Shown here: positions 1 through 64,000 of the stretch, piece after piece
Layout: each line of letters opens with the position of its first letter
Position numbering within the stretch: position 1 is the stretch's first letter
Assembly: GCA_000306725.1 (NCBI GenBank)
Contig: CP003083.1
Span: forward strand, 2,282,042-2,346,041
Direction of reading: 5' to 3'
Source of the DNA: Methanolobus psychrophilus R15
Lineage (GTDB): Archaea; Halobacteriota; Methanosarcinia; Methanosarcinales; Methanosarcinaceae
Length of the DNA stretch: 64,000 bases
Notes under the pieces: generated by a model
The model's database searches: none
Seen by the model: the letters and a program-made list of their open reading frames with translations, nothing else
What the model was told of the DNA's origin: nothing
Made by a program: the position numbers and the translations under genes

Positions 1-84
1 AGGCTTGTCCAGAATAGTTCTCATAACTTTTCCGGGAAGGCGGGTGGATCCCATCCTTGCTTGAACAATCGCCACAATTTTCAT
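1..84 (-). CDS. pseF: Sugar cytidylyltransferase N-terminus (PseF/SpsF family), cut by window edge
   Basis: Only the first 28 codons are in the window. The reading begins MKIVAIVQARMGSTRLPGKV, the N-terminal nucleotide-binding signature of SpsF/PseF-type CMP-sugar synthetases (CTP-binding QARxGSxRLPGK). The start ATG is at 84-82, 8 bases after the pseC stop, so it is the next gene of the minus-strand operon. In pseudaminic acid pathways this enzyme activates the nonulosonate with CTP, and its place after pseB and pseC fits that role. Only the start is visible, so a different CMP-sugar (for example legionaminate or a SpsF-type substrate) cannot be excluded. Confidence 0.75.
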   Translation of the reverse strand, partial: MKIVAIVQARMGSTRLPGKVMRTILDKP

Positions 85-92
85 ATTGAATT

Positions 93-1232
93 CTATCCCT
101 TATTTTTGATGAAATCCGATATTGAGGATGCAACGTATTCCACATCTTTCTCTTCCATGCTAGGATACAATGGCAACGTAATTATTCTTTTAAAAACATC
201 TTCAGTCACAGGATAGTCTTTTTCTTTAAGGCCAAAGGTCTCTTGGTAGTAAGTATGTCTGTAAACAGGTATGTAATGAACATTTGTCCCAATGTTCTTT
301 TCTGCTCGCAGGTATTTGAAAAGGTCATCCCGGTTAATAGATTCTTCAAGTAGGACCGTATAGATATGCCATCCATGCCTGATACCATCTTTGACCGGAG
401 GAATGCTTATTGAGTCCATATCCTGGAGCAGTTCCTGATAATATGAGGCGATATAGTTCCTTTTTTCTATAAAACGGTCTATTTTTTTTAGCTGGGATAT
501 TCCCAGAGCTGCCTGAATATCGGTCATACGATAATTACGTCCGAGCATTTTCATATCATATGCCCATCCGGCATTGGGACCGTAGCGGGATATAGCATCC
601 CTGTCTATTCCATGACTATGTAACATCTTTGCTTTTTTGGCCAGCTCTGAATCATTTGTCACTACTGCCCCCCCTTCTCCTGTAGTTATAGGTTTTACCG
701 GATGAAAACTGAATACTGTGATATCTGCGAAGTTGCCTATTTTTTTACCATGATAAGCGGCTCCAAAAGAGTGGCAAGCGTCTTCGATCAAATAGAGATC
801 ATGTTCATTTGCTATGTCCTGTATTTCTTCAATATTGCATGGGTGCCCTGCATAATCCACATAGATTATCGCCTTTGTTCTTGGCGTGATTTTCCGCTCA
901 ATGTCCTCCGTGTCTATGTTACGTGTTTCTCTTTCTATATCTGCATAAACTGGTTTCAGTCTATTGTAAAGAAGTGCATTACTGGTGGCAGCGAATGTGA
1001 AGGGGGTTGTGATGACCTCTGAACCTTTTGGCAGGTCGAGTGAAGCTACTGCGACATCCAGAGCACTGGTTCCGCTATTCATAGCTACAGCATAGCTGCA
1101 TCCCACATACTCACAGATGGCTTTCTCGAATTCGGGTATTTTTGGGCCGGTGGTCAACCAGTCACTTTTCAGGACCTTTATCACCTCTTCGATATCTTCA
1201 TCATCGATTGTCTGATGTCCATAAGGGATCAT
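93..1232 (-). CDS. pseC: UDP-4-keto-sugar aminotransferase, DegT/PseC type
   Basis: A 379-residue, full-length PLP aminotransferase of the DegT/DnrJ/EryC1/StrS family. It has the N-terminal phosphate-binding GTSALDVA stretch (about 54-61), the cofactor-ring aspartate in EDACHSFGA (D151) and the Schiff-base lysine in FHPVKPITTGEGG (K180). PseC converts the 4-keto product of PseB to UDP-4-amino-4,6-dideoxy-beta-L-AltNAc. The gene overlaps the upstream cupin gene by 4 bases and is followed by the pseF-like start, which supports the pseudaminate assignment. Homologous aminotransferases in legionaminate, bacillosamine and perosamine pathways look alike; the pairing with an inverting PseB-type dehydratase is the main argument for PseC. 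Confidence 0.85.
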   Translation of the reverse strand: MIPYGHQTIDDEDIEEVIKVLKSDWLTTGPKIPEFEKAICEYVGCSYAVAMNSGTSALDVAVASLDLPKGSEVITTPFTFAATSNALLYNRLKPVYADIERETRNIDTEDIERKITPRTKAIIYVDYAGHPCNIEEIQDIANEHDLYLIEDACHSFGAAYHGKKIGNFADITVFSFHPVKPITTGEGGAVVTNDSELAKKAKMLHSHGIDRDAISRYGPNAGWAYDMKMLGRNYRMTDIQAALGISQLKKIDRFIEKRNYIASYYQELLQDMDSISIPPVKDGIRHGWHIYTVLLEESINRDDLFKYLRAEKNIGTNVHYIPVYRHTYYQETFGLKEKDYPVTEDVFKRIITLPLYPSMEEKDVEYVASSISDFIKNKG

Positions 1233-1630
1233 AATGCAACCTCGTAGGGGATTGTATCCTCTTTGTCCTCTGCATTCTTACTGAAAACTATAACGCTTGC
1301 TTCACCATTCGAAATGTTCCTTAATGCATGGGCAACATATGGCCGGATATGAATCACTTCATAGGCATCTGATTTTGAATCCAGAACGATCTCTTCATAT
1401 TTCCCGGAAACTATATCCTTTAAACACAACTTGACCTTTCCGGCAGCCAGAGCTAACCATTCCTCTTTGTTCCTATGATAATGATTAGCTCTGGTTTTCA
1501 TGGGTTCGATAGATACTACATAAGAATGCACGCAATTGAATGGCTCATCTTCATAGTTCATCGATACCATCTCTGAGAGCCATCCGTCCTCCCTTTTATG
1601 TTTGACCCGTATAAGTTTATTGTATAACAT
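1229..1630 (-). CDS. Cupin-fold sugar-nucleotide isomerase/epimerase-like protein
   Basis: Small single-domain cupin (133 aa from the ATG at 1630; a start at 1675 would add 15 residues overlapping the pseB end, and neither start has a clear SD). It has a cupin motif with NHYHRNKEEWLAL followed by VIHIRPYVAHALRN, the metal-binding-like His cluster and second conserved box seen in WxcM/FdtA-type dTDP-sugar ketoisomerases and RmlC-like proteins. It sits between pseB and pseC with a 4-base overlap onto pseC. By position it probably acts on the PseB keto product or a derived sugar. The exact reaction cannot be told from the sequence, and a non-catalytic sugar-binding cupin is possible. Confidence 0.6.
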   Translation of the reverse strand: MLYNKLIRVKHKREDGWLSEMVSMNYEDEPFNCVHSYVVSIEPMKTRANHYHRNKEEWLALAAGKVKLCLKDIVSGKYEEIVLDSKSDAYEVIHIRPYVAHALRNISNGEASVIVFSKNAEDKEDTIPYEVAL

Positions 1631-1638
1631 GGACCCAA

Positions 1639-2622
1639 TTACAATATTTGTTTCAGCTGTTCTGTTGTAAGCCATTTGTCATTGATGTCGCTGGAATACC
1701 GGTAGTTATCAGGTAGGCTCTTTCCTGAAGAAGTGTTTTCCTTTTTCCAGAATGAGAACTCTGGCTCGATCACAAAATAGTCAGAGAATTCTTTTGCATG
1801 CCTTGATTCATCTTCTGTTATCATGATCTCGTGCAGTTTCTCTCCAGGTCGAATTCCTGTGAACATTTTTGTTGCTTCAGGAGCGATTGCATCTGCTAGA
1901 TCAGTTATTTTCATACTGGGTATTTTCGGGATGAAAATTTCCCCTCCATGCATTCTCTGTATTGAACTAAGCACAAAATGGACACCTTGATCAAGAGTTA
2001 GCCAGAAACGTGTCATCCTTTCATCGGTGATCGTTAAAACTCCTTCTTCTTTCTGTTCATTGAACAGTGGTATCACGCTCCCTCGGCTACCTATCACATT
2101 TCCGTATCTGACACAACTGAACCGGGTTCTCCCTTTTCCTGTATAGGTATTGCCCTGAACGAACATTTTTTCTGCAACCATTTTTGTTGCCCCATAAAGG
2201 TTTACAGGATGAACGGCTTTGTCTGTGCTTATTGCCATCACTTTTTCAACAGAATTATCAATAGCTGCATCAATTACATTGACAGAGCCGTCTATGTTTG
2301 TCTTCACGGCCTCTATGGGGTTGTACTCACAGGCTGGGACTTGTTTTAACGCTGCTGCATGGACAACGATATCAATTCCATTCATTGCGCGATAGAGCCT
2401 GTCACGGTCCCTAACATCACCAATCAGGAATCTGAGGCGCTTATCATTAAATTCCTGTTTCATTTGATACTGATTGAATTCCCCTCTGGAATATATTCTC
2501 AGGCTACTCGGATTGAATTCCCTAAGCATAACTTCAGTGAACTTTTTACCAAAAGAGCCGGTTCCGCCTGTGAGGAGGATATTCTTGCCATCAAATAAAG
2601 ATTCATCAGTTTTCAATTGCAT
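1639..2622 (-). CDS. pseB: UDP-GlcNAc 4,6-dehydratase (inverting), PseB type
   Basis: A 327-residue extended short-chain dehydrogenase. It has the NAD-binding TGGTGSFG at 18-25, the FlaA1/PseB-type catalytic region STDKAVHPVNLYGATK with Y143 and K147, and the family block HAAALKQVPACEYNP around 88-102. PseB removes water from UDP-GlcNAc with C5 inversion and gives UDP-2-acetamido-2,6-dideoxy-beta-L-arabino-4-hexulose, the first step to pseudaminic acid. It heads a four-gene run pseB-cupin-pseC-pseF. A gap of 228 bases separates it from the glycosyltransferase upstream, so it may have its own promoter there. CapD-like dehydratases are relatives, but the short soluble form fits PseB. Confidence 0.88.
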   Translation of the reverse strand: MQLKTDESLFDGKNILLTGGTGSFGKKFTEVMLREFNPSSLRIYSRGEFNQYQMKQEFNDKRLRFLIGDVRDRDRLYRAMNGIDIVVHAAALKQVPACEYNPIEAVKTNIDGSVNVIDAAIDNSVEKVMAISTDKAVHPVNLYGATKMVAEKMFVQGNTYTGKGRTRFSCVRYGNVIGSRGSVIPLFNEQKEEGVLTITDERMTRFWLTLDQGVHFVLSSIQRMHGGEIFIPKIPSMKITDLADAIAPEATKMFTGIRPGEKLHEIMITEDESRHAKEFSDYFVIEPEFSFWKKENTSSGKSLPDNYRYSSDINDKWLTTEQLKQIL

Positions 2623-2850
2623 GTTTCGACCATCTCTAATTTAGAATATATAAGTTATTATGGACATTTTATTATATAAAGTCATTTTCGACTCTGCATA
2701 TCTCTCTCTTTCTGCTTCATCTTTATGTATTCTCCAAAAGAAAATACACTCTGTCAGTTATTAATATGTTTCCTGTTGAAAGGGTGTGAAGCGAAGATTA
2801 CTGGAACTTGGTCGGGTTTATTGAACAGCACATTCTAAGAAAAGCTACAA

Positions 2851-4137
2851 TTACCATGTAAAACTTTCCTTTAATGTGTTTACTGAATTTTCAATGGCAC
2901 ATTCATTGCGTAATTTCAAGATATTCTTTTTGAAATTCTGGAATTCAAGGCTATATGACTTGTAATTTTCAATTATATCTTCCATTTTGCACACAAATTC
3001 CTCAAGGCTATTACAACGGATTCCAATTGGATTCTCAGGCCTATTGAAAGCATTGATACAATCGTTGTCGAAATGCAGAATTGGTTTCATGTAAGACAGG
3101 GATTCGAGGATTGATCCAGTACAACTGAGCCTGTAACGACTTTTGTCATATAATATCAGGAATACATCAATATCTGCAGCATATTTTTCCATTTCACTTC
3201 TATCAAGTCTTTTTCCGGGGCATGGACACGTGACGTTCGGGAAATCTGAAGTTCCTCTGTTGTCCATTCCTATGATACGGATCTCATACGGGTGTTTCAT
3301 ATCTTTTTGTGAAAGCTGGACCAATATGTTATGCAACATCAATGGATTCCCATAACCGAAGATTGCAAATTTGGCATACTCATTATCTAGCTGGGCGGAA
3401 GGTTCTTTAAAGACAGTAGGAAGTATCACTGTATACATGTTCAACTTCTTCACGTCTATGTACCTCTCTGCATTTTTAATAATATGAGGCGACAATGCGA
3501 TGTATCGATAGTCCGCCGAATGGTTCCAGAGTAGCATTTTTCGATTTGTAAATAATTTATTGGATATCAATTGCCAGGGCATAAAACGATTAATAAATTG
3601 TGCGATAACCTTAGGTAACTCTGTTAATTTCACCTGTCTGATTATTTGAAGTTTATATGTGATATCAGTTTGATTTTTTATTCTTTTAATTGGCAATGAT
3701 AGTTGAGTTGGTTTAGAATACTCATTTGCAACAGTGTCAAAACTTCCATGAAGCACGAAAGTGAATTTCATTTCATGGAATTTTCTTCTTTTCTTTAATT
3801 TTTTTATTGCATAAAGAATTGCAGGATTAAAGGAAAAGAAGAAAATTTTGTTCACCTTAAATTCAATGGCATCAGAAAAAATTTCGTTAAAAGGTGAGTA
3901 ATATTTGAGCACTCCCCTTATAGTATAAAGATTTCTGAATTTAGCTGGAATATATTCTATATTATCGATGGTAATTTTATCATAGTCTAATATGTTCTGA
4001 ATGGCCTCAATATGTGATATATCTGCATAAAACCTGATTGCTTCCTCTGGATAAGCTAAGCGCAGTCCATAAATAAAACCACTGTTAACCTTTTCATGAG
4101 TTAATCCTCGTGCAATCGGCTCGCAAATTATAATCAT
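2851..4137 (-). CDS. Putative GT-B glycosyltransferase
   Basis: A 428-residue soluble protein without membrane segments. The C-terminal half looks like a GT-B nucleotide-sugar domain: a start of the second Rossmann fold at about 255-270 (AKFAIFGYGNP), a middle strand EIRIIGMD, an acidic stretch MEKYAADIDVFLILYD and a glycine/glutamate loop around SCTGSILESLSYMKPIL that resembles the EPMACGTPVV region of GT4 enzymes. The ATG overlaps the stop of the epimerase gene by 4 bases, so translation is probably coupled. It presumably adds one sugar of the repeat unit built by this operon. The donor and acceptor cannot be named. Confidence 0.6.
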   Translation of the reverse strand: MIIICEPIARGLTHEKVNSGFIYGLRLAYPEEAIRFYADISHIEAIQNILDYDKITIDNIEYIPAKFRNLYTIRGVLKYYSPFNEIFSDAIEFKVNKIFFFSFNPAILYAIKKLKKRRKFHEMKFTFVLHGSFDTVANEYSKPTQLSLPIKRIKNQTDITYKLQIIRQVKLTELPKVIAQFINRFMPWQLISNKLFTNRKMLLWNHSADYRYIALSPHIIKNAERYIDVKKLNMYTVILPTVFKEPSAQLDNEYAKFAIFGYGNPLMLHNILVQLSQKDMKHPYEIRIIGMDNRGTSDFPNVTCPCPGKRLDRSEMEKYAADIDVFLILYDKSRYRLSCTGSILESLSYMKPILHFDNDCINAFNRPENPIGIRCNSLEEFVCKMEDIIENYKSYSLEFQNFKKNILKLRNECAIENSVNTLKESFTW

Positions 4138-5009
4138 TGTGTCTCCATCATCATATCTGCTAATTTATAAAAATCTACTTTTTGTTTCCATCCAATACTT
4201 CGTATCAACTCAGAATTGCTAACTAACATTTCGTATTCAGGAACAAATTCATGATTTATTATTACATGTTCTTCCCAATTTTTGTTGACCTTTTTGAAGC
4301 AGTATTCTACCCATTCACGGATGCTATGGGCAATTCCACTGCCAATCATTGCCTCGAATACAGTGTCTTGGTTTATCAGTATCCAGACAGCTTCAACCAC
4401 ATCACCGGCATAATTAAATTCTTTTTTTACGTCTATATTGCCCAGTTTAAGTTTTTCAGAACTTCCATTAGCAATTCGCTTTACTGCGCTTACGATTTTT
4501 TGGTTTACGTGCCTTTCGGACCTTAACGGACTGTCATGGTTAAAAAAGTATCCAACATACACCTGCAAACCAAATGCAGAACGATAATATCTGCCCGCAT
4601 AAACAGATTGAATTCGAGCTACAGAGTAGGCACTGTTTGCCTCAAAAGGTGTTTGTTCATCGATGGGTACTCCTTCGTTTTTAAACTGCATAGCACTGCC
4701 AGATAAAAACACTTTAGTTTTTGGACAATGTAACCGGACACATTCCAAGATATTCAGAGTACCAGTGCTTATAGCGTTGTGGTTATCAAACAATGCAGAA
4801 TGGGCCGTGGTGGAATTAGCTGCAAAATGAAAAACGTAGTCTGGTTGATGATGTTTTATTATCGATTCGACAAATGAATAATCTGCTACATCTCCTTTTA
4901 TATAGCCGTGGGACCGAGAAACACCAATTACGTCAACTCTATTCAATGTTAAAAGCTGGGTGAGGTAGTAACCATCTTGCCCGTTTATACCGAAGATAAT
5001 TGCTTTCAT
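4134..5009 (-). CDS. NAD-dependent epimerase/dehydratase of the Gmd/Rmd type with altered active site
   Basis: The open frame extends to 5099, but the family N-terminus MKAIIFGINGQDGYYL starts at the ATG at 5009. This start gives 291 residues and avoids overlap with the upstream gene. The GxxGxxG cofactor loop and the block GYFFNHDSPLRSERHVNQKI match GDP-mannose 4,6-dehydratase relatives. The catalytic Tyr-x3-Lys is replaced by Tyr-x3-Arg in SAYSVARIQSVY, so the usual proton-relay lysine is missing. It may be a reductase or epimerase with changed chemistry, or a non-catalytic copy; a true Gmd is encoded at 9.7-10.7 kb. It lies between a GT/methyltransferase fusion and a glycosyltransferase in one operon. 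Confidence 0.7.
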   Translation of the reverse strand: MKAIIFGINGQDGYYLTQLLTLNRVDVIGVSRSHGYIKGDVADYSFVESIIKHHQPDYVFHFAANSTTAHSALFDNHNAISTGTLNILECVRLHCPKTKVFLSGSAMQFKNEGVPIDEQTPFEANSAYSVARIQSVYAGRYYRSAFGLQVYVGYFFNHDSPLRSERHVNQKIVSAVKRIANGSSEKLKLGNIDVKKEFNYAGDVVEAVWILINQDTVFEAMIGSGIAHSIREWVEYCFKKVNKNWEEHVIINHEFVPEYEMLVSNSELIRSIGWKQKVDFYKLADMMMETQ

Positions 5010-5017
5010 AGAACAAA

Positions 5018-6841
5018 CTACATTTCTTTTTTGACAACAAATGATGCAAATGAGTATTTGTAATTTCCAAACACAAAATCGGGATTGGGGCATTCCCAAT
5101 TCGGTTCATCAATCAACTTGCAGTTTTTCATGTAAGATAGCAACCTATGCTCTAAGTCAACTTTAGTGTATAGTCGTGCACAAACACGAGGCTTAGGATC
5201 CCCTTGCTTCCAACCATCCTTATAATCGCAAGTCATTACAAATATTCCATTAGGCGCTAATAATTCTGTAATGCATTCAACAAATGACTTGTCATCGGGA
5301 TCGTGTTCTATTACGGAAGTTGAAAAAATAATATCATAACTGCCCTTTATTGTATCTGGTTTTGTGGCAAACTCTTGCAAAGTATAGTTGAACATAGGAT
5401 CTATTTCCTCTACAACAATTCCCATTTTAATTAATGCCATACAAGCGGTGTCTTGGTAGCTACCTACACTAAGGATTTTAGGATTTTTGTATTCCTTAAG
5501 ATGACGATAGACTGTGTCAAAAACAAAGGCTTGTTGTACGTTAGCTTCAGGAATTTTTTTCTCCATCGTTTTTGGCACTAACTCAAATAAATGCTTCACA
5601 GCAGGCTTATATAACTCTCGTGCTCTATTATCTAGAATCCCGTTGAAATTACTTATGCTTTCAACTGCTAGTGGCTCATAGCTTACATTGTTGAGTGTTT
5701 TGGTGTAATCATCTTCGTATAAGTATTTGGTAGTACTAAGCCAATTATTTTTATTTGGATTATCATGTGATTTTATGACCAATCCTAATGTATCCTTCAA
5801 GATGTGCTTTATTTTTTGAATGTTGGTAGTTTTCCCTCTAATAAGTATGGAATCAATTATTCGCTCATATTCCCAACATAAATTTTCAGGAGTCCACTCT
5901 TTTGTGTACTTTATTAAAGGAGTTGTTCCATTATTAATGATTTCTCTCAATGGTTTTTCTGCTACACAAATTGAAGGTTTGGAATCTAAAATATGTCTAA
6001 ACATCCGGCTATTGGAAATAGCAATTGGTCTGTTTACTGCCAATGCATAGTCGATAACACTTGATATTCCTCTTCCCTTGTCATCACGTAAAAATACATT
6101 TATAGTATTTTGAGCAAGAAAATCAAGTACGGCTTCTTCATCCAAATAATCATGTGAAATTGAAAGTGTTATTCCAGGCTTTCGTAGCAATTTTCTACAA
6201 TCATTTCCTATACTCTTTGCCTTCTTTCCGTCAATGTCACCAAATTTGGCGAATGGAATATGTAATCTTATCTCAGCTTCATCAAACTCGCTCTGTACCA
6301 ACTCAATCATGTCCTCATAACCCGTTTTTGCAAAACCGAAACTGCCAATCTTTAATTTGTCAGATGTCGGATATTTATTAACGTACTCTTTAACAGGCCG
6401 TCCATGTTTAAACACATAGGGGTTCTTTAGCAAAAGAGTTGGATCAGGAGCAATATAGAAATCAAACAGCCTATTTGCAAATTCCGGATGGTAGATTGCA
6501 TACTTCTTGCCTTGCTTGACAGAATCTGCGATATTTTGCATTATTGAATGAATAATCCCTATTTGTGGTACTGGAATGTCTGCAATATTGTTTTTGAGAA
6601 TTCCATATCTAAATATTGCACTGGTTACCCAAGGCATTGTAGCAGGCATATAATTATAGATGATTGCAATAGGGCGTTCTTTCTCAAAATGTTCTTTTAA
6701 CTCATTAATGTTACTGCACTCTACTTTGATAAAGTTATACTTTTTTGATAACTTGAGAGCATCAAAAACATTTTCTCCAAACTCATAAACGCCACACTGG
6801 CATTTCTTATGCGTGACAAACAATACCCTATTGTTATTCAA
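5018..6841 (-). CDS. Bifunctional glycosyltransferase-like / SAM methyltransferase fusion
   Basis: 607 residues starting with TTG at 6841, which is preceded by GGAGGGT about 6-7 bases upstream; no ATG is nearby. Residues about 1-340 look like a GT-B-type glycosyltransferase (IGSFGFAKTGYEDMIELV, then KGRGISSVIDYALAVNRPIAI, a donor-site-like loop). Residues about 400-607 are a class I SAM methyltransferase: ILSVGSYQDTACMAL (motif I), an acidic residue after strand 2 (VVEEIDPMF), DIIFSTSVIEHDPDD and a post-IV segment LAPNGIFVMTCDYKDG. The protein probably transfers and methylates a sugar, or caps a chain by methylation. It is 15 bases after the C-methyltransferase gene. Confidence 0.65.
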   Translation of the reverse strand: MNNNRVLFVTHKKCQCGVYEFGENVFDALKLSKKYNFIKVECSNINELKEHFEKERPIAIIYNYMPATMPWVTSAIFRYGILKNNIADIPVPQIGIIHSIMQNIADSVKQGKKYAIYHPEFANRLFDFYIAPDPTLLLKNPYVFKHGRPVKEYVNKYPTSDKLKIGSFGFAKTGYEDMIELVQSEFDEAEIRLHIPFAKFGDIDGKKAKSIGNDCRKLLRKPGITLSISHDYLDEEAVLDFLAQNTINVFLRDDKGRGISSVIDYALAVNRPIAISNSRMFRHILDSKPSICVAEKPLREIINNGTTPLIKYTKEWTPENLCWEYERIIDSILIRGKTTNIQKIKHILKDTLGLVIKSHDNPNKNNWLSTTKYLYEDDYTKTLNNVSYEPLAVESISNFNGILDNRARELYKPAVKHLFELVPKTMEKKIPEANVQQAFVFDTVYRHLKEYKNPKILSVGSYQDTACMALIKMGIVVEEIDPMFNYTLQEFATKPDTIKGSYDIIFSTSVIEHDPDDKSFVECITELLAPNGIFVMTCDYKDGWKQGDPKPRVCARLYTKVDLEHRLLSYMKNCKLIDEPNWECPNPDFVFGNYKYSFASFVVKKEM

Positions 6842-6856
6842 AATAAACCCTCCATT

Positions 6857-8086
6857 TTAAACAATTTCAATATATGGCAGTGGGAAAATAAACTTCCCTC
6901 CGTGTGCTAAAAATTCATGCTCTCTGTCTAAAATATTGTGTTTAAAATGCCAAGGCAGCACCAAAAAATAATCGGGGTTCATTGCCCTCGCCTCTTTTTC
7001 AGAAACAATCGGAATGTCAGTACCTGGTGTGTATGAGCCAAACTTGTCCTCATTTACTTCCGCAATACAAGGTATATGCTTGGTTGTGAATCCACAAAAT
7101 TGAAGCAAAACATTCCCTTTTGTGCTTGCACCATAACCAATAACCTTTTTACCATCAGCTATCAAGGACTCAATCAATTCTGTAAGACTTTCTCGATGTT
7201 GAAAAACTCTCTCTGCAAAATCAAGGTAAGGCTTAGGAGTGTCTAAACCCATAGCATTCTCTTGTTTAAGCACCCAATTGATAATCGGCAAATTAGATTT
7301 ATATGGTCCATTTTCCTTGCATGCTGTCACTGCAAAACTTCCACCATTGATTTGGTTCATCTGCACATCCACAACCCTTAGTCCACAGCGCTCCAGCATA
7401 TTTTTAACTACTTTAAATGAGTAAAATTCTAAATGCTCATGACAAATGGTATCGTAAGAATTAGTGCGGAGCATACTAGGCATATAGCTCTGTTCAAAAT
7501 GCCATATTCCATCATCAGCAAGGACTGCTTCAATATCCTTTACAAATGCCATTGGATCTTCCAAATCGTAAAACATGGCAATAGATGTAATAATCTTTGC
7601 TTTGCGATTTGGAAAATTGGTCTTAAATATTGTCGCTGAAAAAAAGTCCGGAATGAGGGTAACCTCATCGGTATAGTATTGTTTAAACTTTTTCCCGGTA
7701 GGATCAATTCCTACTTTTTTGAATTTACCTGTATATGCCTTAAGTGAAGTTGCATCATTACTGCCGATGTCAATAACCATATCGTCATCATTCGGTTTCA
7801 CCATCTGCTCTAAGATGCGGATTTTTTGCTGTAGGTGTCTTACCATAGAGCTGTTTAGACCTGAGCGGTAGCCATAGCTTTCTCCATACATTTCATTCAA
7901 ATTGTATAACTGTTTTAGTTGCAACAAACCGCTATCAGGACACCACACAAGGTCAAGTGGACCCTTCGTAATAGGCTCGTTTGGTGATTTAGGAAATACG
8001 CCTGTGAGGCATTGTTCGCCAAGCGATAATACTGTGACAAGGTTCGTGCTACCACTGATGCGACATTTATTGATTTCAGTATACAT
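6857..8086 (-). CDS. NDP-hexose C-methyltransferase-like protein
   Basis: A 409-residue protein with the three-part layout of TylC3/NovU-type sugar C-methyltransferases. It has an N-terminal Cys region (C8, C26, C49) like the zinc-binding Methyltransf_13 domain, then the block YGYRSGLNSSMVRHLQ, a SAM-binding core VIDIGSNDATSL at about 104-115, the acidic/His catalytic stretch CHEHLEFYS, and a C-terminal Rossmann-like domain with VIGYGASTKGNVLLQF. Such enzymes methylate a keto-sugar carbon next to the carbonyl. The substrate is likely a product of the dehydratases in this operon. The family call is firm; the sugar is unknown. Confidence 0.8.
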   Translation of the reverse strand: MYTEINKCRISGSTNLVTVLSLGEQCLTGVFPKSPNEPITKGPLDLVWCPDSGLLQLKQLYNLNEMYGESYGYRSGLNSSMVRHLQQKIRILEQMVKPNDDDMVIDIGSNDATSLKAYTGKFKKVGIDPTGKKFKQYYTDEVTLIPDFFSATIFKTNFPNRKAKIITSIAMFYDLEDPMAFVKDIEAVLADDGIWHFEQSYMPSMLRTNSYDTICHEHLEFYSFKVVKNMLERCGLRVVDVQMNQINGGSFAVTACKENGPYKSNLPIINWVLKQENAMGLDTPKPYLDFAERVFQHRESLTELIESLIADGKKVIGYGASTKGNVLLQFCGFTTKHIPCIAEVNEDKFGSYTPGTDIPIVSEKEARAMNPDYFLVLPWHFKHNILDREHEFLAHGGKFIFPLPYIEIV

Positions 8087-8183
8087 ATTATTTAATCCAT
8101 TAGTTGCAATAAGTTACTTAATATGAGTAAATCTAACCTAACGTTAATATTATTATTGCTTATTTTAACAATCCCCTGATTAA

Positions 8184-9662
8184 TCAAAACTGTTTCGGCT
8201 GTGACACATTCATTTTCACTAGGATTCCCTTTAATTCTTCATATATTTTCCTATCGAACTTCAATAACAAAATCCCATATATTACAGTCCCCACTACAAC
8301 TGGAATCAATGTTAACCACACATTCGACAGTGGCATTAACCACCGATATCCACCCAAAAACAATCCCATAACAATAGATGCCTTTAAAATATTCCACAAA
8401 CTGTTAGATTCCACTCTGATCGTTAGTATCTTCGATAATACCCATAGTGCCAAAACTGTGTTTAGTCCCGTAGTAATAAGGGTGGCAATTGCAGCCCCTA
8501 AAATCCCTATTAATGGGATAAATGATGCATTCAATACAATGTTTACCACAACTGAAACTACAGTGATTTTAAATAAATCTTTAAGATAATCCATTGCAGT
8601 TAGATAAGTAGTGAAAAAAAAATTAAATATACTCACAGTTTGCACAATGAACAATACTGCCATAGTCATATATTCTCGTCCAAACTCCGCACCGTAGAAA
8701 TAGTACAGGAGTTTATCTCCCAGTAAAAATCCACCTACAAGCATTGGTATGGCCACAACAAGTGAGTATGTAAACGCTCTAGGTAATGATTTTTCTATCA
8801 ATCTCATATCATTGGTCTTTCTCCAGCGGCTAACTCTTGGATATAGTGTTGATCCAAGTGCAACTGTTGTGAACGAGACCAGCAATGTAAATTGCAATAT
8901 TATACGGTACACACCTACATCTGCATTGTCAAGATAATAACCTATCATAACTGTATCTGCAGTCGAAAAGACTATACCACCACCTGATATCAAAAAAACC
9001 CACAATGAAAATGTTGATAAGCTTTTAATGTGCCTCCACCTAAAGCGCACAAAATGCAAATCGAAAAAACGCAGTTGAACTATGGAACTGACAACTATCC
9101 CTACTACAAAACCACCGGCAAGGCCTGCAACACCATAACCCATAAAAATCGCAACTATTTGAACAATTATGCGTGAAAAGCTATTAATAAATCCTGCAGT
9201 TGCACTGATTCCCATTTTTCCGCAGCCATTGATGCCACTTTGAATAACCCCTCCCAAAATTCCTACAATCAGCGACAGTATGAGCCAGATAAATATTCCG
9301 GAATCGTTGAGATTAACAAAATAACTGCGAAATGTAATTAATACCACCACTACCAATATCACAAAAACAGAGCGGAGTACGATAAAAGCACTGAAATACG
9401 CATCCTGTTCCTCTCCCTCACTGATGCGCTTGATTGCAGCTCCACCAAAGCCGCCGTCAGCCACCAGATTAATGATGCTAAGATACGCAAGAAACAGGAA
9501 ATATCCGCCCAACACGCTTGCACCCGCCGCATGTGCAAAGTATATTGTACTCAAGAAACCAATAAACGTAAGTGCAATCTGCCAGATGAGAGACGCTATG
9601 CTCTGACGTCTGATTGCATCTATGCTCATAATGCGTGAGACGAATGTTTCTAATTTGAACAT
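8184..9662 (-). CDS. Lipid-linked oligosaccharide flippase (Wzx/MATE-like)
   Basis: A 492-residue integral membrane protein with 12-14 hydrophobic segments, the length and pattern of the polysaccharide biosynthesis (RfbX/Wzx) branch of the MOP superfamily. The start LIWQIALTFIGFLSTIYFAH and the conserved internal GAAIATLI segment fit this family. It would move a lipid-linked glycan across the membrane. It lies between the nucleotide-sugar genes (gmd, uxs, manC) and the modifying enzymes of the same minus-strand operon. A second flippase in the window lies at 41.8-43.0 kb, so this one probably serves the first glycan only. Confidence 0.85.
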   Translation of the reverse strand: MFKLETFVSRIMSIDAIRRQSIASLIWQIALTFIGFLSTIYFAHAAGASVLGGYFLFLAYLSIINLVADGGFGGAAIKRISEGEEQDAYFSAFIVLRSVFVILVVVVLITFRSYFVNLNDSGIFIWLILSLIVGILGGVIQSGINGCGKMGISATAGFINSFSRIIVQIVAIFMGYGVAGLAGGFVVGIVVSSIVQLRFFDLHFVRFRWRHIKSLSTFSLWVFLISGGGIVFSTADTVMIGYYLDNADVGVYRIILQFTLLVSFTTVALGSTLYPRVSRWRKTNDMRLIEKSLPRAFTYSLVVAIPMLVGGFLLGDKLLYYFYGAEFGREYMTMAVLFIVQTVSIFNFFFTTYLTAMDYLKDLFKITVVSVVVNIVLNASFIPLIGILGAAIATLITTGLNTVLALWVLSKILTIRVESNSLWNILKASIVMGLFLGGYRWLMPLSNVWLTLIPVVVGTVIYGILLLKFDRKIYEELKGILVKMNVSQPKQF

Positions 9663-9708
9663 AGTTTATGTAATCCTGTCGATGCTTTAGATATGGACAG
9701 ATTACAGT

Positions 9709-10743
9709 TCATAAGTCTTTCATATCCTCTTCAACCATCATTTTCACCAGTTCCTGAAGTCCGATCTTAGACTCCCACCCCAACTTCTTCTTGGCTTTTG
9801 TTGGATTTCCAATCAGGATATCCACCTCAGTAGGTCTATAATATCTTGGATCCACTTCAATCAGAACATCGCCTGTAGCAGCATCCATACCGACTTCATC
9901 AACACCTTTGCCCTCCCATTCAATTTTAATCCCAGCTTCCTTAAACGCAAGCTCCACAAATTCCCGCACGGAATGTGTCTCACCCGTGGCAATCACAAAA
10001 TCATCGGGTTCATCCTGCTGGAGCATGAGCCACATGGCTTCTACATAATCTCCAGCAAATCCCCAGTCCCGCTTTGCATCGAGATTGCCTAGATATAGTT
10101 TATTCTGTAGTCCATTTTTGATCTTGGCAACAGCCATCGTGATTTTTCGTGTCACAAATGTCTCGCCACGAATTGGGGATTCGTGGTTGAACAGGATACC
10201 GTTGCAGGCATACATCCCATAAGCTTCCCGGTAGTTTATGGTAACCCAGTAAGCATAGAGTTTGGCTACAGCGTATGGACTTCTTGGATAGAAGGGGGTG
10301 GTCTCTTTTTGTGGAATCTCCTGTACCTTGCCATATAGTTCGCTTGTTGATGCCTGGTAAAACCTTGTTTTCTTCTCTAATCCAAGAATGCGTATAGCTT
10401 CCAAGAGACGTAGTGTTCCTACTGCATCTGAATTTGCGGTATATTCCGGGGTGTCGAAAGAGATGTGCACATGGCTTTGGGCGGCAAGGTTGTATATTTC
10501 ATCAGGCTGCGTTTCCTGAATGATCCTTATCAAACTCGCAGAATCTGTCAGGTCACCATAGTGCAGAAATAAATTTACGTTTTTCTCGTGTGTGTCTCTG
10601 TACAGGTGGTCTATACGTTTGGTATTGAAAGACGATGATCGTCTTCTTATGCCATGCACGATATATCCTTTATTAAGCAAAAACTCCGCAAGGTATGCAC
10701 CATCCTGTCCAGTGATTCCGGTAATAAGAGCTGTTTTAGTCAT
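9709..10743 (-). CDS. gmd: GDP-mannose 4,6-dehydratase
   Basis: 344 residues from the ATG at 10743, which has AAGAGGT seven bases upstream; the longer frame to 10776 overlaps the upstream gene and has no SD. It has the NADP loop [14 protein letters not shown], the catalytic Ser/Thr in [16 protein letters not shown], Tyr-x3-Lys in [11 protein letters not shown] and the substrate block [18 protein letters not shown], all typical of Gmd. The reaction turns GDP-D-mannose into GDP-4-keto-6-deoxy-mannose, the precursor of GDP-rhamnose, fucose or perosamine. GDP-mannose would come from manC three genes upstream. Length and all active-site residues are normal. Confidence 0.93.
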
Positions 10744-10768
10744 TTGAGATACCTCTTTGTAATAATGA

Positions 10769-11695
10769 TTATTCAACCTGTTTGAAATACTCTATGGTTT
10801 CTCTTAGTCCGTCAGCTAACTTAACCTTTGGCTCCCAGCCCAAAACTTCTCTCGCTCTGGTAATATCAGGCCTCCTGACCTTAGGGTCATCCACAGGTAG
10901 TTCCTCGTACACTATCCTGGATACGCTTCCGGTTATTTCTATGATCCTCTCTGCAAACTCCAGTACGGTCATCTCTGCAGGATTTCCTATATTGACAGGA
11001 TCCGTATGCTCAGACATCATAAGTCTGTAAATTCCCTCTATAAGATCAGAGACATAGCAAAAAGACCTTGTCTGCTTTCCGTCACCGTAAACTGTTATAT
11101 CTTCACCTTTGAGTGCCTGGTTAATGAAATTAGGGACAACCCTGCCGTCGTTAGCCCGCATCCTGGGACCATAAGTATTGAAAATACGTGCTATTCTTGT
11201 TTCAATGCCGTGGTGTGTGTGGTATGCCATGGTAATAGCTTCGGCATATCTCTTTGCCTCATCATATACGCCGCGGGGACCGATGGGGTTCACGTTACCC
11301 CAGTAGGTTTCAGGTTGGGGGTTCACCAGTGGGTCTCCATACACTTCTGAAGTTGATGCTAGCAGGAGTCTTGCCTTATGTTCCTTTGCAAGACCAAGCA
11401 TGTTATAAGTGCCAAGAGCACCCACCTTCAGCGTTTGTATGGGCAATTCCAGGTAATCGACGGGTGAAGCCGGACTTGCGAGATGAAATATGTAATCTAT
11501 CTTATCGCCGAAATAGACAGGTTTTGTAATGTCGTGCTTTAGATACGTAAAATTTTCGAATCTAATGTGTTCGATATTCTTTGTTTTTCCGGTGACAAGG
11601 TTGTCAATACATATTACCTTGTGACCTTTTTCTATTAACAGGTCGCAGAGATGCGAACCCAGAAAACCTGCTCCTCCGGTTACAATCGATCTCAT
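10769..11695 (-). CDS. UDP-glucuronate decarboxylase-like NAD-dependent epimerase (UXS type)
   Basis: 308 residues, soluble. It has the NAD loop [11 protein letters not shown] at the N-terminus, [27 protein letters not shown], Tyr-x3-Lys in [11 protein letters not shown], and [18 protein letters not shown]. This combination is characteristic of UDP-glucuronic acid decarboxylase (UDP-xylose synthase), which oxidises, decarboxylates and reduces UDP-GlcA to UDP-xylose. It is 12 bases or less from its neighbours in the nucleotide-sugar block (manC, pyrophosphorylase, this gene, gmd). A closely related dTDP-glucose dehydratase role is less likely because of the SPASPxDY block. Confidence 0.8.
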
Positions 11696-11706
11696 ATTAT
11701 CACGCT

Positions 11707-12717
11707 TTAAAACTCAATAGAGGATGAATCCCCGATATTCAAAGAATTATGTTTTCCTATGACGTTTGCGTCATCACCGACAATGGAAGATTGAAGGTTG
11801 ACGCTGGAAAGGTGCGTTCGCGAACCAATGACCGTGTTCGATATGATCGAGTTCTCGATAACCGAATCTTCTGCAATCGATGTGAACGGACCTATTACTG
11901 AATTCACTATTTTCACATTTGTCCCAAATATAACAGGTGGTATTATTACGGAACTTATACTATCATATACTTCCTGTTTACTTTCCTGTTCGCTGAGCAA
12001 TATCCTGTTGGCTTCCAGAAGCGATGTGGCATGCCCGCAGTCATACCAGCTTGACACTTCAAACGTTTTCAGTTCACTGCCTCTTGAAACCATTTCCTGA
12101 AGTGCATCTGTCAACTGATATTCTCCTCTGGTCTTTACACCATTCTCTATCATCCACTCCAGTATATTCAGAAGAAGCGGTGTGTCCTTAATAAAATAAA
12201 CACCGGCAATCCCAAGATTTGAAGATGGGTTTTCCGGTTTTTCCTCAAGCCTCTCAATATGGGACGATTGCTCTTTGAGGTATACTATACCATATTTCCT
12301 GGGTTCTTCAACTTCTCTTACGCCAATGGAAGCAGAACACGCCCCATTTTGACAGTATTGATCATGGAAATCCTTGTAACCGGATTTGAATATCATGTCC
12401 CCAAGGGCTATCATTGTTTCAGAGTCCCGGATATGTTCCTTTGCCAGGTACACAGAGTGCCCGAGTCCCATCCTGTTCTCCTGGCATACATATCTTATGT
12501 TAAATATACTGCTGTAATGTTTATCAACATATGATATCAGTTGCTCTTTTCGATAGCCCACAACCAGTATTATCTCTTCAGGATGAAGGTCTATCATTCT
12601 GTCAAGTATGTGCCCGATGATTGGTTTACCTGCTATGAATACCATGGGCTTTGGTTTTGTGTGCGTGTGAGGGAAGAGGCGTGTTCCGGCGCCTGCAGCG
12701 GGTATGATGACTTTCAT
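11707..12717 (-). CDS. Sugar-1-phosphate nucleotidyltransferase with left-handed beta-helix tail
   Basis: 336 residues with the nucleotidyltransferase signature [20 protein letters not shown] at the N-terminus and [11 protein letters not shown]. It has GDMIF as the metal-binding aspartate region, [18 protein letters not shown] in the middle, and a C-terminal part (about 255-336) with hexapeptide-like repeats ([19 protein letters not shown], then [11 protein letters not shown]). Archaeal enzymes of this build make UDP-Glc, dTDP-Glc or UDP-GlcNAc. The ATG at 12717 has GAGGAT just upstream. It probably supplies the UDP-sugar entering the uxs step, but the base and sugar cannot be fixed from sequence alone. 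Confidence 0.78.
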
Positions 12718-12821
12718 TTTTATCCTCGGTTAACTTCTCAAATATGGTATAAATGCAAGCCTTCTGTTTAAATATAATATTTATTTGACCCTTATTATTT
12801 TAAATGAATATAAGGGTTGTT

Positions 12822-14195
12822 TCAGGCTCTCCCATACTCATCATCAAATCTCACAATATCATCCTCTTCCACATACTCGCCCAGCTGCACTTCAATGATC
12901 TCTAGCGGGAGTCTCCCTGAATTCGATAGCCTGTGCTTCGAGCCCGCCTTGATGAATGTACTCTCTCCTTGTCTCAGGAAGAATTTCTGGCCGTCGTTCT
13001 CCACACACGCCATTCCTTTGACGACCACCCAGTGCTCGCTCCTGTGATGATGGAGCTGCAGGCTTAGTTTCTTTCCAGGAAGGACCGCTATGTTCTTTAT
13101 CTTGTGACCACCTGAGTTTTCAAGCAGCGTATAGGAACCCCAGGGACGATAAACGGTCTCATGGATGTTTATACGCTCGTCATTTCTCTTTCTGAGAAAG
13201 CCTACCACTTCTTTAACCTTCTCGCTGCTCTTTCGGGGGCATATAAGTAAGGCGTCTGTAGTGTCAACAACTATCATATCATTTATATCGATAAGTGAAA
13301 CCAGCTTGTTAGAGTTGGAATGCACAAAGTTGTTGCCGGAATCGACAAATACATTCTGGCATGAAAGAGTGCAATTATTGGACTTATCCTTCTCCCATTC
13401 AGAGTAGAACGCGTCAAAATTCCCAAGGTCGCTCCATTTACAGCCAAGCCTGACAACGCTGACCCTCGAGGATTTCTCCATGATGCCGTAATCAATGGAG
13501 ATGTTCGGCATCTCTGCATATATTTCCTGTATCGTCCCGGAGTTCTCGAATGCATTCCAAACATCCGGGGCTAATTGCTGCACTTCTTCTAAAAAGACCC
13601 CTGTGTCCATAAGGAACATGCCGCTGTTCCAGAGACAACCTTCTGAGATGTATCTTTGCGCATCTTCTTGGCAGGGCTTCTCCCTAAACTCTGAAACCTT
13701 GTGACCGATCTCAAGCTCCTCTCCGGGCTTGATGTAGCCATATCCGGTATGTGGGGAAGAGGGAGCTATCCCGAAGGTCACCATGTATCCGGAGGTCAAC
13801 TTCTCTGCACCGGAAATGGTTTCCATTGCGATTGGGTCAAGCACATGATCTGAAGAGAAGACGCCGACAACTGACCTTCCATGTGCTTTATCTATTTCCT
13901 TCATCCCGTAACATATAGCGGGGAGCGTATTCTTTCCTTCGGGCTCAAGGAGAAGGTTCTCAACAGGTAGGTCATAACCAAGCTCTTCCACCTGCCCGAT
14001 CGCAAAATACTTGTGGACCTCATTTGTAACGACATATATCTCTGATATGTCTGACACTTGCAGGCATCTTAATACTGTATCCTGGAAAAGGGACCTGTCC
14101 TTTATCTTCAGGAACTGTTTAGGATAAAGTTCCCGGCTAAGTGGCCATAGGCGTGTTCCCGATCCGCCTGCAAGAATTATTGACTTTATACACAT
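12822..14195 (-). CDS. manC: Mannose-1-phosphate guanylyltransferase / mannose-6-phosphate isomerase
   Basis: 457 residues, the normal length of the bifunctional type II PMI/GMP enzymes. The N-terminal pyrophosphorylase motif is LAGGSGTRLWPLSRELYPKQ, with FSSDHVLD and FREKPCQEDAQRYI further on. The C-terminal cupin isomerase domain (about 345-457) starts VYRPWGSYTLLENSGGHKIK and has the metal-binding QLHHHRSEHWVVVKG. It makes GDP-mannose for Gmd. This is the first gene of the long minus-strand operon. The GGAGG at 14199-14203 lies only a few bases from the ATG at 14195, closer than usual. Confidence 0.93.
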   Translation of the reverse strand: MCIKSIILAGGSGTRLWPLSRELYPKQFLKIKDRSLFQDTVLRCLQVSDISEIYVVTNEVHKYFAIGQVEELGYDLPVENLLLEPEGKNTLPAICYGMKEIDKAHGRSVVGVFSSDHVLDPIAMETISGAEKLTSGYMVTFGIAPSSPHTGYGYIKPGEELEIGHKVSEFREKPCQEDAQRYISEGCLWNSGMFLMDTGVFLEEVQQLAPDVWNAFENSGTIQEIYAEMPNISIDYGIMEKSSRVSVVRLGCKWSDLGNFDAFYSEWEKDKSNNCTLSCQNVFVDSGNNFVHSNSNKLVSLIDINDMIVVDTTDALLICPRKSSEKVKEVVGFLRKRNDERINIHETVYRPWGSYTLLENSGGHKIKNIAVLPGKKLSLQLHHHRSEHWVVVKGMACVENDGQKFFLRQGESTFIKAGSKHRLSNSGRLPLEIIEVQLGEYVEEDDIVRFDDEYGRA

Positions 14196-14240
14196 TCCTC
14201 CGCTTTAACTAACTGGAAATTGTTTGCTTTGTGTGAACTA

Positions 14241-14330
14241 CCATCCTATGAATAGGATGGCTTCCTGCTTCATTCTTTCCCCTTGTGAGGACAAGTCCAC
14301 AGGCTCATTCCGTAGTTCCTACGGTGTTAT
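14241..14330 (-). ncRNA. Candidate omega-RNA/right end of the TnpB element
   Basis: On the minus strand the region just after tnpB holds three stem-loops in a row: 14310-14324 (6-bp arms, loop of 3), 14281-14303 (GGAC/GTCC core extended by CCT-GTG/CACAGG with a bulge) and 14241-14260 (9-bp perfect arms CCATCCTAT/ATAGGATGG, loop of 2). The last hairpin followed by GTTCACAC is the usual look of IS200/IS605 right ends. TnpB guide RNAs are made from this region and overlap the 3' end of tnpB, with the guide lying beyond the element end. The RNA itself is an inference from position and structure. Confidence 0.6.
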
Positions 14331-15439
14331 ATTCTAATTAAGTTTTGCTTATCAAGTGCAAACTTTTTGATATTAATAGCGGCATTAATATCTCGATCGT
14401 GATTGGTTTTACAATCCGGACATTGCCATTTTCTGTTTGCAAGTGTTAATTTACCGTTGTGATAACCACACATATTACAGATTTTAGTCGATGGCTCGAA
14501 TTGTCCTATACGGAGTATTGTTTTACCAAACCATTCTGCCTTATATTCCAGCTTGGATACAAAAGAACTCCAAGAAGCATCTGCTATGTGCAATGCAAGG
14601 CAATGATTTTTCAACATACCGCTAACGTTTAAAGTTTCCAATGCTAATGCTTGATTCTCACCTATCAGCTTAGAGGATAATTTATGTTGAAAATCATTTC
14701 TTTGGTTGCTTATCTTTTCATGGAGTTTTGATACTTCTAATCTGGCTTTTGCTCTGTTCTTTGAACCATTTTGCTTTCGACTCATCCTTCTTTGAAGGGC
14801 ATTAAGGCGTTCTAATGATGTTTTAAGGTATTTTGGATTATCTATTTTTTCACCATTGGAAAGAACTGCAAAGTCCTTGATTCCAACATCGATACCAACA
14901 GTTACCTTTTCGTTGAACAGACTTTTAACGGGTGTTTCCTGTTTATCATCTACAAGAATGCTGATGTAATATCTTCCAGTTGATGTTCCGGATACAGTAG
15001 CTGTTTTTTCAATACCCTTAAATTTACGATGTAGTTTTGTTTTTATCCACCCAATCTTAGGAAGTTTTATTTTATTGTTATCAAAATCCACTTCGTAGAA
15101 TTGAGGTACTGAAAAAGATTGTACTTGATTCTTTTTAGATTTAAAAGTAGGAAATCCCTTTTTCTCTCTAAAAAATTTAGTAAAAGCATTTTCAAGATTA
15201 AGAGTAGCACCCTGCAACGATTGGGAATTTACATCCTTCAACCATTCGTGTTCTACTTTCAAACCAGTTATCATTTTATTCAAGGTGAATCTTGATACTG
15301 ATTTACTATCTTGTTGATATGACTTGATTTTGTGTTCTAAAGCCCAATTATAGACAAACCTACATGCACCAAAGTGTTGATAGAACAGCTCTTCCTGCTC
15401 TTTTGTAGGATATATTCTGTACTTATAGGCTTTCAACAT
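14327..15439 (-). CDS. tnpB: TnpB, IS200/IS605-family RNA-guided nuclease
   Basis: 370 residues from the ATG at 15439 (MLKAYKYRIYP); the frame is open to 15466. The N-terminal helix-turn-helix/OrfB block FRFVYNWALEHK-like sequence is present as CRFVYNWALEHK. The RuvC triad can be seen as D in VGIDVGIKDFAVLSNG, E in LALETLNVSGM and D in NHDRDINAAINI. The zinc ribbon is CNMCG with CPDCK. All key residues are intact, so it is probably active or recently so. No tnpA lies beside it, so this is an IS1341-type stand-alone copy. It sits between the glycan operon start and the NfnAB-like genes. Confidence 0.93.
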   Translation of the reverse strand: MLKAYKYRIYPTKEQEELFYQHFGACRFVYNWALEHKIKSYQQDSKSVSRFTLNKMITGLKVEHEWLKDVNSQSLQGATLNLENAFTKFFREKKGFPTFKSKKNQVQSFSVPQFYEVDFDNNKIKLPKIGWIKTKLHRKFKGIEKTATVSGTSTGRYYISILVDDKQETPVKSLFNEKVTVGIDVGIKDFAVLSNGEKIDNPKYLKTSLERLNALQRRMSRKQNGSKNRAKARLEVSKLHEKISNQRNDFQHKLSSKLIGENQALALETLNVSGMLKNHCLALHIADASWSSFVSKLEYKAEWFGKTILRIGQFEPSTKICNMCGYHNGKLTLANRKWQCPDCKTNHDRDINAAINIKKFALDKQNLIRI

Positions 15440-15676
15440 ACAAACATATATCCAATTTAATATCATTTATAATTAGTGTTAAATCGTGGAAAGAACATGT
15501 TTTGCAGGATAGACGTAATTCATCCCCGTTTGAATATAGTGGTCTTTTTAATCAAACGTGATAATCGGACAAGTCATAGTCCTTTTCCTACTGCTCCTAC
15601 TTAAATCTTAAGTACTAGAACTCTAATCATATGCACTATTTCTATCAATAATTATCAATCCCTAACAGGTGATCAC

Positions 15677-16519
15677 ATGTCATATACAATTCTTGAAAAG
15701 AAGCAGATAGCGCCCCAGGTGCATCTGATGAAGGTGCTGGCACCGGATGTAGCTAAGGCTGCAAAGGCAGGCCAGTTCATTATTTTGCGCATCGATGAAA
15801 CCAGCGAGCGCATCCCTCTTACAATTGCTGATTTTGATACCGGTGAAGGTTACGTCACAATTATCTTCCAGGAAATGGGTAAAACCACAAAGCAACTAGC
15901 AAAAATGAGCAACACGGATGTACTGCAGGACTTTGTCGGCCCGCTGGGGAAACCTGCCGATGTGCAAAAACTGGGTACGGTTATACTTGTGGGAGGAGGC
16001 GTCGGGATCGCCCCAGTGTATCCGCAGGTCAAAGCCTACCGTGAAGCCGGGAACAAGGTCATATCCATTATTGGTGCAAGGAACAAGGACCTGCTCATAC
16101 TGGAAGATGAGATGCAGGACGCAAGCGATGAACTTTATGTGGCTACAGATGATGGCTCCAAAGGCCACCATGGTTTTGTGACCGAAGTCGCAAAGAAGAT
16201 CCTTGACAGCGGCGAGAAGATCGCAAGGATAGTTGTTATCGGTCCTCCCATCCTGATGAAGGTGGCAGCAGGCATGACAGCTCCATATGGTGTGGAAACC
16301 ATCGTCAGCCTGAACCCGATAATGATAGACGGCACAGGCATGTGTGGGGGCTGCAGGGTCTCTGTTGACGGCGAGACAAAGTTCGCCTGTGTGGACGGGC
16401 CTGAGTTCGATGCACACAAAGTCGATTTCAACCTGCTTATGAGCCGCCTTGGCCTTTACAGGAGCGAAGAGGCGCAGTGTCAGGAAGATCACAACTGCAC
16501 CTGCAGGAGTGGTAACTGA
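15677..16519 (+). CDS. NfnA/SudB-like NAD(P)H:ferredoxin oxidoreductase small subunit
   Basis: 280 residues. The N-terminal flavin domain has RIPLTIADFD (the FAD-binding RxxT/S type block), the middle NAD-binding loop is VILVGGGVGIAPVYPQVKAY, and the C-terminal [2Fe-2S] site is GTGMCGGCRV with FACVDGPEFDAH. This is the layout of the PyrK/NfnA/sulfide dehydrogenase SudB family. It overlaps the next gene by one base (TGATG), as nfnA-nfnB pairs do. Together they would move electrons between NAD(P)H and ferredoxin, possibly with bifurcation. In methanogens the physiological role is not settled. GATCACATG supplies the start context. Confidence 0.85.
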   Translation: MSYTILEKKQIAPQVHLMKVLAPDVAKAAKAGQFIILRIDETSERIPLTIADFDTGEGYVTIIFQEMGKTTKQLAKMSNTDVLQDFVGPLGKPADVQKLGTVILVGGGVGIAPVYPQVKAYREAGNKVISIIGARNKDLLILEDEMQDASDELYVATDDGSKGHHGFVTEVAKKILDSGEKIARIVVIGPPILMKVAAGMTAPYGVETIVSLNPIMIDGTGMCGGCRVSVDGETKFACVDGPEFDAHKVDFNLLMSRLGLYRSEEAQCQEDHNCTCRSGN

Positions 16520-17892
16520 TGGCAGCAAGACAGCCAATGCCTCATCAGGACGCCAAAGAGCGGGCCCGGAATTTCGATGAGGTTGCACTGGGATATACCA
16601 AAGAGCAGGCAATCGCTGAAGCTTCACGCTGCCTTGAGTGCAGGAATCCCAAATGTGTCCAAGGCTGCCCCGTGAACATTGATATCCCTGGTTTTATTGC
16701 ACAGATAAAAACCGGGAACTTCGATGAGGCCATCGCCACCATCAAGCTGACCAATTCCCTTGCAGCTGTATGTGGCCGCGTCTGCCCTCAGGAAGTGCAG
16801 TGTGAAGAGTTGTGCGTGCTTGCAAAGAAGGGTGAGCCGGTGGCTATCGGCAGGCTTGAGCGCTTCTGCGCTGATCATGAGCGGGAAAAGGGGGTAGTTC
16901 CTCCGGTGCGCACCCAGCCAAGCGGCAGGCGCGTGGCTGTCATAGGGGCAGGTCCAGCAGGGCTTACTGCGGCAGCGGACCTTGCAAAGGCAGGCCATGC
17001 TGTCACCATCTTTGAGGCACTTCATGACACAGGAGGAGTCCTGACATACGGGATACCTGAGTTCAGGCTTCCAAAGTCTATCGTGCAGGAAGAGGTTGAT
17101 TACATAAGGCAGTTAGGTGTTGATTTCAAGGTCGACTATGTCATCGGGAAGATAAAGATCCTTGATGAGCTGAGGAACGATTTCGATGCAATTTTCCTTG
17201 GCACGGGTGCCGGTCTTCCGAAATTCATGGGCATCGAGGGCGAGAACCTGAATGGCGTTTACTCTGCTAATGAGTTCCTCACAAGGGTCAACCTGATGAA
17301 AGCTTATCTCTTCCCCTATCATGGTACTCCCGTCAAGAGAGGCAAGAAAGTTATTGTAGTAGGTGGCGGCAATGTTGCAATGGATGCTGCGCGTAGTGCG
17401 CTTCGCCTTGGAGCCGAAGAGGTTAGTATCGTCTATCGCCGTGGAGAGCACGAGCTTCCTGCCAGGAAGGAAGAGGTCGAGAACGCAAAGGAAGAAGGCG
17501 TAGTATTCAGACTTCTCACCAATCCTGTCCGCATCCTGCAGGGTGAGAACATGACCGTAAAAGGTGTCGAATGCATCAGGATGGAGCTTGGCGAGCCGGA
17601 TGAGTCCGGGCGCAGGAGCCCTGTTGTGAAAGAAGGTTCTGAGCATGTGATCGATGCAGATATTGTTATCATTGCCATAGGCACATCCCCCAATCCGATG
17701 ATACTGTCCGGCTCAGATGGGCTGAAGGTAGGGGCACGTGGCAATATAATCGTAGATGAATCCGCAAGGACATCCCTTGAAAACGTCTGTGCGGGAGGGG
17801 ATGCAGTGACAGGCGCGGCAACCGTCATCAGTGCGATGGGAGCCGGCAAGCTTGCAGCCCAGACTATTAATGAATACCTGATGAATAACTGA
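16519..17892 (+). CDS. gltA: NfnB/SudA-like glutamate synthase-type flavoprotein (GltD fold)
   Basis: 457 residues. The N-terminal ferredoxin-like part carries two Cys clusters, CLECRNPKCVQGCPVNI and AAVCGRVCPQEVQCEELC, as in GltD/NfnB [4Fe-4S] domains. The FAD loop is AVIGAGPAGLTAAADLA, the NADPH loop is VVGGGNVAMDAARSALRLGA followed by YRRGEHELPARKEE, and the second FAD motif is ENVCAGGDAVTGAATVI. Homologs are annotated as NADPH-dependent glutamate synthase small chain (gltA in archaea) or sulfide dehydrogenase alpha subunit. The tight link to an NfnA-like partner and the lack of a glutamate synthase large subunit beside it favour the Nfn/Sud role. Confidence 0.88.
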   Translation: MAARQPMPHQDAKERARNFDEVALGYTKEQAIAEASRCLECRNPKCVQGCPVNIDIPGFIAQIKTGNFDEAIATIKLTNSLAAVCGRVCPQEVQCEELCVLAKKGEPVAIGRLERFCADHEREKGVVPPVRTQPSGRRVAVIGAGPAGLTAAADLAKAGHAVTIFEALHDTGGVLTYGIPEFRLPKSIVQEEVDYIRQLGVDFKVDYVIGKIKILDELRNDFDAIFLGTGAGLPKFMGIEGENLNGVYSANEFLTRVNLMKAYLFPYHGTPVKRGKKVIVVGGGNVAMDAARSALRLGAEEVSIVYRRGEHELPARKEEVENAKEEGVVFRLLTNPVRILQGENMTVKGVECIRMELGEPDESGRRSPVVKEGSEHVIDADIVIIAIGTSPNPMILSGSDGLKVGARGNIIVDESARTSLENVCAGGDAVTGAATVISAMGAGKLAAQTINEYLMNN

Positions 17893-18006
17893 ACTGGCGG
17901 AGTTAGCCTGCCTTCATGGGCCCGATCTGACCTGAAGGGGTTGACTACCCTCTATTTTACCGATGGGTTACGGCCTTACTCAGACGATAGTGAAATCCGA
18001 ACTATA

Positions 18007-20001
18007 ATGAACAAAAATAAATATTCAGTACAGTCTCCACAGCGAAAGGAACGTTCTCCTGCAGGCGGTAAAGGTGCAGCGGAAAAGGGTAGGATCAGTC
18101 CAAGGTATGCAAGTTTTGAGAAAGACTACATCTTCTGGTGCACAACATGTAATGTCCCGCTCATCGATAGCAAATGCTGCACCTGCGGGCATGAGGGACA
18201 AAAGATAGTTTTATCCCAGCCCGCGGATGTAAGGTTCTGTTCACCCTATGAAAGATCAGTTCTGCACAAACATCTTCTGAGGTCTTTCGGATGCGACCCT
18301 ATATGGGAGCGCCTTGTGCTGCTCAACAAGATACCGGGCGATGACAAGACTGATGAGGTAATTGTTGACGGCCTGTATTTTGGTGTGTTGAGTTTTGATA
18401 TGTACTTAATGGATTACAGTTTTGAGCCTATGGTCGATGGTGCCAAGATCCTGATGGGACATTCATCCGGGAAGCTTGTAACTTTAAAGAAGAGCAGCAG
18501 GCATCTTAATGGCAAGAAGGTCGATGCCTCTGTAGTCGAAAGCATGTCACCTGACATAAAAACGGGTGACAGCGTTCTGATAATGTCCGGCGCTCTTACA
18601 GGCTTTGGTGTTTCAAACTGCAATGCGCAAGACCTTTCCGTTTGCGAGGGTCCCGTAGTCAGAGTGCGCAAAATCGATTCTCATTCCGTTTCGTTGAGTC
18701 CTAAGGTTTCTTCTATTGATGATGCTGTGGCTGCGAATATCGAGCATCTGCGCAATCTGGGGAAAGATGCGATCAATACCATCAAGGGTATAGCAAATCA
18801 AAAAGACTACCGGGATCTTCCGGTGCATGTTTCCTTCAGCGGTGGAAAGGATAGCCTTGCAGTCCTGGACCTGACCCGAAGTGCTCTGAGGAACAGGGAT
18901 GTGAAGGCATTCTTCCTTAATACGGGCATCGAGTTCCCAGAAACTGTAGACTTTGTGCATGAATATTGTGCTGATAACAGCATAGAGCTTATTGAAAAGA
19001 AGGCAGGGGACAGTTTTTGGGACAATGTGGAGACCTTTGGCCCTCCGGCGAAGGATTTTAGGTGGTGCTGCAAGATCTGCAAGCTTGCCCCGGCAAATGC
19101 AGCCATTGAACAGTGCCTGGAAAATGCCCCTATGTGCCTGACCATTGACGGCAAGAGGAAACATGAATCATTTTCAAGGGCAAGGATCGCTGTCAGCGAA
19201 AAGAACCCATTTGTTCCGGGGCAGTTGAATATATTCCCTGTGAAGGACTGGAGAGCTATCGAGATATGGTTGTATATCTATTGGAGAGGCCTGAAATACA
19301 ACCCGCTTTATGACATGGGCTTTGAGAGGGTCGGATGTTATCTCTGTCCGGCGGCTCTTTCCTCCGAATACCAACGATTCCGGGAACTGCATCCGGAGCT
19401 TTATGGCAAATGGAACCGATTCCTGTCAGACTGGGCTAAAAAGACCGGCCTTTCCGAAGAGTTCATCACACACGGATTGTGGCGATGGAAAGAACTCCCT
19501 CCCAAGATGATCAAGCTCTGTGAGCAGATGGGTATATCCATATCCGGACGGGAGGAAACATCTCCTTTCAGGATTGAGGTAACCTCAGGAATATCCCCAT
19601 GCAGAGCAGGCGGTTACTCCGTCGAGGGAGCCGTACAGGGCCTCTCCATGAAAAAGGCTGGAAATATCTTAAACATAATAGGTGCCACCACTTTTTCCGA
19701 AGAGCTGGGGCTTATGCTTGCAAAAACCTCCTCTTCCAGTGTGAAGCTGTTCTCTTCCGGAAGCATGGTCGTGAATGCAGAGAACAGGGAAGGGGCCGAC
19801 AAGCTCTTTTTAACGGTTTCCAGGCAGCTTCTGAGAAACCACAAGTGCACAGGGTGCGGAATATGCCTTAAGGCCTGTCCCGTAGGAGCAATAAGCCTTG
19901 ATGGTGCACACGGGGTGGTAATCGATGAGAGTTGTATTCACTGCGATAAATGTACCGGCTCGTGTGTTATAGTGAAATATTCTGATAAAATGAAACTTTG
20001 A
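18007..20001 (+). CDS. PAPS-reductase-like PP-loop protein with zinc ribbon, PUA-like region and ferredoxin domain
   Basis: 664 residues from the ATG at 18007; the frame is open from a TTG at 17941 and neither start has a strong SD. Domain order: zinc ribbon (CTTCNVPLIDSKCCTCG), a PUA-like beta domain around 130-230, the PP-loop SFSGGKDSLAVLDL, a metal or substrate Cys group RWCCKICKLAP, and a C-terminal ferredoxin pair CTGCGICLKACPVGAI and CIHCDKCTGSC. This architecture is typical of methanogen proteins named phosphoadenosine phosphosulfate reductase. True sulfate reduction is doubtful; the PUA and zinc parts hint at RNA or other sulfur-transfer work. Confidence 0.85.
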   Translation: MNKNKYSVQSPQRKERSPAGGKGAAEKGRISPRYASFEKDYIFWCTTCNVPLIDSKCCTCGHEGQKIVLSQPADVRFCSPYERSVLHKHLLRSFGCDPIWERLVLLNKIPGDDKTDEVIVDGLYFGVLSFDMYLMDYSFEPMVDGAKILMGHSSGKLVTLKKSSRHLNGKKVDASVVESMSPDIKTGDSVLIMSGALTGFGVSNCNAQDLSVCEGPVVRVRKIDSHSVSLSPKVSSIDDAVAANIEHLRNLGKDAINTIKGIANQKDYRDLPVHVSFSGGKDSLAVLDLTRSALRNRDVKAFFLNTGIEFPETVDFVHEYCADNSIELIEKKAGDSFWDNVETFGPPAKDFRWCCKICKLAPANAAIEQCLENAPMCLTIDGKRKHESFSRARIAVSEKNPFVPGQLNIFPVKDWRAIEIWLYIYWRGLKYNPLYDMGFERVGCYLCPAALSSEYQRFRELHPELYGKWNRFLSDWAKKTGLSEEFITHGLWRWKELPPKMIKLCEQMGISISGREETSPFRIEVTSGISPCRAGGYSVEGAVQGLSMKKAGNILNIIGATTFSEELGLMLAKTSSSSVKLFSSGSMVVNAENREGADKLFLTVSRQLLRNHKCTGCGICLKACPVGAISLDGAHGVVIDESCIHCDKCTGSCVIVKYSDKMKL

Positions 20002-20129
20002 GGATTATGAACGAAGTATACGGTGTGGTGATTGTCATGTTACGTTCATAACTTCATCATCGTGAATTATTAATACTCCATGTATTATATTACCCCCTCA
20101 ATACTTACTTTTAATTCTGGTTGATAAAA

Positions 20130-21221
20130 ATGGTTCAAACTCAACAGGACGGGGTATCTCGCATACTTGATTCAAAGTGGAGGATTGCAGCGGTAGCAGC
20201 AGTCCTGTTGCTTTTAATCCTCCAGGCAGTCATATTCCTTCCTCTTGCCGACGGTATCATCCTTGGGCTTGTGTTTGCATACATATCAAGGCCTATCTTC
20301 CTCAAAATGAACAGGTTTCCCAGAGTAGGTGCCTTTGTAGCAACAATGTCCATCGTCGTGCCTGTGGTCTTCATTATCGGTTGGGGTCTGTTGGAGGTTG
20401 CTCGTAAGATAGCTTGGATGTTTGAGAATCAGGCCTACGTGCTCAATATTGTGTTCGATTATTCAAGGACAATAAATATCCCGGCAGGTTACGGGGATGA
20501 TGTGAACCAGTTTATCTGGAATATTTCAACCTCCTTTCTCCCCCTAATAAGCAATGCGGGTGTATTTTCATATGCCTTTGACATTATAATGTTTGGCCTC
20601 AATATTGTGGTTGCTGTGTTTGTGTGCTACTTCCTCCTTGCTGACGGGCACAGGTTATATGGCGCTGTCGTGGATATGTTCCCTGACGACCACAAAGCTT
20701 CCGTGGTCAGGTATTTCCAGCATCTTGATGTCATTCTTCAGGGTGTTTTCATCGGCAACGCTGCAGCAGCACTGATCGTAAGCATCCTGGCAGTAATAGT
20801 ATTCTACGCATTCGGGCTCTCTAATATACTCGCATTATCGGCACTCATTTTCCTGGCGTCCGTCATTCCCATGTTCGCAGGTTACACGGTGCTGCTGGCA
20901 ATTTCAGCATATCGTTACTTTGAGTATGGTCCGGAGAGTGCTATCATTTTCTTTGTGGTGTCATCTATAGTCATCTATGTACCGCCTGAGCTCTTCCTGC
21001 GTCCCTACCTTTCAAGTATAAAATCTCAGGTACACCCTCTTTTGATTCTCCTTACGTTCCTTGGCGGGGGATTTGTGGGTGGGATTGGAGGATTCTTTGC
21101 GGCACCTATACTGCTTGGTGCAATAATAGCAGCTTACAGGGTGTATAGGAATGATGTGTCCTATGCATACCTGTCTCCTGGCAAGGAGCCTGTTGCAGCT
21201 GAAAAGAATGTGCCCGAATGA
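20130..21221 (+). CDS. AI-2E family transporter (PerM/TqsA-like permease)
   Basis: 363 residues from the ATG at 20130, with GGTTGATA just upstream; a TTG nine bases earlier is in frame. About eight hydrophobic segments can be seen, with two near the N-terminus, a soluble stretch at about 85-140 and the conserved C-terminal half ending in PELFLRPYLSSI and HPLLILLTFLGGGFVGGIGG, the family signature. Members export small molecules or act in sodium-coupled transport; the substrate in archaea is unknown. It stands alone between the PAPS-reductase-like gene and thrS. Confidence 0.85.
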   Translation: MVQTQQDGVSRILDSKWRIAAVAAVLLLLILQAVIFLPLADGIILGLVFAYISRPIFLKMNRFPRVGAFVATMSIVVPVVFIIGWGLLEVARKIAWMFENQAYVLNIVFDYSRTINIPAGYGDDVNQFIWNISTSFLPLISNAGVFSYAFDIIMFGLNIVVAVFVCYFLLADGHRLYGAVVDMFPDDHKASVVRYFQHLDVILQGVFIGNAAAALIVSILAVIVFYAFGLSNILALSALIFLASVIPMFAGYTVLLAISAYRYFEYGPESAIIFFVVSSIVIYVPPELFLRPYLSSIKSQVHPLLILLTFLGGGFVGGIGGFFAAPILLGAIIAAYRVYRNDVSYAYLSPGKEPVAAEKNVPE

Positions 21222-21331
21222 AGACAATTATTCTATGTTGTGTGTATGGCGGGTTTCCGTTCCGGATAGAACTGAAAAAGATTAATAAGGACCTGCTATA
21301 ATTAGGTTAGCATTATCTCAAAGGTGAACCA

Positions 21332-23245
21332 ATGCAACTATTATTGATCCATTCTGATTACATCGAATATGAAGTAAAAAAAAGTACTCCCGTAGCGGAG
21401 GAAATAGAAGAGTCATTCAGGACCGGAAGGCTGGAGGAGGCTCTGACAGCCTTCATGGCAGTAGAAAAGGCCGACGAGTCCGATGTTGATGGTATCATTA
21501 ACAAGGCAGTGGGCGAGATCAGGAATGTGGCAGGCCAGGTAAAGGCTGCCAATGTCATGCTTTATCCTTATGCGCATCTGAGTTCAGATCTTTCCTCACC
21601 TAAAGTTGCTGTCGCTGTCCTCAAGGGCGTTGAGAAAGCGTTATCCGGTGATTATAATGTTAAGAGGGCACCATTTGGATGGTACAAGGCTTTCAGGATC
21701 AGCTGTAAAGGTCATCCTCTCTCAGAGCTCTCCCGCTCGATAGTCCCGCAAGGCAAGCCTGCGGTTTGCGGAGAACCTGTCGTGTGCGTCCCGGAAGAAA
21801 AAGAAGAGGTCGTATCCGAGGCATTGAAAGCCGAGAGCACTGCCAAGTCATACTGGCATATACTGACACCTGACGGCCAGTTGCACAGTACTGAAGGCTT
21901 CGACTTCACCGGGCACGAGAACCTGAAAAAGTTCGTTAACTATGAGATATCAAAGCAGAGGGCAGTCGAGAGAGCTCCGCCTCACGTGGAACTGATGCGC
22001 AGGCTGGAGATAGCAGACTATGAGCCTGGCTCGGATTCCGGTAATATGCGTTTTTATCCCAAGGGACGGCTGATAAAATCCCTGCTCGAGAACTTTGTAC
22101 TGGAAGAATCCTATAAGGTCGGTGCAATGGAGGTGGAAACTCCCTTGATGTATGATATGGAGCATCCGACACTGAAGAAGTATCTTGACAGGTTCCCTGC
22201 AAGACAGTATTCAATAGAATCTGATAAGAGGCATATGTTCCTCAGGTTTGCGGCATGTTTCGGGCAGTTCCTTATGAACCATGACATGACCATTTCCTAC
22301 AAGAACCTGCCACTGAAGATGATCGAGATGACCCGGTACAGTTTCCGCAAGGAGCAGCGCGGGGAACTTGTCGGGCTTAGGCGTCTGCGTGCATTCACCA
22401 TGCCTGACATGCACAGCCTTTGCACAGATATGGAGCAGGCTGTGGAGCAGTTCGATGCGCAGTATAATATGTGCATATCCGTCCTGGATAAAGTTGGCAT
22501 CAAGGTCGATGATTTTGAGGTTGCTGTTAGATTCACCAGGGACTTCTATAATGATAACAAGGACTTTATCACGAATCTGGCAAAGACTGTCAAAAAGCCT
22601 GTCCTTGTGGAGATGTGGGACACGAGGTTCTTCTATTTCGTGCTCAAGTTCGAATTCAACTTCGTTGATGCACTAGCAAAGGCAAGCGCTCTCTCGACTG
22701 TACAGATAGATGTGGAGAATGCCGAAAGGTATGGCATCAACTATATTGACACCGACGGAGTGGCAAAGAAGCCGGTCATACTGCACTGCTCCCCAAGCGG
22801 GGCTATTGAGCGCTGCATATACGGTCTCCTGGAGAAAGAGGCCATGAGGACTGAGAATGGCGGAGTGCCCATGCTCCCGGTATGGCTATCGCCGACGCAG
22901 GTAAGGGTGATACCCATATCTGATAAACACATGGAATTCGCTCAGCAGATCGCAGATCAACTCCAGTGCCGCGTTGACATCGATGACCGCGAGGATACCG
23001 TGGGCAAGAAGGTGCGTGAGGCTGCCCGTGAATGGATACCATACGTCGTCGTTATAGGTGACAAGGAGGCTGAAACCGGCAACATCAACGTGACCATCAG
23101 GGCGGAGTCCCAGCCTGAGAAGCCAAAGAAGGTCGAAATGACAGCTGAACAGCTCAATGCCCGGATACTTTCAGAGACTGAAGGCATGCCTTACAAGGGT
23201 CTGCCTCTGGCAAAGATGCTGTCCGTAAGGCCAAAGTTCTTATAA
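21332..23245 (+). CDS. thrS: Threonyl-tRNA synthetase, archaeal type
   Basis: 637 residues. Residues 1-140 form the archaeal N-terminal editing domain related to D-aminoacyl-tRNA deacylase (starts [14 protein letters not shown]). The class II core follows with motif 2 around [13 protein letters not shown]-like sequence ([22 protein letters not shown]) and motif 3 near [17 protein letters not shown]. The anticodon-binding domain is at about 540-637 ([15 protein letters not shown]). This distinct N-terminal domain is found in most archaea and replaces the bacterial editing domain. The ATG has AAAGGTGA eight bases upstream. Length and motifs are normal. Confidence 0.96.
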
Positions 23246-23266
23246 TCCGCACACAAATAGAATAAT

Positions 23267-23569
23267 ATGCAGGATAAAAATACGAACGCAGAGGCGCTTA
23301 CCTCTGCTACTGTCATAGCTTGTGGGAAAGTTCAGGGAGTTTATTATCGCAAGTTTGCGCAGGAAAATGCAATAAGACTCGGGCTGGCGGGGTTTGCCCG
23401 CAACCTTTCTGACGGCCGGGTCGAGATAGTGGCTGAAGGCTCACGTGCAGCTATTGAGGAACTGATAAGCCTGCTTCATGAGGGACCTGCTTTTGCCGAT
23501 GTGGCTGGTCTGGATATCCTCTGGTCCTCTCCTTCGGGTGAATTCCCTGATTTCAGGATAAAGAGATAG
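23267..23569 (+). CDS. acyP: Acylphosphatase
   Basis: 100 residues, the usual size with a short N-terminal extension. The family signature GKVQGVYYRKFAQENA carries the catalytic arginine, and GFARNLSDGRVEI carries the catalytic asparagine. The reaction is hydrolysis of acyl phosphates such as acetyl phosphate in the cytoplasm. The gene is 21 bases after thrS and 39-50 bases before thiI, so the three may be co-transcribed. The start at 23267 has no strong SD. Confidence 0.93.
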   Translation: MQDKNTNAEALTSATVIACGKVQGVYYRKFAQENAIRLGLAGFARNLSDGRVEIVAEGSRAAIEELISLLHEGPAFADVAGLDILWSSPSGEFPDFRIKR

Positions 23570-23620
23570 GCCCATGGCCTGGATTAAGTTTAATTAATAT
23601 GCTTTGGATTGATGCGCATG

Positions 23621-24790
23621 ATGAACGATGTAGTCATTGTCAGATATGGTGAGCTTGCCCTCAAGAGCAGCAGTGTCAGGAACTGGTATGAAAAGACCTT
23701 GATGGCCAATATTGAGGCAATGCTCAGGCAGTATGGGGTATCCTATTCAGGTATAAGCCGTGAATGGGGCCGGGTATTCATCCATGGTACGGATCTTAAC
23801 ACATCAAGGATAGTGGCAGATGTCTTCGGTGTAGTTTCCACCTCTCCTGCCAGGACAACTGAAGCAAGCATGGAGGCTGCTTCTAAAATGTGCGCAGAAA
23901 TTGCTGATGGCTTTATCCGGGAAGGAGAATCATTCGCTATCCGTACAAGACGCACCGGCAATCACGATTTCTCCTCACAGGACCTGGGGATTAAATGCGG
24001 TGATGCAGTATGGGCGATGCTTGAATCTAAGGGTATGGCTCCCTCTGTGGACCTGAGCGATCCGGACCGGGAAATATTTGTTGAGATGCGGCAGAAGCAT
24101 GCCTATGTATTCACTCAGCATGTGCATGGTGTGGGTGGGCTGCCCCTTGGCACCCAGGGCAAGATGGTGTCTCTTGTATCGGGAGGTATCGACTCCCCTG
24201 TAGCTACATGGATGCTGATGAAGAGGGGTGTGGAAGTGATCCCTGTCTATTGCAACAATGAGCCATACAGTGATGAGCGTGCGAGACAGCGCACTATGGA
24301 TTGCATCAACCAGCTGCAGAAATGGTGTCCTGGGCGCCCCTTCAAGGTCTATGAGGTCCCAAACGGCCAGAACCTGGGGGCGTTCATCGATAATTGTGAC
24401 CGTGCGAAGACCTGCGTACTGTGTAAACGCACCATGTACCGGATCGCGCTTGAGATCATGAACATGGAAAATGCATCAGGTATCATTACAGGTTCTTCTC
24501 TTGGACAGGTTGCTTCCCAGACAGCAGCTAATATGCATGCTGAGGTCTTTGGCCTTTGCGCTCCCCTCTATCATCCGCTGATCGGTCTTGATAAGGATGA
24601 GATCATTAACATCGCAAAGAAGATCGGGACTTATGATATTTCGATAAGGCCGGCAGCAAGCTGTGGAGCGGTCCCTCAGCACCCTGAGGTCAAAGCCAAG
24701 TTTGCGTCCCTTCCTTTCGAAGAAGGTAAAGTGGCTATTGAAGACCTGGTACGCTATTCTGTTTCAAATGCCAAGGTCTCTAAAGTGTAA
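23621..24790 (+). CDS. thiI: tRNA 4-thiouridine synthetase ThiI
   Basis: 389 residues from the ATG at 23621; in-frame starts exist at 23609 (TTG), 23612 and 23618, and the family start VIVRYGELALKS follows the last of these closely. It has an N-terminal ferredoxin-like and THUMP region (about 5-165), the PP-loop VSLVSGGIDSPVATWML and CVLCKRTMYRIAL. It uses ATP to activate U8 of tRNA for sulfur insertion. The rhodanese domain of bacterial ThiI is absent, as is usual in archaea, and the C-terminus ends soon after SCGAVPQHPEVKAKF. Confidence 0.93.
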   Translation: MNDVVIVRYGELALKSSSVRNWYEKTLMANIEAMLRQYGVSYSGISREWGRVFIHGTDLNTSRIVADVFGVVSTSPARTTEASMEAASKMCAEIADGFIREGESFAIRTRRTGNHDFSSQDLGIKCGDAVWAMLESKGMAPSVDLSDPDREIFVEMRQKHAYVFTQHVHGVGGLPLGTQGKMVSLVSGGIDSPVATWMLMKRGVEVIPVYCNNEPYSDERARQRTMDCINQLQKWCPGRPFKVYEVPNGQNLGAFIDNCDRAKTCVLCKRTMYRIALEIMNMENASGIITGSSLGQVASQTAANMHAEVFGLCAPLYHPLIGLDKDEIINIAKKIGTYDISIRPAASCGAVPQHPEVKAKFASLPFEEGKVAIEDLVRYSVSNAKVSKV

Positions 24791-25093
24791 TATCTATGTA
24801 GAATGTGCATGGTCTGTCAAGACCTTTCCTTACTTTTTTGAAAATAGTGAAAGCTCAGAAGAGCATCGTAATAGTTCTGTGTGAATTCAGTGTCCTCTGC
24901 TGTCACTATTTTGTGATTTGTACTTTCTATGCTCATTTCGCATTCCTCGTTTCTACAAGCTTTGTGCTATTAAGTGGTAATAAATATGTATAAATAATAT
25001 ATTACTGTGAGGACTCAATAATTTATACTATCTTAAAAAGACGGTTTCATCATCGGCTCATCATGTTTTTTGCTTTTGGAAGTACTTGGTAAG

Positions 25094-25101
25094 ATTTATA
25101 T
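25094..25101 (+). promoter_or_regulatory. TATA box ahead of candidate small RNA
   Basis: TTTATATA at 25094-25101 is a good archaeal TATA box. A start about 25 bases downstream would fall at 25121-25126, at the first arm of the 12-bp inverted repeat, and no reading frame starts nearby. Placement is inference from archaeal promoter spacing. Confidence 0.5.
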
Positions 25102-25121
25102 ATCTTCATTTCTAATGCCCA

Positions 25122-25213
25122 TTTAGGCGCACAAACCCCACAAAAATGAATTTTAGCACAAATTTCATCCTTTATCTCTCGTCCATTCCCTCAATTATTC
25201 CTGTGCGCCTAAA
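25122..25213 (+). ncRNA. Candidate structured small RNA
   Basis: The gap 24791-25414 between thiI and the ArlD/E-domain gene has no convincing reading frame. Within it, TTTAGGCGCACA (25122-25133) and its exact complement TGTGCGCCTAAA (25202-25213) could close a 92-nt RNA. A TATA box lies the right distance upstream and CTCTTTTC follows the second arm. Between the arms is a short AUGAA/UUCAU stem and a C/U-rich stretch (CAUCC, CUCUC, UUCCCUC) that could pair with purine-rich SD sequences, as some archaeal small RNAs do. No family is recognised; a long-range operator or terminator hairpin is the alternative. Confidence 0.45.
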
Positions 25214-25414
25214 CTCTTTTCAAAAAAGTATGTGTAAACATTGCAAATCTTTCCTACATAGTGGTACTATTTTCAGATGATTTTTTCTTCAGCACCTAGC
25301 TCCGGGATTAGTTTTGTGTGCATTGATGGTGTCAAGAGCAAATCTTATATAAAACTGAATCGTATAATATTAATGCATATATATTAATCCCTCTCTATTA
25401 TATGGCTGGTTTCT

Positions 25415-28192
25415 ATGACTGAATTCCCATGGGATATCAAAAAAGGCTCTGACAATAAACCCCCCAATGCTGTGCAGTCTGTTCCTGAACTGCCTGCCTT
25501 CCTGACAGGTAAGGGCGGACCGGGCGAATCTATTCCTTCGACTGCAAATTCTATCCCTAATATTCTTGCCAGTGCATTTTCCGGGATGCCTATGGAAGAG
25601 ATCAAGATCGAGATGCCGTCTTTTGAGAACAAGCCGCAGGGGCAGCCAGCGCCGTTCGCACCTCCAAATTTTGATAATTTTAACGACATCTCCGGGATGT
25701 TCAATAAACCACCAAACAACCCTGGGGTCGCCGGAGAGTTGAAACCGTCATTCAATCCTTCATTCTCCCCTCAATTCTCTTCGCAATTATCCCCGGAGTC
25801 CTCTCCTTCCGGGGACATCCCTTTCCTGCAATCCCTGAATACAGGGGCTGCGGAGAAGAGTTCAGATATGCCTCAGTTACAAGGCGCACCAGGCACCGGC
25901 CAGCTTCCTTTCAGGGATGCCAAAGTTCCTCCGACGGGTACATCAAATACCATGTCTCCTCCCACGGCAGGTAAAAGGTCTCCTCCTCCCCTCTTCAAAC
26001 TGAAGCTCCCGGACGAAGAAGTACAGGATACTAAAATCACTGGTCTGCCTGATGTGGATACTACAGGGTCGCCTGTTTTTCCATTCTCTACCGGACCGAC
26101 GGAACCGAAGGAATCAAAGGAGGAACGATCTCATGTATCGGTTTCATTTGCGGGCAATCTTCCCGGGGATCCCTTTTCCCCATTCAGTGACTCACTGCCT
26201 GACTATGTGGCTCCTTTCCCTGATCCTTTCAAGGGTTTGGCAACCCTGACAGAAGATCCTTTGCAGTCTCAAGCAGCCGGCAGTAATTCTCCTTTACATG
26301 TGCAGCAGCAAAGTCCGCTTCCGGGAGCGTCAGGCTTCGGAGCAGATCCCTTTGCCGGCCAGATGCAACCGCCTGTTCTTCCCTTGCAGAACCAGGCCAG
26401 GCCTCCGATCAATCCGTTTACCGACCAGGTACAGCCTTCTTCCAGTCCGTTCCCTGGACCTGCTCAGCAGTCTTCAAACCCTTTTGCACCGCCATCTGGC
26501 GGAGATCCGTTTTCTGGCGCTCCATCCTCCCCTTTTGATCCGTTTACAGGAGGTACACAATCGTCAGGTAATGCTTTCCCTGGTCAGGTACCTTTTCCTC
26601 CAGGCCCAACGGCTTCCAGGATTCCACTGTTAAAAATGGATGTTCTCCTGAAGAATCTTGATAGTGCCACAAGTGCGGTGAAGTCGCTGTTCAAGGGCGC
26701 TGTTATGGGGAAAAGCCTGATCGAAAGAATGGAAGAGATAAGGGACGAACCTGTCCATGCAGATATTCCAGGAGCTCAGATGCCTTTTGCACCACACGCT
26801 GCACAGGCAAATCCCTTTTTAAATAAAGAACCACCTGTTGCCGCTGATGCACCTTGCAATGTTACAAGTTCCACAGGATATGTAAATCCTTTTGATATGG
26901 AGGAGATTGATGACGGGCAGGTAGTAGAGGAGCCTTTCAGAAATCCTGATCATGAGGGCATAAGAAAGGTTACTCCAATAACAGCACCTCTGATGGAATT
27001 AAGGGAAGAGGACCGGATAGATCTTTCCCCGGATGAAAGTACTGAGGAGTGTGTTCCTGATCCTAATAATGAGCTGAAAAGTATCGTATCTGTGAAAAAA
27101 GATGACGTTAAGCCTTTATCTTTGGACCGGGAACGTTCAGCTAAGGAGTGTCCGGGTATGTTCCCGCTGGATGTGCTCTCCAGGGATGGGCATGAGCAGA
27201 TAGAAGCGCTTTCATCTGAGATAAGGGACATGAAGGAGGAAATGGGGAACGCACTAACGCGCTTTGCAGATATTGATGGCAATGTGTTTGGCCTTTCATC
27301 GGATGTGGAAAAGCTTGGCTCCATGGTAGCAGGGCTTAAGGAAGGGGAGCAGCACATGGCAGCTACTGTCACTAAGCTGGATTCTCTGGATGAAAAGGTC
27401 GTTTCTCTTGAAAACGGGCTTGTAAGTGTGCTTTCCGAGAATTCGGGTATCAGGGCTGAGCTGACAAGGATAGAAGAGGGCATTTCGGAGCTTGTTAATT
27501 CCTATACTGCCTTGCTGGTGCAGATGCATGAATCCTCACAGGAGGCTAACGCAAGGTTCTCACGCCTTGAGGATGCTATCACTGGTTTCTCTCGCATGGA
27601 GGACCGCCTGCGCACTGTAGAGAAAGCCCATGGGGAATCACAGTCCATGTCAATGGAGCTTGCGAAGTCGATATCCTCCCTGATGGACGGACTGGGAACA
27701 ACATCCGGTGACCTGAGGGATTTCAAAGAGGCTTCGCAGCTCAATAACGCCAAACTCAGGGAAAATCTCAGCCTTATTACCGAGTATGTCGATTCCGAGC
27801 TGAAAAAGGTCGGAGCCCGAAGTTATAAGGGATATGGCCAGAGCGTCCACCTCTCCAGCATAACCAAGAACTCATCCAACATGAAACTCTGTATGGAATG
27901 GCTTGAGTTCCTTATGGGTCTTGTGGGGAGGAACAATCTTCCTGATATTCTTTCGTACTATGAGGAGCTTGGCTGGCTTACCGAACAGGTCAGGTCCGAG
28001 CTGATGCAATATGCCGAAGGCATCGACTTCTACATGGAAAAGCCTGACTGGAAGCTCACACCTGATGACCACGTCAAATCCATCTGGTTCATAGAGAGCC
28101 TTGCAGGACTGAAAGTGGACAAGAACAGACTTTCTGTTATTGATCGGGATGTTGAGAGAGTTAAGAAGGGTACTGAGATATACGGGATATGA
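25415..28192 (+). CDS. Proline-rich coiled-coil protein with C-terminal archaellum ArlD/E (FlaD/E) domain
   Basis: 925 residues. Residues about 1-410 are low complexity, rich in Pro, Ser, Gly, Phe and Gln, with repeated PF/DPF/NPF-type pieces (such as NPFTDQVQ and FDPFTGG), and are likely disordered. Residues about 590-790 are heptad-rich coiled coil (KLDSLDEKVVSLENGL). Residues about 815-925 match the archaellum accessory FlaD/FlaE domain: SSNMKLCMEWLEFLMGLVG, then ILSYYEELGWLTEQVRSELM and YAEGIDFY. In motility loci this domain works with ArlC beneath the motor. No other arl gene lies in the window, and the long N-terminal tail is unusual. A cytoplasmic scaffold role is an inference. Confidence 0.75.
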   Translation: MTEFPWDIKKGSDNKPPNAVQSVPELPAFLTGKGGPGESIPSTANSIPNILASAFSGMPMEEIKIEMPSFENKPQGQPAPFAPPNFDNFNDISGMFNKPPNNPGVAGELKPSFNPSFSPQFSSQLSPESSPSGDIPFLQSLNTGAAEKSSDMPQLQGAPGTGQLPFRDAKVPPTGTSNTMSPPTAGKRSPPPLFKLKLPDEEVQDTKITGLPDVDTTGSPVFPFSTGPTEPKESKEERSHVSVSFAGNLPGDPFSPFSDSLPDYVAPFPDPFKGLATLTEDPLQSQAAGSNSPLHVQQQSPLPGASGFGADPFAGQMQPPVLPLQNQARPPINPFTDQVQPSSSPFPGPAQQSSNPFAPPSGGDPFSGAPSSPFDPFTGGTQSSGNAFPGQVPFPPGPTASRIPLLKMDVLLKNLDSATSAVKSLFKGAVMGKSLIERMEEIRDEPVHADIPGAQMPFAPHAAQANPFLNKEPPVAADAPCNVTSSTGYVNPFDMEEIDDGQVVEEPFRNPDHEGIRKVTPITAPLMELREEDRIDLSPDESTEECVPDPNNELKSIVSVKKDDVKPLSLDRERSAKECPGMFPLDVLSRDGHEQIEALSSEIRDMKEEMGNALTRFADIDGNVFGLSSDVEKLGSMVAGLKEGEQHMAATVTKLDSLDEKVVSLENGLVSVLSENSGIRAELTRIEEGISELVNSYTALLVQMHESSQEANARFSRLEDAITGFSRMEDRLRTVEKAHGESQSMSMELAKSISSLMDGLGTTSGDLRDFKEASQLNNAKLRENLSLITEYVDSELKKVGARSYKGYGQSVHLSSITKNSSNMKLCMEWLEFLMGLVGRNNLPDILSYYEELGWLTEQVRSELMQYAEGIDFYMEKPDWKLTPDDHVKSIWFIESLAGLKVDKNRLSVIDRDVERVKKGTEIYGI

Positions 28193-28359
28193 GCCTTCTC
28201 TTTTAATGATATAGTATTGGATGTACAGAAATCCCTTAATTGGATTTGTTCTCATCTCTGAATGAAGCGTTGAGAATCCAAAGAAATAATGTAAAAAATG
28301 CTTGTTTGCAAATCACATGACTTGCAAACTATTTTCTATCAATTCTACTTTTTACTTTC

Positions 28360-28938
28360 TTATGTAACTGTCGTCACAGAGGCATCTTCGCTCAGAGCGT
28401 TCGCTCCTGACACTTCCATGGTTGCCTTTGCAAGGAATATCTGGAACAATGGCACTGTTATGAGCAGTCCGATAAGAAGCGCTATAGCTCCTATAATGTA
28501 AAGGACAGCCATGATGATATAGAGCACCAGTGTCTCCACGGGATTTGTCTTTACAAGTTCAATAGTACCTTTTACAGCATCTACGCCGCTGTATCCCTTG
28601 AGCACAAGCAGGGGCATACCAAAGATAAATATGATCCCGACAATGGTACCGAGGATGGAGGCTATCTCGCTGGCTATTCCGACAACTACCAGGTAGATTA
28701 TCATGTATATCCAGCTTCTGACGAAATTACCGTTCCTGAATCCCTCAAAAACGTCATTGATCTCTACAGGCTGGGATCTTGCGCCCTTGACTGCCATATG
28801 TACAAGCCCATAGTACAGGGGAGCTATGGTGACTATAAATATCGAACCAACAAACGCTATCAGCGTCGCAACTGCATAAACTACTATATTATTCTTCTGG
28901 AAATCCCAGGAGCTTTTTAACAAACCTTCATAATTCAC
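28360..28938 (-). CDS. Multi-pass membrane protein, unknown function
   Basis: 192 residues starting at GTG 28938 behind GGATGTGG. About four to five hydrophobic segments are seen, with the lysine/serine-rich start MNYEGLLKSSWDFQ and a middle loop INDVFEGFRNG. The build resembles archaeal DUF4013-type or glycerophosphodiesterase-membrane-like small proteins in which a FEGFRNGNF-like loop lies between helices. No catalytic motif is visible. It has its own TATA region in the gap upstream and is convergent with the ArlD/E-domain gene. Confidence 0.6.
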   Translation of the reverse strand: MNYEGLLKSSWDFQKNNIVVYAVATLIAFVGSIFIVTIAPLYYGLVHMAVKGARSQPVEINDVFEGFRNGNFVRSWIYMIIYLVVVGIASEIASILGTIVGIIFIFGMPLLVLKGYSGVDAVKGTIELVKTNPVETLVLYIIMAVLYIIGAIALLIGLLITVPLFQIFLAKATMEVSGANALSEDASVTTVT

Positions 28939-29248
28939 AAAACCACATCCTTTTGATTGGTTATATATATAGTCTGTTTTATCCGGTATATATACTTATT
29001 TAATATTTACGAATATGCATGAAAAAAGCTATCTAAATGGAGTAAAAGCAATTGTATTTACCATGGGGCTGCCTGCCAACATTCAAAATGAACTCTTTTA
29101 AGGCAGTGGTTCAAATCTTTTCATAAAAGCAGATACAACTAGAGAAAAACATCTTTGAAAAAAAGGAATGGCTCAGATAAACCCCCAGATTGGGCAGCTA
29201 TGATGTGATCATCATCCTGCCCAACGCAGGGTTCATCTATAATCCATT
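28939..29248. other. Intergenic stretch with promoter of the membrane protein gene
   Basis: No gene seen. On the minus strand an AT-rich run at about 28957-29010 contains TATATATA boxes that can serve the gene starting at 28938. CTGCCT and AGGCAG near 29070 and 29101 form a weak 6-bp inverted repeat. Confidence 0.4.
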
Positions 29249-29581
29249 TTATAACGAACTTTCTAGTTTGTCAGCAAGGTCTGCAACAACTGGCAATCTG
29301 TACAGGTTACCTTTGTAGGCCATGAACATCAGGTATAGCCACAGTACAAAACCAACAAATGGCAAAAGTAATGCTATCAACCACCCGATAACTGGTATAA
29401 ATCCTAGAACAATGCTTATTATGAACAGGGCACCAAACACGACTGTGGACTGTGCTGCATGGAAACGTACAAATTTGTTTTCCTTCTCAATAACCAATAA
29501 AACTATGCCGGTAATAAATCCCAGGACGTAGGCTACTACTCCGGATATATTTTCAGCTAAACCGATTTTAGTATCGCTCAT
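29249..29581 (-). CDS. DUF4870-type small membrane protein
   Basis: 110 residues with three hydrophobic helices. ISGVVAYVLGFITGIVLLVI is followed by EKENKFVRFHAAQSTVVFG, the hallmark of DUF4870/Tic20-like proteins, then VLGFIPVIGWLIALLLPF. Function is unknown. GGAGAG precedes the ATG at 29581. It lies just left of the pilin locus, with 205 bases between. Confidence 0.8.
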   Translation of the reverse strand: MSDTKIGLAENISGVVAYVLGFITGIVLLVIEKENKFVRFHAAQSTVVFGALFIISIVLGFIPVIGWLIALLLPFVGFVLWLYLMFMAYKGNLYRLPVVADLADKLESSL

Positions 29582-29786
29582 TTTTCATAACTCTCCATAA
29601 ATGTCTATAATCGTCAGTAGCAGGTCCCTATAGTGGAAAAGATCCACACTATGGATCGCAACGACAAATCTTAATAATATACAAATGTATCTTCTATCAA
29701 GAAACTATTTATACTTATCTCAGATTCTAATTCGCATACTAAGATTATTCAATACCAAAAGCAACTTTTTAATTATTAACGCTTTT

Positions 29787-29876
29787 GTAAAAAAGATAAA
29801 AGAATGACGCACTAGGCGTCATAAGTATTTATGTTTAGAACCTGACGTTCATGTCTGCAATCATCTGCTGGCTTGC
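29787..29876. repeat. 90-bp direct repeat, left copy (pilin C-terminus and terminator)
   Basis: Identical base for base to 60404-60493. It covers the last 14 codons of the pilin (ASQQMIADMNVRF), the stop and about 48 non-coding bases with the terminator hairpin. The identity stops sharply on both sides. Confidence 0.95.
29804..29822 (-). terminator. Terminator of left pilin gene
   Basis: ATGACGC and GCGTCAT form a perfect 7-bp stem with a 5-base loop. On the minus strand it is followed by TCTTTTATCTTTTTT, a U-rich tract, about 13 bases after the pilin stop. Confidence 0.7.
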
Positions 29877-30365
29877 TGTGTCAACAATCTTGACGTTGAC
29901 TGTGGAACTCGGAGTTCCGACATCACTAGTGTTAGTTGCACTTGAAGCATCGCTCTTAAGACCGATTGTCATGGTGCCATCATCATTGAACACATAAATT
30001 GTGCTACCTGCCACAAACTCATAATTATCTCCTAAGTTTGTGCCCATAGTGCTGACGGGGGTTTCATTAACTACTATTCTCACATTGCTGAGATAGAAGT
30101 TGTCTCCACCTTGGTGTTCAATTTTGACTGTCTTATTGTCACCAACGGTCTCAGCGCTACCTCTCAGACTTGCCTGTGGTGCCTGCTCAGGTGGTCCCAT
30201 GCCGAATACGAATGCTGCGATTACTGCAGCGAGAATGACAGTGATTGCGACCATCAGGATTACGCCGATGACCGGGGATACTGCATCCTCTAAGGGTTTA
30301 TTTTGCGATTTAAAGGTAGCATAGGCCTTCTTTTTCTGTATGGTCACCCTTTGGGGTGTGAACAC
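29835..30365 (-). CDS. Type IV pilin-like protein, left copy with displaced 5' end
   Basis: The pilin body has the class III signal-peptide site and N-helix EDAVSPVIGVILMVAITVIL followed by AAVIAAFVFGMGPPEQ, and a C-terminal domain ending in MIADMNVRF. Prepilin peptidase would be expected to cut after DA, before VSPVIG. The normal start is missing: right of 30291 the sequence no longer resembles the sister gene, the frame opens only at GTG 30365 (or GTG 30347), no SD is present, and the leader MFTPQRVTIQKKKAYATF is unlike pilin leaders. It may be silent. The 69-bp repeat end coincides with the loss of homology, which points to an integration junction. The body aligns with the right copy at both ends but differs in the middle. 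Confidence 0.75.
   Translation of the reverse strand: MFTPQRVTIQKKKAYATFKSQNKPLEDAVSPVIGVILMVAITVILAAVIAAFVFGMGPPEQAPQASLRGSAETVGDNKTVKIEHQGGDNFYLSNVRIVVNETPVSTMGTNLGDNYEFVAGSTIYVFNDDGTMTIGLKSDASSATNTSDVGTPSSTVNVKIVDTASQQMIADMNVRF
30223..30291. repeat. 69-bp direct repeat in pilin gene, left copy (proposed attL)
   Basis: Identical to 60846-60914. It encodes the pilin segment from the signal-peptide site through part of the N-terminal helix. Left of it both copies continue as related pilin sequence; right of it they are unrelated. The integrase start at 30369 is 77 bases away. Confidence 0.85.
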
Positions 30366-30368
30366 ACA

Positions 30369-31217
30369 ATGGTATCAGATGCTATGAAAAATTTGAGTGC
30401 GTATGTGAAATATGAAGACTTCCTTGAATTTGAAAATGCGGCACGTGAATATGAAGATTACGCTGTACGGAAGAAAGCAAGGGACGGCGAATATTCTTTA
30501 CTAATCAGGCTGCTGTTTTACACAGGCGCCCGTATATCAGAGATTGTAGGTAGTAATCAACGGATTTTCACTCAATGTCTGTTTCCCGGATTCAAAAAGC
30601 GGAAAGGTCTGTGTCCTAAGTGGGCATTAACAAAAGATGATAAAACTTGTATTGATGGCGGGTGCAAGTACCTGACTGCATATGTACAAAAGGCACATCA
30701 TGGAATCCGTGTTAAAGATATTGTTTTCAAGGACAGGATAATCGCTGTTTATGGAAAAAATGTTAAATCTGATGAATTAAAGGCACGTACTGTCATTATT
30801 GATATTGAAACCCTTGATATGTTGAAAGCACATATTGAAAAATATTCTTTGCGCCCGAGTGACAAAATTATCAGCATCAATGAAAACGGAAGCAAGGTCT
30901 TAATCAATACTCTGCGTGGCATTGTAAAGATGCCTTGGATATCTGCACACAAATTCCGTCATGGTCATGCGATATTTTGTATTCAGGGTGGCATGGATAT
31001 AAGGACATTGCAGCAGCAGCTTGGCCATTCCGATTTAGGGACGACTGCTATTTATTTGCAATTCGCAACCAGTGAGCGAAAAAAATCATATGATAAAGTC
31101 TTTGGTAAGAAACCTGACCATGTGAAAGTGCAATGTCCTTCATGTGGTTTTACATATAGACTTAAGCAATGTAAAGATATTGAACTGGGGGATAAATTAA
31201 AATCAATATTTGGTTAG
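30369..31217 (+). CDS. Tyrosine recombinase/integrase with zinc-binding insertions
   Basis: 282 residues from the ATG at 30369 (GGGGTG eleven bases upstream; the frame opens at 30303). Catalytic residues are visible: R55 in YTGARISEI, a candidate K130 in VYGKNVKS, H194 and R197 in AHKFRHGHA, H220 in QLGHSDLGTTAIYL and Y229. A Cys-rich insertion lies between R55 and K130 (C70, C82, C94, C99), and a C-terminal CPSCGFTYRLKQC looks like a second metal knuckle. The gene begins 77 bases from the 69-bp repeat, the place expected of an integrase beside its attachment site. A palindrome-like GTGTG-AA-CACAC lies just before the start and may be a binding site. Confidence 0.88.
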   Translation: MVSDAMKNLSAYVKYEDFLEFENAAREYEDYAVRKKARDGEYSLLIRLLFYTGARISEIVGSNQRIFTQCLFPGFKKRKGLCPKWALTKDDKTCIDGGCKYLTAYVQKAHHGIRVKDIVFKDRIIAVYGKNVKSDELKARTVIIDIETLDMLKAHIEKYSLRPSDKIISINENGSKVLINTLRGIVKMPWISAHKFRHGHAIFCIQGGMDIRTLQQQLGHSDLGTTAIYLQFATSERKKSYDKVFGKKPDHVKVQCPSCGFTYRLKQCKDIELGDKLKSIFG

Positions 31218-31784
31218 AAGTTGCCTGAAAGAACTATCGATGAACGTATAACGCACAAATAGTACAACAGTTAATTTAGAAGGAACATTAATTTATGTAT
31301 GCATAAATTTATTTAATTGTAAATGTGCGCAACTGGCTTATCCTACAGTTTGTCGGATCATTTCTCACGTTATAAAAAGGAATATTATATTAAATGCTAT
31401 TATATTATATATGTCTTTTCATTAATCAAAAAATATTTAATACAGTAGAATGCGTTCATATTATTTATCTCTTTTCAAAACGGAACTCTGCGACCTAAAA
31501 TCTGCATAAACGATGCAAAAACTTATAAGCACTCAATAATTATTGATAAATTCAACAGTAATTACACAAATTTTTGTTGCAGTAGTGTATAAAAGCAAAG
31601 ATAGTTATTACTATCTAAAAATAAATGTATATGGCGAAAAATGTGTGCTATGAATCATAATTGGATATAGGAAATTTAAATAATCGAGCCTAATTAAACC
31701 TTGATTTATTCAAAAAGTGCTGTGTTATTCAAAATTCATATAATCTATTTTCAGTATGCATCGACAGAATATAGTAGTAATGTA
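31218..31784. other. AT-rich non-coding stretch, possible origin or control region
   Basis: No gene seen in about 570 bases, very AT-rich. It contains AATTTATG-TATG-CATAAATT (31290-31309, 8-bp arms) and several TATA-like runs. Its place between the integrase and the replication-type genes would suit an origin or recombination arm sites, but nothing proves this. Confidence 0.3.
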
Positions 31785-31806
31785 TATATATAAGTGCTTA
31801 TATATA
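31785..31806 (+). promoter_or_regulatory. 22-bp palindrome/TATA region before ribbon-helix-helix gene
   Basis: TATATATAAG-TG-CTTATATATA is a perfect palindrome with a 2-base centre, 47 bases before the ATG at 31854. It overlaps the only good TATA box of the operon. CopG-type proteins bind such operators and repress their own genes; autoregulation here is inference. Confidence 0.5.
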
Positions 31807-31853
31807 AATATAAAGTCATAAAAATATGGCTAAAAAATAAAAGGAGAATTAAT

Positions 31854-32012
31854 ATGAAAAGTAAAATCATGATAACAGTTGATGAAAGTACTTTAGAAAG
31901 TTTTGATGAAATGCTTCAATTAAGAATGATTCCTCGCAGCAGGTTTTTTGAAAGGGCAATGAAGAACGAACTTGAAAATTGGGCAATGAAAGGTGATAAA
32001 AATGGATTATAA
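31854..32012 (+). CDS. Ribbon-helix-helix DNA-binding protein (CopG-like)
   Basis: 52 residues from the ATG at 31854, with AAGGAG eight bases upstream (the frame opens at 31794). KIMITVDESTLESFDEML is the beta-strand plus first helix and RMIPRSRFFERAMKNELENW is the turn and second helix of a ribbon-helix-helix fold. It is probably a dimeric repressor of the small operon and replication gene that follow. It overlaps the next gene by 11 bases. Confidence 0.75.
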   Translation: MKSKIMITVDESTLESFDEMLQLRMIPRSRFFERAMKNELENWAMKGDKNGL

Positions 32013-32232
32013 TAAAGAATTAATGGGATTGGAAAAAATCGAAATGATGAGTATATTACTAGAAGGGTACTTTTCAAGAAGTTCCCAAGAGAAATTTTTT
32101 CTCGTGCAGAACCAAAATGTAAAGTTTCTCTGCATTAACGGAAGAGATACAAAACTCGCTGCAAGCGACTTAAAAGCTATAGGTATACTAAAAGAAGGTA
32201 ATGCTATGAGTTTTTATTCAAAAATCAAATAA
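32002..32232 (+). CDS. Small hypothetical protein
   Basis: 76 residues from the ATG at 32002, with AGGTGA five bases upstream, overlapping the end of the ribbon-helix-helix gene. The protein has two helical-looking parts (LMGLEKIEMMSILLEGYF) and a beta-rich middle (FFLVQNQNVKFLCINGRD). No family is recognised. It is co-transcribed with the regulator and the large helicase-like gene, so a role in replication or copy control is possible but unproved. Confidence 0.6.
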   Translation: MDYNKELMGLEKIEMMSILLEGYFSRSSQEKFFLVQNQNVKFLCINGRDTKLAASDLKAIGILKEGNAMSFYSKIK

Positions 32233-32256
32233 CAAATTAATAAAAAAGGTGCAAAA

Positions 32257-34743
32257 ATGATTACAAAAAATACTGAAATTGAAAGTGAGACCCCTGCCAC
32301 AGAGTCGCAAACGAAAGTAACTACAAATGTTAATTATACAGATGATATATATAAACATAATGATAAGACTGAAAAATCAGACCGTAATAACACATCTACC
32401 ACTCAAAAATCAAAAACCTTCAAAAATGGGTTGGATAGAAAAATCGTAATTGAAATAATAAGAACACTATATAATGAACTATACAAAGATAGACCTGATG
32501 AAGAATTAGGAATCCATAATGAAATATACAGAAAACTAGTGAAAAGCAAAGCCCCATTTCATTTTCTATATCGTGGTGATAGTCGTAATATGGATGGAGA
32601 TACACCCATCGAAAACTTGAAAATTCTCTATGAAAAATACGGACATTTGACGAACGAAGATAATAAAAATTATATATATGGCAATGTATTTCAAAATAAT
32701 ATTAATAGTAATATTAATGAAAATGAAAAAGTGACTCTCGTTACAGAGTCACAAGAAAAAACAACTAAAAATGTTGATATAAAAGATGATTTACCTCTAC
32801 ATCATGGTAACGTAGAAGATAAAAAAAGCATAAAAAAGAAAAATATTAAAATTGAGAAAAAGAAATTTAACCGAAAGAAAAAAACTAATAAGATCCATCT
32901 TTTTTATGATGTCAACAAAAAAGTGGACATTCTAATTTCTGATAAAGATGCAGATTGTACGAACGAACTAATAGCATGGCAACCAGGATTTGGAAAAACA
33001 AAGAAAGCTATTGATGAAATTACAAAAAATCCAGATGATTATTATATCTATATAACAAGTTCTCATCGATTACTTGCCGAAACTGAAAAAAATATTCTTA
33101 AAGAAAATCCAGATGCAAAATGCCTTATTATTGAAGGCTTCAAAAGAAGCTGTCACATCTTGCAAGATGAAAAAAACCATGACTATGAAAGAGTTTTGAG
33201 GTTCTACAATCAAAACGTGCATCCTGCAAACATTTGTATTCGCATGGGATGTAAAAACCGATGCAAGTATAAAGAACAATGGAGCCAAATTAGAGACGAT
33301 AAAGGAAATTTATGCACAAATATCCTATGCACTTTGAATCACATGAGTCTTTTCGATTTTAGAGATTTCAAAAAAGTATTCATCGATGAATCGATAAATG
33401 CTAATGGAAGATATGAGTATAGATACAATCATCCTTTTGCAGTGTGGGCTTTGAAAAAATTGGAACCCAACCTGAAGCAAAATTTTTATTATATGATTTT
33501 GGAAGCACTTCAAAAAAAACATGGGAAAATAATTCTAAAATATTACGAACTTTTGGACAAAATGGTTTTTGATTACAATAAAGCTATTTGTAAAATATAT
33601 AAAGAGGAAACGGACAATAAATTGATAAATAAACTAATAAAAGTAAGATTTAGTCAAATCGGGTTATACCTTGTTTATCGCCAACGGGAATTTGAAAACA
33701 ATCTGAGAAAAGTTCAAAATAAATACAATCCATTTCCAAAACATAACAATGAAAAGGATATAAACAAAAGTGAATGCTACCGAAACGAAGCACTTGATAA
33801 AAAAGTTATAGGATACACTTACATTCCACCAATTCTAACTGAATTTGCAGAAGATGAAGATCGAGCTGATTACGATAAAGCATTTTCAGATGATTCAAAG
33901 AAAAATGCAATTACAGTAACCGATGCTCTCAATATTTTAAATAAACTTAAAGAAGATGAAATTGAGCACTGTATGAAAATAGCAGAGACGGCTAATACTA
34001 TAAGCATATCATGGCATCAATTGGCGATGTACAAACAATTGTTTGAAGGAAATGATATTACATATATGGATACGACATTACAATTCACAAAAAGTTCATT
34101 CATTCAAGAAATAAAAGATTTTCAAGAAATATTTCCTGAATATAAACAGATATTGACATACAGCTATACGGAGGAGAAAAATAAAAATTCAGTTGTCAAA
34201 ATCAATTTCAGGCAGGGCAATTATAAAACCCATATTGAAAAATATATCGAAAAACTGAAACCGAAAATTAAAAAAATAATTGATAATCATAGAGCATTAC
34301 ACCCTGATGATAAAATATGCATCCTGACTTTCAAAAAGCTAATAACTAATGATGAAACAGCAGATCCATATAAGATGTATAAATTTATGGGCATAGATGC
34401 TTATTGGTTTGGTGGTGCCGGTGGTGTTAATGCTTTCAAAGGATATAAGAAACTTATTGTGGTTGGCACGCCAATGCCGCCTGAAGATTGGTATCAAAAA
34501 ACGTGGGAAACTCTTTATGGTGATGCGCCATTTCCAGAAAACACAGACATAGTTGATAATGGAATGTGGATGCTTCCGGAGGATGAGAAGCTGAGCCAGA
34601 TGTTTAAGGAAACGTGGTTTGGCGAAATATATAATGCAGTCCATAGGGTAAGACCACTTCAGAACGATACAACAATACATTGGTTTGGAAAGAATCTACC
34701 AGAGCAGATTGTAAATGAACTATCAGTTGAAGTCACGATTTAA
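32257..34743 (+). CDS. Large SF2 helicase-like protein with Cys cluster, candidate replication protein
   Basis: 828 residues, Lys/Asn-rich. Walker A is AWQPGFGKTKKAIDEI (243-248). Cys residues at 299, 327, 332, 336, 353 and 358 lie between Walker A and the DES box (VFIDESI, 375-380), the place where XPD/DinG helicases hold an Fe-S cluster. A late KLIVVGTPMPPEDW and VHRVRPLQND look like motifs V and VI. The N-terminal 200 residues are low complexity and hold an internal duplication (TESQTKVTTNV at 15-25 and TESQEKTTKNV at 163-173). As the largest protein of the element's left end it is the best candidate for its replication initiator or helicase. No exact family is recognised. Confidence 0.6.
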   Translation: MITKNTEIESETPATESQTKVTTNVNYTDDIYKHNDKTEKSDRNNTSTTQKSKTFKNGLDRKIVIEIIRTLYNELYKDRPDEELGIHNEIYRKLVKSKAPFHFLYRGDSRNMDGDTPIENLKILYEKYGHLTNEDNKNYIYGNVFQNNINSNINENEKVTLVTESQEKTTKNVDIKDDLPLHHGNVEDKKSIKKKNIKIEKKKFNRKKKTNKIHLFYDVNKKVDILISDKDADCTNELIAWQPGFGKTKKAIDEITKNPDDYYIYITSSHRLLAETEKNILKENPDAKCLIIEGFKRSCHILQDEKNHDYERVLRFYNQNVHPANICIRMGCKNRCKYKEQWSQIRDDKGNLCTNILCTLNHMSLFDFRDFKKVFIDESINANGRYEYRYNHPFAVWALKKLEPNLKQNFYYMILEALQKKHGKIILKYYELLDKMVFDYNKAICKIYKEETDNKLINKLIKVRFSQIGLYLVYRQREFENNLRKVQNKYNPFPKHNNEKDINKSECYRNEALDKKVIGYTYIPPILTEFAEDEDRADYDKAFSDDSKKNAITVTDALNILNKLKEDEIEHCMKIAETANTISISWHQLAMYKQLFEGNDITYMDTTLQFTKSSFIQEIKDFQEIFPEYKQILTYSYTEEKNKNSVVKINFRQGNYKTHIEKYIEKLKPKIKKIIDNHRALHPDDKICILTFKKLITNDETADPYKMYKFMGIDAYWFGGAGGVNAFKGYKKLIVVGTPMPPEDWYQKTWETLYGDAPFPENTDIVDNGMWMLPEDEKLSQMFKETWFGEIYNAVHRVRPLQNDTTIHWFGKNLPEQIVNELSVEVTI

Positions 34744-34773
34744 GGTGTTTATATACTAAATGCGAAAATACGC

Positions 34774-34868
34774 CATCAATAACAACTGTGTAAAGGTTAG
34801 TGCTAAAATCGGGGAAAACCGTGTAGTAAAAGCACTAACCTTTAGACTGTTTACATAGTTGCTTGATG
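34774..34868. repeat. 95-nt near-perfect hairpin after the helicase-like gene
   Basis: Three nested arm pairs: CATCAA/TTGATG (34774-34779 and 34863-34868), CAACTGTGTAAA/TTTACATAGTTG (34783-34794 and 34850-34861, one G-U) and AAAGGTTAGTGCT/AGCACTAACCTTT (34792-34804 and 34831-34843, perfect). The 26-base tip holds CGGGGAAAACCG. About 30 pairs form in all. It could be a replication origin, a recombination site, a terminator or a tiny transposon. It is far longer than an ordinary terminator. Confidence 0.75.
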
Positions 34869-35436
34869 ATTTGATTTATCAAGCAAAAACAGGTAGTTTT
34901 TGAACTTTATAATAAATCTGTTGAAGAATAAACAGCAATCGGGTGAACGTGCATTTATTGTATATTATATTAATAACTAAGGGATTCTTTCCTCAGCGGT
35001 CCTGATATATTTTATCTTGGCTGTGACTATACTCAATATCATATTTCAAGTCGATTTAAGACCAATTATTATAAAGCACAGCCCAAACTACCTTTTTAGT
35101 GATAAATCATCAATCTGGCAGGGGTTTTGGTGGGTTCCTGACGGATACAGGGCAAGTATCTATCATAGAAATAATATTTATCTATGATAAAACAATAGGC
35201 ATACACATAAAAATAATAACTTCATACAAGTTTGCTCCAACCCGCCTGAAGTTGCCTTTCAAAGGATCTTGAACGCTGACCCGAGCCAGACAGAGTACAG
35301 GATGAGTAAATACTTGATGTTCTGAACTAAGCAATATCAATTGATAGTTTATGCTATCTTTTTTCATTAGTTTCAGTGATTTCATCGGCTGAAATATAGC
35401 AATCATAATTCTAAAATTTACAGTGCAATAATAAAT
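34869..35436. other. Non-coding stretch with a terminator-like hairpin
   Basis: No convincing gene. TATCATAGA and TCTATGATA (about 35160-35190) form a 9-bp stem. The short minus-strand frame at 35182-35406 has no SD or recognisable content. Confidence 0.35.
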
Positions 35437-35468
35437 TTTATATACATGTTAACATATAAGTGTTAACA
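35437..35468 (+). promoter_or_regulatory. TATA box followed by paired TGTTAACA operators
   Basis: TTTTATATA is followed by two identical palindromes, TGTTAACA at 35447-35454 and 35461-35468, 14 bases apart. They lie where bound repressor would block TBP or the start of transcription of the gene at 35517. Confidence 0.55.
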
Positions 35469-35516
35469 GTCATAAAATATTACTTCAACAACTAATAAAT
35501 TTAGAGCATCGTAATT

Positions 35517-36578
35517 ATGATAATGAACAACAATGAAAACAAAACTCAAATACCAAGGACATCCAGCAGTCCAAAACTAACTGGAAAAGAAAAAGATTGT
35601 ATAGTTAAGGGAATTATTCTGCGAGGATTGCTCGAAAAACAGCCCATGAGAAGCAGAGAACTCTTTAATTCAATCCCATATGACAATTATGACTCCTTTC
35701 GTGTGATTTTGAGTCGTTTTTCTAGCTCGAAATATCGATATATTGAGAAGATTGGCCACAAGATGCCTTACTTATATCGACTGACTGATATTGGCAGAGT
35801 CCATGCCCAAAATCCGTTCTATTTCAGGGATAAATACAGAGCTCGGCAGGCAAAAGATAGAGAAATATATCTTTCCGAATTACTCAATGATCCAAGCAAG
35901 TTAAACTATTTTTTTGGCAATGTTGCCAGTAGTGAAATCAAAACAATATTCAATACCGTCAAAGAATACGTGGACTCAAACTCAAGTATGAGAGATTTTG
36001 GGGACGAGGACGATAGCCATCAATCTGCAGATGATGAAGAAAACGATTTTGAAGAGAAGTATTACACCTTGCAGGAAGAAATCAAGCAACTGAAGACTCA
36101 AAACTTCAATTTACAACTGAAATTGAATCAAAAACCTGCGCCAATTCCAAAGGCTCCCGAAACAAAATTGCCCTCCGCATCCAAAGGCAAACGATATGAC
36201 TATCTCTGTAGTTGGGACGGGAAAGTGCTCACATCAAGCTTCTTCGAAAGTGAGCTCATTCCATATGATGTGTTGATTAAGACCGCTGACAAAAACACAA
36301 TCAGCTCTTGGAAGAAAAAATTAAATCTTGAGTCAGATGAAAATATTGATATTTTCGCAAGAAACATATCCTCAACTCTGATTAAAGAGCGTCTTTATCG
36401 GAAAGCATCGCCAGAAGAAATCAAAGAAGCAGGCTTTTATTTGGTTAGAAATCGTGGAATCCGGATTCTATCGAAAAAATATTCAACAATTAATAAAGTA
36501 GTGTTGAAACAGTCCGATATTCCTGCATCTCCTAGGAATACGCCACAAGCCAATATTGTCGATAAAAACCGTAGATGA
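35517..36578 (+). CDS. Winged-helix and coiled-coil protein, unknown function
   Basis: 353 residues. Residues about 25-105 look like a winged helix (EKDCIVKGIILRGLLEKQPM, RSRELFNSIP, then YLYRLTDIGRVHA as the wing). Acidic and coiled-coil sequence follows (DDEENDFEEKYYTLQEEIKQ) and then a C-terminal domain of about 130 residues that starts GKRYDYLCSWDGKVL. No family is recognised. It follows a promoter with two palindromic operators, so it is probably a regulated element gene, perhaps a replication or partition factor. Confidence 0.55.
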   Translation: MIMNNNENKTQIPRTSSSPKLTGKEKDCIVKGIILRGLLEKQPMRSRELFNSIPYDNYDSFRVILSRFSSSKYRYIEKIGHKMPYLYRLTDIGRVHAQNPFYFRDKYRARQAKDREIYLSELLNDPSKLNYFFGNVASSEIKTIFNTVKEYVDSNSSMRDFGDEDDSHQSADDEENDFEEKYYTLQEEIKQLKTQNFNLQLKLNQKPAPIPKAPETKLPSASKGKRYDYLCSWDGKVLTSSFFESELIPYDVLIKTADKNTISSWKKKLNLESDENIDIFARNISSTLIKERLYRKASPEEIKEAGFYLVRNRGIRILSKKYSTINKVVLKQSDIPASPRNTPQANIVDKNRR

Positions 36579-36664
36579 TACTGAAGGAGCAGACCTTAAA
36601 TGAAGGATCTGCAGAATACTTCAACAAACAACATATAGGCCAATAAGAGATTATAATTCAACAT

Positions 36665-36745
36665 TATAATAGGAATGTATATATAATAGTTATTAAATAT
36701 TACCAACTACTATTACTAGTTAATAATAGTTACCAATAATTATAA
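36665..36745 (+). promoter_or_regulatory. AT-rich repeated operator region before ribbon-helix-helix gene
   Basis: TAATAGTTA-type words occur at about 36686 and 36725, with ACTATTACTAGTTAATAATAGT between them as nested inverted repeats, just before the SD AAGGA and the ATG at 36755. Binding by the encoded regulator is inferred. Confidence 0.4.
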
Positions 36746-36754
36746 GGAATCAAT

Positions 36755-37072
36755 ATGAAAACAAATACGATAAAAATCTCCGATGAAGCAAATCAAAAAA
36801 TAAAAATGCTGATGGCAAGAAATGACATGAACTTTTCCGAAGCAGTAGAATTCCTTGCTATGTTAGTCCCGACGACATCAACTCCAAAAACTAGCAAACT
36901 TGAGACCGAGCTATCAAGTATACAAATGCAAGCTTTCAACATTGCTGAATACACTCAGGAAATCATTCAAGAATTCAGGAAAACAGGCTCTTTTCCCATT
37001 GTAGCATACCATGATTATGTCATGATGTGTACTGGAATGATTCGAAGTGATGCTGAAGATATGCGTAGTTGA
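36755..37072 (+). CDS. Ribbon-helix-helix regulator with C-terminal extension
   Basis: 105 residues. NTIKISDEANQKIKMLMARN and MNFSEAVEFLAML form the ribbon-helix-helix fold. The rest (about 50-105) is helical (ELSSIQMQAFNIAEYTQEII) and may mediate oligomer contacts. AAGGA precedes the ATG. Repeated AT-rich words upstream suggest it controls its own gene. Confidence 0.65.
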   Translation: MKTNTIKISDEANQKIKMLMARNDMNFSEAVEFLAMLVPTTSTPKTSKLETELSSIQMQAFNIAEYTQEIIQEFRKTGSFPIVAYHDYVMMCTGMIRSDAEDMRS

Positions 37073-37121
37073 ACCCATGTCAAAACTATAAATATTATTT
37101 CCCATAATGTATTGTAGAGAT

Positions 37122-37237
37122 GTGAATGAATTCAGAGAACTCTCTGATGAACAATGAATTTTAGTACGCCACATTTACCACCACAATCTATTGTCGGAAG
37201 AAAGAGAGCTGATGACCATAAGGTCATCAATGGCATT
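37122..37237 (+). pseudogene. IS5-family transposase N-terminal fragment, frameshifted
   Basis: Reading GTG AAT GAA TTC gives MNEFRELSDEQ, then one base is missing (TGG reduced to TG) and the next frame continues NFSTPHLPPQSIVGRKRADD and HKVINGI. This is the familiar start of IS5/IS1031-type transposases. The sequence loses meaning after 37237. It is a decayed insertion remnant in the element. Confidence 0.7.
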
Positions 37238-37413
37238 AATAGTACAATTCTCTGCATGGTTGAAGAAATCGGTAAGTATATATGGAATACTTAACTTACT
37301 TTCAAAGGATTACTAGATACTGTATATTCCATGTTGTGCTGAAAAATGTATGAGGAGAGTTTGGAATAGGTCCATTATCCGAAAAAAGTCTGTTTGATGA
37401 GGAAACTCGTCTT

Positions 37414-38379
37414 TTGATATGTCCTGAATGCGCCACATATTCGGTCTATTATCATCAAAGATCAAATGAGTGGATGTGTAAGCAGTGTGGTATAGCTGTT
37501 CATGTCCAGAGATCAGTGGAAATCTTCAATTTAGACTTTACAGACAGAGAGAAGTATAAGATCTACACTTTTTATGGGATTAATGCTCTAGTTAATTTAA
37601 CTGGTTATTCCAAGAGGAAAGCAGAAAACTTTGTAAAGAAGGTTTTTGAAGACTTCTGTACAACAAAAGGGAATCAATGCCCCTACATCAATTATCTTGA
37701 AAATTCAAATTTGGCTAAAAAAGGAGAATTAATTGAAAGAAGGTTCATTTATTCAATGAATGCGTATATTTCTTTAATGGATGAGGTCGAAGTCTTTTTG
37801 AGCAAGCTGACAAATGAAAAGAACCTCCCTGAAGATGAAACAAAACAGGTTATTGATATTTGCGCTTCTTTGAAAGAGGATCTGGAAGCAATGATCGAAG
37901 GATTGGAAGAATTTGTTGTTGCATCTGCCAGTGCTGATCTCACAAGAGGTCAGAAAGTTTATCTTAAAGAAAATGGGGAATATTTGACTGCGACACTGGA
38001 TGAAGATGAGATTGAGGGGTTCTGCTGGAATGATGCAAAAAAAGGAGAGTTCGTTGGTGTTTGTTTTTTCCCACCAGATTCGTTTTATGTAATTAAGCGC
38101 CACTTTGGAAAAATAAGAGACAAATACAAGAATAAACCCACTATATCTGCTCTTAAGCGAGTTCACGATCCTGAATTCACTTTATTGGAACAACAGGCAT
38201 TATCTCTTATTTCTAATAATGGGTTCTATTTTCAGTATGAGATCGGGAAAGAATTGGGTGTGGATAGCAGGAAATCTTCCAGAGTTATTCGATCATTGGT
38301 GGATCAAGGATTGATAATTAGAGAGCCAGCTGCTTCTTCGAATGGTGCCAGAACTTATAAGCTGCAAGTAAAAAGTTGA
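37414..38379 (+). CDS. TFIIB-type zinc ribbon and winged-helix DNA-binding protein
   Basis: 321 residues from TTG 37414; the frame is open upstream to 37354 (GEFGIGPLSEKSLFDEETRLL) without an ATG or a normal SD, so the real start may be upstream at a rare codon. The zinc ribbon is CPEC-x15-CKQC, the spacing of TFB N-terminal ribbons. The middle is helical with another Cys pair near residue 80-90. A C-terminal winged helix is TLLEQQALSLISNNGFYFQY, then IGKELGVDSRKSSRVIRSLV. No cyclin folds of TFB are evident. It is probably a transcription regulator of the element. Confidence 0.6.
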   Translation: MICPECATYSVYYHQRSNEWMCKQCGIAVHVQRSVEIFNLDFTDREKYKIYTFYGINALVNLTGYSKRKAENFVKKVFEDFCTTKGNQCPYINYLENSNLAKKGELIERRFIYSMNAYISLMDEVEVFLSKLTNEKNLPEDETKQVIDICASLKEDLEAMIEGLEEFVVASASADLTRGQKVYLKENGEYLTATLDEDEIEGFCWNDAKKGEFVGVCFFPPDSFYVIKRHFGKIRDKYKNKPTISALKRVHDPEFTLLEQQALSLISNNGFYFQYEIGKELGVDSRKSSRVIRSLVDQGLIIREPAASSNGARTYKLQVKS

Positions 38380-38599
38380 GTATGTGATATTTGTTTTATA
38401 AGATTGTGCCGGTTTCATTACCCACCCCCGCAATATTCCTTGAGACAATTTCAGAAAACTTAAATATGTTCAGTGAGTCTTAGCATCCGGTGGAAAATTC
38501 TTACAGGCTCGTTTATGGTGTCCTGCGATAAAGTAATGGTGCGAAAAACATGTTATTCATTGTGTTCTGGAATTGTTCTCTTCCCGGTGGTGTCCTCCC

Positions 38600-38695
38600 T
38601 TGAAGCTGGCCATCATCCTGGGCACCCATCCTGAGATTATCAAGATGATTCCCATGATCCGTGAATGTGAGAGGCGCAGGCTTGATTACTTTATT
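38600..38695 (+). pseudogene. wecB: Fragment of UDP-GlcNAc 2-epimerase (wecB) N-terminus
   Basis: Thirty-two codons from TTG read LKLAIILGTHPEIIKMIPMI and RECERRRLDYFI, a clear match to the first helix-strand unit of WecB (normal form GTRPEIIKMSPVI). The conserved Arg is changed to His and the sequence breaks off. It sits 55 bases before rmlC, so a wecB gene once lay upstream and was removed by deletion or recombination. Confidence 0.8.
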
Positions 38696-38750
38696 CAAGG
38701 ATTAGTAAGGCCCATTGTTCCAATCTTGACACTAGGAAGTGAATGAATAC

Positions 38751-39302
38751 ATGGATATTATAGAAACTAAAATAAAAGATCTCTTTATAGTAGAGCCCGA
38801 CGTATTCAAAGACAACAGGGGTTACTTCTTTGAGAGTTATTCAAAGAAGAAACTTGACAATTTGCTTCCAATTAATTACACGTTTGTCCAGGACAATGAA
38901 TCAAGCTCTTCCTATGGGGTACTGAGAGGTTTGCATTATCAACTGGAACCATACAGCCAGACGAAACTTGTTCGTGTTATTCAGGGAGAAGTATACGATG
39001 TCGCTGTAGACATTAGGAAAGGTTCGCTTACCTTCGGACAGTGGGTAGGTGTTGAACTTACCGGAGAGAACAAGAAACAGATGCTAATCCCAAAAGGATT
39101 TGCCCATGGTTTTGTGGTTTTGAGCGAAACTGCTGTTTTTGCTTACAAATGCGATGAATATTATAATCCAAGTACTGAGAGAGGTATTATCTTTGATGAT
39201 CCGGAGCTTGGCATTGACTGGAAGATACCATCTGATGACATTATAATTGCAGATAAAGATAGGAAATTGCCTATACTGGCTGAAGCTGAGATGAACTTTT
39301 AG
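38751..39302 (+). CDS. rfbC: dTDP-4-dehydrorhamnose 3,5-epimerase
   Basis: 183 residues from the ATG at 38751 (AGGAAGTGA upstream; an in-frame GTG lies at 38739). Family blocks: DNRGYFFESYSKKK, QDNESSSSYGVLRGLHYQ with the catalytic His, KLVRVIQGEVYDVAVDIRKG and IPKGFAHGFVVLSE. It epimerises dTDP-4-keto-6-deoxyglucose at C3 and C5. It opens a plus-strand cassette of four rhamnose genes in the order C-B-D-A. Confidence 0.94.
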   Translation: MDIIETKIKDLFIVEPDVFKDNRGYFFESYSKKKLDNLLPINYTFVQDNESSSSYGVLRGLHYQLEPYSQTKLVRVIQGEVYDVAVDIRKGSLTFGQWVGVELTGENKKQMLIPKGFAHGFVVLSETAVFAYKCDEYYNPSTERGIIFDDPELGIDWKIPSDDIIIADKDRKLPILAEAEMNF

Positions 39303-39311
39303 GTGATAACA

Positions 39312-40262
39312 TTGAAATTACTGGTCACAGGCGGAGCGGGATTTATCGGTAGCAACTTCATAAGGATGATGTTTGCGAAATATCCCGAAATAGAGATAAC
39401 AAACCTTGACAAACTCACATACGCAGGGAACCTTGAGAACCTCAGGGAGGTTTCCGGTTCGGGTTATAACTTTGTCCACGGGGACATATGTGATCCGGAT
39501 GTTGTCATGAAAGCTATGAAAAATGTGGACACGGTAGTCCATTTCGCTGCAGAGAGCCATGTCGACCGTTCAATTGAAGACAGTTCCGTTTTTGTCATTA
39601 CCAATGTTGTAGGAACGAACAATCTCCTAAAATGCGCCATAGATTCTGATGTGAAAAAGTTCATCCACGTATCCACTGATGAAGTGTACGGAAGTATTAA
39701 TGAAGGTTCATTCTGTGAAACCGACAACCTGGACCCATCCAGCCCGTACTCATCAAGTAAAGCAGGTTCTGACCTGCTGGCAATGTCCTACTATAATACT
39801 TACGGCCTGCCTGTGACAATCACACGCTGTACTAATAACTTCGGACCATACCAATTCCCTGAGAAACTTATCCCCCTTTTCATCACCAACCTTATGGATG
39901 GAAAGCAGGTCCCTGTATATGGTACCGGCCTGAACGTAAGGGACTGGATTTACGTTGATGACCACTGCTCAGGTATTGATTTTGTAAGAGATCATGGCAA
40001 GGCTGGAGAAATATACAATATCGGCGGGGGTAACGAGTTAACTAATCTCGAGATCACACACAGGATACTGAAGGTTCTGGGCAAGGATGAATCCATGATC
40101 CGGTATGTGGAAGACAGAAAAGGGCATGATTTCCGCTATTCCCTTGACTGCAACAAACTACGGAAGCTGGGCTGGAAGCCTGTATACGATTTTGATTCAG
40201 CGCTTGACCGGACCATTAAGTGGTACATGGACAACAGATGGTGGTGGGAGCCATTAAAGTAA
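39312..40262 (+). CDS. rfbB: dTDP-glucose 4,6-dehydratase
   Basis: Start TTG at 39312 behind AGGTGATAA (a GTG start at 39303 is possible); 316 residues. It has TGGAGFIGSNFIRMM, HFAAESHVDRSIEDSSVF, STDEVYGSINEGSF and Tyr-x3-Lys in SPYSSSKAGSDLLAM, then TRCTNNFGPYQFPEKLIPLF and VRDWIYVDDHCSGI. These are diagnostic of RmlB. It dehydrates dTDP-glucose from RmlA. Length and active site are normal. Its stop overlaps the start of rmlD (TAATG). Confidence 0.95.
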   Translation: MKLLVTGGAGFIGSNFIRMMFAKYPEIEITNLDKLTYAGNLENLREVSGSGYNFVHGDICDPDVVMKAMKNVDTVVHFAAESHVDRSIEDSSVFVITNVVGTNNLLKCAIDSDVKKFIHVSTDEVYGSINEGSFCETDNLDPSSPYSSSKAGSDLLAMSYYNTYGLPVTITRCTNNFGPYQFPEKLIPLFITNLMDGKQVPVYGTGLNVRDWIYVDDHCSGIDFVRDHGKAGEIYNIGGGNELTNLEITHRILKVLGKDESMIRYVEDRKGHDFRYSLDCNKLRKLGWKPVYDFDSALDRTIKWYMDNRWWWEPLK

Positions 40263-41047
40263 TGATCCTGGGCGCTGGAGGTATGCTTGGTTCTGATCTG
40301 TGCAAAGTATTCCCTGATGCAATACGTTTTACACATCACGAACTTGATGTAACTAACCGGTTGCATGTGATCGGCGTGATCAGAGCGAACAAGCCGGATG
40401 TTGTTATCAACGCCGCTGCTTACACAAAGGTTGACCAGGCCGAAGATGAACAGGAGTTTGCCTTTGATGTGAACGGATATGCTCCCGGCTACATTGCTGA
40501 AGGATGCTCACTTTCGGGTGCAAAGCTCATCCACTATAGCACGGACTACGTTTTTGACGGTACAGGATCGGAATACATAGAGTCTGACAAAACAAACCCC
40601 ATCAGTGCCTATGGCAAATCAAAGTTGCTTGGTGAGCAGAAGATTGCCAAGCACACTGACAACTATATGATCATACGCACTTCCTGGCTTTTTGGAAAGC
40701 AAGGCAGGAACTTTGTGGATACTATGCTCAGGCTTTCTCCGCAGATGGATAAAGTGAGGGTTGTAAACGACCAGTTCGGCAGGCCCACCTACACCGCTGA
40801 CCTGGCAAGCAAGACTGCAGAGATCATCGACATGGAACCGGGAATATACCACATCACCAATGAAGGTACATGCTCCTGGTACGAGTTCGCATCGGCCATC
40901 ATCCCAAACGCAGTGCCATGCACCAGCGCAGAGTACCCTACCAAAGCGAAACGCCCCGAATATTCTGTGCTCACCACCACAAAGACCATACCCATGAGGC
41001 ACTGGAAGGATGCACTTGACGAGTATATAATGGAGAAGAGAGCATGA
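40262..41047 (+). CDS. rfbD: dTDP-4-dehydrorhamnose reductase
   Basis: 261 residues from the ATG at 40262 that overlaps the rmlB stop; the frame is open further upstream but the family start is MILGAGGMLGSDL. It has VINAAAYTKVDQAEDE, STDYVFDGTGS, the catalytic Tyr and Lys in NPISAYGKSKLLGEQ and RTSWLFGKQGRNFVDTML. It is the last reduction step to dTDP-L-rhamnose with NAD(P)H. It ends with ATGA shared with rmlA. Confidence 0.94.
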   Translation: MILGAGGMLGSDLCKVFPDAIRFTHHELDVTNRLHVIGVIRANKPDVVINAAAYTKVDQAEDEQEFAFDVNGYAPGYIAEGCSLSGAKLIHYSTDYVFDGTGSEYIESDKTNPISAYGKSKLLGEQKIAKHTDNYMIIRTSWLFGKQGRNFVDTMLRLSPQMDKVRVVNDQFGRPTYTADLASKTAEIIDMEPGIYHITNEGTCSWYEFASAIIPNAVPCTSAEYPTKAKRPEYSVLTTTKTIPMRHWKDALDEYIMEKRA

Positions 41048-41763
41048 AAGGAATTATACTTGCGGGTGGTACCGGCAGCAGGCTCTACCCTCTCACAAAA
41101 GTCACAAATAAGCACCTGCTCCCCGTCTACGACAAACCCATGATCTACTACCCCCTGCAGACCCTCATCGACGCAGGCATCAAAGAAATAATGATAGTTT
41201 CCGGTCGTGGACACGCAGGCCACTTCCTGGAACTCTTAGGCTCAGGTGCAGATTTTGGCGTGAGGCTCACCTACGAGATCCAGGATGCTGCAGGCGGTAT
41301 CGCCCAGGCCCTGAGCCTTACAGAAAGCTTTGCTGACAATGACAAAGTGACCGTGATTCTGGGCGACAACATCTTCCAGGACAACATAAAAGATGCCGTC
41401 CAGAATTTCAAACAAGGTGCCCACATCTTCCTCAAATCCGTTCCCGATGCCCAAAGGTTCGGTGTTGCAGAAGTGGATGCTAATAACGGACATGTATTAG
41501 GAATTGAAGAAAAGCCTGCTAATCCAAAGTCAGATTTTGCAGTAACAGGGTTGTATATTTACTCAAAAGATGTCTTCGAGGTTGTAAAAACTCTCAAGCC
41601 TTCAGGTCGTGGTGAACTGGAAATCACGGATGTCAATAATCACTATATACGCAAGGATGCGATGAAGTTCTCAATGCTGGATGGGTATTGGAGTGATGCG
41701 GGGACTTTTGATAGTTTGTTGAAAGCAAGTGTGATGGTAAGACAAAATAAGCAGGATACATGA
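41044..41763 (+). CDS. rfbA: Glucose-1-phosphate thymidylyltransferase
   Basis: 239 residues, the short archaeal-type RmlA. MKGIILAGGTGSRLYPLTKV is the nucleotide loop, then NKHLLPVYDKPMIYYPLQTL, VILGDNIFQD with the metal aspartate, and EEKPANPKSDFAVTGLYIY. It makes dTDP-glucose for RmlB. It overlaps both neighbours by 4 bases, so rmlCBDA and the flippase gene after it are one operon. Confidence 0.94.
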   Translation: MKGIILAGGTGSRLYPLTKVTNKHLLPVYDKPMIYYPLQTLIDAGIKEIMIVSGRGHAGHFLELLGSGADFGVRLTYEIQDAAGGIAQALSLTESFADNDKVTVILGDNIFQDNIKDAVQNFKQGAHIFLKSVPDAQRFGVAEVDANNGHVLGIEEKPANPKSDFAVTGLYIYSKDVFEVVKTLKPSGRGELEITDVNNHYIRKDAMKFSMLDGYWSDAGTFDSLLKASVMVRQNKQDT

Positions 41764-43022
41764 ATTTAATAAAATACACATCCTCATTATTTTCTGAATC
41801 TCTTCTCAGAAATGCATTTTATCTTATCGCAAATTCAATCGTTGGAAGCCTAGCAGGTTTTATTTTCTGGTTAATTGCGGCAAGATTGTATACAGCCGAA
41901 GATGTAGGATTGGCATCTACAGTCATCTCTATAATAGGAATGATTGCATTATTATCAAACTTTGGGTTCAGCATGAGCCTCATAAGGTTTTTGTCTGATT
42001 CAAAAGAAGAAGCAACTGACTTAATCAATTCTTGTTTAACTATCAGTGCATCCGTAGCTTGTTTTCTTGGAATTGGTTTTATATTATGGGTTGATTTCCT
42101 TTCACCATCCATTTCATTTATTAAATCAAATGAAACATTTGCTGTTATTTTTTTACTTTATGGCCTACTTACGATTGTATCTAACTTATTAGATAACGTT
42201 TTTGTCGGATACAGAAAAGTAAATTTTTCCTTTTTGAAGATGGGCATACAGAATATTTTAAAGATTCCATTAATTTTTCTACTAGTATACTTTGGTTCAT
42301 TTGGAATTGTTAGTTCATATGCTATATCATATCTTGTTGCGGTTATGATAACTTTTTTGGTTTTTCTTCCTAAAATTAATTCAAGCTACAAGCCAGCTTT
42401 TTTTGCAGATTTATCAATAATGAAAAAAATATTTCATTATTCTGCAGGAAATTATATTGCATGGGCATTTGAAACGATGCCAAATTTTATCTTACCAATT
42501 CTTATTACAAATAAATTAGATCCTGAAATGACTGCTTATTTCTATATGGCATGGATGGTTGCAGGAATTGTATTTCTGATACCTAAATCTTTAGCTACTT
42601 CTATATTTGCAGAAGGTTCCCATAATCCAAATACAGTTAAACAAAACATTATCAAATCTATTAAATTAGCAATTTTATTAGTAATACCTGCGATTATTTT
42701 TGTTTATTTCGTTGGTGAAAAGGTGCTTTTGCTATTTGGAAACGAGTACTATGAGAATGGTTTTAAACTACTGTTGGTTTTGTCAATTTCCGCTGTTCCT
42801 ATGATATTTAATAATATATTTCTTTCAATCAAGAGAGTAGAAAAGGATATTGCAAATGTTATTTTTATCAATGCAGTGATTACTATTGGTACATTGGTAA
42901 TAAGTTACTTAATGCTGGATCAATTCGGGATTTTAGGTATTGGCATCGGGTGGACCGTAAGCCAGGTAGCAGCATTTATATTCATCTTGATTACTTTTGT
43001 AGTCAGAAAGCAATTATTATGA
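41760..43022 (+). CDS. Oligosaccharide flippase (Wzx-like)
   Basis: 420 residues with about 12 hydrophobic segments. AFYLIANSIVGSLAGFIFWL followed by AARLYTAEDVGLASTVISII is the usual first two helices of archaeal polysaccharide flippases. It starts within the rmlA stop. It is much more AT-rich than rmlA just upstream, a sudden change that suggests separate origins for the two parts of the cargo. It would flip the rhamnose-containing glycan on its lipid carrier. Confidence 0.85.
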   Translation: MNLIKYTSSLFSESLLRNAFYLIANSIVGSLAGFIFWLIAARLYTAEDVGLASTVISIIGMIALLSNFGFSMSLIRFLSDSKEEATDLINSCLTISASVACFLGIGFILWVDFLSPSISFIKSNETFAVIFLLYGLLTIVSNLLDNVFVGYRKVNFSFLKMGIQNILKIPLIFLLVYFGSFGIVSSYAISYLVAVMITFLVFLPKINSSYKPAFFADLSIMKKIFHYSAGNYIAWAFETMPNFILPILITNKLDPEMTAYFYMAWMVAGIVFLIPKSLATSIFAEGSHNPNTVKQNIIKSIKLAILLVIPAIIFVYFVGEKVLLLFGNEYYENGFKLLLVLSISAVPMIFNNIFLSIKRVEKDIANVIFINAVITIGTLVISYLMLDQFGILGIGIGWTVSQVAAFIFILITFVVRKQLL

Positions 43023-43242
43023 GATTAAATTTATAATTATTTATGAATATTCATGACTTTTAATACTCATATTGGGCATCTTTTTCAACAAAACCAAATG
43101 GGGTATATTTTAAATCTTTAAATTAATTGATAAAATAAAGACTTCATAGAAACTATCAAAATGAATAGATAAAAATAAGGCATTTTATCAACATCTACCA
43201 GTATATTTTAAATAAATGTTGACTTTAATTTTCGTATAAACT

Positions 43243-44757
43243 TTAAAAAGTTCTACGAGCCAATATAACCATATCTTTAGAGGTATATATCTTATTCAAA
43301 TTTTGATTTGTTTCTATCTCATCATCAAAATGAATCCAGGGTTTCAAGATAATCCATTTCTCAATTGAAATTGTATTCAAACGGTTATTTAATATGTAAT
43401 AGTCAACATTTGCAGAGATTGAATTATTTACGGGATATATATTCGTATACGGATCAAGTGCAGTAAAATAACTATGTACTTGTCCTAAACTGCCACCCGT
43501 TTGAATAATTTTTTTGGACATATGCATATAATAAAGATTGTTTGTTTGGATATCTGAAGCTCCAATGCCGGATGAATATTTCTCATACCAATATGCACTT
43601 GAATCTACATATGTGAAACAGTTATCATCAATATTAATAAAATCATTATCATAAAAAGAAGCATAATTATATGAACTGAGGACTAAAATTGCTAAAACCA
43701 TAAGCAACGCTACTTTATTAAATACTCTTTCAGCTTTAAGTAATCTATGAATTAAGCAAATGCTAATAATTCCAGGGAAAAAGATAATTCCAATTGCAAA
43801 TTGACCAAATGCTAATTTTGCTAGAATGTAGGCAATTGATGTAAGTATAAATGAACCAAATATTATACTGAAATATTCTAAGTTTTTGTGTTTATTATAT
43901 CCATTATATACGAGTGCTAAAGCAATTACTATAGAAAATCCTAAAATAATATATTTCATTACACTTATTAGTCCAATGATTCGAGGATATGTAATGGCAA
44001 TATCTTTCAAAATAAAGTCGTTGTTAGTTGAAGAAAAGAAACTAAAGAGAAATATTTCAATTGAACCGATGTAATTTCCAGTTGAATTAAATTCATTTAC
44101 AAGAGTGCTATATACAAAATTTGACAGTCCTAGTTGAACCAGTAGTAGAAACAAAAATGCATTAAAATAAGACTTTATACTTTTTCGAGACTCGTTGTTA
44201 ATAAATAAGGCCAATATTATGCCCACCAGTATTATACTAATTTGAAACGTTATGTCATACGAAGTATAAATAAGTGAAAATATTGAAATAAATAGTAAAA
44301 TACTATATCGTGGTGTATTCATATTTTCTAGTTTTTTAATTAGTAAATATATGATTAGAAATAATAGTATTAATCCTAATCCATGAATCCAAAAAAAGAA
44401 TTTGTTCCCAGATATATCTGATATTGAATAGATAAGAGTAAGCAAACTTCCTATGATGCTGCTATCAGCCATCTTGCGGAAAAGTACAAAGCACAATAGT
44501 ATACTGGGGATAAGTTGAATTGGTAAATAAATCAAATTTTCGGGCAAAATCCCTGTAATTAAAGAGATTACTGATCCAAATATATAAAATGCAGGAGCTT
44601 TGTTAATCAAATTATCATTCATATGCCCAAAGTAAATAATTTCACTTATGGGAACAGTGTGCAAAGGTGCAAAAGGATCAATAGCTCCAAAATAAAGAAA
44701 TATGGGTAGAATGCTACTCAAAACTAATATTATATATGATTTTTTTTGGAACACCAT
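43243..44757 (-). CDS. Polytopic membrane protein, GT-C or polymerase-like
   Basis: 504 residues: 10-12 hydrophobic segments, an extracytoplasmic-looking loop after the first helix (DPFAPLHTVPISEI) and a soluble C-terminal part of about 110 residues (from FYDNDFINIDDN). This is the plan of GT-C glycosyltransferases and Wzy-type polymerases, but the usual DD/ED motif of GT-C enzymes is not clear. It closes the minus-strand glycosyltransferase operon. Function is by context only. Confidence 0.5.
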   Translation of the reverse strand: MVFQKKSYIILVLSSILPIFLYFGAIDPFAPLHTVPISEIIYFGHMNDNLINKAPAFYIFGSVISLITGILPENLIYLPIQLIPSILLCFVLFRKMADSSIIGSLLTLIYSISDISGNKFFFWIHGLGLILLFLIIYLLIKKLENMNTPRYSILLFISIFSLIYTSYDITFQISIILVGIILALFINNESRKSIKSYFNAFLFLLLVQLGLSNFVYSTLVNEFNSTGNYIGSIEIFLFSFFSSTNNDFILKDIAITYPRIIGLISVMKYIILGFSIVIALALVYNGYNKHKNLEYFSIIFGSFILTSIAYILAKLAFGQFAIGIIFFPGIISICLIHRLLKAERVFNKVALLMVLAILVLSSYNYASFYDNDFINIDDNCFTYVDSSAYWYEKYSSGIGASDIQTNNLYYMHMSKKIIQTGGSLGQVHSYFTALDPYTNIYPVNNSISANVDYYILNNRLNTISIEKWIILKPWIHFDDEIETNQNLNKIYTSKDMVILARRTF

Positions 44758-44794
44758 TTTAAATACCTTTTTCAGTCACTTATAGAATAGCTAT

Positions 44795-45373
44795 TCATTT
44801 ATTATCTCTAAAATGCACAAAATCCATGCTTCCTTCATAACTTAGCACTTTAGCAGGTATCCCTCCCACTACTGCATTGTCAGGCACATCTTTTACAACA
44901 ACAGCGTTTGCACCAATCATCACATCATTGCCTACTTTAACATTTCCAATTATTTGAGCCCCTGCCCCTAAATACACATTATTACCAACAGTAGGGACAC
45001 CATACATTGGACCTCTTCCTGCACCACCTATTGTGTTCCATTGGTGGAAAGAAGGATTATCGCCTATAACAGAATTAGCGGCAATTACTAAACCTCCTAT
45101 ATGGCCTATGAAGATGCCTTTACCAATTTTAGAATGAGGAGATATGTCAATATGTGTCAAAATTTCAGTAAATCTCTTGAAAATGAAATAGACAATAAAG
45201 AGCATATGCTTTAGAACTGGTACTTTAAAAGAAGTTACAATCCAATTACCAAACCTATAAACGGCTATTGCCCACGTATTAGGATATAAAATAAACATAA
45301 AAACTAATGACCATCTTGGTAATCCTAATCTATAAGCATAAGAATCCAGATCTTCAAGGAAAGCGCTAAACAT
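44795..45373 (-). CDS. Serine acetyltransferase-like hexapeptide O-acetyltransferase
   Basis: 192 residues. The C-terminal half has left-handed beta-helix hexapeptides (IGKGIFIGHIGGLVIAANSV, VGNNVYLGAGAQIIGNVKVG and NDVMIGANAVVVKDVPDNAV) ending VVGGIPAKVL as in CysE-type enzymes. The N-terminal part has a hydrophobic stretch. In a glycan operon it more likely acetylates a sugar than serine. It is 4 bases after the nucleotidyltransferase gene. Confidence 0.8.
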   Translation of the reverse strand: MFSAFLEDLDSYAYRLGLPRWSLVFMFILYPNTWAIAVYRFGNWIVTSFKVPVLKHMLFIVYFIFKRFTEILTHIDISPHSKIGKGIFIGHIGGLVIAANSVIGDNPSFHQWNTIGGAGRGPMYGVPTVGNNVYLGAGAQIIGNVKVGNDVMIGANAVVVKDVPDNAVVGGIPAKVLSYEGSMDFVHFRDNK

Positions 45374-45377
45374 TTAA

Positions 45378-46016
45378 TTACCTCTTATTAAAGTCTAATA
45401 GAATGTTATTAGGGTCGTAGAGTATCCTTGGTTTTTCATCAAACCTCATTTTCTTCAGATGACTAGTACTATCAATAACAAACATATCAAGAGGAAACCT
45501 ATTAAATAGCGCTCTGCTTCTTTCGGTCATCCCAAAAGCACATGCTCTCATTCCATTAAAATTGCCTGGTTTTCTAATAATACGCAGGTCAAGATCAGAA
45601 GTATCTTTTATTTCTTCCCTTACCAGACTTCCATATACCAGCACACAATCGATACTTTTTTCTTTTGAAGCCCGCCCTTTAATTCCATAAGCGTAATCAA
45701 TAATTCTTTTAGGGTCATTATGTACGATACCAAAGTTTTTTGCCAGAGCAAAGAGCTGACCGTTGAATATCCAGTAGAATGTATGGGATATAACGAATGC
45801 AATCACAATTCTTGGAAAGATACTGAAATTTGTCAGTATTAAGAAAATCATTACTGTAGTTAGCAAATCCAGGGAGATCTTGAATAATCTTTCTGTTTTA
45901 TCTGCATACAACAGTCCTTGGAATAACCAGTTTGTAAAAATGATAACCGCCTTGAACCTGAATAACATAGTCAAAGGACCAATATCAATGTGTGCATATG
46001 TTTTTTTCTCTTTCAT
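45378..46016 (-). CDS. Membrane-anchored nucleotidyltransferase-domain protein
   Basis: 212 residues with two to three hydrophobic segments at about 20-85 followed by a small polymerase-beta-type nucleotidyltransferase domain: LVYGSLVREEIKDTSDLDLR has the GS-x9-DxD-type motif and a third acidic residue could be D in PLDMFVIDS. The pairing with a thymidylate-kinase-like gene (the genes share one base) recurs in polysaccharide clusters. Function unknown; nucleotidyl or phosphoryl transfer onto a glycan lipid is a guess. Confidence 0.6.
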   Translation of the reverse strand: MKEKKTYAHIDIGPLTMLFRFKAVIIFTNWLFQGLLYADKTERLFKISLDLLTTVMIFLILTNFSIFPRIVIAFVISHTFYWIFNGQLFALAKNFGIVHNDPKRIIDYAYGIKGRASKEKSIDCVLVYGSLVREEIKDTSDLDLRIIRKPGNFNGMRACAFGMTERSRALFNRFPLDMFVIDSTSHLKKMRFDEKPRILYDPNNILLDFNKR

Positions 46017-46663
46017 TAAACCACCAGTACCCTTTTGACAGAATTGCTCACATCTATAAATGAATCTTTATTATCTACTACACTAATATCAAATCTCTCA
46101 GCCAAAAGCTCATACTGATCATATCTCTCATCAAATGTAGTATCATCTTTTAATTCGGGTCTTCTTGAAGTTATGGTCTTCTTATCAAGAGTTAGCATGA
46201 TAAGTTTTGCATTTTTTGGAATGAGATTCAAGAATTTTTTTCCAACGGTTCTTGTGTAAATTTCAGAGTCTTTAGTAGCAACTGACAAATCAATTAATGT
46301 ATCATATACAAACCTGTCACATACAATTGTAGTTCCAAAAAGCATGGGTACATATACTTTTATTGTGGTTGAGATTACAGTATCAACGAACAAGATCCAT
46401 GGATAGATTGCTGATATTATCTTTGACCTGTAGAATTCATGGTATGAGCATTTTTGTGTTCCACCTAGTGTGGACACACGGGTATATCCTGCAACCCTGC
46501 AGAATGCTAGTAGTGGCAAGGATAAATAATGATGGAAACGAAGCCACTTATACTGGCATTTTATCCCTTTTTCTTTTAGGTGTTCAAGTAGCAAATTGAC
46601 ATGAGTAGTCTTTCCCACACCGTCAATGCCTGTGATGCAGATGAACATAGATTTTTGCTTCAT
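46016..46663 (-). CDS. Thymidylate kinase-like P-loop kinase
   Basis: 215 residues. ITGIDGVGKTTHVNLLLEHL is a Walker A of the thymidylate kinase family. The DRF/Y motif appears as IVCDRFVYDTLIDL and a lid-like stretch as LTLDKKTITSRRPELKDD. A normal tmk is usually elsewhere on the chromosome; copies in glycan loci may phosphorylate a lipid or sugar. It overlaps the glycosyltransferase upstream by 4 bases. Confidence 0.7.
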   Translation of the reverse strand: MKQKSMFICITGIDGVGKTTHVNLLLEHLKEKGIKCQYKWLRFHHYLSLPLLAFCRVAGYTRVSTLGGTQKCSYHEFYRSKIISAIYPWILFVDTVISTTIKVYVPMLFGTTIVCDRFVYDTLIDLSVATKDSEIYTRTVGKKFLNLIPKNAKLIMLTLDKKTITSRRPELKDDTTFDERYDQYELLAERFDISVVDNKDSFIDVSNSVKRVLVV

Positions 46664-47880
46664 GCTAATACACCCTTATCGTGGAGGACAGATTTGATCT
46701 CCTGCAATACTCTGCATGAAACATCGGCCCAGATTGGATACTCCAGCATAAAATCAAGTGATTTTTTTTCTGCTTTTGGGAGCAGGCCTGCATCATTTAT
46801 GCATGACCTTATCTTATCTGCAAGATTGTCTTCATCGTTTGGCTCAACCACAGTTCCTCTTCCACCTTCCAGTAACTCTGGAATTCCGTCTACATTGGTA
46901 GATATTACCATTTTTCCCAGTGCCATGGATTCAAGTATGCTGGTAGGAACATCGGAGGGGACTATCTTAAATGGAAGGCACACTACATCGCAGAACTTGA
47001 TGAATCGCTTGACATCTTCCTTATCCAGAAAACCGGAAACTATCTGCACGTTATTTTGTAGGCTAAGCTCCTCGATAAGATTTACTGCATCCATTTCCTC
47101 CTTGTTTAGTTCCTCTTCCCTGCGTCTGGAAAGGATCAGTAACTTTACGCCGGGATTTGTTTTGGCCACTTTTGCAACAGCCCTGATGAGCGAATCAATT
47201 CCTCTTATTTTGAGTGGGGAGCCAAAGTACAATAGGTTGAACGAACCCGGAGATACGTCAAATTTACTTATTGCAGATTCAGGGAATTCGGGCAGAATCA
47301 AATCATACTTATCAATACCAGCTGGAACATGTACTATCTTAGTAACATCTGCACCCATCATTTCAAGCATGTTTCTGTTTTTCCGGCTTATTACAAATAC
47401 TTTTGATAAAGCCGGGGAGTTTACAAGGTTCCGGCTACAAAATGAAGGCATTGAGGCGTATAATATCTGGATAGATAAGGAACTGAAATTTGAAATGATT
47501 TCAGTTAATCCTAATCTGGTAATATCCGAAATCCTGTAAATTGGACCGGTAAACACACCAATAATTGGAACTCCAAGACTCTTGAAAGTGCTCATATATA
47601 GATAATCGATTGGTCCCATTGACCACAAAACAATATCTGGCTTTTCATTCCTGATAAGAGAAATAAGTTTGCTGTTCCTGATTAATGGAAGTGTTCTCAA
47701 TTTCTCATAATGGAAGACAGGAATGTTGTCTATAAAATGCTCCGGTCCTGTGCCATCTGTTATGATTTTAACTTCAATGCCGTTTAAGATCATACCCTTG
47801 GCAATCTCGGATATATAGCGCCAGGGCTGAAGGCGAACATTATTATTCCTTAAGCCATAACAGACCATACAGACTTTCAT
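46660..47880 (-). CDS. GT4-family glycosyltransferase
   Basis: 406 residues, GT-B fold. N-terminal MKVCMVCYGLRNNNVRLQPW, second domain from about 215 (FNLLYFGSPLKIRGIDSLIRA), LLILSRRREEEL and the donor site IVPSDVPTSILESMALGKMV with the GT4 E-x7-E-like glutamates. DVDGIPELLEGGRG-type sequence follows (STNVDGIPELLEGGRG). It shares 4 bases with genes on both sides. The sugar donor cannot be named. Confidence 0.85.
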   Translation of the reverse strand: MKVCMVCYGLRNNNVRLQPWRYISEIAKGMILNGIEVKIITDGTGPEHFIDNIPVFHYEKLRTLPLIRNSKLISLIRNEKPDIVLWSMGPIDYLYMSTFKSLGVPIIGVFTGPIYRISDITRLGLTEIISNFSSLSIQILYASMPSFCSRNLVNSPALSKVFVISRKNRNMLEMMGADVTKIVHVPAGIDKYDLILPEFPESAISKFDVSPGSFNLLYFGSPLKIRGIDSLIRAVAKVAKTNPGVKLLILSRRREEELNKEEMDAVNLIEELSLQNNVQIVSGFLDKEDVKRFIKFCDVVCLPFKIVPSDVPTSILESMALGKMVISTNVDGIPELLEGGRGTVVEPNDEDNLADKIRSCINDAGLLPKAEKKSLDFMLEYPIWADVSCRVLQEIKSVLHDKGVLA

Positions 47881-49019
47881 GCTACCTGTCCTTTAATTAT
47901 CGTTGACTCGTAACAATTCAGGATATTATCAGAGATAGCATTCCAGGTGAATTCTTGCATTACTTTCTTTCTGGCTTCTTTACCTAGTTTTTCGCATAAC
48001 TCCTCTTGTTCAAGTAACACCAGTATCGAATCCGCCAATGCAACTGAATCTTTCGAAGGAACTAGAATGCCATTGACATTATGATCTATGAGATCAATGT
48101 TACCTGGAACTTCTGTCGCAACAATCGAAAGTTCACATGACATAGCTTCTAGTAGTGAACCAGGGAGGCCCTCATAATAAGATGGGAAAGCAAAAATCGT
48201 TGCATTCCTGTATAATTCAACAATATTTTGCCTGCTTACCCTCCCAAGAAACCTGATGCGTTCTTGAAGACCACTATTAGTAACTTTTTTTTGTAATTCT
48301 TCCAGGAGAGGACCGTCACCGGCAAGAATAAAGTCAATATCATCCCTTGAGTCACATATGTTCTTGGCACATTCAATCAATTCTGATAAACCTTTTCCAT
48401 AACTTATTCTGCCAGTGTAAAGAACATATTTTCTATTGACTTTAGACCTATATGCTGGCAAGAAAACGGTTTCATCAACTCCATTTGAAGTAATATGGAT
48501 TTCATTGACCTTCAAACCGTAATCTTCAAGCTCATCAGCAACTCGCTTCGAAACTGCCGTTACTAAATTAGATTTTTCAATTAATCTTTTTTCCAATGGG
48601 TAGCTTATAAATTTTGCCTGAAAATTTGTAGCAAGACTGAATAAATCCTGTATTTTTATAACTTCAGCACCTTTCAACATTGGAGAATGAAATGTCAAAA
48701 GAGAAGGAAGTTTAGAATTAATAAGTGGAGGCAAAGGAGTATGAACATGAACAACATCAAACTTTTGTTCAATAGATTTAAGCAGTTTTCTCAAAAATAA
48801 ACCATGTATATGAACATGAATAGGATATGCAAGAACAAAAGGCACCCTGTAAAGTTCAATTCCATGGAACTCCTCTTTCTGCGTTCTGTGAATACCACCT
48901 CTGGTAATAACAGTGACCTTATGTCCTTTTCTTATAAACTGCTGGGACATGTTGTAAATATAGTTTCCAATACCTTCTTCCGGTGGAAACTTTGCAGAGG
49001 TGATGACACATATATTCAT
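47877..49019 (-). CDS. GT4-family glycosyltransferase
   Basis: 380 residues, typical GT4. MNICVITSAKFPPEEGIGNY, VVHVHTPLPPLI, TAVSKRVADELEDYG, VLYTGRISYGKGLSELIECA, DFILAGDGPLLEELQKKV and FAFPSYYEGLPGSLLEAMSC are all family landmarks, and the conserved Glu pair is present. It lies 17 bases after the Alg13-like gene and overlaps the next GT by 4 bases. It probably extends the lipid-linked glycan begun by the Alg13/14-like pair. Confidence 0.9.
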   Translation of the reverse strand: MNICVITSAKFPPEEGIGNYIYNMSQQFIRKGHKVTVITRGGIHRTQKEEFHGIELYRVPFVLAYPIHVHIHGLFLRKLLKSIEQKFDVVHVHTPLPPLINSKLPSLLTFHSPMLKGAEVIKIQDLFSLATNFQAKFISYPLEKRLIEKSNLVTAVSKRVADELEDYGLKVNEIHITSNGVDETVFLPAYRSKVNRKYVLYTGRISYGKGLSELIECAKNICDSRDDIDFILAGDGPLLEELQKKVTNSGLQERIRFLGRVSRQNIVELYRNATIFAFPSYYEGLPGSLLEAMSCELSIVATEVPGNIDLIDHNVNGILVPSKDSVALADSILVLLEQEELCEKLGKEARKKVMQEFTWNAISDNILNCYESTIIKGQVA

Positions 49020-49036
49020 AGTAATTCACGTTATGA

Positions 49037-49507
49037 TTAGGAAAGAGTTGAAAGGTATTTCTTTAAAGAATCTGAAAGCTTATGATTGTTTGAAACAGAG
49101 GCTAGAGCTAAATTTTCTTGCAAGTGACCTTCAATGCTTTGAATATCATATACTGAAACAACACCTTTTACAGAAGACATCGCTTCTGAGATTTCCAACT
49201 GATGATCATCCATATGTTCATTGTATTTTTTGAGCCGGGGAACAATTATTACAGGTGTTCCAAGTTTCAGAGCAGTAAGTATCGAACCTGCACCGGCATG
49301 GCTTACAACAACCCGGGCATCCATATTTAACTGTTCTACTTTTTCAAAATCATCAACAAAATCAAAATACTCAGCATTAACAGGCTTATATTCGGTATGG
49401 CCTATCTGCATGATCACCTTTTCATCAATTCTTCCGGCAATCTCATCCATCTTTTTGATAAGACGATCAAAGCCTTGGTAGTGACTGCCCACAGTGACGA
49501 AGATCAC
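49037..49507 (-). CDS. Alg13/PssE-like glycosyltransferase catalytic subunit
   Basis: 156 residues from GTG 49507, sharing GTGA with the stop of the Alg14-like gene and with GGGGGA upstream; the longer frame to 49564 only runs back through that gene. IFVTVGSHYQGFDRLIKKM and VVVSHAGAGSILTALKLGTP with IIVPRLKKYNEHMDDHQLEI are the Alg13/EpsF/PssE signature for donor binding. It acts with the membrane partner encoded just upstream to add the second sugar to a lipid-linked acceptor. Confidence 0.88.
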   Translation of the reverse strand: MIFVTVGSHYQGFDRLIKKMDEIAGRIDEKVIMQIGHTEYKPVNAEYFDFVDDFEKVEQLNMDARVVVSHAGAGSILTALKLGTPVIIVPRLKKYNEHMDDHQLEISEAMSSVKGVVSVYDIQSIEGHLQENLALASVSNNHKLSDSLKKYLSTLS

Positions 49508-49944
49508 AGGACATTCCCCCAATACTGGGCCTTTTTGCCAAACTTGCTGAGAAGCTGTTCCCATTGCACAAGGAATACGTCTGAAACAGGGTATACTATT
49601 CGGCCACTAAGTGAGGGCTCTTTTACCCGACAAAGACTTTCTATGAACATTGTCCTTATGCCAAGCAATTTACCCATGTAAAAGACTGGTATGGCAATCT
49701 CGGAGCCTGTCGAGATTATTATATTGGGTTTTTCTTTGAGTAGTATCTTAAATACATAAGGAGTGGTTATCAAGAATCTCAGAGGGTTTTTCCCCAGATT
49801 CTTAAAGGTGTACTTGTTCTTTAGTTCGGTAGAACGTGCACCTTCATATGTTATAAAAAAGATATCATGGCCTTCAAAGGCATCCATCAATTGAAGGATT
49901 TCAGTTAAATGACCACCATGGGAGCATGTTAAACATATTTTCAC
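49504..49944 (-). CDS. Alg14/PssD-like membrane anchor subunit
   Basis: 146 residues from GTG 49944, with GGTGAGG six bases upstream; the frame extends to 50007 without an SD. KICLTCSHGGHLTEILQLMD is the Alg14/PssD start, then IFFITYEGARSTELKN and KPNIIISTGSEIAIPVFYMG, and FIESLCRVKEPSLSGRIVYP. It recruits the Alg13-like subunit to the membrane. First gene of the minus-strand operon that runs down to 43.2 kb, back-to-back with the GT2 gene at 50.0 kb. Confidence 0.88.
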   Translation of the reverse strand: MKICLTCSHGGHLTEILQLMDAFEGHDIFFITYEGARSTELKNKYTFKNLGKNPLRFLITTPYVFKILLKEKPNIIISTGSEIAIPVFYMGKLLGIRTMFIESLCRVKEPSLSGRIVYPVSDVFLVQWEQLLSKFGKKAQYWGNVL

Positions 49945-50048
49945 GTTTTTCCTCACCAACCAAATGTCCTTAGAGTGTCCATCATATTTAAGTATAATGT
50001 TTTGCATGGATTATACAAACTTTTGCAAAAGCGCTTTTGTAAAATCAG

Positions 50049-51110
50049 ATGAATGCCATGAAAAATATAAAAACATCAGTAAGTATAATCCTTCTCACTT
50101 ACAACAGTATGAAAGATCTACCTGAATGCATTCCTTCTCTTCTTTCACAAACCTATACTGATTTTGAGGTCATAGTCGTGGATAATGCTTCAATTGATGG
50201 AACTACAGATTTTATCAGAAGTAATTACCCTCAGTTGAAAATGATAGAAACGGGCGCCAACCTTGGGTATCCGGGGGGGAATAATACTGGTTTTAAGCAT
50301 GCCTATGGTGACTATGTAGTGGTGGTGAATCCAGACACTGTAGCAGATCCGGAATGGCTTGCTGAGCTTATCAGGCCTCTTGAAGAAGACCCTCACACCA
50401 CCGTGACAACTCCAAAGATTAAGATTTATTATGAGAAGGACAAGATTAACACCTGCGGCAATATACCCCATTATACTGGACTTACTTTCTGCAGAGGACT
50501 TCATGCACCTGCTGATAGTTGCAATCTGCAGGAAGAAGTTGGTGCTATCTCAGGATGTGCATTTGCTATCCGCAGGGAAATGCTGGACCACATTAAAGGC
50601 TTTGATGCAGATTTCTTCCTATATATGGAAGATGCTGATCTCTCATGGCGTGTCAGGTTTGCGGGCGGAAAGATTGTTTATGTGCCCACTTCCCTAATAT
50701 ATCATAAATTCAAACTTTCAATAGTTGCATGGAAGCATTTCTATCTTGAAAGGAATCGCTACATGATACTACTGAAGAACCTGGATACAAGAACACTTCT
50801 GCTGTTATTTCCGGGATTAATAGTTAGTGAGATTGTAACGATGGGTCATTCTATATTGAATGGACCAGAATATGTGCACAATAAGTTCAAAGCTTACTGG
50901 TGGATCATTAAGAACAGAAATCTTGTCCTTGACAAAAGGAGAAAGACCCTTGCAATGAAAACAATCTCAGATAAGGAGTTCTTCAGATTGCTTGAGTGGC
51001 GGATACCTTTTGAACAGGTGATTGAAAACAAGCCATTTAGGCTGTGTGCAGATAAATTGTTCAATACATGTCACAAACTGCATTATAAAATAATAGCAAA
51101 ACTTGCATAA
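50049..51110 (+). CDS. GT2 glycosyltransferase, rhamnosyltransferase-like
   Basis: 353 residues. SVSIILLTYNSMKDLPECIP, VIVVDNASIDGTTDFI, GYPGGNNTGFKHAYGDYVVV followed by NPDT (the DxD-like metal site) and FFLYMEDADLSWRVRFAG (the ED catalytic-base region) match GT2 enzymes of the WbbL/RfbN group. Two hydrophobic stretches lie in the C-terminal part (LLLLFPGLIVSEIV). The rml genes nearby make rhamnose the likely donor sugar, but that is context, not proof. Confidence 0.85.
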   Translation: MNAMKNIKTSVSIILLTYNSMKDLPECIPSLLSQTYTDFEVIVVDNASIDGTTDFIRSNYPQLKMIETGANLGYPGGNNTGFKHAYGDYVVVVNPDTVADPEWLAELIRPLEEDPHTTVTTPKIKIYYEKDKINTCGNIPHYTGLTFCRGLHAPADSCNLQEEVGAISGCAFAIRREMLDHIKGFDADFFLYMEDADLSWRVRFAGGKIVYVPTSLIYHKFKLSIVAWKHFYLERNRYMILLKNLDTRTLLLLFPGLIVSEIVTMGHSILNGPEYVHNKFKAYWWIIKNRNLVLDKRRKTLAMKTISDKEFFRLLEWRIPFEQVIENKPFRLCADKLFNTCHKLHYKIIAKLA

Positions 51111-51120
51111 TGTTTAATGT

Positions 51121-52020
51121 TCACAGTTGTCTGATATTTTTCATATGATCAGAAATACTGGTTGCAATAGAGTTTAAAATTAAACCTGTGAACATGCCAA
51201 ATGTCCCTATTAATCCAAATGTCATTGCCATCAAAGATGTTCCAATAGCAAATGCTCCGGTAGACTGGAAAATAAAAAGTGTTCTAAAAGCAAGAGCAAG
51301 TCCTATTACAAACATAATCAGCCCCGGAACTCCGAAATACAACAGCGGATGCTTCCTCTCAAACTGGTTGATGATCGAACCCAGCACATTCATTCCATGC
51401 TTGACGGGATTGAACGTGGAGCCTTCAACATCGTACCGACAGGAAATAGGCACTTCGGTTATCTTGAAGCCGGCGGCGGTGGCGTCGGAGATCATCTCGG
51501 ACTCGACACCCATGCCGTTGTTGTTGAATCTGAAGGAGGGGAAGGTGGCTTTGGAGAAGGCTCGAAAGCCGCTCTGGGAGTCGTTCAGTTTTACATTGGC
51601 GGTCATGTTGGTGGCGTGTGTTAATATTTCCTGGCCGAAGCGTCTGTACCTTGGTACCTTTATGATGTGGCCTTTTAGGAATCTTGCGCCGTTGACCATG
51701 TCGGCTTTCTGCCAGAGAATGGGCTCGATGATCCGGGGGATCTCATCGGGGTTGTGCTGGCCGTCGGCATCCAGGGTCACCAGGATGTCCACCTGTTTGT
51801 CCATGGCCCACTCAAAGGCGGTGCGAAGAGCCATGCCTTTGCCGGCATTCTGAGAGTGGCGCAGGACCGTGGCTCCCATGATCTCGGCTACACGGCAGGT
51901 ATTGTCGGTGCTGCCGTCATCGATAACAAGAACTTCGTCCACGTACTGGCGTGCCCTTGCAATAACACTGCCTATGGCTATCTCTTCGTTAAATGCAGGA
52001 ATCGCAGCCACTACCGTCAT
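51121..52020 (-). CDS. GT2 polyprenyl-phosphate sugar transferase, Dpm1/AglD-like
   Basis: 299 residues. VVAAIPAFNEEIAIGSVIAR, VLVIDDGSTDNTCRVAE, LVTLDADGQHNPDEIPRII (metal DxD) and LNDSQSGFRAFSK followed by VESEMISDATAAGF are dolichol-phosphate mannose synthase landmarks. Two membrane helices lie at the C-terminus (about 225-285). It would charge dolichol or polyprenyl phosphate with a hexose for membrane-side transfer. Its sequence is richer in G and C than the AT-rich genes around 42-46 kb. It is convergent with the GT2 gene. Confidence 0.88.
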   Translation of the reverse strand: MTVVAAIPAFNEEIAIGSVIARARQYVDEVLVIDDGSTDNTCRVAEIMGATVLRHSQNAGKGMALRTAFEWAMDKQVDILVTLDADGQHNPDEIPRIIEPILWQKADMVNGARFLKGHIIKVPRYRRFGQEILTHATNMTANVKLNDSQSGFRAFSKATFPSFRFNNNGMGVESEMISDATAAGFKITEVPISCRYDVEGSTFNPVKHGMNVLGSIINQFERKHPLLYFGVPGLIMFVIGLALAFRTLFIFQSTGAFAIGTSLMAMTFGLIGTFGMFTGLILNSIATSISDHMKNIRQL

Positions 52021-52380
52021 TTTTTAACCACCATTTTTGAATTCTAGTATGCAGTTGCCAATACATATGTGTCCCTTGAATAGGGTTTTGCAAACAATAC
52101 ACACACTCTTAGCAAATAACTAACCTGTTTAGAAAGAATACTTAACACATATAAAACTTTCCGAGTTGCGCTGAAAGTTCACAATTGTAGAGGTAAATTT
52201 ATAATGAGTATAATTTGGCAAAATTATTTAGACATACAATTATGGGAGACAAAAGAATGTGAAAAGGAACAGAGTGTCAGCAGGTAACATTTAAAGGCGG
52301 TGTTTCTCTTACTCAGTTGCGAGAAACTTCTAAAAAAGTATCACATCCTTTTTAAAACATCACTAATATTATCAATACAA
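52021..52380. other. Intergenic stretch without a gene
   Basis: Divergent promoters for the GT2 gene and the broken hydrolase gene would lie here. AACTTTC (52155-52161) and GAAAGTT (52173-52179) form a small perfect inverted repeat. Nothing else seen. Confidence 0.35.
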
Positions 52381-52910
52381 ATGCTCCCCTTCGCACACAT
52401 TGGAATTGCCCTTGTACTGTTCTATATCATAGGCGTGGCCTTCCCCAAGATCAAGCCGCATATCAACTACGGTATGTTATTATCGGATCCATGCTCCCGG
52501 ATATCATTGACAAGACGATTGGTATGGTACTCTTTGCGGATACCTTTGCCAATGGGAGGATCTTTGCACATGCGCTGCTCTTTGTTGTGGCAATGGGGAT
52601 AGCAGGGTACTATTTCTATACCAGAAAAGGAGATTCCCGTGTGATCACACTGGCAGGTGGAAGTCTTATTCACCAGTTTCTCGATAGCATGTGGAAAACT
52701 CCTGTAACATTCCTGTGGCCTTTGCTGGGATGGGAGTTTAAGAGGCTGGAAGATTATGGGTCTTTCTGGCAGTTCCTACTGGGGGTCTACGGACATCTTG
52801 GGGACATCGGGAATCCTCACATGCTTTCCCTCTTCATGACCGAGCTCTTCGGGCTTGCAGCGATAAGAATCTTTGGAGCCTGCTACTTGAGGAAGAAATA
52901 TCCACAATAA
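52381..52910 (+). pseudogene. Metal-dependent hydrolase-like membrane protein (DUF457/YdjM type), frameshifted
   Basis: The first part reads MLPFAHIGIALVLFYIIGVA and AFPKIKPHINYGMLL from 52381. Then one base is missing at about 52475-52483 and the protein continues in the next frame as IGSMLPDIIDKTIGMVLFAD to 52910. Joined, the two parts give about 176 residues with the His-rich N-terminus, MLPDIIDK and FAHALLFVV and HQFLDSMWKTP seen in this family of membrane-bound hydrolases. Either a recent frameshift or a sequencing error in a T/A run. Confidence 0.75.
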
Positions 52911-53025
52911 AAAGAAAGTCTCGGAGAAGTTTCAAATTGTTTTGTCTTAACTCTACGACCATTTAATTATGGACTATCGTTACAAAATAGTCCTAATTTT
53001 TTACACGCATCATAAGGTATCTTAT

Positions 53026-53138
53026 GTTGCATTTTCAGGAAAAATGAATTATGATAATTTTTATTTTCGCTACCAATAGATACACAGCAGTTTTATTTGC
53101 AGTACATACGCAACATTTATAAGCAGTTGTTGCATTTT
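53026..53138 (+). promoter_or_regulatory. GTTGCATTTT repeats before second recombinase gene
   Basis: GTTGCATTTT occurs at 53026-53035 and 53129-53138, and an inverted GCAAC at 53110-53114, with a TTTATAA box near 53116. They may be recombinase arm sites or operators. No gene lies in 52911-53145. Confidence 0.35.
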
Positions 53139-53145
53139 ATTCTAT

Positions 53146-53721
53146 ATGAAATATAATAAACAGTGGTTACGAGAAGAAGAGCTTGAAATGATGTTAAGTA
53201 AACCGGATATTCCAGAAAAATACGAAATCTGGCTACTTTTGATGTATACGCCCGGATTGAGGGTCAGTGAGGCTCTTAACGTTAAGGTACGTGATTTAGA
53301 TATGAAAAACGGATGTATTGACATTTGGGGTGGGAAAGGAAGAGATGATACCGAAATGCAAAAGGCAGTTTGTGATATCAAAATCCTTAAGCGGATTAAG
53401 CGTTTTTGTGAACATTCAGACCTTCGACCAAATGATTATATCATGTTTAGTCAAAAGTCCAAACAGGTTCATCGTTCTCAGGTGTATAGAGTCCTTAACG
53501 ATATATGTCATGATGTTGGAATTGACAAGACAATTGGTACTCACACCATGAGAAGATCACGGGCAGAGCATCTATTGGATAGGGGGCTGCCAATAACGTT
53601 TGTAAGTAAATATTTACGCCATAAGAACTTGTCAACGACAATGAAATATTTAGATGTCTCCGTTGCGGATATTCAGAGAGAGATGGAGAAAATCGATGAT
53701 AATGTAGGAACGTTAGTTTGA
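53146..53721 (+). CDS. Short tyrosine recombinase (XerC/D-like catalytic domain)
   Basis: 191 residues. It is nearly all catalytic domain: R39 in YTPGLRVSEALNV, K64 in WGGKGRDDTE, H133 and R136 in GTHTMRRSRAEHLL, H159 in YLRHKNLSTTMKYLDV and Y168. The N-terminal core-binding domain is mostly missing, as in other short archaeal integrases. All catalytic residues are present. It may resolve dimers of the element or belong to an older element nested here. An IS remnant starts 8 bases after its stop. Confidence 0.88.
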   Translation: MKYNKQWLREEELEMMLSKPDIPEKYEIWLLLMYTPGLRVSEALNVKVRDLDMKNGCIDIWGGKGRDDTEMQKAVCDIKILKRIKRFCEHSDLRPNDYIMFSQKSKQVHRSQVYRVLNDICHDVGIDKTIGTHTMRRSRAEHLLDRGLPITFVSKYLRHKNLSTTMKYLDVSVADIQREMEKIDDNVGTLV

Positions 53722-53728
53722 TATTATG

Positions 53729-53969
53729 GTAACTATTCAGCCTAGCTCCCTTCACTTAGCTGATGTCTCTATCTACGCTCAATTCTGCAATAAAGGAATA
53801 AGTGGATTCCCATAGGATATTTCACTAATCGAGTCGATAACAGATTGAGATTTCTTGTTAACAGTAGAAACGTATCCTCTTATCCAGCATGATTTTGTCA
53901 TGAATGATAGTATGAGGTCACTATCTATTGATTTATGCTTTACAGGGGGTAGGATGGCTGAATAGTTAC
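53729..53969. mobile_element. 241-bp IS remnant with 14-bp terminal inverted repeats
   Basis: GTAACTATTCAGCC (53729-53742) and GGCTGAATAGTTAC (53956-53969) are perfect inverted repeats. Between them, on the minus strand, 53901-53779 reads MTKSCWIRGYVSTVNKKSQS and on to a stop, like the tail of a transposase. It is probably an internally deleted IS (a MITE-like relic). No clear target duplication is seen. Confidence 0.6.
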
Positions 53970-54322
53970 GGTTTATTTTAAAATGCCAGATATATGGCGC
54001 AACTCAACAAAGCCAACATATTCGAGCGCAAATTCCGATGAACTTCCATAAAAAATAGCTAATTTTAATTCTTCATATTATACGATGTCGATATATTATA
54101 TAAATTTTATTATTTTTACTTTTGAAATTATTTTCAAGATTTAAAGAACTTGGCTGAAATTGTTTAAATCTTAAAAGATTTTTTAATATATACTTTTTGA
54201 AAATGTACACTGTTTATATAGTATGAGATTCACGTTGAATTGTCGGTACAAAGAAGTACGACAATCCTAAACTCCTACTATGATGGAGTGCAATTAAAAA
54301 CAAATAAAAAGGAATTAAAAAT
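53970..54322 (+). promoter_or_regulatory. Promoter and structured leader of small-gene operon
   Basis: AT-rich stretch without a gene. TTTATATA at about 54213 is a TATA box. The leader holds TTGTCG-G-TAC/GTA-CGACAA (about 54239-54264) and ACTCC/GGAGT just after it. The SD AAGGA precedes the next gene. These hairpins may tune translation. Confidence 0.45.
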
Positions 54323-54679
54323 ATGATAGAAAAAAAGAGTACTGTAGAATACGTATCTTTCAAGGGATTTGGAGAAGGAATTAGTGAAAATGATTTCAGT
54401 GAAGAACAAATGGACATTCTTCATGAGTTTATGATAATTGGTGGAGATGTAAACCAAGAACATGGAGAAGGAGAGCAGTACATAAATGCAAAAATATGTC
54501 ATCTTCAAAATTATCTATTGTCTCATCCTGATTTTGATTGCAAAAAACTAAGAACTGATATCTTGTTTATTGGTATTGTATATTCTCAAGTAATTCGTGG
54601 AAACCTTATTGAATCTAGCGAATTAGTTAAAGAATACGGAATTTCAATCTATCCTGAACCAACTTATTTTACGTGGTGA
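54323..54679 (+). CDS. Hypothetical protein of the small-gene operon
   Basis: 118 residues, start ATG behind AAAAAGGAATTAAAA. Acidic N-terminus (EYVSFKGFGEGISENDFSEE), then helical sequence (INAKICHLQNYLLSHPDFD). No family recognised. It is the first gene of an AT-rich run (54.3-56.7 kb) with well-placed SDs. Members of this run look like accessory genes of conjugative or integrative elements. Confidence 0.6.
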   Translation: MIEKKSTVEYVSFKGFGEGISENDFSEEQMDILHEFMIIGGDVNQEHGEGEQYINAKICHLQNYLLSHPDFDCKKLRTDILFIGIVYSQVIRGNLIESSELVKEYGISIYPEPTYFTW

Positions 54680-54690
54680 TTAAATGACAA

Positions 54691-54736
54691 ACAGAAGAGG
54701 AACTTTCTGAAATGATAGGGGAAGGATGATAGTATG
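54691..54736 (+). repeat. 46-bp imperfect repeat, remnant of a duplicated gene end
   Basis: Matches 55007-55052 at about 41 of 46 positions. The right copy is the end of the gene at 54734-55045 (EEEFPEMIEEG, stop and next start). The left copy lies just before that gene, so a tandem copy was once present and has been deleted except for its end. Confidence 0.65.
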
Positions 54737-55045
54737 ATAAAAATAATAGATGGAAAGAGATACAACACGGAAACATCAGAGGAAATTGCAAATTATGAAA
54801 ACATGCATAATTGTCAGGATTTCAACTATTATTCAGAAACTTTGTATAAGACAAAGAAAGGTGCATATTTCCTCTATGGCTCAGGAATGGCATTATCAAA
54901 ATATGGAAGGTCTAACGGCAGAGAAAGCTATGGAGGGCATGAATTTGAAGTAATGACACCCCAAGAGGCTTTTGAATGGCTTACCGAACACAACCTTGAT
55001 TATGAAGCAGAAGAGGAATTTCCTGAAATGATAGAGGAAGGATGA
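54734..55045 (+). CDS. Small protein resembling Firmicutes mobile-element proteins
   Basis: 103 residues, ATG with GGAAGGATGAT upstream. IIDGKRYNTETSEEIANYEN, then DFNYYSETLYKTKKGAYFLY with GSGMALSKYGRSNG and a C-terminal MTPQEAFEWLTEHNLDYE. I recognise this pattern from short proteins common in Gram-positive conjugative elements (function unknown). Its presence in an archaeon points to cross-domain transfer. The C-terminal coding end is duplicated upstream. Confidence 0.65.
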   Translation: MIKIIDGKRYNTETSEEIANYENMHNCQDFNYYSETLYKTKKGAYFLYGSGMALSKYGRSNGRESYGGHEFEVMTPQEAFEWLTEHNLDYEAEEEFPEMIEEG

Positions 55046-55049
55046 TAAT

Positions 55050-55202
55050 ATGGTACAAATAAGGTATGCTAAATGTCAGGAAGCATTTGATGACGCAATA
55101 AATGAAGAGAGTTGTTATGGATGTGACTCTATGAATGTTTGTATTAGCTTGCATCCTGATTTAGGAAAAGTGTTATTCAAAGATGGTGAGGAAGGAAGGT
55201 GA
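55050..55202 (+). CDS. 50-residue Cys-containing small protein
   Basis: MVQIRYAKCQEAFDDAINEE and SCYGCDSMNVCISLHP with four Cys (C9, C22, C25, C31) that could bind zinc. The ATG at 55050 overlaps nothing, has GGAAGGATGATAAT just upstream and follows the previous stop by 4 bases. The stop is 4 bases before the next start. Its tight packing between two genes and its SD are the evidence that it is real. Confidence 0.6.
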   Translation: MVQIRYAKCQEAFDDAINEESCYGCDSMNVCISLHPDLGKVLFKDGEEGR

Positions 55203-55206
55203 AAAA

Positions 55207-55482
55207 ATGTATGGTAACAATATATCTGATTTCAAAAGATTTTGTGAAGACGTTAAACATGACATAATTCGTGAATCCATATGCACTCTATCTGAAATTG
55301 TAGACGATGACAATCTTAAATCCCTTGTTGATAAATTTGAAAATTATGTGGAATGCAGTGATGATTATGATTTTGATTTTGCACTTAAGATCTTACTTAA
55401 TCTGAATTGGTGGAATTATTGTCTCAATCATAATATGCCATTGTCAATAGATACCTTGAAGGATAGCGGAATCACTCAATAA
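55207..55482 (+). CDS. Hypothetical acidic protein
   Basis: 91 residues from the ATG at 55207 with AAGGTGA upstream; the frame is open from 55183. Helical and acidic (FKRFCEDVKHDIIRESICTL, then DDNLKSLVDKFENYVECSDD). No family is recognised. Part of the same SD-driven run of small genes. Confidence 0.55.
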   Translation: MYGNNISDFKRFCEDVKHDIIRESICTLSEIVDDDNLKSLVDKFENYVECSDDYDFDFALKILLNLNWWNYCLNHNMPLSIDTLKDSGITQ

Positions 55483-55669
55483 AAGGTCGAATTCAACCAA
55501 CTAAGTATCATAGAGATTGAGGAATTAAACTAGGTTTAATTAATGTATACATTTTGAATTGTTTATTAGAAATCGATAGCTAACGACTTATTAATTTCCA
55601 TGAACCTTTAATCAATTAGTCGTGGCTATGGATTTTTAATAATGCGTATGAACAAAAAAAGGTGATAAT

Positions 55670-56017
55670 ATGAGAACAGAATTAAAGAAGAGAAATAACG
55701 ATCGAGCAACCTTTATAGGTATATTTGAAAAGAGAGGCATTAAGAAAGGATGGAAAGGAAAAATGGAATCAACTGTATTATTTGTAGATATCAATGCAGA
55801 TGGGCATATTGTGACTGACCACCTATGGATGAATCAAACAACCGGACTTACAAAAATCGGGATGTTGAATAAAGGTGATATGATCCAATTTGATGCCAGG
55901 GTCAAGCCGTATACAAAAGGTGAAAGAAGATTCGAAGTAAGAGATTACAAATTGTCGCATCCAACGAAGTTCAGCAAATTACAGGTGCTTAAATTAAGTA
56001 AGGAGCTGGTATTGTGA
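55670..56017 (+). CDS. OB-fold-like small protein
   Basis: 115 residues, ATG with GGTGATAAT upstream. RATFIGIFEKRGIKKGWKGK is followed by TVLFVDINADGHIVTDHLWM, GMLNKGDMIQFDARVKPYTK and GERRFEVRDYKLSHPTKF: strand-rich, with a Gly-Asp turn and a final KLSHP-type segment. The build is like small single-stranded nucleic-acid-binding OB folds of integrative elements; the call is structural guesswork. It shares GTGA with the next gene. The protein at 58027 has a similar order of strands. Confidence 0.5.
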   Translation: MRTELKKRNNDRATFIGIFEKRGIKKGWKGKMESTVLFVDINADGHIVTDHLWMNQTTGLTKIGMLNKGDMIQFDARVKPYTKGERRFEVRDYKLSHPTKFSKLQVLKLSKELVL

Positions 56018-56718
56018 CTTACAAGAAGAATGGAAAACAGATTCCTTATGGTTTGTATTACCTCACATCTGATGATTGCCCTGTATGTGGGACGATACCA
56101 TGTGTTAAAAGATGTTCGTATTACCTCTCAGCTGGTGGTTGCTCTGCATGTGAATCGAAAGAACTTATTGAAAAACTTTTATGTTATATCTCAGTTGATA
56201 GTTGCCCTGCACGTGAATCGAAAGAATGTGTTGAAAGATATTACAAAGACATAGAAGAATTCTCAGGAATAGAGTTAGGCAAAATCAAGTATGTTAATCT
56301 ATCCCATGAAAAAAATCCAACTGATGTAAAGCTTAAAACGGTTCCCATTTTTGTGGAGTATAATGAAATTGGGAGATATGTTAGAGTTGACAATAGAGTT
56401 TTTTGTAGTGGATATCCACTCATAAATAAAGATGTTGTATGGGAAAATTGGAGATTCAATGAAGATACAAGAAAGAAAATGGATGAAAACAGAAGAACAA
56501 GGACAAAAGAACTCATCATAGAAGATATAAAAGCAGGTTGTCTTTGTTGGATTGTTTATTGTCGTTGTTACGATAAGGAATTAGTTAAAGAGTGTTGGAA
56601 GCAAGTAAAGGGAGAAGCTGTATCCCTAAATGAAGAAGCAGAAGAGGTTACTATCATACATGAAGAAACTGGTAATGTTATCTTTAGGCAAAAAGTATTA
56701 TTTTTTGGTAATGTATAA
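56014..56718 (+). CDS. Cys-rich protein with tandem repeat N-terminus
   Basis: 234 residues from GTG 56014, overlapping the previous stop. Residues about 14-80 hold three tandem units of about 22-23 residues: YYLTSDDCPVCGTIPCVKRC, YYLSAGGCSACESKELIEKL and CYISVDSCPARESKECVERY, with similar DNA repeats of about 66 bases. The rest has a helical stretch with basic runs (RKKMDENRRTRTKELIIEDI) and Cys pairs (AGCLCWIVYCRCYDKE). Metal binding is likely. No family recognised; the IS630 element starts 17 bases after the stop. Confidence 0.55.
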   Translation: MTYKKNGKQIPYGLYYLTSDDCPVCGTIPCVKRCSYYLSAGGCSACESKELIEKLLCYISVDSCPARESKECVERYYKDIEEFSGIELGKIKYVNLSHEKNPTDVKLKTVPIFVEYNEIGRYVRVDNRVFCSGYPLINKDVVWENWRFNEDTRKKMDENRRTRTKELIIEDIKAGCLCWIVYCRCYDKELVKECWKQVKGEAVSLNEEAEEVTIIHEETGNVIFRQKVLFFGNV

Positions 56719-56734
56719 AGAATCCGTGTTGAAT

Positions 56735-57834
56735 TATAGTGTTCAACGCAACTTACTACACGTATTAATGTTTATCTTATCTTATGGCGGGGAAAGAACA
56801 AATTCTGATTGACCGAAAGGTAATTCTCGACGAGATTAACGATTTGATCACACACGAGAACAATTCAAGAGTGTTGAAAAGGCTCTATTTTGTTAAATTT
56901 AGATATTTAGGGGATTCTGTAGAAGAAGCTGCTACTAAAGTAGGAGTGACTAAGAAAACAGGATATTGCTGGCAAGAAAGTTGGAATAAAGGCGGCTATG
57001 CCGCCTTAATGCCAAATTTTGGCGGAGGTAGGAAATCCAAACTTACTGATGAACAAAAAAAGGAATTAAGAGCTTTGTTGGAAAATAAGGATTACTGGAC
57101 TACAAGAGAAGTCTGGAAGTTAATAAAGGAAAAATATGGCGTAGAATATTCAGAGAAACAAGTAGGAGTTATACTTCACAGTTTTAACATGTATCACTCA
57201 AAGCCATATCCCCTTGACTACAGAAGACCTAAAAACGCTGAAGAGATCTTAAAAAAACTAACCGAAGCAATTCCAAAACATATTGGTCAAGATGAGCAGT
57301 ATATCATAGGTTTTCTGGATGAATCTTCACCACAAACAAAAGCAAACACGCAAAGATTATGGTCATTTAAAAAACCGTTGATAATAAAAAATACGGATTA
57401 CGTTAAAGCAAATGCATTTGCGTTTTATTCGATCAACGGGAACAGTATCATTGATTTTATGAAAAGCTCAAAAACAGAAGATGTGTGTGAATTCCTGGAA
57501 AAAATTGTAGAGCAAAACCCAGGGAAAAGAATAATTCTTGTTCTCGATAATGCAAGATCGCATCATGCAAAGAAAACGATAAGTAAAGCGAGAGATTTAA
57601 AAATAACACTTGTGTTCCTACCACCTTATTCACCTGATCTAAATCCAGTAGAATTTGTCTGGAAAACAATCAAAAGAGAAGTGTCAGTCAAATTTGTCAA
57701 ATCAAAAGAACATTTGAGGAATATTATCAAAATGGAATTTATGAGGATAGAGAGCTCATTATCGTTTGCAAAAAAATGGATGGAAACATTTAATGCACAA
57801 ATAAAAAGTGTGATTTGTTGAGTTAGAGACTATA
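56735..57834. mobile_element. IS630-family insertion sequence
   Basis: About 1.1 kb. The ends TATAGTGTTCAACGCAA (56735 onward) and, on the other strand, TATAGTCTCTAACTCAA (from 57834 inward) are imperfect inverted repeats matching at 13 of 17 positions, each with the TA expected of IS630 target duplication. The transposase fills it. Appears intact. Confidence 0.75.
56784..57821 (+). CDS. IS630-family transposase
   Basis: 345 residues. The N-terminal helix-turn-helix pair (VEEAATKVGVTKKTGYCWQE and TTREVWKLIKEKYGVEYSEK) is followed by the DDE core: FLDESSPQTKANTQRLWSF, ILVLDNARSHHAKKTI and FLPPYSPDLNPVEFVWKTIK. All three acidic residues are present, so it may be active. It lies in an AT-rich part of the element and does not interrupt a recognisable gene. 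Confidence 0.93.
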   Translation: MAGKEQILIDRKVILDEINDLITHENNSRVLKRLYFVKFRYLGDSVEEAATKVGVTKKTGYCWQESWNKGGYAALMPNFGGGRKSKLTDEQKKELRALLENKDYWTTREVWKLIKEKYGVEYSEKQVGVILHSFNMYHSKPYPLDYRRPKNAEEILKKLTEAIPKHIGQDEQYIIGFLDESSPQTKANTQRLWSFKKPLIIKNTDYVKANAFAFYSINGNSIIDFMKSSKTEDVCEFLEKIVEQNPGKRIILVLDNARSHHAKKTISKARDLKITLVFLPPYSPDLNPVEFVWKTIKREVSVKFVKSKEHLRNIIKMEFMRIESSLSFAKKWMETFNAQIKSVIC

Positions 57835-58026
57835 AATATGTTGTTAATGGATTAATTCATCTCAAAAGTTCTGTTGTTGTCCTTAATGTATAGTACACCC
57901 CAATAGAATAAGTGACACTCTTTGTACACATGATAATCTGCTAATAATTTCCGTAACAATAGCCACGATATGTTTATATACGACTCTAAATTAATTTGTG
58001 TAAGGATAAAATAATTTGGAGTAAGT

Positions 58027-58326
58027 ATGTTAAAAAATAATACAGAATATACTTTGGCAGGATTTAATGTCCCTCTTGTTGCGGAATTTGACGAATATAG
58101 AAACGATGTGAATGAACCTCGTGTCATAATCTTGAGAAATGTAGAAACGTTGGATGGGATGTATGTTCAGAAGTATTTGGTAATCCATAGAATAGATGAT
58201 TATCGAATATGTGAACTGGAAAGGGGTCAAAGAGTTCAATTTGTTGGGTGTATTATCAATAAATGTGGCAATAAGATATTAGATCCTCACGATTTTGAGA
58301 TTATTACCAAAGAAAAATGCAAATAG
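58027..58326 (+). CDS. Hypothetical small beta-rich protein
   Basis: 99 residues. ATG preceded by TTGGAGTAAGT. NTEYTLAGFNVPLVAEFDEY, PRVIILRNVETLDGMYVQKY, DYRICELERGQRVQFVGCII and LDPHDFEIITKEK look like an OB-type barrel, in the same order of strands as the protein at 55670. No family recognised. TTTATATA at about 57969 is a promoter candidate. Confidence 0.5.
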   Translation: MLKNNTEYTLAGFNVPLVAEFDEYRNDVNEPRVIILRNVETLDGMYVQKYLVIHRIDDYRICELERGQRVQFVGCIINKCGNKILDPHDFEIITKEKCK

Positions 58327-58357
58327 CTTTTCGGAATGCTTCTTGTAACTTGACGTG

Positions 58358-58385
58358 GACACGTAAAATACGTGTCGATGTAGAG
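58358..58385 (+). repeat. Hairpin plus GATGTAGAG unit, copy a
   Basis: GACACGT-aaaat-ACGTGTC (58358-58376) is a perfect 7-bp stem. It is followed at once by GATGTAGAG. Similar units lie near 58793-58828, 58866-58890 and 60107-60144. No gene is in 58327-58932. Confidence 0.5.
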
Positions 58386-58432
58386 ATGCAATCTCGATAA
58401 GTGATAGGATGATGTGGTGGCTTCAATCATTT

Positions 58433-58452
58433 CCTATATAATATTATATAGG
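58433..58452. repeat. 20-bp perfect AT-rich palindrome
   Basis: CCTATATAATATTATATAGG is a perfect palindrome, extended by TTT and (G)AAA on the two sides. It may be a bidirectional promoter/operator, or a cruciform site. Confidence 0.6.
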
Positions 58453-58792
58453 GAAATAAAATTTAAAGAAGAAGTATCTATTCTAAAAAATTCATAAGTG
58501 GGATTTTTTAAAAATGTAGTTTGCTTATTCAATTCTTTTTAGACAAAATTTTGTGATTTCCGAAAAAAATAGTCTGAAAATATTTGAAGAACATTCATTG
58601 ATTTCAGAAAAAGGACGATTATGAATAGCTGCTTTAAGGACTTTTTTGGAGGACGATTTACAATGTTCTCTCATTAATTAAATCTTTGTACTGGAATAAC
58701 TCAGCATATATGAAGAAAGCGAATTTTGAAATGATCTTTTTGTCAGATGCATAATCAAGTGGTTGATTCGTTTCTTGATCATATAGTAAAGA

Positions 58793-58890
58793 TGGCATAC
58801 CATTCTGGCATGCCTGATGGATGTAGACTCTGAGTTGTTTCGTATCTAGGTGTATAGAGATGATGGCATGTCATCTGTGACATGCTTGGT
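58793..58890 (+). repeat. Hairpin units, copies b and c
   Basis: Copy b: GGCAT/ATGCC arms followed by GATGGATGTAGAC (GATGTAGA at 58820-58827). Copy c: GCATGTCA-TCTG-TGACATGC, a perfect 8-bp stem near 58870-58889, followed by TTGGTAGAGG. Both start with GATGGCAT. They resemble copy a in plan. Confidence 0.4.
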
Positions 58891-58932
58891 AGAGGATAAC
58901 AAGTTGTCTATTAAATAAATGGTGAGTCCATT

Positions 58933-59595
58933 TCATAGCCAGAAATGCTCACCATTTTCAATCTTGCTTGGTCTATCATTTACAAAATCAATATCTCCTC
59001 TAGTATATTCAAAAGCCTCTCTGATAATAGATGAAAATACTTGGATTTCAGGATGCCTTTTTAACACATCAATAAAGTATTCCATGGAGTATCCTTTATT
59101 TTTATTTAAGTCTGAAACACCAAATAATCCTTGGTAAGATGTAATAATATTTCTTTCTTTGGGATTTATATCCATCATAGGAATTGTCATTTCATAACTT
59201 TTTTGTCCTTTAGAAAGTAAATGTTCATTTTCTATATTTTGAGGCTGAAATCCTCCATATTTATTTAATTGACATGCATCTAGTTTCCATAAAGAATGCA
59301 AAAAAGAGCATACAATCACAGATTCATGAGGCAATAAATTGAACATTTCGTTTTTTCGATTAAACTCTTTATATACCAGCCAATTATGAATCGCTAAGCC
59401 TCCTTTACAGTTAAGTGGATGGGGCTTCTCAAGATCATTCCATTTATACCCAATGCGATTTGCGGGAATAGTGAAATAATTACTCTTTTCTAAAAATGTA
59501 ATTAAATCTTCTTTCCCATCTCTTTCAATTGATTGCAAGAGACATACTGTTTCATTTTTAACCTTATTAATATCAACATCTTTAATATTTATCAT
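58933..59595 (-). CDS. HD-domain-like protein with HD changed to HS
   Basis: 220 residues. GGLAIHNWLVYKEFNRKNEM and ESVIVCSFLHSLWKLDACQL align by eye with the GGLxEHS...LLHDLCK pattern of phage and element HD-domain proteins, but the metal-binding HD pair reads HS here. The C-terminal part is helical (YFIDVLKRHPEIQVFSSIIR). The protein may be a dead or metal-independent relative. It is the last sizeable gene before the right pilin. Start ATG at 59595, no strong SD. Confidence 0.5.
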   Translation of the reverse strand: MINIKDVDINKVKNETVCLLQSIERDGKEDLITFLEKSNYFTIPANRIGYKWNDLEKPHPLNCKGGLAIHNWLVYKEFNRKNEMFNLLPHESVIVCSFLHSLWKLDACQLNKYGGFQPQNIENEHLLSKGQKSYEMTIPMMDINPKERNIITSYQGLFGVSDLNKNKGYSMEYFIDVLKRHPEIQVFSSIIREAFEYTRGDIDFVNDRPSKIENGEHFWL

Positions 59596-60403
59596 TCATT
59601 ATCAATCCTATCTTTCTATTTTTATTTTACTTGAGATGCAAACTAGCTGCTAATGAAAATTCCAAAATTTCATTTAATGTGGTTGGAATTTAATATTGCA
59701 ATTTGTTTTACTTCAATTAAAGATAAGGCCTTTTATTATTGCTTGCCTTAACAAAGGCGGATTATTTTCTCTTATTATATAAACAGGACAGTCTGGTTAT
59801 AAACTAATTCATACATCGAGTAATAACTATATAATTTGTTAAAAACAATTTCAAAAGTGAATAATAATATCTTGAGTGTTAAAGAAAGCATTGAAATGTT
59901 ATAACCACATTGTCTTTTCTGTAAAAAGTTACAGTTACATAATTTTATATAATTCGTGGTGCTTTTGAATTCCTATTTTGCCACATTGCTAAGTCGCCGC
60001 ATTATAAGAACTCGGATTAATCCTCATATACAGAAATGCTTGAAAATCCGACGTGATAAATCGAGTGAACAATATTTTTACTATTGCTTCTTACACATCA
60101 ATATGAAGACACGTAGTCTACATGTCTGCTGGAGAGATGTAGAGCTTGGATGAGAGATAAAAATAAGCTGTCTTAATCAGTTATTTCATTTCATTCTGTG
60201 ATTGAAAACAGTATCATATTTCAAAGACACAAGAATTTATTAACCAGAAACGAACTATCCATGTTAGCACAGTTCAAACAAGATTGTTGTGCTAAATCGA
60301 GGTGACTTATACAGGAAACCTACAGAGCTCCCCTAAAACATAGCGTCCATTGATGCTATGCCATACGCAAAATAAGCCAAGTTGCGGCACTCTCTGGAGT
60401 TCG
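59596..60403. other. 800-base AT-rich stretch without a convincing gene
   Basis: It holds hairpin unit copy d (AGACACGTAG/CTACATGTCT at 60107-60127 with GATGTAGAG at 60136-60144) and CATAGC/GCTATG at 60339-60360. A plus-strand frame at 59956-60153 has no SD and no recognisable content. Confidence 0.4.
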
Positions 60404-60493
60404 GTAAAAAAGATAAAAGAATGACGCACTAGGCGTCATAAGTATTTATGTTTAGAACCTGACGTTCATGTCTGCAATCATCTGCTGGCTTGC
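60404..60493. repeat. 90-bp direct repeat, right copy (pilin C-terminus and terminator)
   Basis: Identical to 29787-29876. Includes the stop at 60452 and the terminator hairpin. Confidence 0.95.
60421..60439 (-). terminator. Terminator of right pilin gene
   Basis: Same ATGACGC/GCGTCAT stem and U-rich tract as at the left pilin. Confidence 0.7.
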
Positions 60494-60943
60494 GACGTCA
60501 ATGATAAGGACATTGATTGTCTCACCAGATGCAGCGAGGCCTTCACTGGGTGTTCCAACGCTGGTAATGTTTCCTACAGAGAGTTTACCGGCACTTGAGT
60601 TGTACACATAGAGTGAATCACCTGCAACGAACTCACCAAGCCCAGCTACAAACTCAGCGTTACCTGCATTTGTAGTATTACCAGATATTGTAATTCTGGT
60701 ATTCGTAGAAGCCATGAAAATGGCATCTCCGCCCTGGTGCTGGAGTTTAACTACAGATTTCTCTGCAACAGTATCAGCAGTTGACCTTATGCTCGCCTGC
60801 GGTGCCTGCTCTGGTGGTCCCATGCCAAAGACAAAAGCTGCAATGACTGCAGCGAGAATGACAGTGATTGCGACCATCAGGATTACGCCGATGACCGGGG
60901 ATACTGCATCCTCTTCCTTAAGGAATTGGTTTGATTTGCTCAT
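60452..60943 (-). CDS. Type IV pilin-like protein, right copy with normal start
   Basis: 163 residues from the ATG at 60943, with AGAGG eight bases upstream (the frame opens at 60964). Leader MSKSNQFLKEEDA, then VSPVIGVILMVAITVILAAV; prepilin peptidase would be expected to cut after DA. The variable middle (EHQGGD-type QHQGGDAIFMASTNTRITIS) is followed by the C-terminal block shared with the left copy. It follows a small conserved gene on the same strand by 25 bases and so has what looks like its native 5' setting. In the integration model its N-terminus is chromosomal and its C-terminal domain came with the element. Confidence 0.85.
   Translation of the reverse strand: MSKSNQFLKEEDAVSPVIGVILMVAITVILAAVIAAFVFGMGPPEQAPQASIRSTADTVAEKSVVKLQHQGGDAIFMASTNTRITISGNTTNAGNAEFVAGLGEFVAGDSLYVYNSSAGKLSVGNITSVGTPSEGLAASGETINVLIIDVASQQMIADMNVRF
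60846..60914. repeat. 69-bp direct repeat in pilin gene, right copy (proposed attR)
   Basis: Identical to 30223-30291. The pilin gene continues normally on both sides here, to a normal start on the right. The distance to the left copy is 30,623 bases. Confidence 0.85.
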
Positions 60944-60968
60944 ATATGTTCCTCTCTCATTCAAAAGT

Positions 60969-61175
60969 CTACACTTTCTTTTGCTTCTTTTTCTGGACTA
61001 CTTTTTCAAGCTTCTTAGCCCACATTTTATCGTCGAGGTTAGTATACTCACACTCGAGATAATGTTGCACTGCTATACTCAGCGCTTCTTTCGTCGAGGA
61101 CTCATTGCACTTCTTTTTAAGAGCTGCAAGCTCATCCTCGGTGAGTACAGTTTGTGCATGTACAATTTTTACCAT
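60969..61175 (-). CDS. Small conserved methanogen protein (DUF5371-like)
   Basis: 68 residues. MVKIVHAQTVLTEDELAALK, then ESSTKEALSIAVQHYLECEY and a Lys-rich tail (KKLEKVVQKKKQKKV). I recall this as a small family of Methanosarcinales (DUF5371); it resembles ribbon-helix-helix proteins with a strand followed by two helices. It is probably co-transcribed with the pilin gene 25 bases downstream and could control it. Confidence 0.65.
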   Translation of the reverse strand: MVKIVHAQTVLTEDELAALKKKCNESSTKEALSIAVQHYLECEYTNLDDKMWAKKLEKVVQKKKQKKV

Positions 61176-61622
61176 TGTATATCGCCTAGTGTTCGACTTG
61201 ATTCATCTGACGGGCATTTCTGCCAATCTCATCATTATTATAATAATGCATTTTCTATATATACTTTTTTAATATAAATCTGCTGTTGCAGCCTGATACG
61301 GCTACTGTTGCTTTATTTTATATTAATCAGCATACATCTCGGGCAGGGATGACACATCAGGATATGCCAGATGCTTCATCCGACTAATCTCACATATATG
61401 AGCATCAAAATTACTATCATTAATACTATATATAGTGTGCTGAACCCATTTTCGCTTCAAACCGGACAAGGCATGTCATATTCATGGAAGCATGGCAGTT
61501 ATTCCTGAAAGCTCAGGACCGTCTGGAATTTGCTGGAAAATGGATCATTTATAGGCAAAATCAAAATATGACCTCTTATATTATACATGCAAACATAGCT
61601 TACATTCTTAAAAGGTAAGATC
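61176..61622. other. Divergent promoter stretch
   Basis: No gene seen. A TATATATAG box near 61427 and a TATA-like TCTATATATAC near 61255 (minus-strand side) could serve the ACT gene and the pilin operon. Confidence 0.4.
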
Positions 61623-61901
61623 ATGGTCCCAAGTCGTTTCGTAATAACAGTTATAGGTATCGACAAGGTCGGTATTGTAGCAGGCATCACCCGGGTGATG
61701 GCGGATTTCAACGTCAATATCGTTGACATCAGCCAGACGATCATGCAGTCCCTGTTCACAATGATAATGCTCGCAGAGATAAAAGAAGATAACTTCGACC
61801 TGTCCTCCTTCCAGAAAGCCATGGCAGATAAGGGGCATGAGTTCGGGGTCGAGGTCAAAGTGCAGCATGAGGACACTTTCCGCTTCATGCACAGGATATA
61901 A
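61623..61901 (+). CDS. ACT-domain protein (UPF0237)
   Basis: 92 residues, a single ACT domain. VITVIGIDKVGIVAGITRVM, ADFNVNIVDISQTIMQSLFT and MIMLAEIKEDNFDLSSFQKA are the beta-alpha-beta ligand-binding fold. AAGGTAAG precedes the ATG. It is regularly found before the UPF0210 gene as here (16 bases apart) and is probably its regulatory or sensing partner, likely for an amino acid. Confidence 0.9.
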   Translation: MVPSRFVITVIGIDKVGIVAGITRVMADFNVNIVDISQTIMQSLFTMIMLAEIKEDNFDLSSFQKAMADKGHEFGVEVKVQHEDTFRFMHRI

Positions 61902-61917
61902 GCCCGGAGGCTTTTGA

Positions 61918-63279
61918 ATGCTGATCCATCCCGAAGAGATCCTTGAGACCATCAAAATGGTGACCAACGAGAACCTCGACATCAGGACCGTCACCATGGG
62001 CATAAGCCTGCGCGACTGCTGCCATCCCGATATCGACACGTTCAACGAGAACATTTACAGAAAGATAACCGCCTACGCAAAAGACCTGGTAAAGACCACC
62101 GATGATGTGCAGAGCCTCTACGGCATCCCCATCATCAACAAAAGGATATCCGTAACTCCCATCGCCATCGTTGCGGAAAGCTGCAAAGAGCCGGACCTCA
62201 CCTCCGTTGCCAGGACACTGGACAGGGCTGCCCACGACGTAGGCATAGACTTCATAGGCGGCTTCAGTGCCCTCGTGCAAAAAGGCATGACGCCAGGCGA
62301 CCTGCGGCTCATCAACTCAGTCCCCCAATCCCTGGCAAGCACAAAGAAGGTCTGCTCGTCAATCAATGTCGCCACAACAAAGGCCGGCATAAACATGGAC
62401 GCTGTGGCCCTCATGGGTAGGGTGATCAAGGAAACCGCCCACCTTACCCGCGACCAGGGAGGTATCGGCTGCGCTAAGTTCGTGGTCTTTGCAAACGCAC
62501 CCGACGACAATCCCTTCATGGCAGGAGCCTTCCATGGCATAGGCGAGCCCGAGTGCAGCATCAATGTCGGCGTCAGCGGCCCCGGAGTTGTCAACTCGGC
62601 CGTGCGCGCCCTGCAGAACCCTTCACTTGGCGACATCTCGGAGTGCATCAAAAAGACAGCATTCAAGATAACCCGTGTAGGAGAGGTCATCGGCAAAGAG
62701 GTTGCAAAACGCTTGGACGCCCGGTTCGGTGTGCTTGACCTCTCTCTCGCCCCGACGCCAGCCATCGGTGACAGTGTCGCCGCAATACTTGAGGCCATGG
62801 GTCTGGAGAGTTGCGGCACCCACGGCACAACTGCCGCACTCGCACTGCTCAATGACGCTGTTAAAAAAGGCGGTTCAATGGCATCCTCCTCCGTCGGGGG
62901 CTTAAGCGGGGCCTTCATCCCGGTAAGCGAGGACGCAGGCATGATAGACGCAGTATTGTGTGGCTCCCTCAGCCTTGATAAGCTTGAGGCGATGACCAGC
63001 GTATGCTCGGTAGGGCTTGACATGATCGCTATCCCCGGTGACACCCCTGCATCCACGATATCTGCCATAATCGCAGATGAGATGGCCATTGGCATGATAA
63101 ACAAGAAAACAACGGCTGTAAGGCTCATCCCCGTTCCGGGAAAGACCGTGGGCGACATGGTCGAGTTCGGCGGACTGCTTGGCAGGGCACCTGTCATGCC
63201 TGTGAACAGGTACAGCTCCGAGAAATTCATCGCAAGGGGCGGCAGGATCCCCGCACCCATACAGGCGCTGACAAACTGA
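61918..63279 (+). CDS. UPF0210/DUF711 family protein
   Basis: 453 residues. ATG behind [72 protein letters not shown] and [20 protein letters not shown] are family blocks; the fold relates to PFL/ribonucleotide-reductase-like barrels but the radical Cys/Gly sites are not evident. Function unknown. GC content and gene spacing are those of the chromosome, not of the element. An open frame on the other strand is a shadow. Confidence 0.9.
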
Positions 63280-63352
63280 TGGCAACTCTCTCACAGTTTC
63301 AGATAGCCATCAGTCAGGCAGAAGGCCGGACAAGACCCGTTCAGGAGTCTCC

Positions 63353-63862
63353 ATGATAATAACGCTGATAGGAATGCCGGGCGCCGGGAAAAGTTCTGTC
63401 GGTAAAAGGCTTGCACGTATCATGGGGTATGCCTTTATCGACACTGACGACCTGATCATCCATGCAGCCGGCACCCTGCTCCAGCAAATTGTGGATGAAC
63501 AGGGTGACATGGCACTCATAGGTGTTGAGGAGCAGAGCATCCTTGCCCTTCAGTTAAAGGACAACAGTGTCATTGCAACAGGTGGAAGTGTCGTCTACTC
63601 AGAAAAAGCAATGCAATTCCTCAAAGCAAACTCGGTCGTTGTTTACCTCGACGTACCCTTCGAGGCCATCGCTCGAAGGCTTTCCAATATTGATACAAGG
63701 GGCGTTGTAGGTCTCAAAGGCAAGGGCCTGCGGGAACTCTACCGGGAGCGCACAGGACTTTACATCGCTTATGCCGACGTTACCATCAAGGTCGGTGCCA
63801 GGGACAAGGTGCAGGATGTAGTGACTCGGATTGGGGAAAAATTACAGGATAGGGAACCCTGA
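63353..63862 (+). CDS. AroK-fold (shikimate kinase-like) P-loop kinase
   Basis: 169 residues. IGMPGAGKSSVGKRLARIMG is Walker A, FIDTDDLI holds the shikimate-side aspartate, and IATGGSVVYSEKAM is the glycine pair. The usual GExxFRxxE block reads GDMALIGVEEQ, so the shikimate-binding arginine is absent, and the lid is AIARRLSNIDTRGVVG. Many archaea use a GHMP-type shikimate kinase instead, so another substrate is possible. CAGGAG precedes the ATG. It is 73 bases after the UPF0210 gene. Confidence 0.75.
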   Translation: MIITLIGMPGAGKSSVGKRLARIMGYAFIDTDDLIIHAAGTLLQQIVDEQGDMALIGVEEQSILALQLKDNSVIATGGSVVYSEKAMQFLKANSVVVYLDVPFEAIARRLSNIDTRGVVGLKGKGLRELYRERTGLYIAYADVTIKVGARDKVQDVVTRIGEKLQDREP

Positions 63863-64000
63863 GTCTCTTATGCCTGCATTTCACAATATTTATCTACAAA
63901 GATATACTGCCTGCAGATCGTCTCCCCTACTCTCTGTAGCCTTACGGATGTCTGGCATCTCTGGAAAAAAGGATTTGGACCTATTATGTTAAAAAAAAGC

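Follow-up and report, generated by a model that had tools for sequence, protein, structure and literature searches.

A new mobile-element-borne branch of XPD/DinG-like helicases, adjoining a conserved hairpin, in a likely replication module of Methanosarcinales integrative elements

The sites used by known archaeal integrative elements are mostly tRNA genes (PMC8371274), and in SNJ2 the rep gene is directly followed by a hairpin in which the experimentally tested origin of replication lies (PMC13107129). Here, we describe an element of Methanolobus psychrophilus R15 in which a helicase gene is followed by a hairpin and the site of integration is a type IV pilin gene. The window, that is the whole stretch of 64,000 nucleotides analysed, covers positions 2,282,042-2,346,041 of a single-contig genome of 3,072,769 bp. 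We consider it reasonably probable that the helicase gene and its surroundings form the replication module of an integrative, plasmid-like element, with the helicase acting at a hairpin origin. The pilin-gene attachment site may perhaps be the more surprising half of the finding, and it is set by the following features:

30223..30291, no strand: attL core, a 69-bp exact direct repeat identical to 60846-60914; it adjoins the integrase
60846..60914, no strand: attR core, the second copy of the 69-bp repeat, within the 5' part of a pilin gene (60452-60964, minus strand)
30303..31217, plus strand: tyrosine recombinase (integrase; PF00589, E=3.9e-16; phrog_1 integrase, E=2.8e-24)
53146..53721, plus strand: second, small tyrosine recombinase (PF00589, E=2e-29)

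The element is a 30.6-kb island inside the type IV pilin gene and is bounded by the 69-bp repeats; five relatives (L050, L051, L053, L054, and L055) have the empty site, with a single pilin gene and without the island. Homology to the left flank stops at 30291 in four of these relatives and at 30306 in the fifth, and the right-flank match in all five resumes from about 60786; L051 additionally matches, weakly, the sequence next to the pilin. The attL core falls within the 5' part of the pilin gene at 29835-30365 (minus strand). After insertion, the pilin gene at 60452-60964 keeps the native promoter and start, now joined to a body carried by the element, and the original pilin body is left headless beside the integrase. 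Thus, integration appears to swap the host pilin, since the copy that keeps the promoter has an element-derived body. The integrase (for which an alternative start at 30369 gives 282 aa) has close relatives in six other genomes; in five of the six, as in the window, a pilin gene is cut at residue about 9-15 and is divergent beside the integrase. Within the att core common to these loci lies the coding sequence for PVIGVILMVA, a conserved stretch of the pilin N-terminus; the arms on the integrase side are alike too. A tRNA attachment site was rejected for the window element because the window holds no tRNA. Among the other helicase-bearing elements, L021 has a tRNA-Thr preceding its integrase, and L024, a sister element 7.5 kb long, is framed by 57-bp repeats from a tRNA-Ser gene, the only convincing direct repeats found in a search within 19 kb around the other elements.

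Several further observations concern the pilin locus and the cargo of the island. The 3' ends of the two pilin genes are identical over 90 bp (29787-29876 and 60404-60493) whereas their middles differ, a pattern suggestive of gene conversion or an exchange of cassettes. The pilin-site integrase family is present in at least six genomes, and L052, L102, L103, L104, and L105 carry different replication-type genes. A Fic-domain protein adjoins the locus in L052 (5153-6457) and L051 (5318-6622), and variable genes seem to concentrate at the pilin locus. The small recombinase at 53146..53721 is of a type of about 190-200 aa, devoid of the N-terminal domain, that recurs at a distance in L020, L023, L102, and L103; it is possibly a dimer resolvase. 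Between 38739 and 53000 lie dTDP-rhamnose genes of the island together with flippases and glycosyltransferases, and the insertion may therefore have altered not only the pilin but also surface glycans; given its size and its sugar and surface-glycan genes, the island may also be composite. A DDE transposase (IS630-like, DDE_3) is located within it at 56784-57821, and an IS200/IS605-type OrfB (TnpB-like, judged from its Zn-finger and sequence) is found elsewhere in the window at 14327-15466 (minus strand).

The genes and sites next to the integrase are the following:

31785..31806, no strand: operator-like perfect palindrome TATATATAAGTGCTTATATATA, an exact 22-bp dyad (0.02 expected in the window)
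31854..32012, plus strand: ribbon-helix-helix (RHH) protein, Arc/CopG-like (PF01402, E=0.0032, below the curated cut-off; Arc-like phrog_3180, E=0.007)
31993..32232, plus strand: 79-aa protein, an open reading frame only, with no family match
32257..34743, plus strand: XPD/DinG-like SF2 helicase, 828 aa, intact, with a 4-Cys cluster between motifs I and II
34784..34861, no strand: conserved hairpin, origin-like; arms 34784-34804 and 34831-34851, alternative outer arm 34850-34861
34960..34976, no strand: AT box (TATATTATATTAATA type), from k-mer enrichment
35517..36578, plus strand: winged-helix DNA-binding-like protein with a coiled middle, a conserved element partner (63% identical to an L023 open reading frame)
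36755..37072, plus strand: small RHH-like or coiled protein (sequence inspection only; no family match)
37414..38379, plus strand: Zn-ribbon protein with a C-terminal MarR-like winged helix (MarR, E=4e-4)

The order integrase, RHH gene, helicase, intergenic region, and winged-helix gene is common to the window, L017, L018, L022, and L023, with parts of it in other elements. The integrases adjoining the helicase belong to different families across elements, and the helicase set is therefore inherited apart from the integrase. RHH genes occupy the matching position in L017, L018, L019, L022, and L023, and the window protein is a probable autoregulator. A sequence-only reading of this DNA had placed an RHH gene and an operator before the helicase; the gene is borne out by a PF01402 match (E=0.003) below the curated cut-off, and the operator corresponds to the exact, operator-like dyad. 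The same reading proposed a self-contained replication module of a new plasmid or virus type, and the recurring set of integrase, RHH, helicase, hairpin, and winged-helix protein bears out the module and its replication logic, though not the word virus. The integrase next to this set, the attachment site in the pilin gene, the 30.6-kb island, and the sibling elements had escaped that reading. Weaker homologues of the winged-helix protein are present in several elements, and its N-terminus (residues 23-98) is predicted to adopt a helix-helix-helix-wing arrangement (model pTM 0.35). The N-terminus of the Zn-ribbon protein is weakly like archaeal replication factor A (NF006255, E=8e-4, far below the cut-off), a likeness compatible with the replication reading and too weak to count. 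The AT box is common to the helicase-downstream regions of most elements and is a candidate unwinding element or promoter; ATATAATAT k-mers alone were set aside as evidence because these regions are AT-rich.

The helicase belongs to a family with a narrow distribution. A second copy, 26-29% identical, was detected in the window's own genome by whole-genome search, and alignable homologues exist in ten more genomes, from 44% identity at best (G041) down to about 20% where the genome belongs to a different family within the order. In a sample of 393 genomes drawn from the whole phylum seven had a match, all in one family; a search of the genome-contig collection returned one relative. Homologues were thus found in Methanosarcinales-like genomes only, and most of them adjoin integrases. 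Neither Pfam, NCBIfam, PADLOC, nor PHROGs contains a model that matched the window helicase, even weakly, DEAD_2 (PF06733) and Helicase_C_2 matched neither it nor its homologues, and single-sequence searches of Pfam, PHROGs, PADLOC, NCBIfam, and the PDB gave nothing useful. Several differently built queries found no relative in viral, phage, and plasmid collections. The second copy in the same genome (L016) has a 17-bp repeat only and no obvious adjoining integrase, and its boundaries were not found. The L021 homologue contains an in-frame TAG (8763-8765), which could be pyrrolysine read-through, as the lineage may decode TAG in this way, or the mark of a broken gene.

Within the protein, the sequence-only reading had correctly located PGFGKT (residue 243), DES (377), and HRVRP (796); the cysteines between Walker A and DES number seven (289, 299, 327, 332, 336, 353, and 358) and not the six it had counted. 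In alignments of 10-12 sequences, distant homologues included, Cys299, Cys327, and Cys336 are invariant and Cys332 nearly so. The cluster is placed like that of the XPD/DinG Fe-S domain, and the protein would, judging by these residues, hold a 4Fe-4S cluster. Across 12 sequences the invariant positions include, besides C299, C327, and C336, G246-K247 (Walker A), H270, E378 (DE box), T691, G723/N725, and R797/R799. The N-terminal duplication noticed earlier is also genuine: residues 7-63 align to 155-213 with a score of 70, against a mean of 41 and a maximum of 58 in 100 shuffles. It lies in a 215-aa extension otherwise unique to the window copy, a search for which elsewhere returned itself and one marginal partial match only.

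Structure prediction is the main guide to the affinities of this family. In the AlphaFold2 model the core is confident from residue 220 onwards (pLDDT about 90), except for the disordered 492-559, and two RecA domains are present, whose lack the earlier reading had named as grounds against its assignment. With this model, Foldseek ranks XPD (5h8w, E=1.8e-7) first in the PDB, followed by TFIIH Rad3, DinG 6fws, Xpd4 2vl7, and CasDinG, while the VIA structure aligner places DinG 6fws at the top (Z 14.3 over 442 residues); by the VIA score alone the XPD/DinG branch cannot be singled out, because other SF2 helicases follow closely at Z 12-13. The family profile against the PDB has Xpd4 first at a non-significant E=0.03-0.06, and hhalign of the family with the XPD of the same hosts gives E=6e-4 at a probability of 29% only, the aligned span beginning exactly at Walker A and ending at the first Fe-S Cys. 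Compared by eye, the motifs that come later correspond as well: C-x3-C-x-Y followed by an NH motif ahead of the DE box, a motif III that is degenerate (S/D-A-T/S), and a motif V in which G-[VIL]-N-x-[FYW] replaces G-x-D-[FY]. A DExx-type box with invariant E378 replaces the canonical DEAH, and HRxRP, with R797 and R799 invariant, replaces the QxxGRxxR of motif VI. The predicted model thus retains two RecA-like domains and the SF2 motif order, and four conserved Cys are present between motifs Ia and II. From these correspondences of motifs and fold the helicase very probably works like the XPD/DinG branch and is a distant relative of it, in line with the likeness to XPD/DinG Fe-S helicases noted by the sequence-only reading; it is not filed as a member of either XPD or DinG because it lacks the family-profile match, the DEAH box, and the canonical motif VI. 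The UL9/herpes origin-binding family, considered on account of HRVRP, was not preferred because in the viral fold list it reached E of about 1e-3, well below the best matches. Overall, the helicase stands for a new branch of XPD/DinG-like SF2 helicases that is carried by mobile elements, here integrative plasmid-like elements of Methanosarcinales.

The DNA immediately 3' of the helicase is conserved as well. The hairpin at 34784-34851 (z=-6.4 folded as DNA), pointed out by the sequence-only reading, recurs in homologous loci: long stems lie 40-265 nt past the helicase stop codon in the window, L017, L016, L019, and L022. A hairpin above threshold was obtained in five of ten helicase-downstream regions (simulated mean 0.23, maximum 1) and not in L018, L020, L021, L023, and L024. 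At the start of the arms is ACTGT(C/G)TAAA or a sequence close to it; ACTGTSTAAA stands at the base of the window hairpin. Nine matches to this 10-mer occur in the 6 kb 3' of the helicases, spread over five of the ten loci (simulated mean 0.04, maximum 2, in 2000 simulations), with no exact copy in 183 kb of flanking sequence; among 112 genomes of the family, the paired motif is present in only two places, both directly 3' of a helicase homologue. Between the window and L017 the inner stem has changed on both sides and still pairs (GGTTAGTGCT/AGCACTAACC versus GGTGAGTAAAA/TTTTACTCACC), and a CGCTATC-like repeat also recurs near the hairpins. Judged by these patterns, the hairpin and its 10-mer would be replication origin-like DNA beside the helicase. 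Its stable folding so soon after the stop codon would also suit a terminator of transcription or a structured RNA element within the helicase mRNA, the helicase then working without the hairpin. We find this improbable: no known RNA family explains the hairpin, as Rfam has no match in 28-39.5 kb of the window, no consistent T-tract follows it, and its most conserved part is a 10-mer whose repeats are inverted, and direct in L020, an arrangement more in keeping with the binding of a protein than with an RNA stem.

Replication as the function of the module is favored because three lines agree, namely the origin-like adjoining DNA, the SNJ2 precedent, and a swap of genes in sibling elements. In L102 and L103, both with pilin-site integrases of the window type, the helicase is replaced by, respectively, a D5_N/DUF5906/Pox_D5 primase-helicase, whose gene comes straight after those for the integrase and the RHH protein, and a protein that combines an AEP primase with a ResIII-like domain. 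We propose that the tyrosine integrase would recombine the element circle into the 5' end of the pilin gene and that, after excision, the helicase would be the main replication protein of the element. The putative origin, lying close behind the 3' end of the helicase gene, would comprise the hairpin with its ACTGTSTAAA arms; the hairpin might extrude, or be bound by the helicase or the winged-helix protein, and the XPD/DinG-like motor could then load on the exposed single strand and unwind. Host primase and polymerase would copy the unwound strand, and the RHH protein, by binding the TATA-like palindrome, would keep helicase expression low. No primase or nickase was recognised in the window element, so that initiation would depend on the host; nor was there a credible match to a Rep endonuclease with a catalytic Tyr among the element proteins scanned. 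For the presumed circular form, no circular relative was found in the plasmid, phage, and viral collections searched. The proposal is further weakened by the lack of the hairpin in half of the homologous loci, by the possibly composite make-up of the large island, and by the departures from the canonical DEAH box and motif VI.

The helicase might instead serve excision, transfer, or repair of the integrated element, with the hairpin as a recombination or oriT-like transfer site. Its tight linkage to integrases would fit such a role, XPD and DinG are repair helicases, and hairpins mark oriT in many elements. Yet the helicase stays while the adjoining integrase families differ, the hairpin lies 3' of the helicase, away from the att site, and no relaxase was recognised among the proteins scanned; we therefore regard this role as unlikely. 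We are equally doubtful of a defense or competition factor borne by the element, in the manner of CasDinG for type IV CRISPR, and without a part in replication. Helicases are common in defense islands and CasDinG is among the nearest folds, but PADLOC has no match for the window helicase or the four homologues scanned, the slot of the helicase holds primase-helicases in sibling elements, and the recurring partners are the integrase, the RHH and winged-helix proteins, and the hairpin, with no recurring Cas or other defense partner. Least probable of all is a provirus with unrecognised capsid genes, for although the element is integrated and has RHH and winged-helix regulators, capsid genes of archaeal viruses are often unrecognisable, and Methanolobus has inoviruses (PMC6813254), it has no relative in IMG/VR or INPHARED, the 7.5 kb of L024 leaves little room for structural genes, and the other island genes are mostly for sugars and glycans. 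The virus type of the sequence-only reading is accordingly not supported, as no credible match to capsid, packaging, or spindle-virus hallmark genes was obtained in the element proteins scanned (Pfam/PHROGs) and the viral, phage, and plasmid collections held no relative.

Returning to the replication module, a broader claim can be put forward only tentatively, and we rate it as rather unlikely at present: that these elements are archaeal replicons of a new class, initiated by a stand-alone Fe-S helicase of the XPD/DinG type that loads at an extruded hairpin without a nickase, primase, or Orc1/Cdc6 of the element, and that some of them swap the major pilin of the host when they integrate. If true, replicon initiation would join repair, transcription, and CRISPR interference among the roles of Fe-S SF2 helicases. 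How most archaeal mobile elements replicate has yet to be explained, and the helicase and hairpin cassette offers a directly testable methanogen replicon; vectors for methanogens are scarce, and this compact cassette occurs with unrelated integrases. The pilin attachment site and the pilin body supplied by the element, in turn, link mobile-element integration to a change of surface structure.

Compared with known systems, the window element resembles the SNJ2-type Rep-Arvir module in being an integrative archaeal element, and its putative replication gene is likewise followed directly by a conserved hairpin (PMC13107129). The SNJ2 hairpin serves as an origin, and its window counterpart is predicted to do so. 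However, Rep-Arvir is a rolling-circle endonuclease with a MarR domain, whereas the window gene is an SF2 helicase in an element with no recognised nickase. With archaeal tyrosine-integrase elements it shares an integrase at one end and att direct repeats, and some helicase elements (L021 and L024) also share the tRNA-gene sites; the window element and five others differ in using a type IV pilin gene (PMC8371274). XPD/Rad3 of TFIIH and archaeal XPD, the best structural match, have in common with the window helicase two RecA domains, a Cys cluster placed between motifs Ia and II, and, following motif II, a long insertion that is helical and arch-like; on the other hand, the window helicase has no PF06733 match, DExx in place of DEAH, and HRxRP in place of QxxGRxxR. 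XPD is also a housekeeping protein, of which the host has its own, while the window helicase is the gene of a mobile element. DinG and CasDinG are alike in fold, DinG 6fws being the top VIA match, and a DinG-like protein (L061) shares with the window helicase the C-x3-C-x-Y pattern followed by an N-x-H-like motif. Conversely, likeness to them in sequence is below detection, and the window helicase is accompanied not by a CRISPR or exonuclease partner but by an integrase, an RHH protein, a winged-helix protein, and a hairpin.

What the first reader, a model, noticed from the sequence alone, without database searches (positions are those of the whole stretch)
34774..34868. Very long near-perfect hairpin after the helicase-like gene
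Three collinear arm pairs give about 30 base pairs with only small bulges and a GC-containing tip. This far exceeds a terminator. Next to the replication-type gene it could be an origin structure (for example for single-strand initiation), a recombination or resolution site for one of the two tyrosine recombinases, or a tiny non-autonomous transposon.
Basis: partly seen in the sequence, partly recalled or inferred. Interest (0 to 1): 0.62.

Follow-up and report, generated by a model that had tools for sequence, protein, structure and literature searches.

The report
Hairpin origin of archaeal integrated element
The long hairpin is real and is probably the DNA replication start site of a small mobile element inserted in a methane-producing archaeon's chromosome, resembling the hairpin origin of the Sulfolobus plasmid pRN1 but paired with an unrelated helicase.

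Summary
The hairpin is real: 28 pairs, 26-nt loop, one 9-nt bulge, starting 30 nt after the stop codon of an 828-aa SF2-like helicase gene. It is single-copy, so not a MITE, and does not match an intrinsic terminator. Helicase relatives occur in 12 of 185 genomes of the order. In a second genus (helicase 43% identical) the same hairpin sits downstream with the same asymmetric bulge; all 22 counted pairs hold and 4 changed on both sides. The arms are inverted copies of an 11-bp repeat, AACTGTNTAAA; the bulge is an extra copy. The repeat occurs 9 times in 7.2 kb downstream of the helicase genes and once in the other 260 kb of those loci (6 of 12 loci, all within one family). It is almost absent (1 of 20) from related elements recognised only by a shared winged-helix gene, so it tracks the helicase. 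One element carries the repeat beside an unrelated D5/SF3 helicase, with neighbouring genes syntenic. Best reading: an inverted-iteron replication origin (oriV) of an integrated element, working like the experimentally shown pRN1 origin. Function is inferred, not shown. New variant of a known kind.

The parts
34774..34804 (+). left arm of the hairpin, one complete iteron (AACTGTGTAAA, 34784-34794)
34805..34830 (+). 26-nt loop
34831..34868 (+). right arm; on the minus strand two tandem, overlapping iterons (AACTATGTAAA 34850-34860 and AACAGTCTAAA 34841-34851, one mismatch each)
34845..34853 (+). 9-nt bulge that holds the extra iteron; a 10-nt bulge lies at the same place in L048 (genome G126)
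34771..34781 (+). second motif at the hairpin base (CGCCATCAATA, compare CGCTATCRRT in other elements); suggestive only
34863..34915 (+). left arm of a second, larger imperfect inverted repeat (shares its first bases with the first hairpin)
35066..35113 (+). right arm of the second inverted repeat
34744..35516 (.). 773-nt noncoding region (68% A+T) between helicase and winged-helix genes; proposed origin region
32257..34743 (+). SF2-like helicase gene, 828 aa; proposed initiator/unwinding protein
30369..31217 (+). tyrosine recombinase (integrase) gene of the element; start set at the codon that aligns with L048 7280
35517..36578 (+). winged-helix plus coiled-coil protein shared by all 10 compared elements, 353 aa

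Best explanation
The hairpin is the core of the replication origin (oriV) of a small integrated plasmid- or virus-like element (roughly window 30.3-38.7 kb). It is built from inverted copies of an 11-bp iteron, one copy in the left arm and two tandem copies 9 bp apart in the right arm. After excision, the SF2-like helicase encoded just upstream (perhaps helped by the winged-helix protein encoded just downstream) would bind the iterons on both arms, the palindrome would be unwound or extruded, and replication would start there. SHOWN by sequence: the structure, its position, conservation of repeat and pairing, and its link to the helicase gene. INFERRED: binding, unwinding, initiation, excision and autonomous replication.
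For: Fold beats all 200 shuffles. In L048 (another genus, helicase 43% identical) the same hairpin and bulge lie downstream of the helicase gene; 22 of 22 counted pairs hold in both sequences, 4 changed on both sides. It is the only blastn match between the two noncoding regions (E 0.019). AACTGTNTAAA: 9 in 7,200 nt just downstream of 12 helicase genes versus 1 in 259,809 nt elsewhere in those loci; 6 of 9 regions of the family versus a shuffle mean of 0.05, maximum 2. The top 8-mers among 8 chosen regions are pieces of the same iteron. Hairpin scores of the 9 family regions beat 95 control regions (p = 0.003). The integrase-helicase-origin order is kept in L048, and the iteron stays when the helicase gene is replaced by a D5/SF3 helicase in L026. 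pRN1 precedent: a 100-nt stem-loop 54 bp downstream of the replicase gene is required in cis and can be moved (PMC4234260, abstract and passages).
Against: No function was tested. Not every relative has it: 3 of 9 family regions (L024, L025, L049) and 3 of 3 regions from another family lack exact AACTGTNTAAA; L022 and L023 have the iteron but no significant hairpin (z -0.56 and -0.40). Control regions also hold strong hairpins (6 of 95 with z < -3). For all 42 replication-gene regions together the hairpin excess is weak (p = 0.03). The motif was worded after seeing most of the regions. No free plasmid or phage with this helicase was found. Pairing covariation rests on two sequences; 34 of 500 column shuffles do as well.
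Confidence: 0.62

Rival explanations
1. Partition (centromere-like) or plasmid-incompatibility site: the inverted iterons are bound by the winged-helix/coiled-coil protein for segregation, not for initiation.
For: The winged-helix protein is shared by all 10 compared elements and is encoded next after the hairpin region in the window.
Against: The iteron follows the helicase, not this gene: 1 of 20 loci carrying the winged-helix gene without the SF2-like helicase have AACTGTNTAAA, and that one is 2.4 kb away. No ParA-type partner was noticed among the genes shared by the elements, but this was not searched for as such.
Confidence: 0.12
2. RNA element: 3'-UTR structure, transcription-end signal or small RNA of the helicase transcript.
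For: It begins 30 nt after the stop codon and folds very stably as RNA. dRNA-seq of Methanolobus psychrophilus reported 195 small RNAs (PMC5378194, passages); whether one lies here was not readable.
Against: Only one sub-threshold, chance-like Rfam match. Not an intrinsic-terminator match. In L048 it lies 260 nt after the stop. Iterons also occur without a paired partner (L022, L023, L026).
Confidence: 0.1
3. Recombination site (attP, resolution or arm sites) for the element's tyrosine recombinase.
For: An integrase gene lies in the same element; inverted short repeats are typical of recombinase sites (recalled).
Against: The site is about 3.6 kb from the integrase gene, between other genes, and similarly placed in L048. 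The iteron also occurs in elements whose integrases are not detectably similar to the window's (L022, L026). Element ends and att sites were not mapped.
Confidence: 0.08
4. Rolling-circle double-strand origin nicked by an undetected endonuclease (for example a Rep-Arvir-type protein).
For: A hairpin downstream of rep serves as origin in SNJ2 virus, and Rep-Arvir proteins occur in methanogens (PMC13107129, abstract and passages).
Against: No rolling-circle endonuclease was recognised with confidence by Pfam or PHROGs in the element's five main proteins (one weak PHROG replication-initiation match, E 0.0054, to the 321-aa protein). The shared winged-helix family has no invariant tyrosine. Rep-Arvir itself was not compared directly.
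Confidence: 0.06
5. MITE or other mobile hairpin.
For: Size and symmetry only.
Against: Single copy in its genome. Model R1 finds one other clear copy in 185 genomes, at the homologous locus, plus a weak hit in G080 (E 8.6e-4 for that genome) among unrelated genes.
Confidence: 0.02

Closest known systems
pRN1-family stem-loop origin (Sulfolobus plasmids; PMC4234260, PMC3869888)
   Same: About 100-nt stem-loop in the noncoding DNA directly downstream of the replication gene; paired structure kept while the inner stem sequence changes.
   Different: The pRN1 replicase is a primase plus SF3 helicase plus winged helix, whereas here an SF2-like helicase; here the arms are recognisable iterons with a conserved asymmetric bulge; function untested.
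Herpes simplex OriS with the SF2 origin-binding protein UL9 (PMC12543377)
   Same: SF2 helicase; inverted short boxes, one extra copy, spacer, potential hairpin.
   Different: No sequence relationship shown; archaeal element; much longer hairpin; binding untested; no Pfam match to the herpes protein.
SNJ2 / betapleolipovirus hairpin origin with Rep-Arvir (PMC13107129)
   Same: Hairpin origin downstream of the rep gene in an integrative archaeal element; bipartite (hairpin plus another inverted repeat).
   Different: Rolling-circle endonuclease there; a helicase and no recognised endonuclease here. The paper reports no convincing conserved downstream element outside Halobacteria for that family.

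Membership tests
pRN1-type stem-loop origin | about 100-nt stem-loop immediately downstream of the replication gene | tested here: met
   95-nt structure, 30 nt after the stop codon
pRN1-type stem-loop origin | replication protein with archaeo-eukaryotic primase and SF3 helicase | tested here: not met
   no Pfam match in the window protein; among 8 family members the helicase-type matches are DEAD and ResIII, best E 4.1e-5
pRN1-type stem-loop origin | stem-loop required in cis for replication | not testable with these tools
   needs a genetic test
iteron-type plasmid origin | repeated short sites in the origin region | tested here: met
   repeats found and enriched downstream of the helicase gene
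iteron-type plasmid origin | initiator protein binds the repeats | not testable with these tools
   needs a binding assay
UL9/OriS-type origin | initiator is an SF2 helicase | tested here: inconclusive
   Walker A, D-E box, DAT and HRxRP motifs in the alignment (assignment to SF2 motifs recalled); DEAD hit in 1 and ResIII in 2 of 8 members; structure model unusable, mean pLDDT 34
UL9/OriS-type origin | homology to herpes origin-binding protein | tested here: not met
   no such Pfam family among the hits of 8 members; no helicase hit in PDB sequences
rolling-circle origin | cognate tyrosine endonuclease (HUH or Rep_trans/Rep-Arvir) | tested here: inconclusive
   none recognised with confidence in 5 element proteins; Rep-Arvir not compared directly
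MITE | multiple dispersed copies with target-site duplications | tested here: not met
   single copy
intrinsic terminator | short G+C-rich stem followed at once by a T run | tested here: not met
   no match at the site

The most novel reading that the evidence does not exclude
The element family uses an SF2 helicase as an origin-binding initiator that recognises inverted iterons within an extrudable hairpin: an archaeal counterpart, in logic, of herpesvirus UL9/OriS, in elements whose replication helicase can be exchanged for a D5/SF3 type while the neighbouring genes stay syntenic.
Probability: 0.3. Interest if true: 0.75.

Novelty: new variant of a known kind. Interest (0 to 1): 0.5.

Why it matters
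Replication of most mobile elements of methanogenic archaea is uncharacterised (general knowledge, recalled). If right, this gives a defined candidate origin of about 100 bp with a candidate initiator that carries no family name, testable at once in plasmids. It would extend hairpin origins placed behind the replication gene from Sulfolobus and haloarchaeal elements to methanogens, and to a helicase type other than the primase/SF3 proteins of the pRN family. It could also seed shuttle vectors for Methanolobus-like hosts.

Tried and rejected
Pattern scans for the right arm in viral contigs and genome contigs: 0 hits each. Protein scans for the helicase in genome contigs, viral contigs, plasmids and phages (the last with the L025 relative): no confirmed relative. 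Rfam on 9 kb: one chance-like miRNA match. PDB sequence search with A2: only saposin-like and designed-protein hits, taken as chance. k-mer search in the 29 other D5 regions: no shared iteron emerged, so the looser inverted repeats that I saw by eye near several D5 genes are not claimed as one motif. Element ends, att sites and an empty site were not mapped. The GC-skew table was not used as evidence.

Dropped rows and biases: the weak helicase match G178/L054 was left out of all counts. One search's main group of 8 regions left out L024 and L049 (which lack the exact motif) and the three f5 loci; one search counts all 12. L055 duplicates the G007 element and was left out. In one search, 47 of 185 genomes matched; only the 30 loci returned were examined. 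The script label 'independent' (4 of 7) is too strong: AACTGTNTAAA was worded. The checks made after wording were the D5 loci (2 of 30 downstream, one of them the G007 copy) and the winged-helix loci (1 of 20).

Full report
Observation. The structure exists as described. Reading the sequence, 28 pairs join 34774-34804 to 34831-34868 around a 26-nt loop, with a 9-nt bulge in the right arm. As RNA the stretch 34754-34890 folds with z -7.45, as DNA 34770-34870 with z -5.26; no shuffle of 200 matched it in either case. [quoted passage not shown] A second, weaker inverted repeat lies directly 3'.

Setting. The window is part of a 3,072,769-base single-contig genome. From recall this size fits Methanolobus psychrophilus R15; no call confirmed the name. 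The region has an integrase (Pfam PF00589, E 3.9e-16), the 828-aa gene, a 353-aa winged-helix/coiled-coil gene and two smaller genes; 'winged helix' is my reading of the sequence and alignment. The 828-aa protein has no Pfam, PHROG or NCBIfam match. Its alignment shows Walker A, a D-E box, a DAT motif and HRxRP, and of 8 family members two match ResIII and one DEAD at 4.1e-5; I call it SF2-like, a moderate-confidence label.

Relatives. A profile of the helicase matches 12 of 185 genomes of the order, the window's own genome (with a second copy) among them. I examined the downstream DNA of 12 genes (window, L021-L025, L048-L053); the weak match L054 was looked at and left out. L048, from another genus, carries practically the same hairpin: CAACTGTGTAAAGGT in the left arm and ACCTTTAGAC, GTTT, ACA and AGTTG in that order in the right, with the same kind of 9-10 nt bulge. 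Of 22 counted pairs all hold in both sequences; 4 changed on both sides, all in the inner stem. Sliding the partner by 1-3 columns drops pairing from 100% to 32-46%. With two sequences this is suggestive: 34 of 500 column shuffles do equally well. The same-genome copy L021 and L025 have other long hairpins at the same place (DNA z -5.28 and -4.28); L050 is borderline (z -2.11, -3.19).

The repeat. The arms are inverted copies of AACTGTNTAAA: one exact copy on the left, and two tandem copies with one mismatch each on the right at 9-bp spacing. The bulge is the extra copy. In the 12 helicase loci the exact motif occurs 9 times in the 7,200 nt downstream of the gene and once in the other 259,809 nt. 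By region, 6 of 12 have it; all 6 are among the 9 of family f1, against a shuffle mean of 0.05 and maximum 2. L025, L049, L024 and the three f5 loci lack it. The motif was worded after I had seen these regions. A k-mer count without a preset motif, on 8 regions chosen to leave out L024 and L049, ranks ACTGTGTA and CAACTGTG first among 8-mers.

Who reads the repeat? The winged-helix gene is present in all 10 compared elements and in 28 of 185 genomes. In 20 further loci carrying it, none with the SF2-like helicase by profile search of their longer ORFs, the motif appears once, 2.4 kb away. Near D5/SF3 helicase genes it appears downstream in 2 of 30 loci. So the repeat goes with the SF2-like helicase, which makes that protein the likelier reader. 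The exception is instructive: the G007 element (L026) has a D5/SF3 helicase instead, keeps CAACTGTGTAAACAGTCTAAAG about 430 nt behind it, and is otherwise syntenic with the SF2-type element L022. There the opposite arm is missing. This exception also weakens the inference: in that element something other than an SF2-like helicase must read the repeat, or it is a relic.

Are hairpins generally there? Against 95 regions behind other genes of the same loci, the 9 family regions have lower fold z-scores (p = 0.003; 5 of 9 below -3, against 6 of 95). All 42 replication-gene regions together differ weakly (p = 0.03). L022, L023, L024 and L049 show no significant hairpin. So the repeat and the hairpin are each common but neither is universal.

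Mechanism. I read it as an inverted-iteron origin: initiator bound to both arms, palindrome unwound or extruded, replication started. The strongest outside support is experimental work on pRN1: a 100-nt stem-loop 54 bp behind the replicase gene is needed, restores replication when moved elsewhere, and needs intact structure (PMC4234260, abstract and passages read; PMC3869888, abstract read). SNJ2 virus offers a second archaeal case with a rolling-circle protein (PMC13107129, abstract and passages). HSV OriS shows an SF2 helicase acting on inverted boxes and a hairpin (PMC12543377, passages). These are likenesses in working, not proofs of membership; the pRN1 replicase type was tested and not met.

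Other readings. A MITE is not supported: single copy, and a covariance model finds one other clear copy in 185 genomes, at the homologous place; a weak extra hit in G080 lies among unrelated genes. The terminator pattern does not match. Recombination and partition sites remain possible but fit the position and distribution less well.

Print. Seven paper searches of the open library listed no description of this element family or hairpin; subscription papers were not searchable, so absence from print is not established. Verdict: real, conserved, most likely an origin of a known kind with a different helicase; interest 0.5.

Noticed in passing
window 32257-32910: The window helicase has an N-terminal extension of roughly 220 aa that its closest relatives, including the 625-aa L048 protein, lack.
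   Followed up: no
L026 and L027 (G007), L026:6074-10343: Two copies of an element in one genome are 99.6% identical over 4.3 kb holding the D5 helicase and repeat, but about 78-91% in other matching parts; looks like recent exchange or gene conversion of the replication module.
   Followed up: partly
L026 about 8,700-9,130: Several copies of AACCCAAGTTTTTT-like repeats lie between the D5 helicase gene and the iteron.
   Followed up: no
window 34772; L022 10513; L025 8956; L048 11034 and 11085: A second motif, CGCTATCRRT or close to it, recurs beside the iterons and may be another origin element.
   Followed up: partly
L058, L062, L068, L076 downstream of D5 genes: Inverted pairs of double short repeats (such as TGTCTAAG...CTTAGACA) recur behind D5 helicase genes, each element with its own sequence (seen by eye).
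   Followed up: partly
window 36755-37072 and 37414-38379: A small protein that looks like a ribbon-helix-helix protein (my reading) and a zinc-ribbon/MarR-like protein lie in the element's right part; the latter found no counterpart in the nine other elements compared.
   Followed up: no
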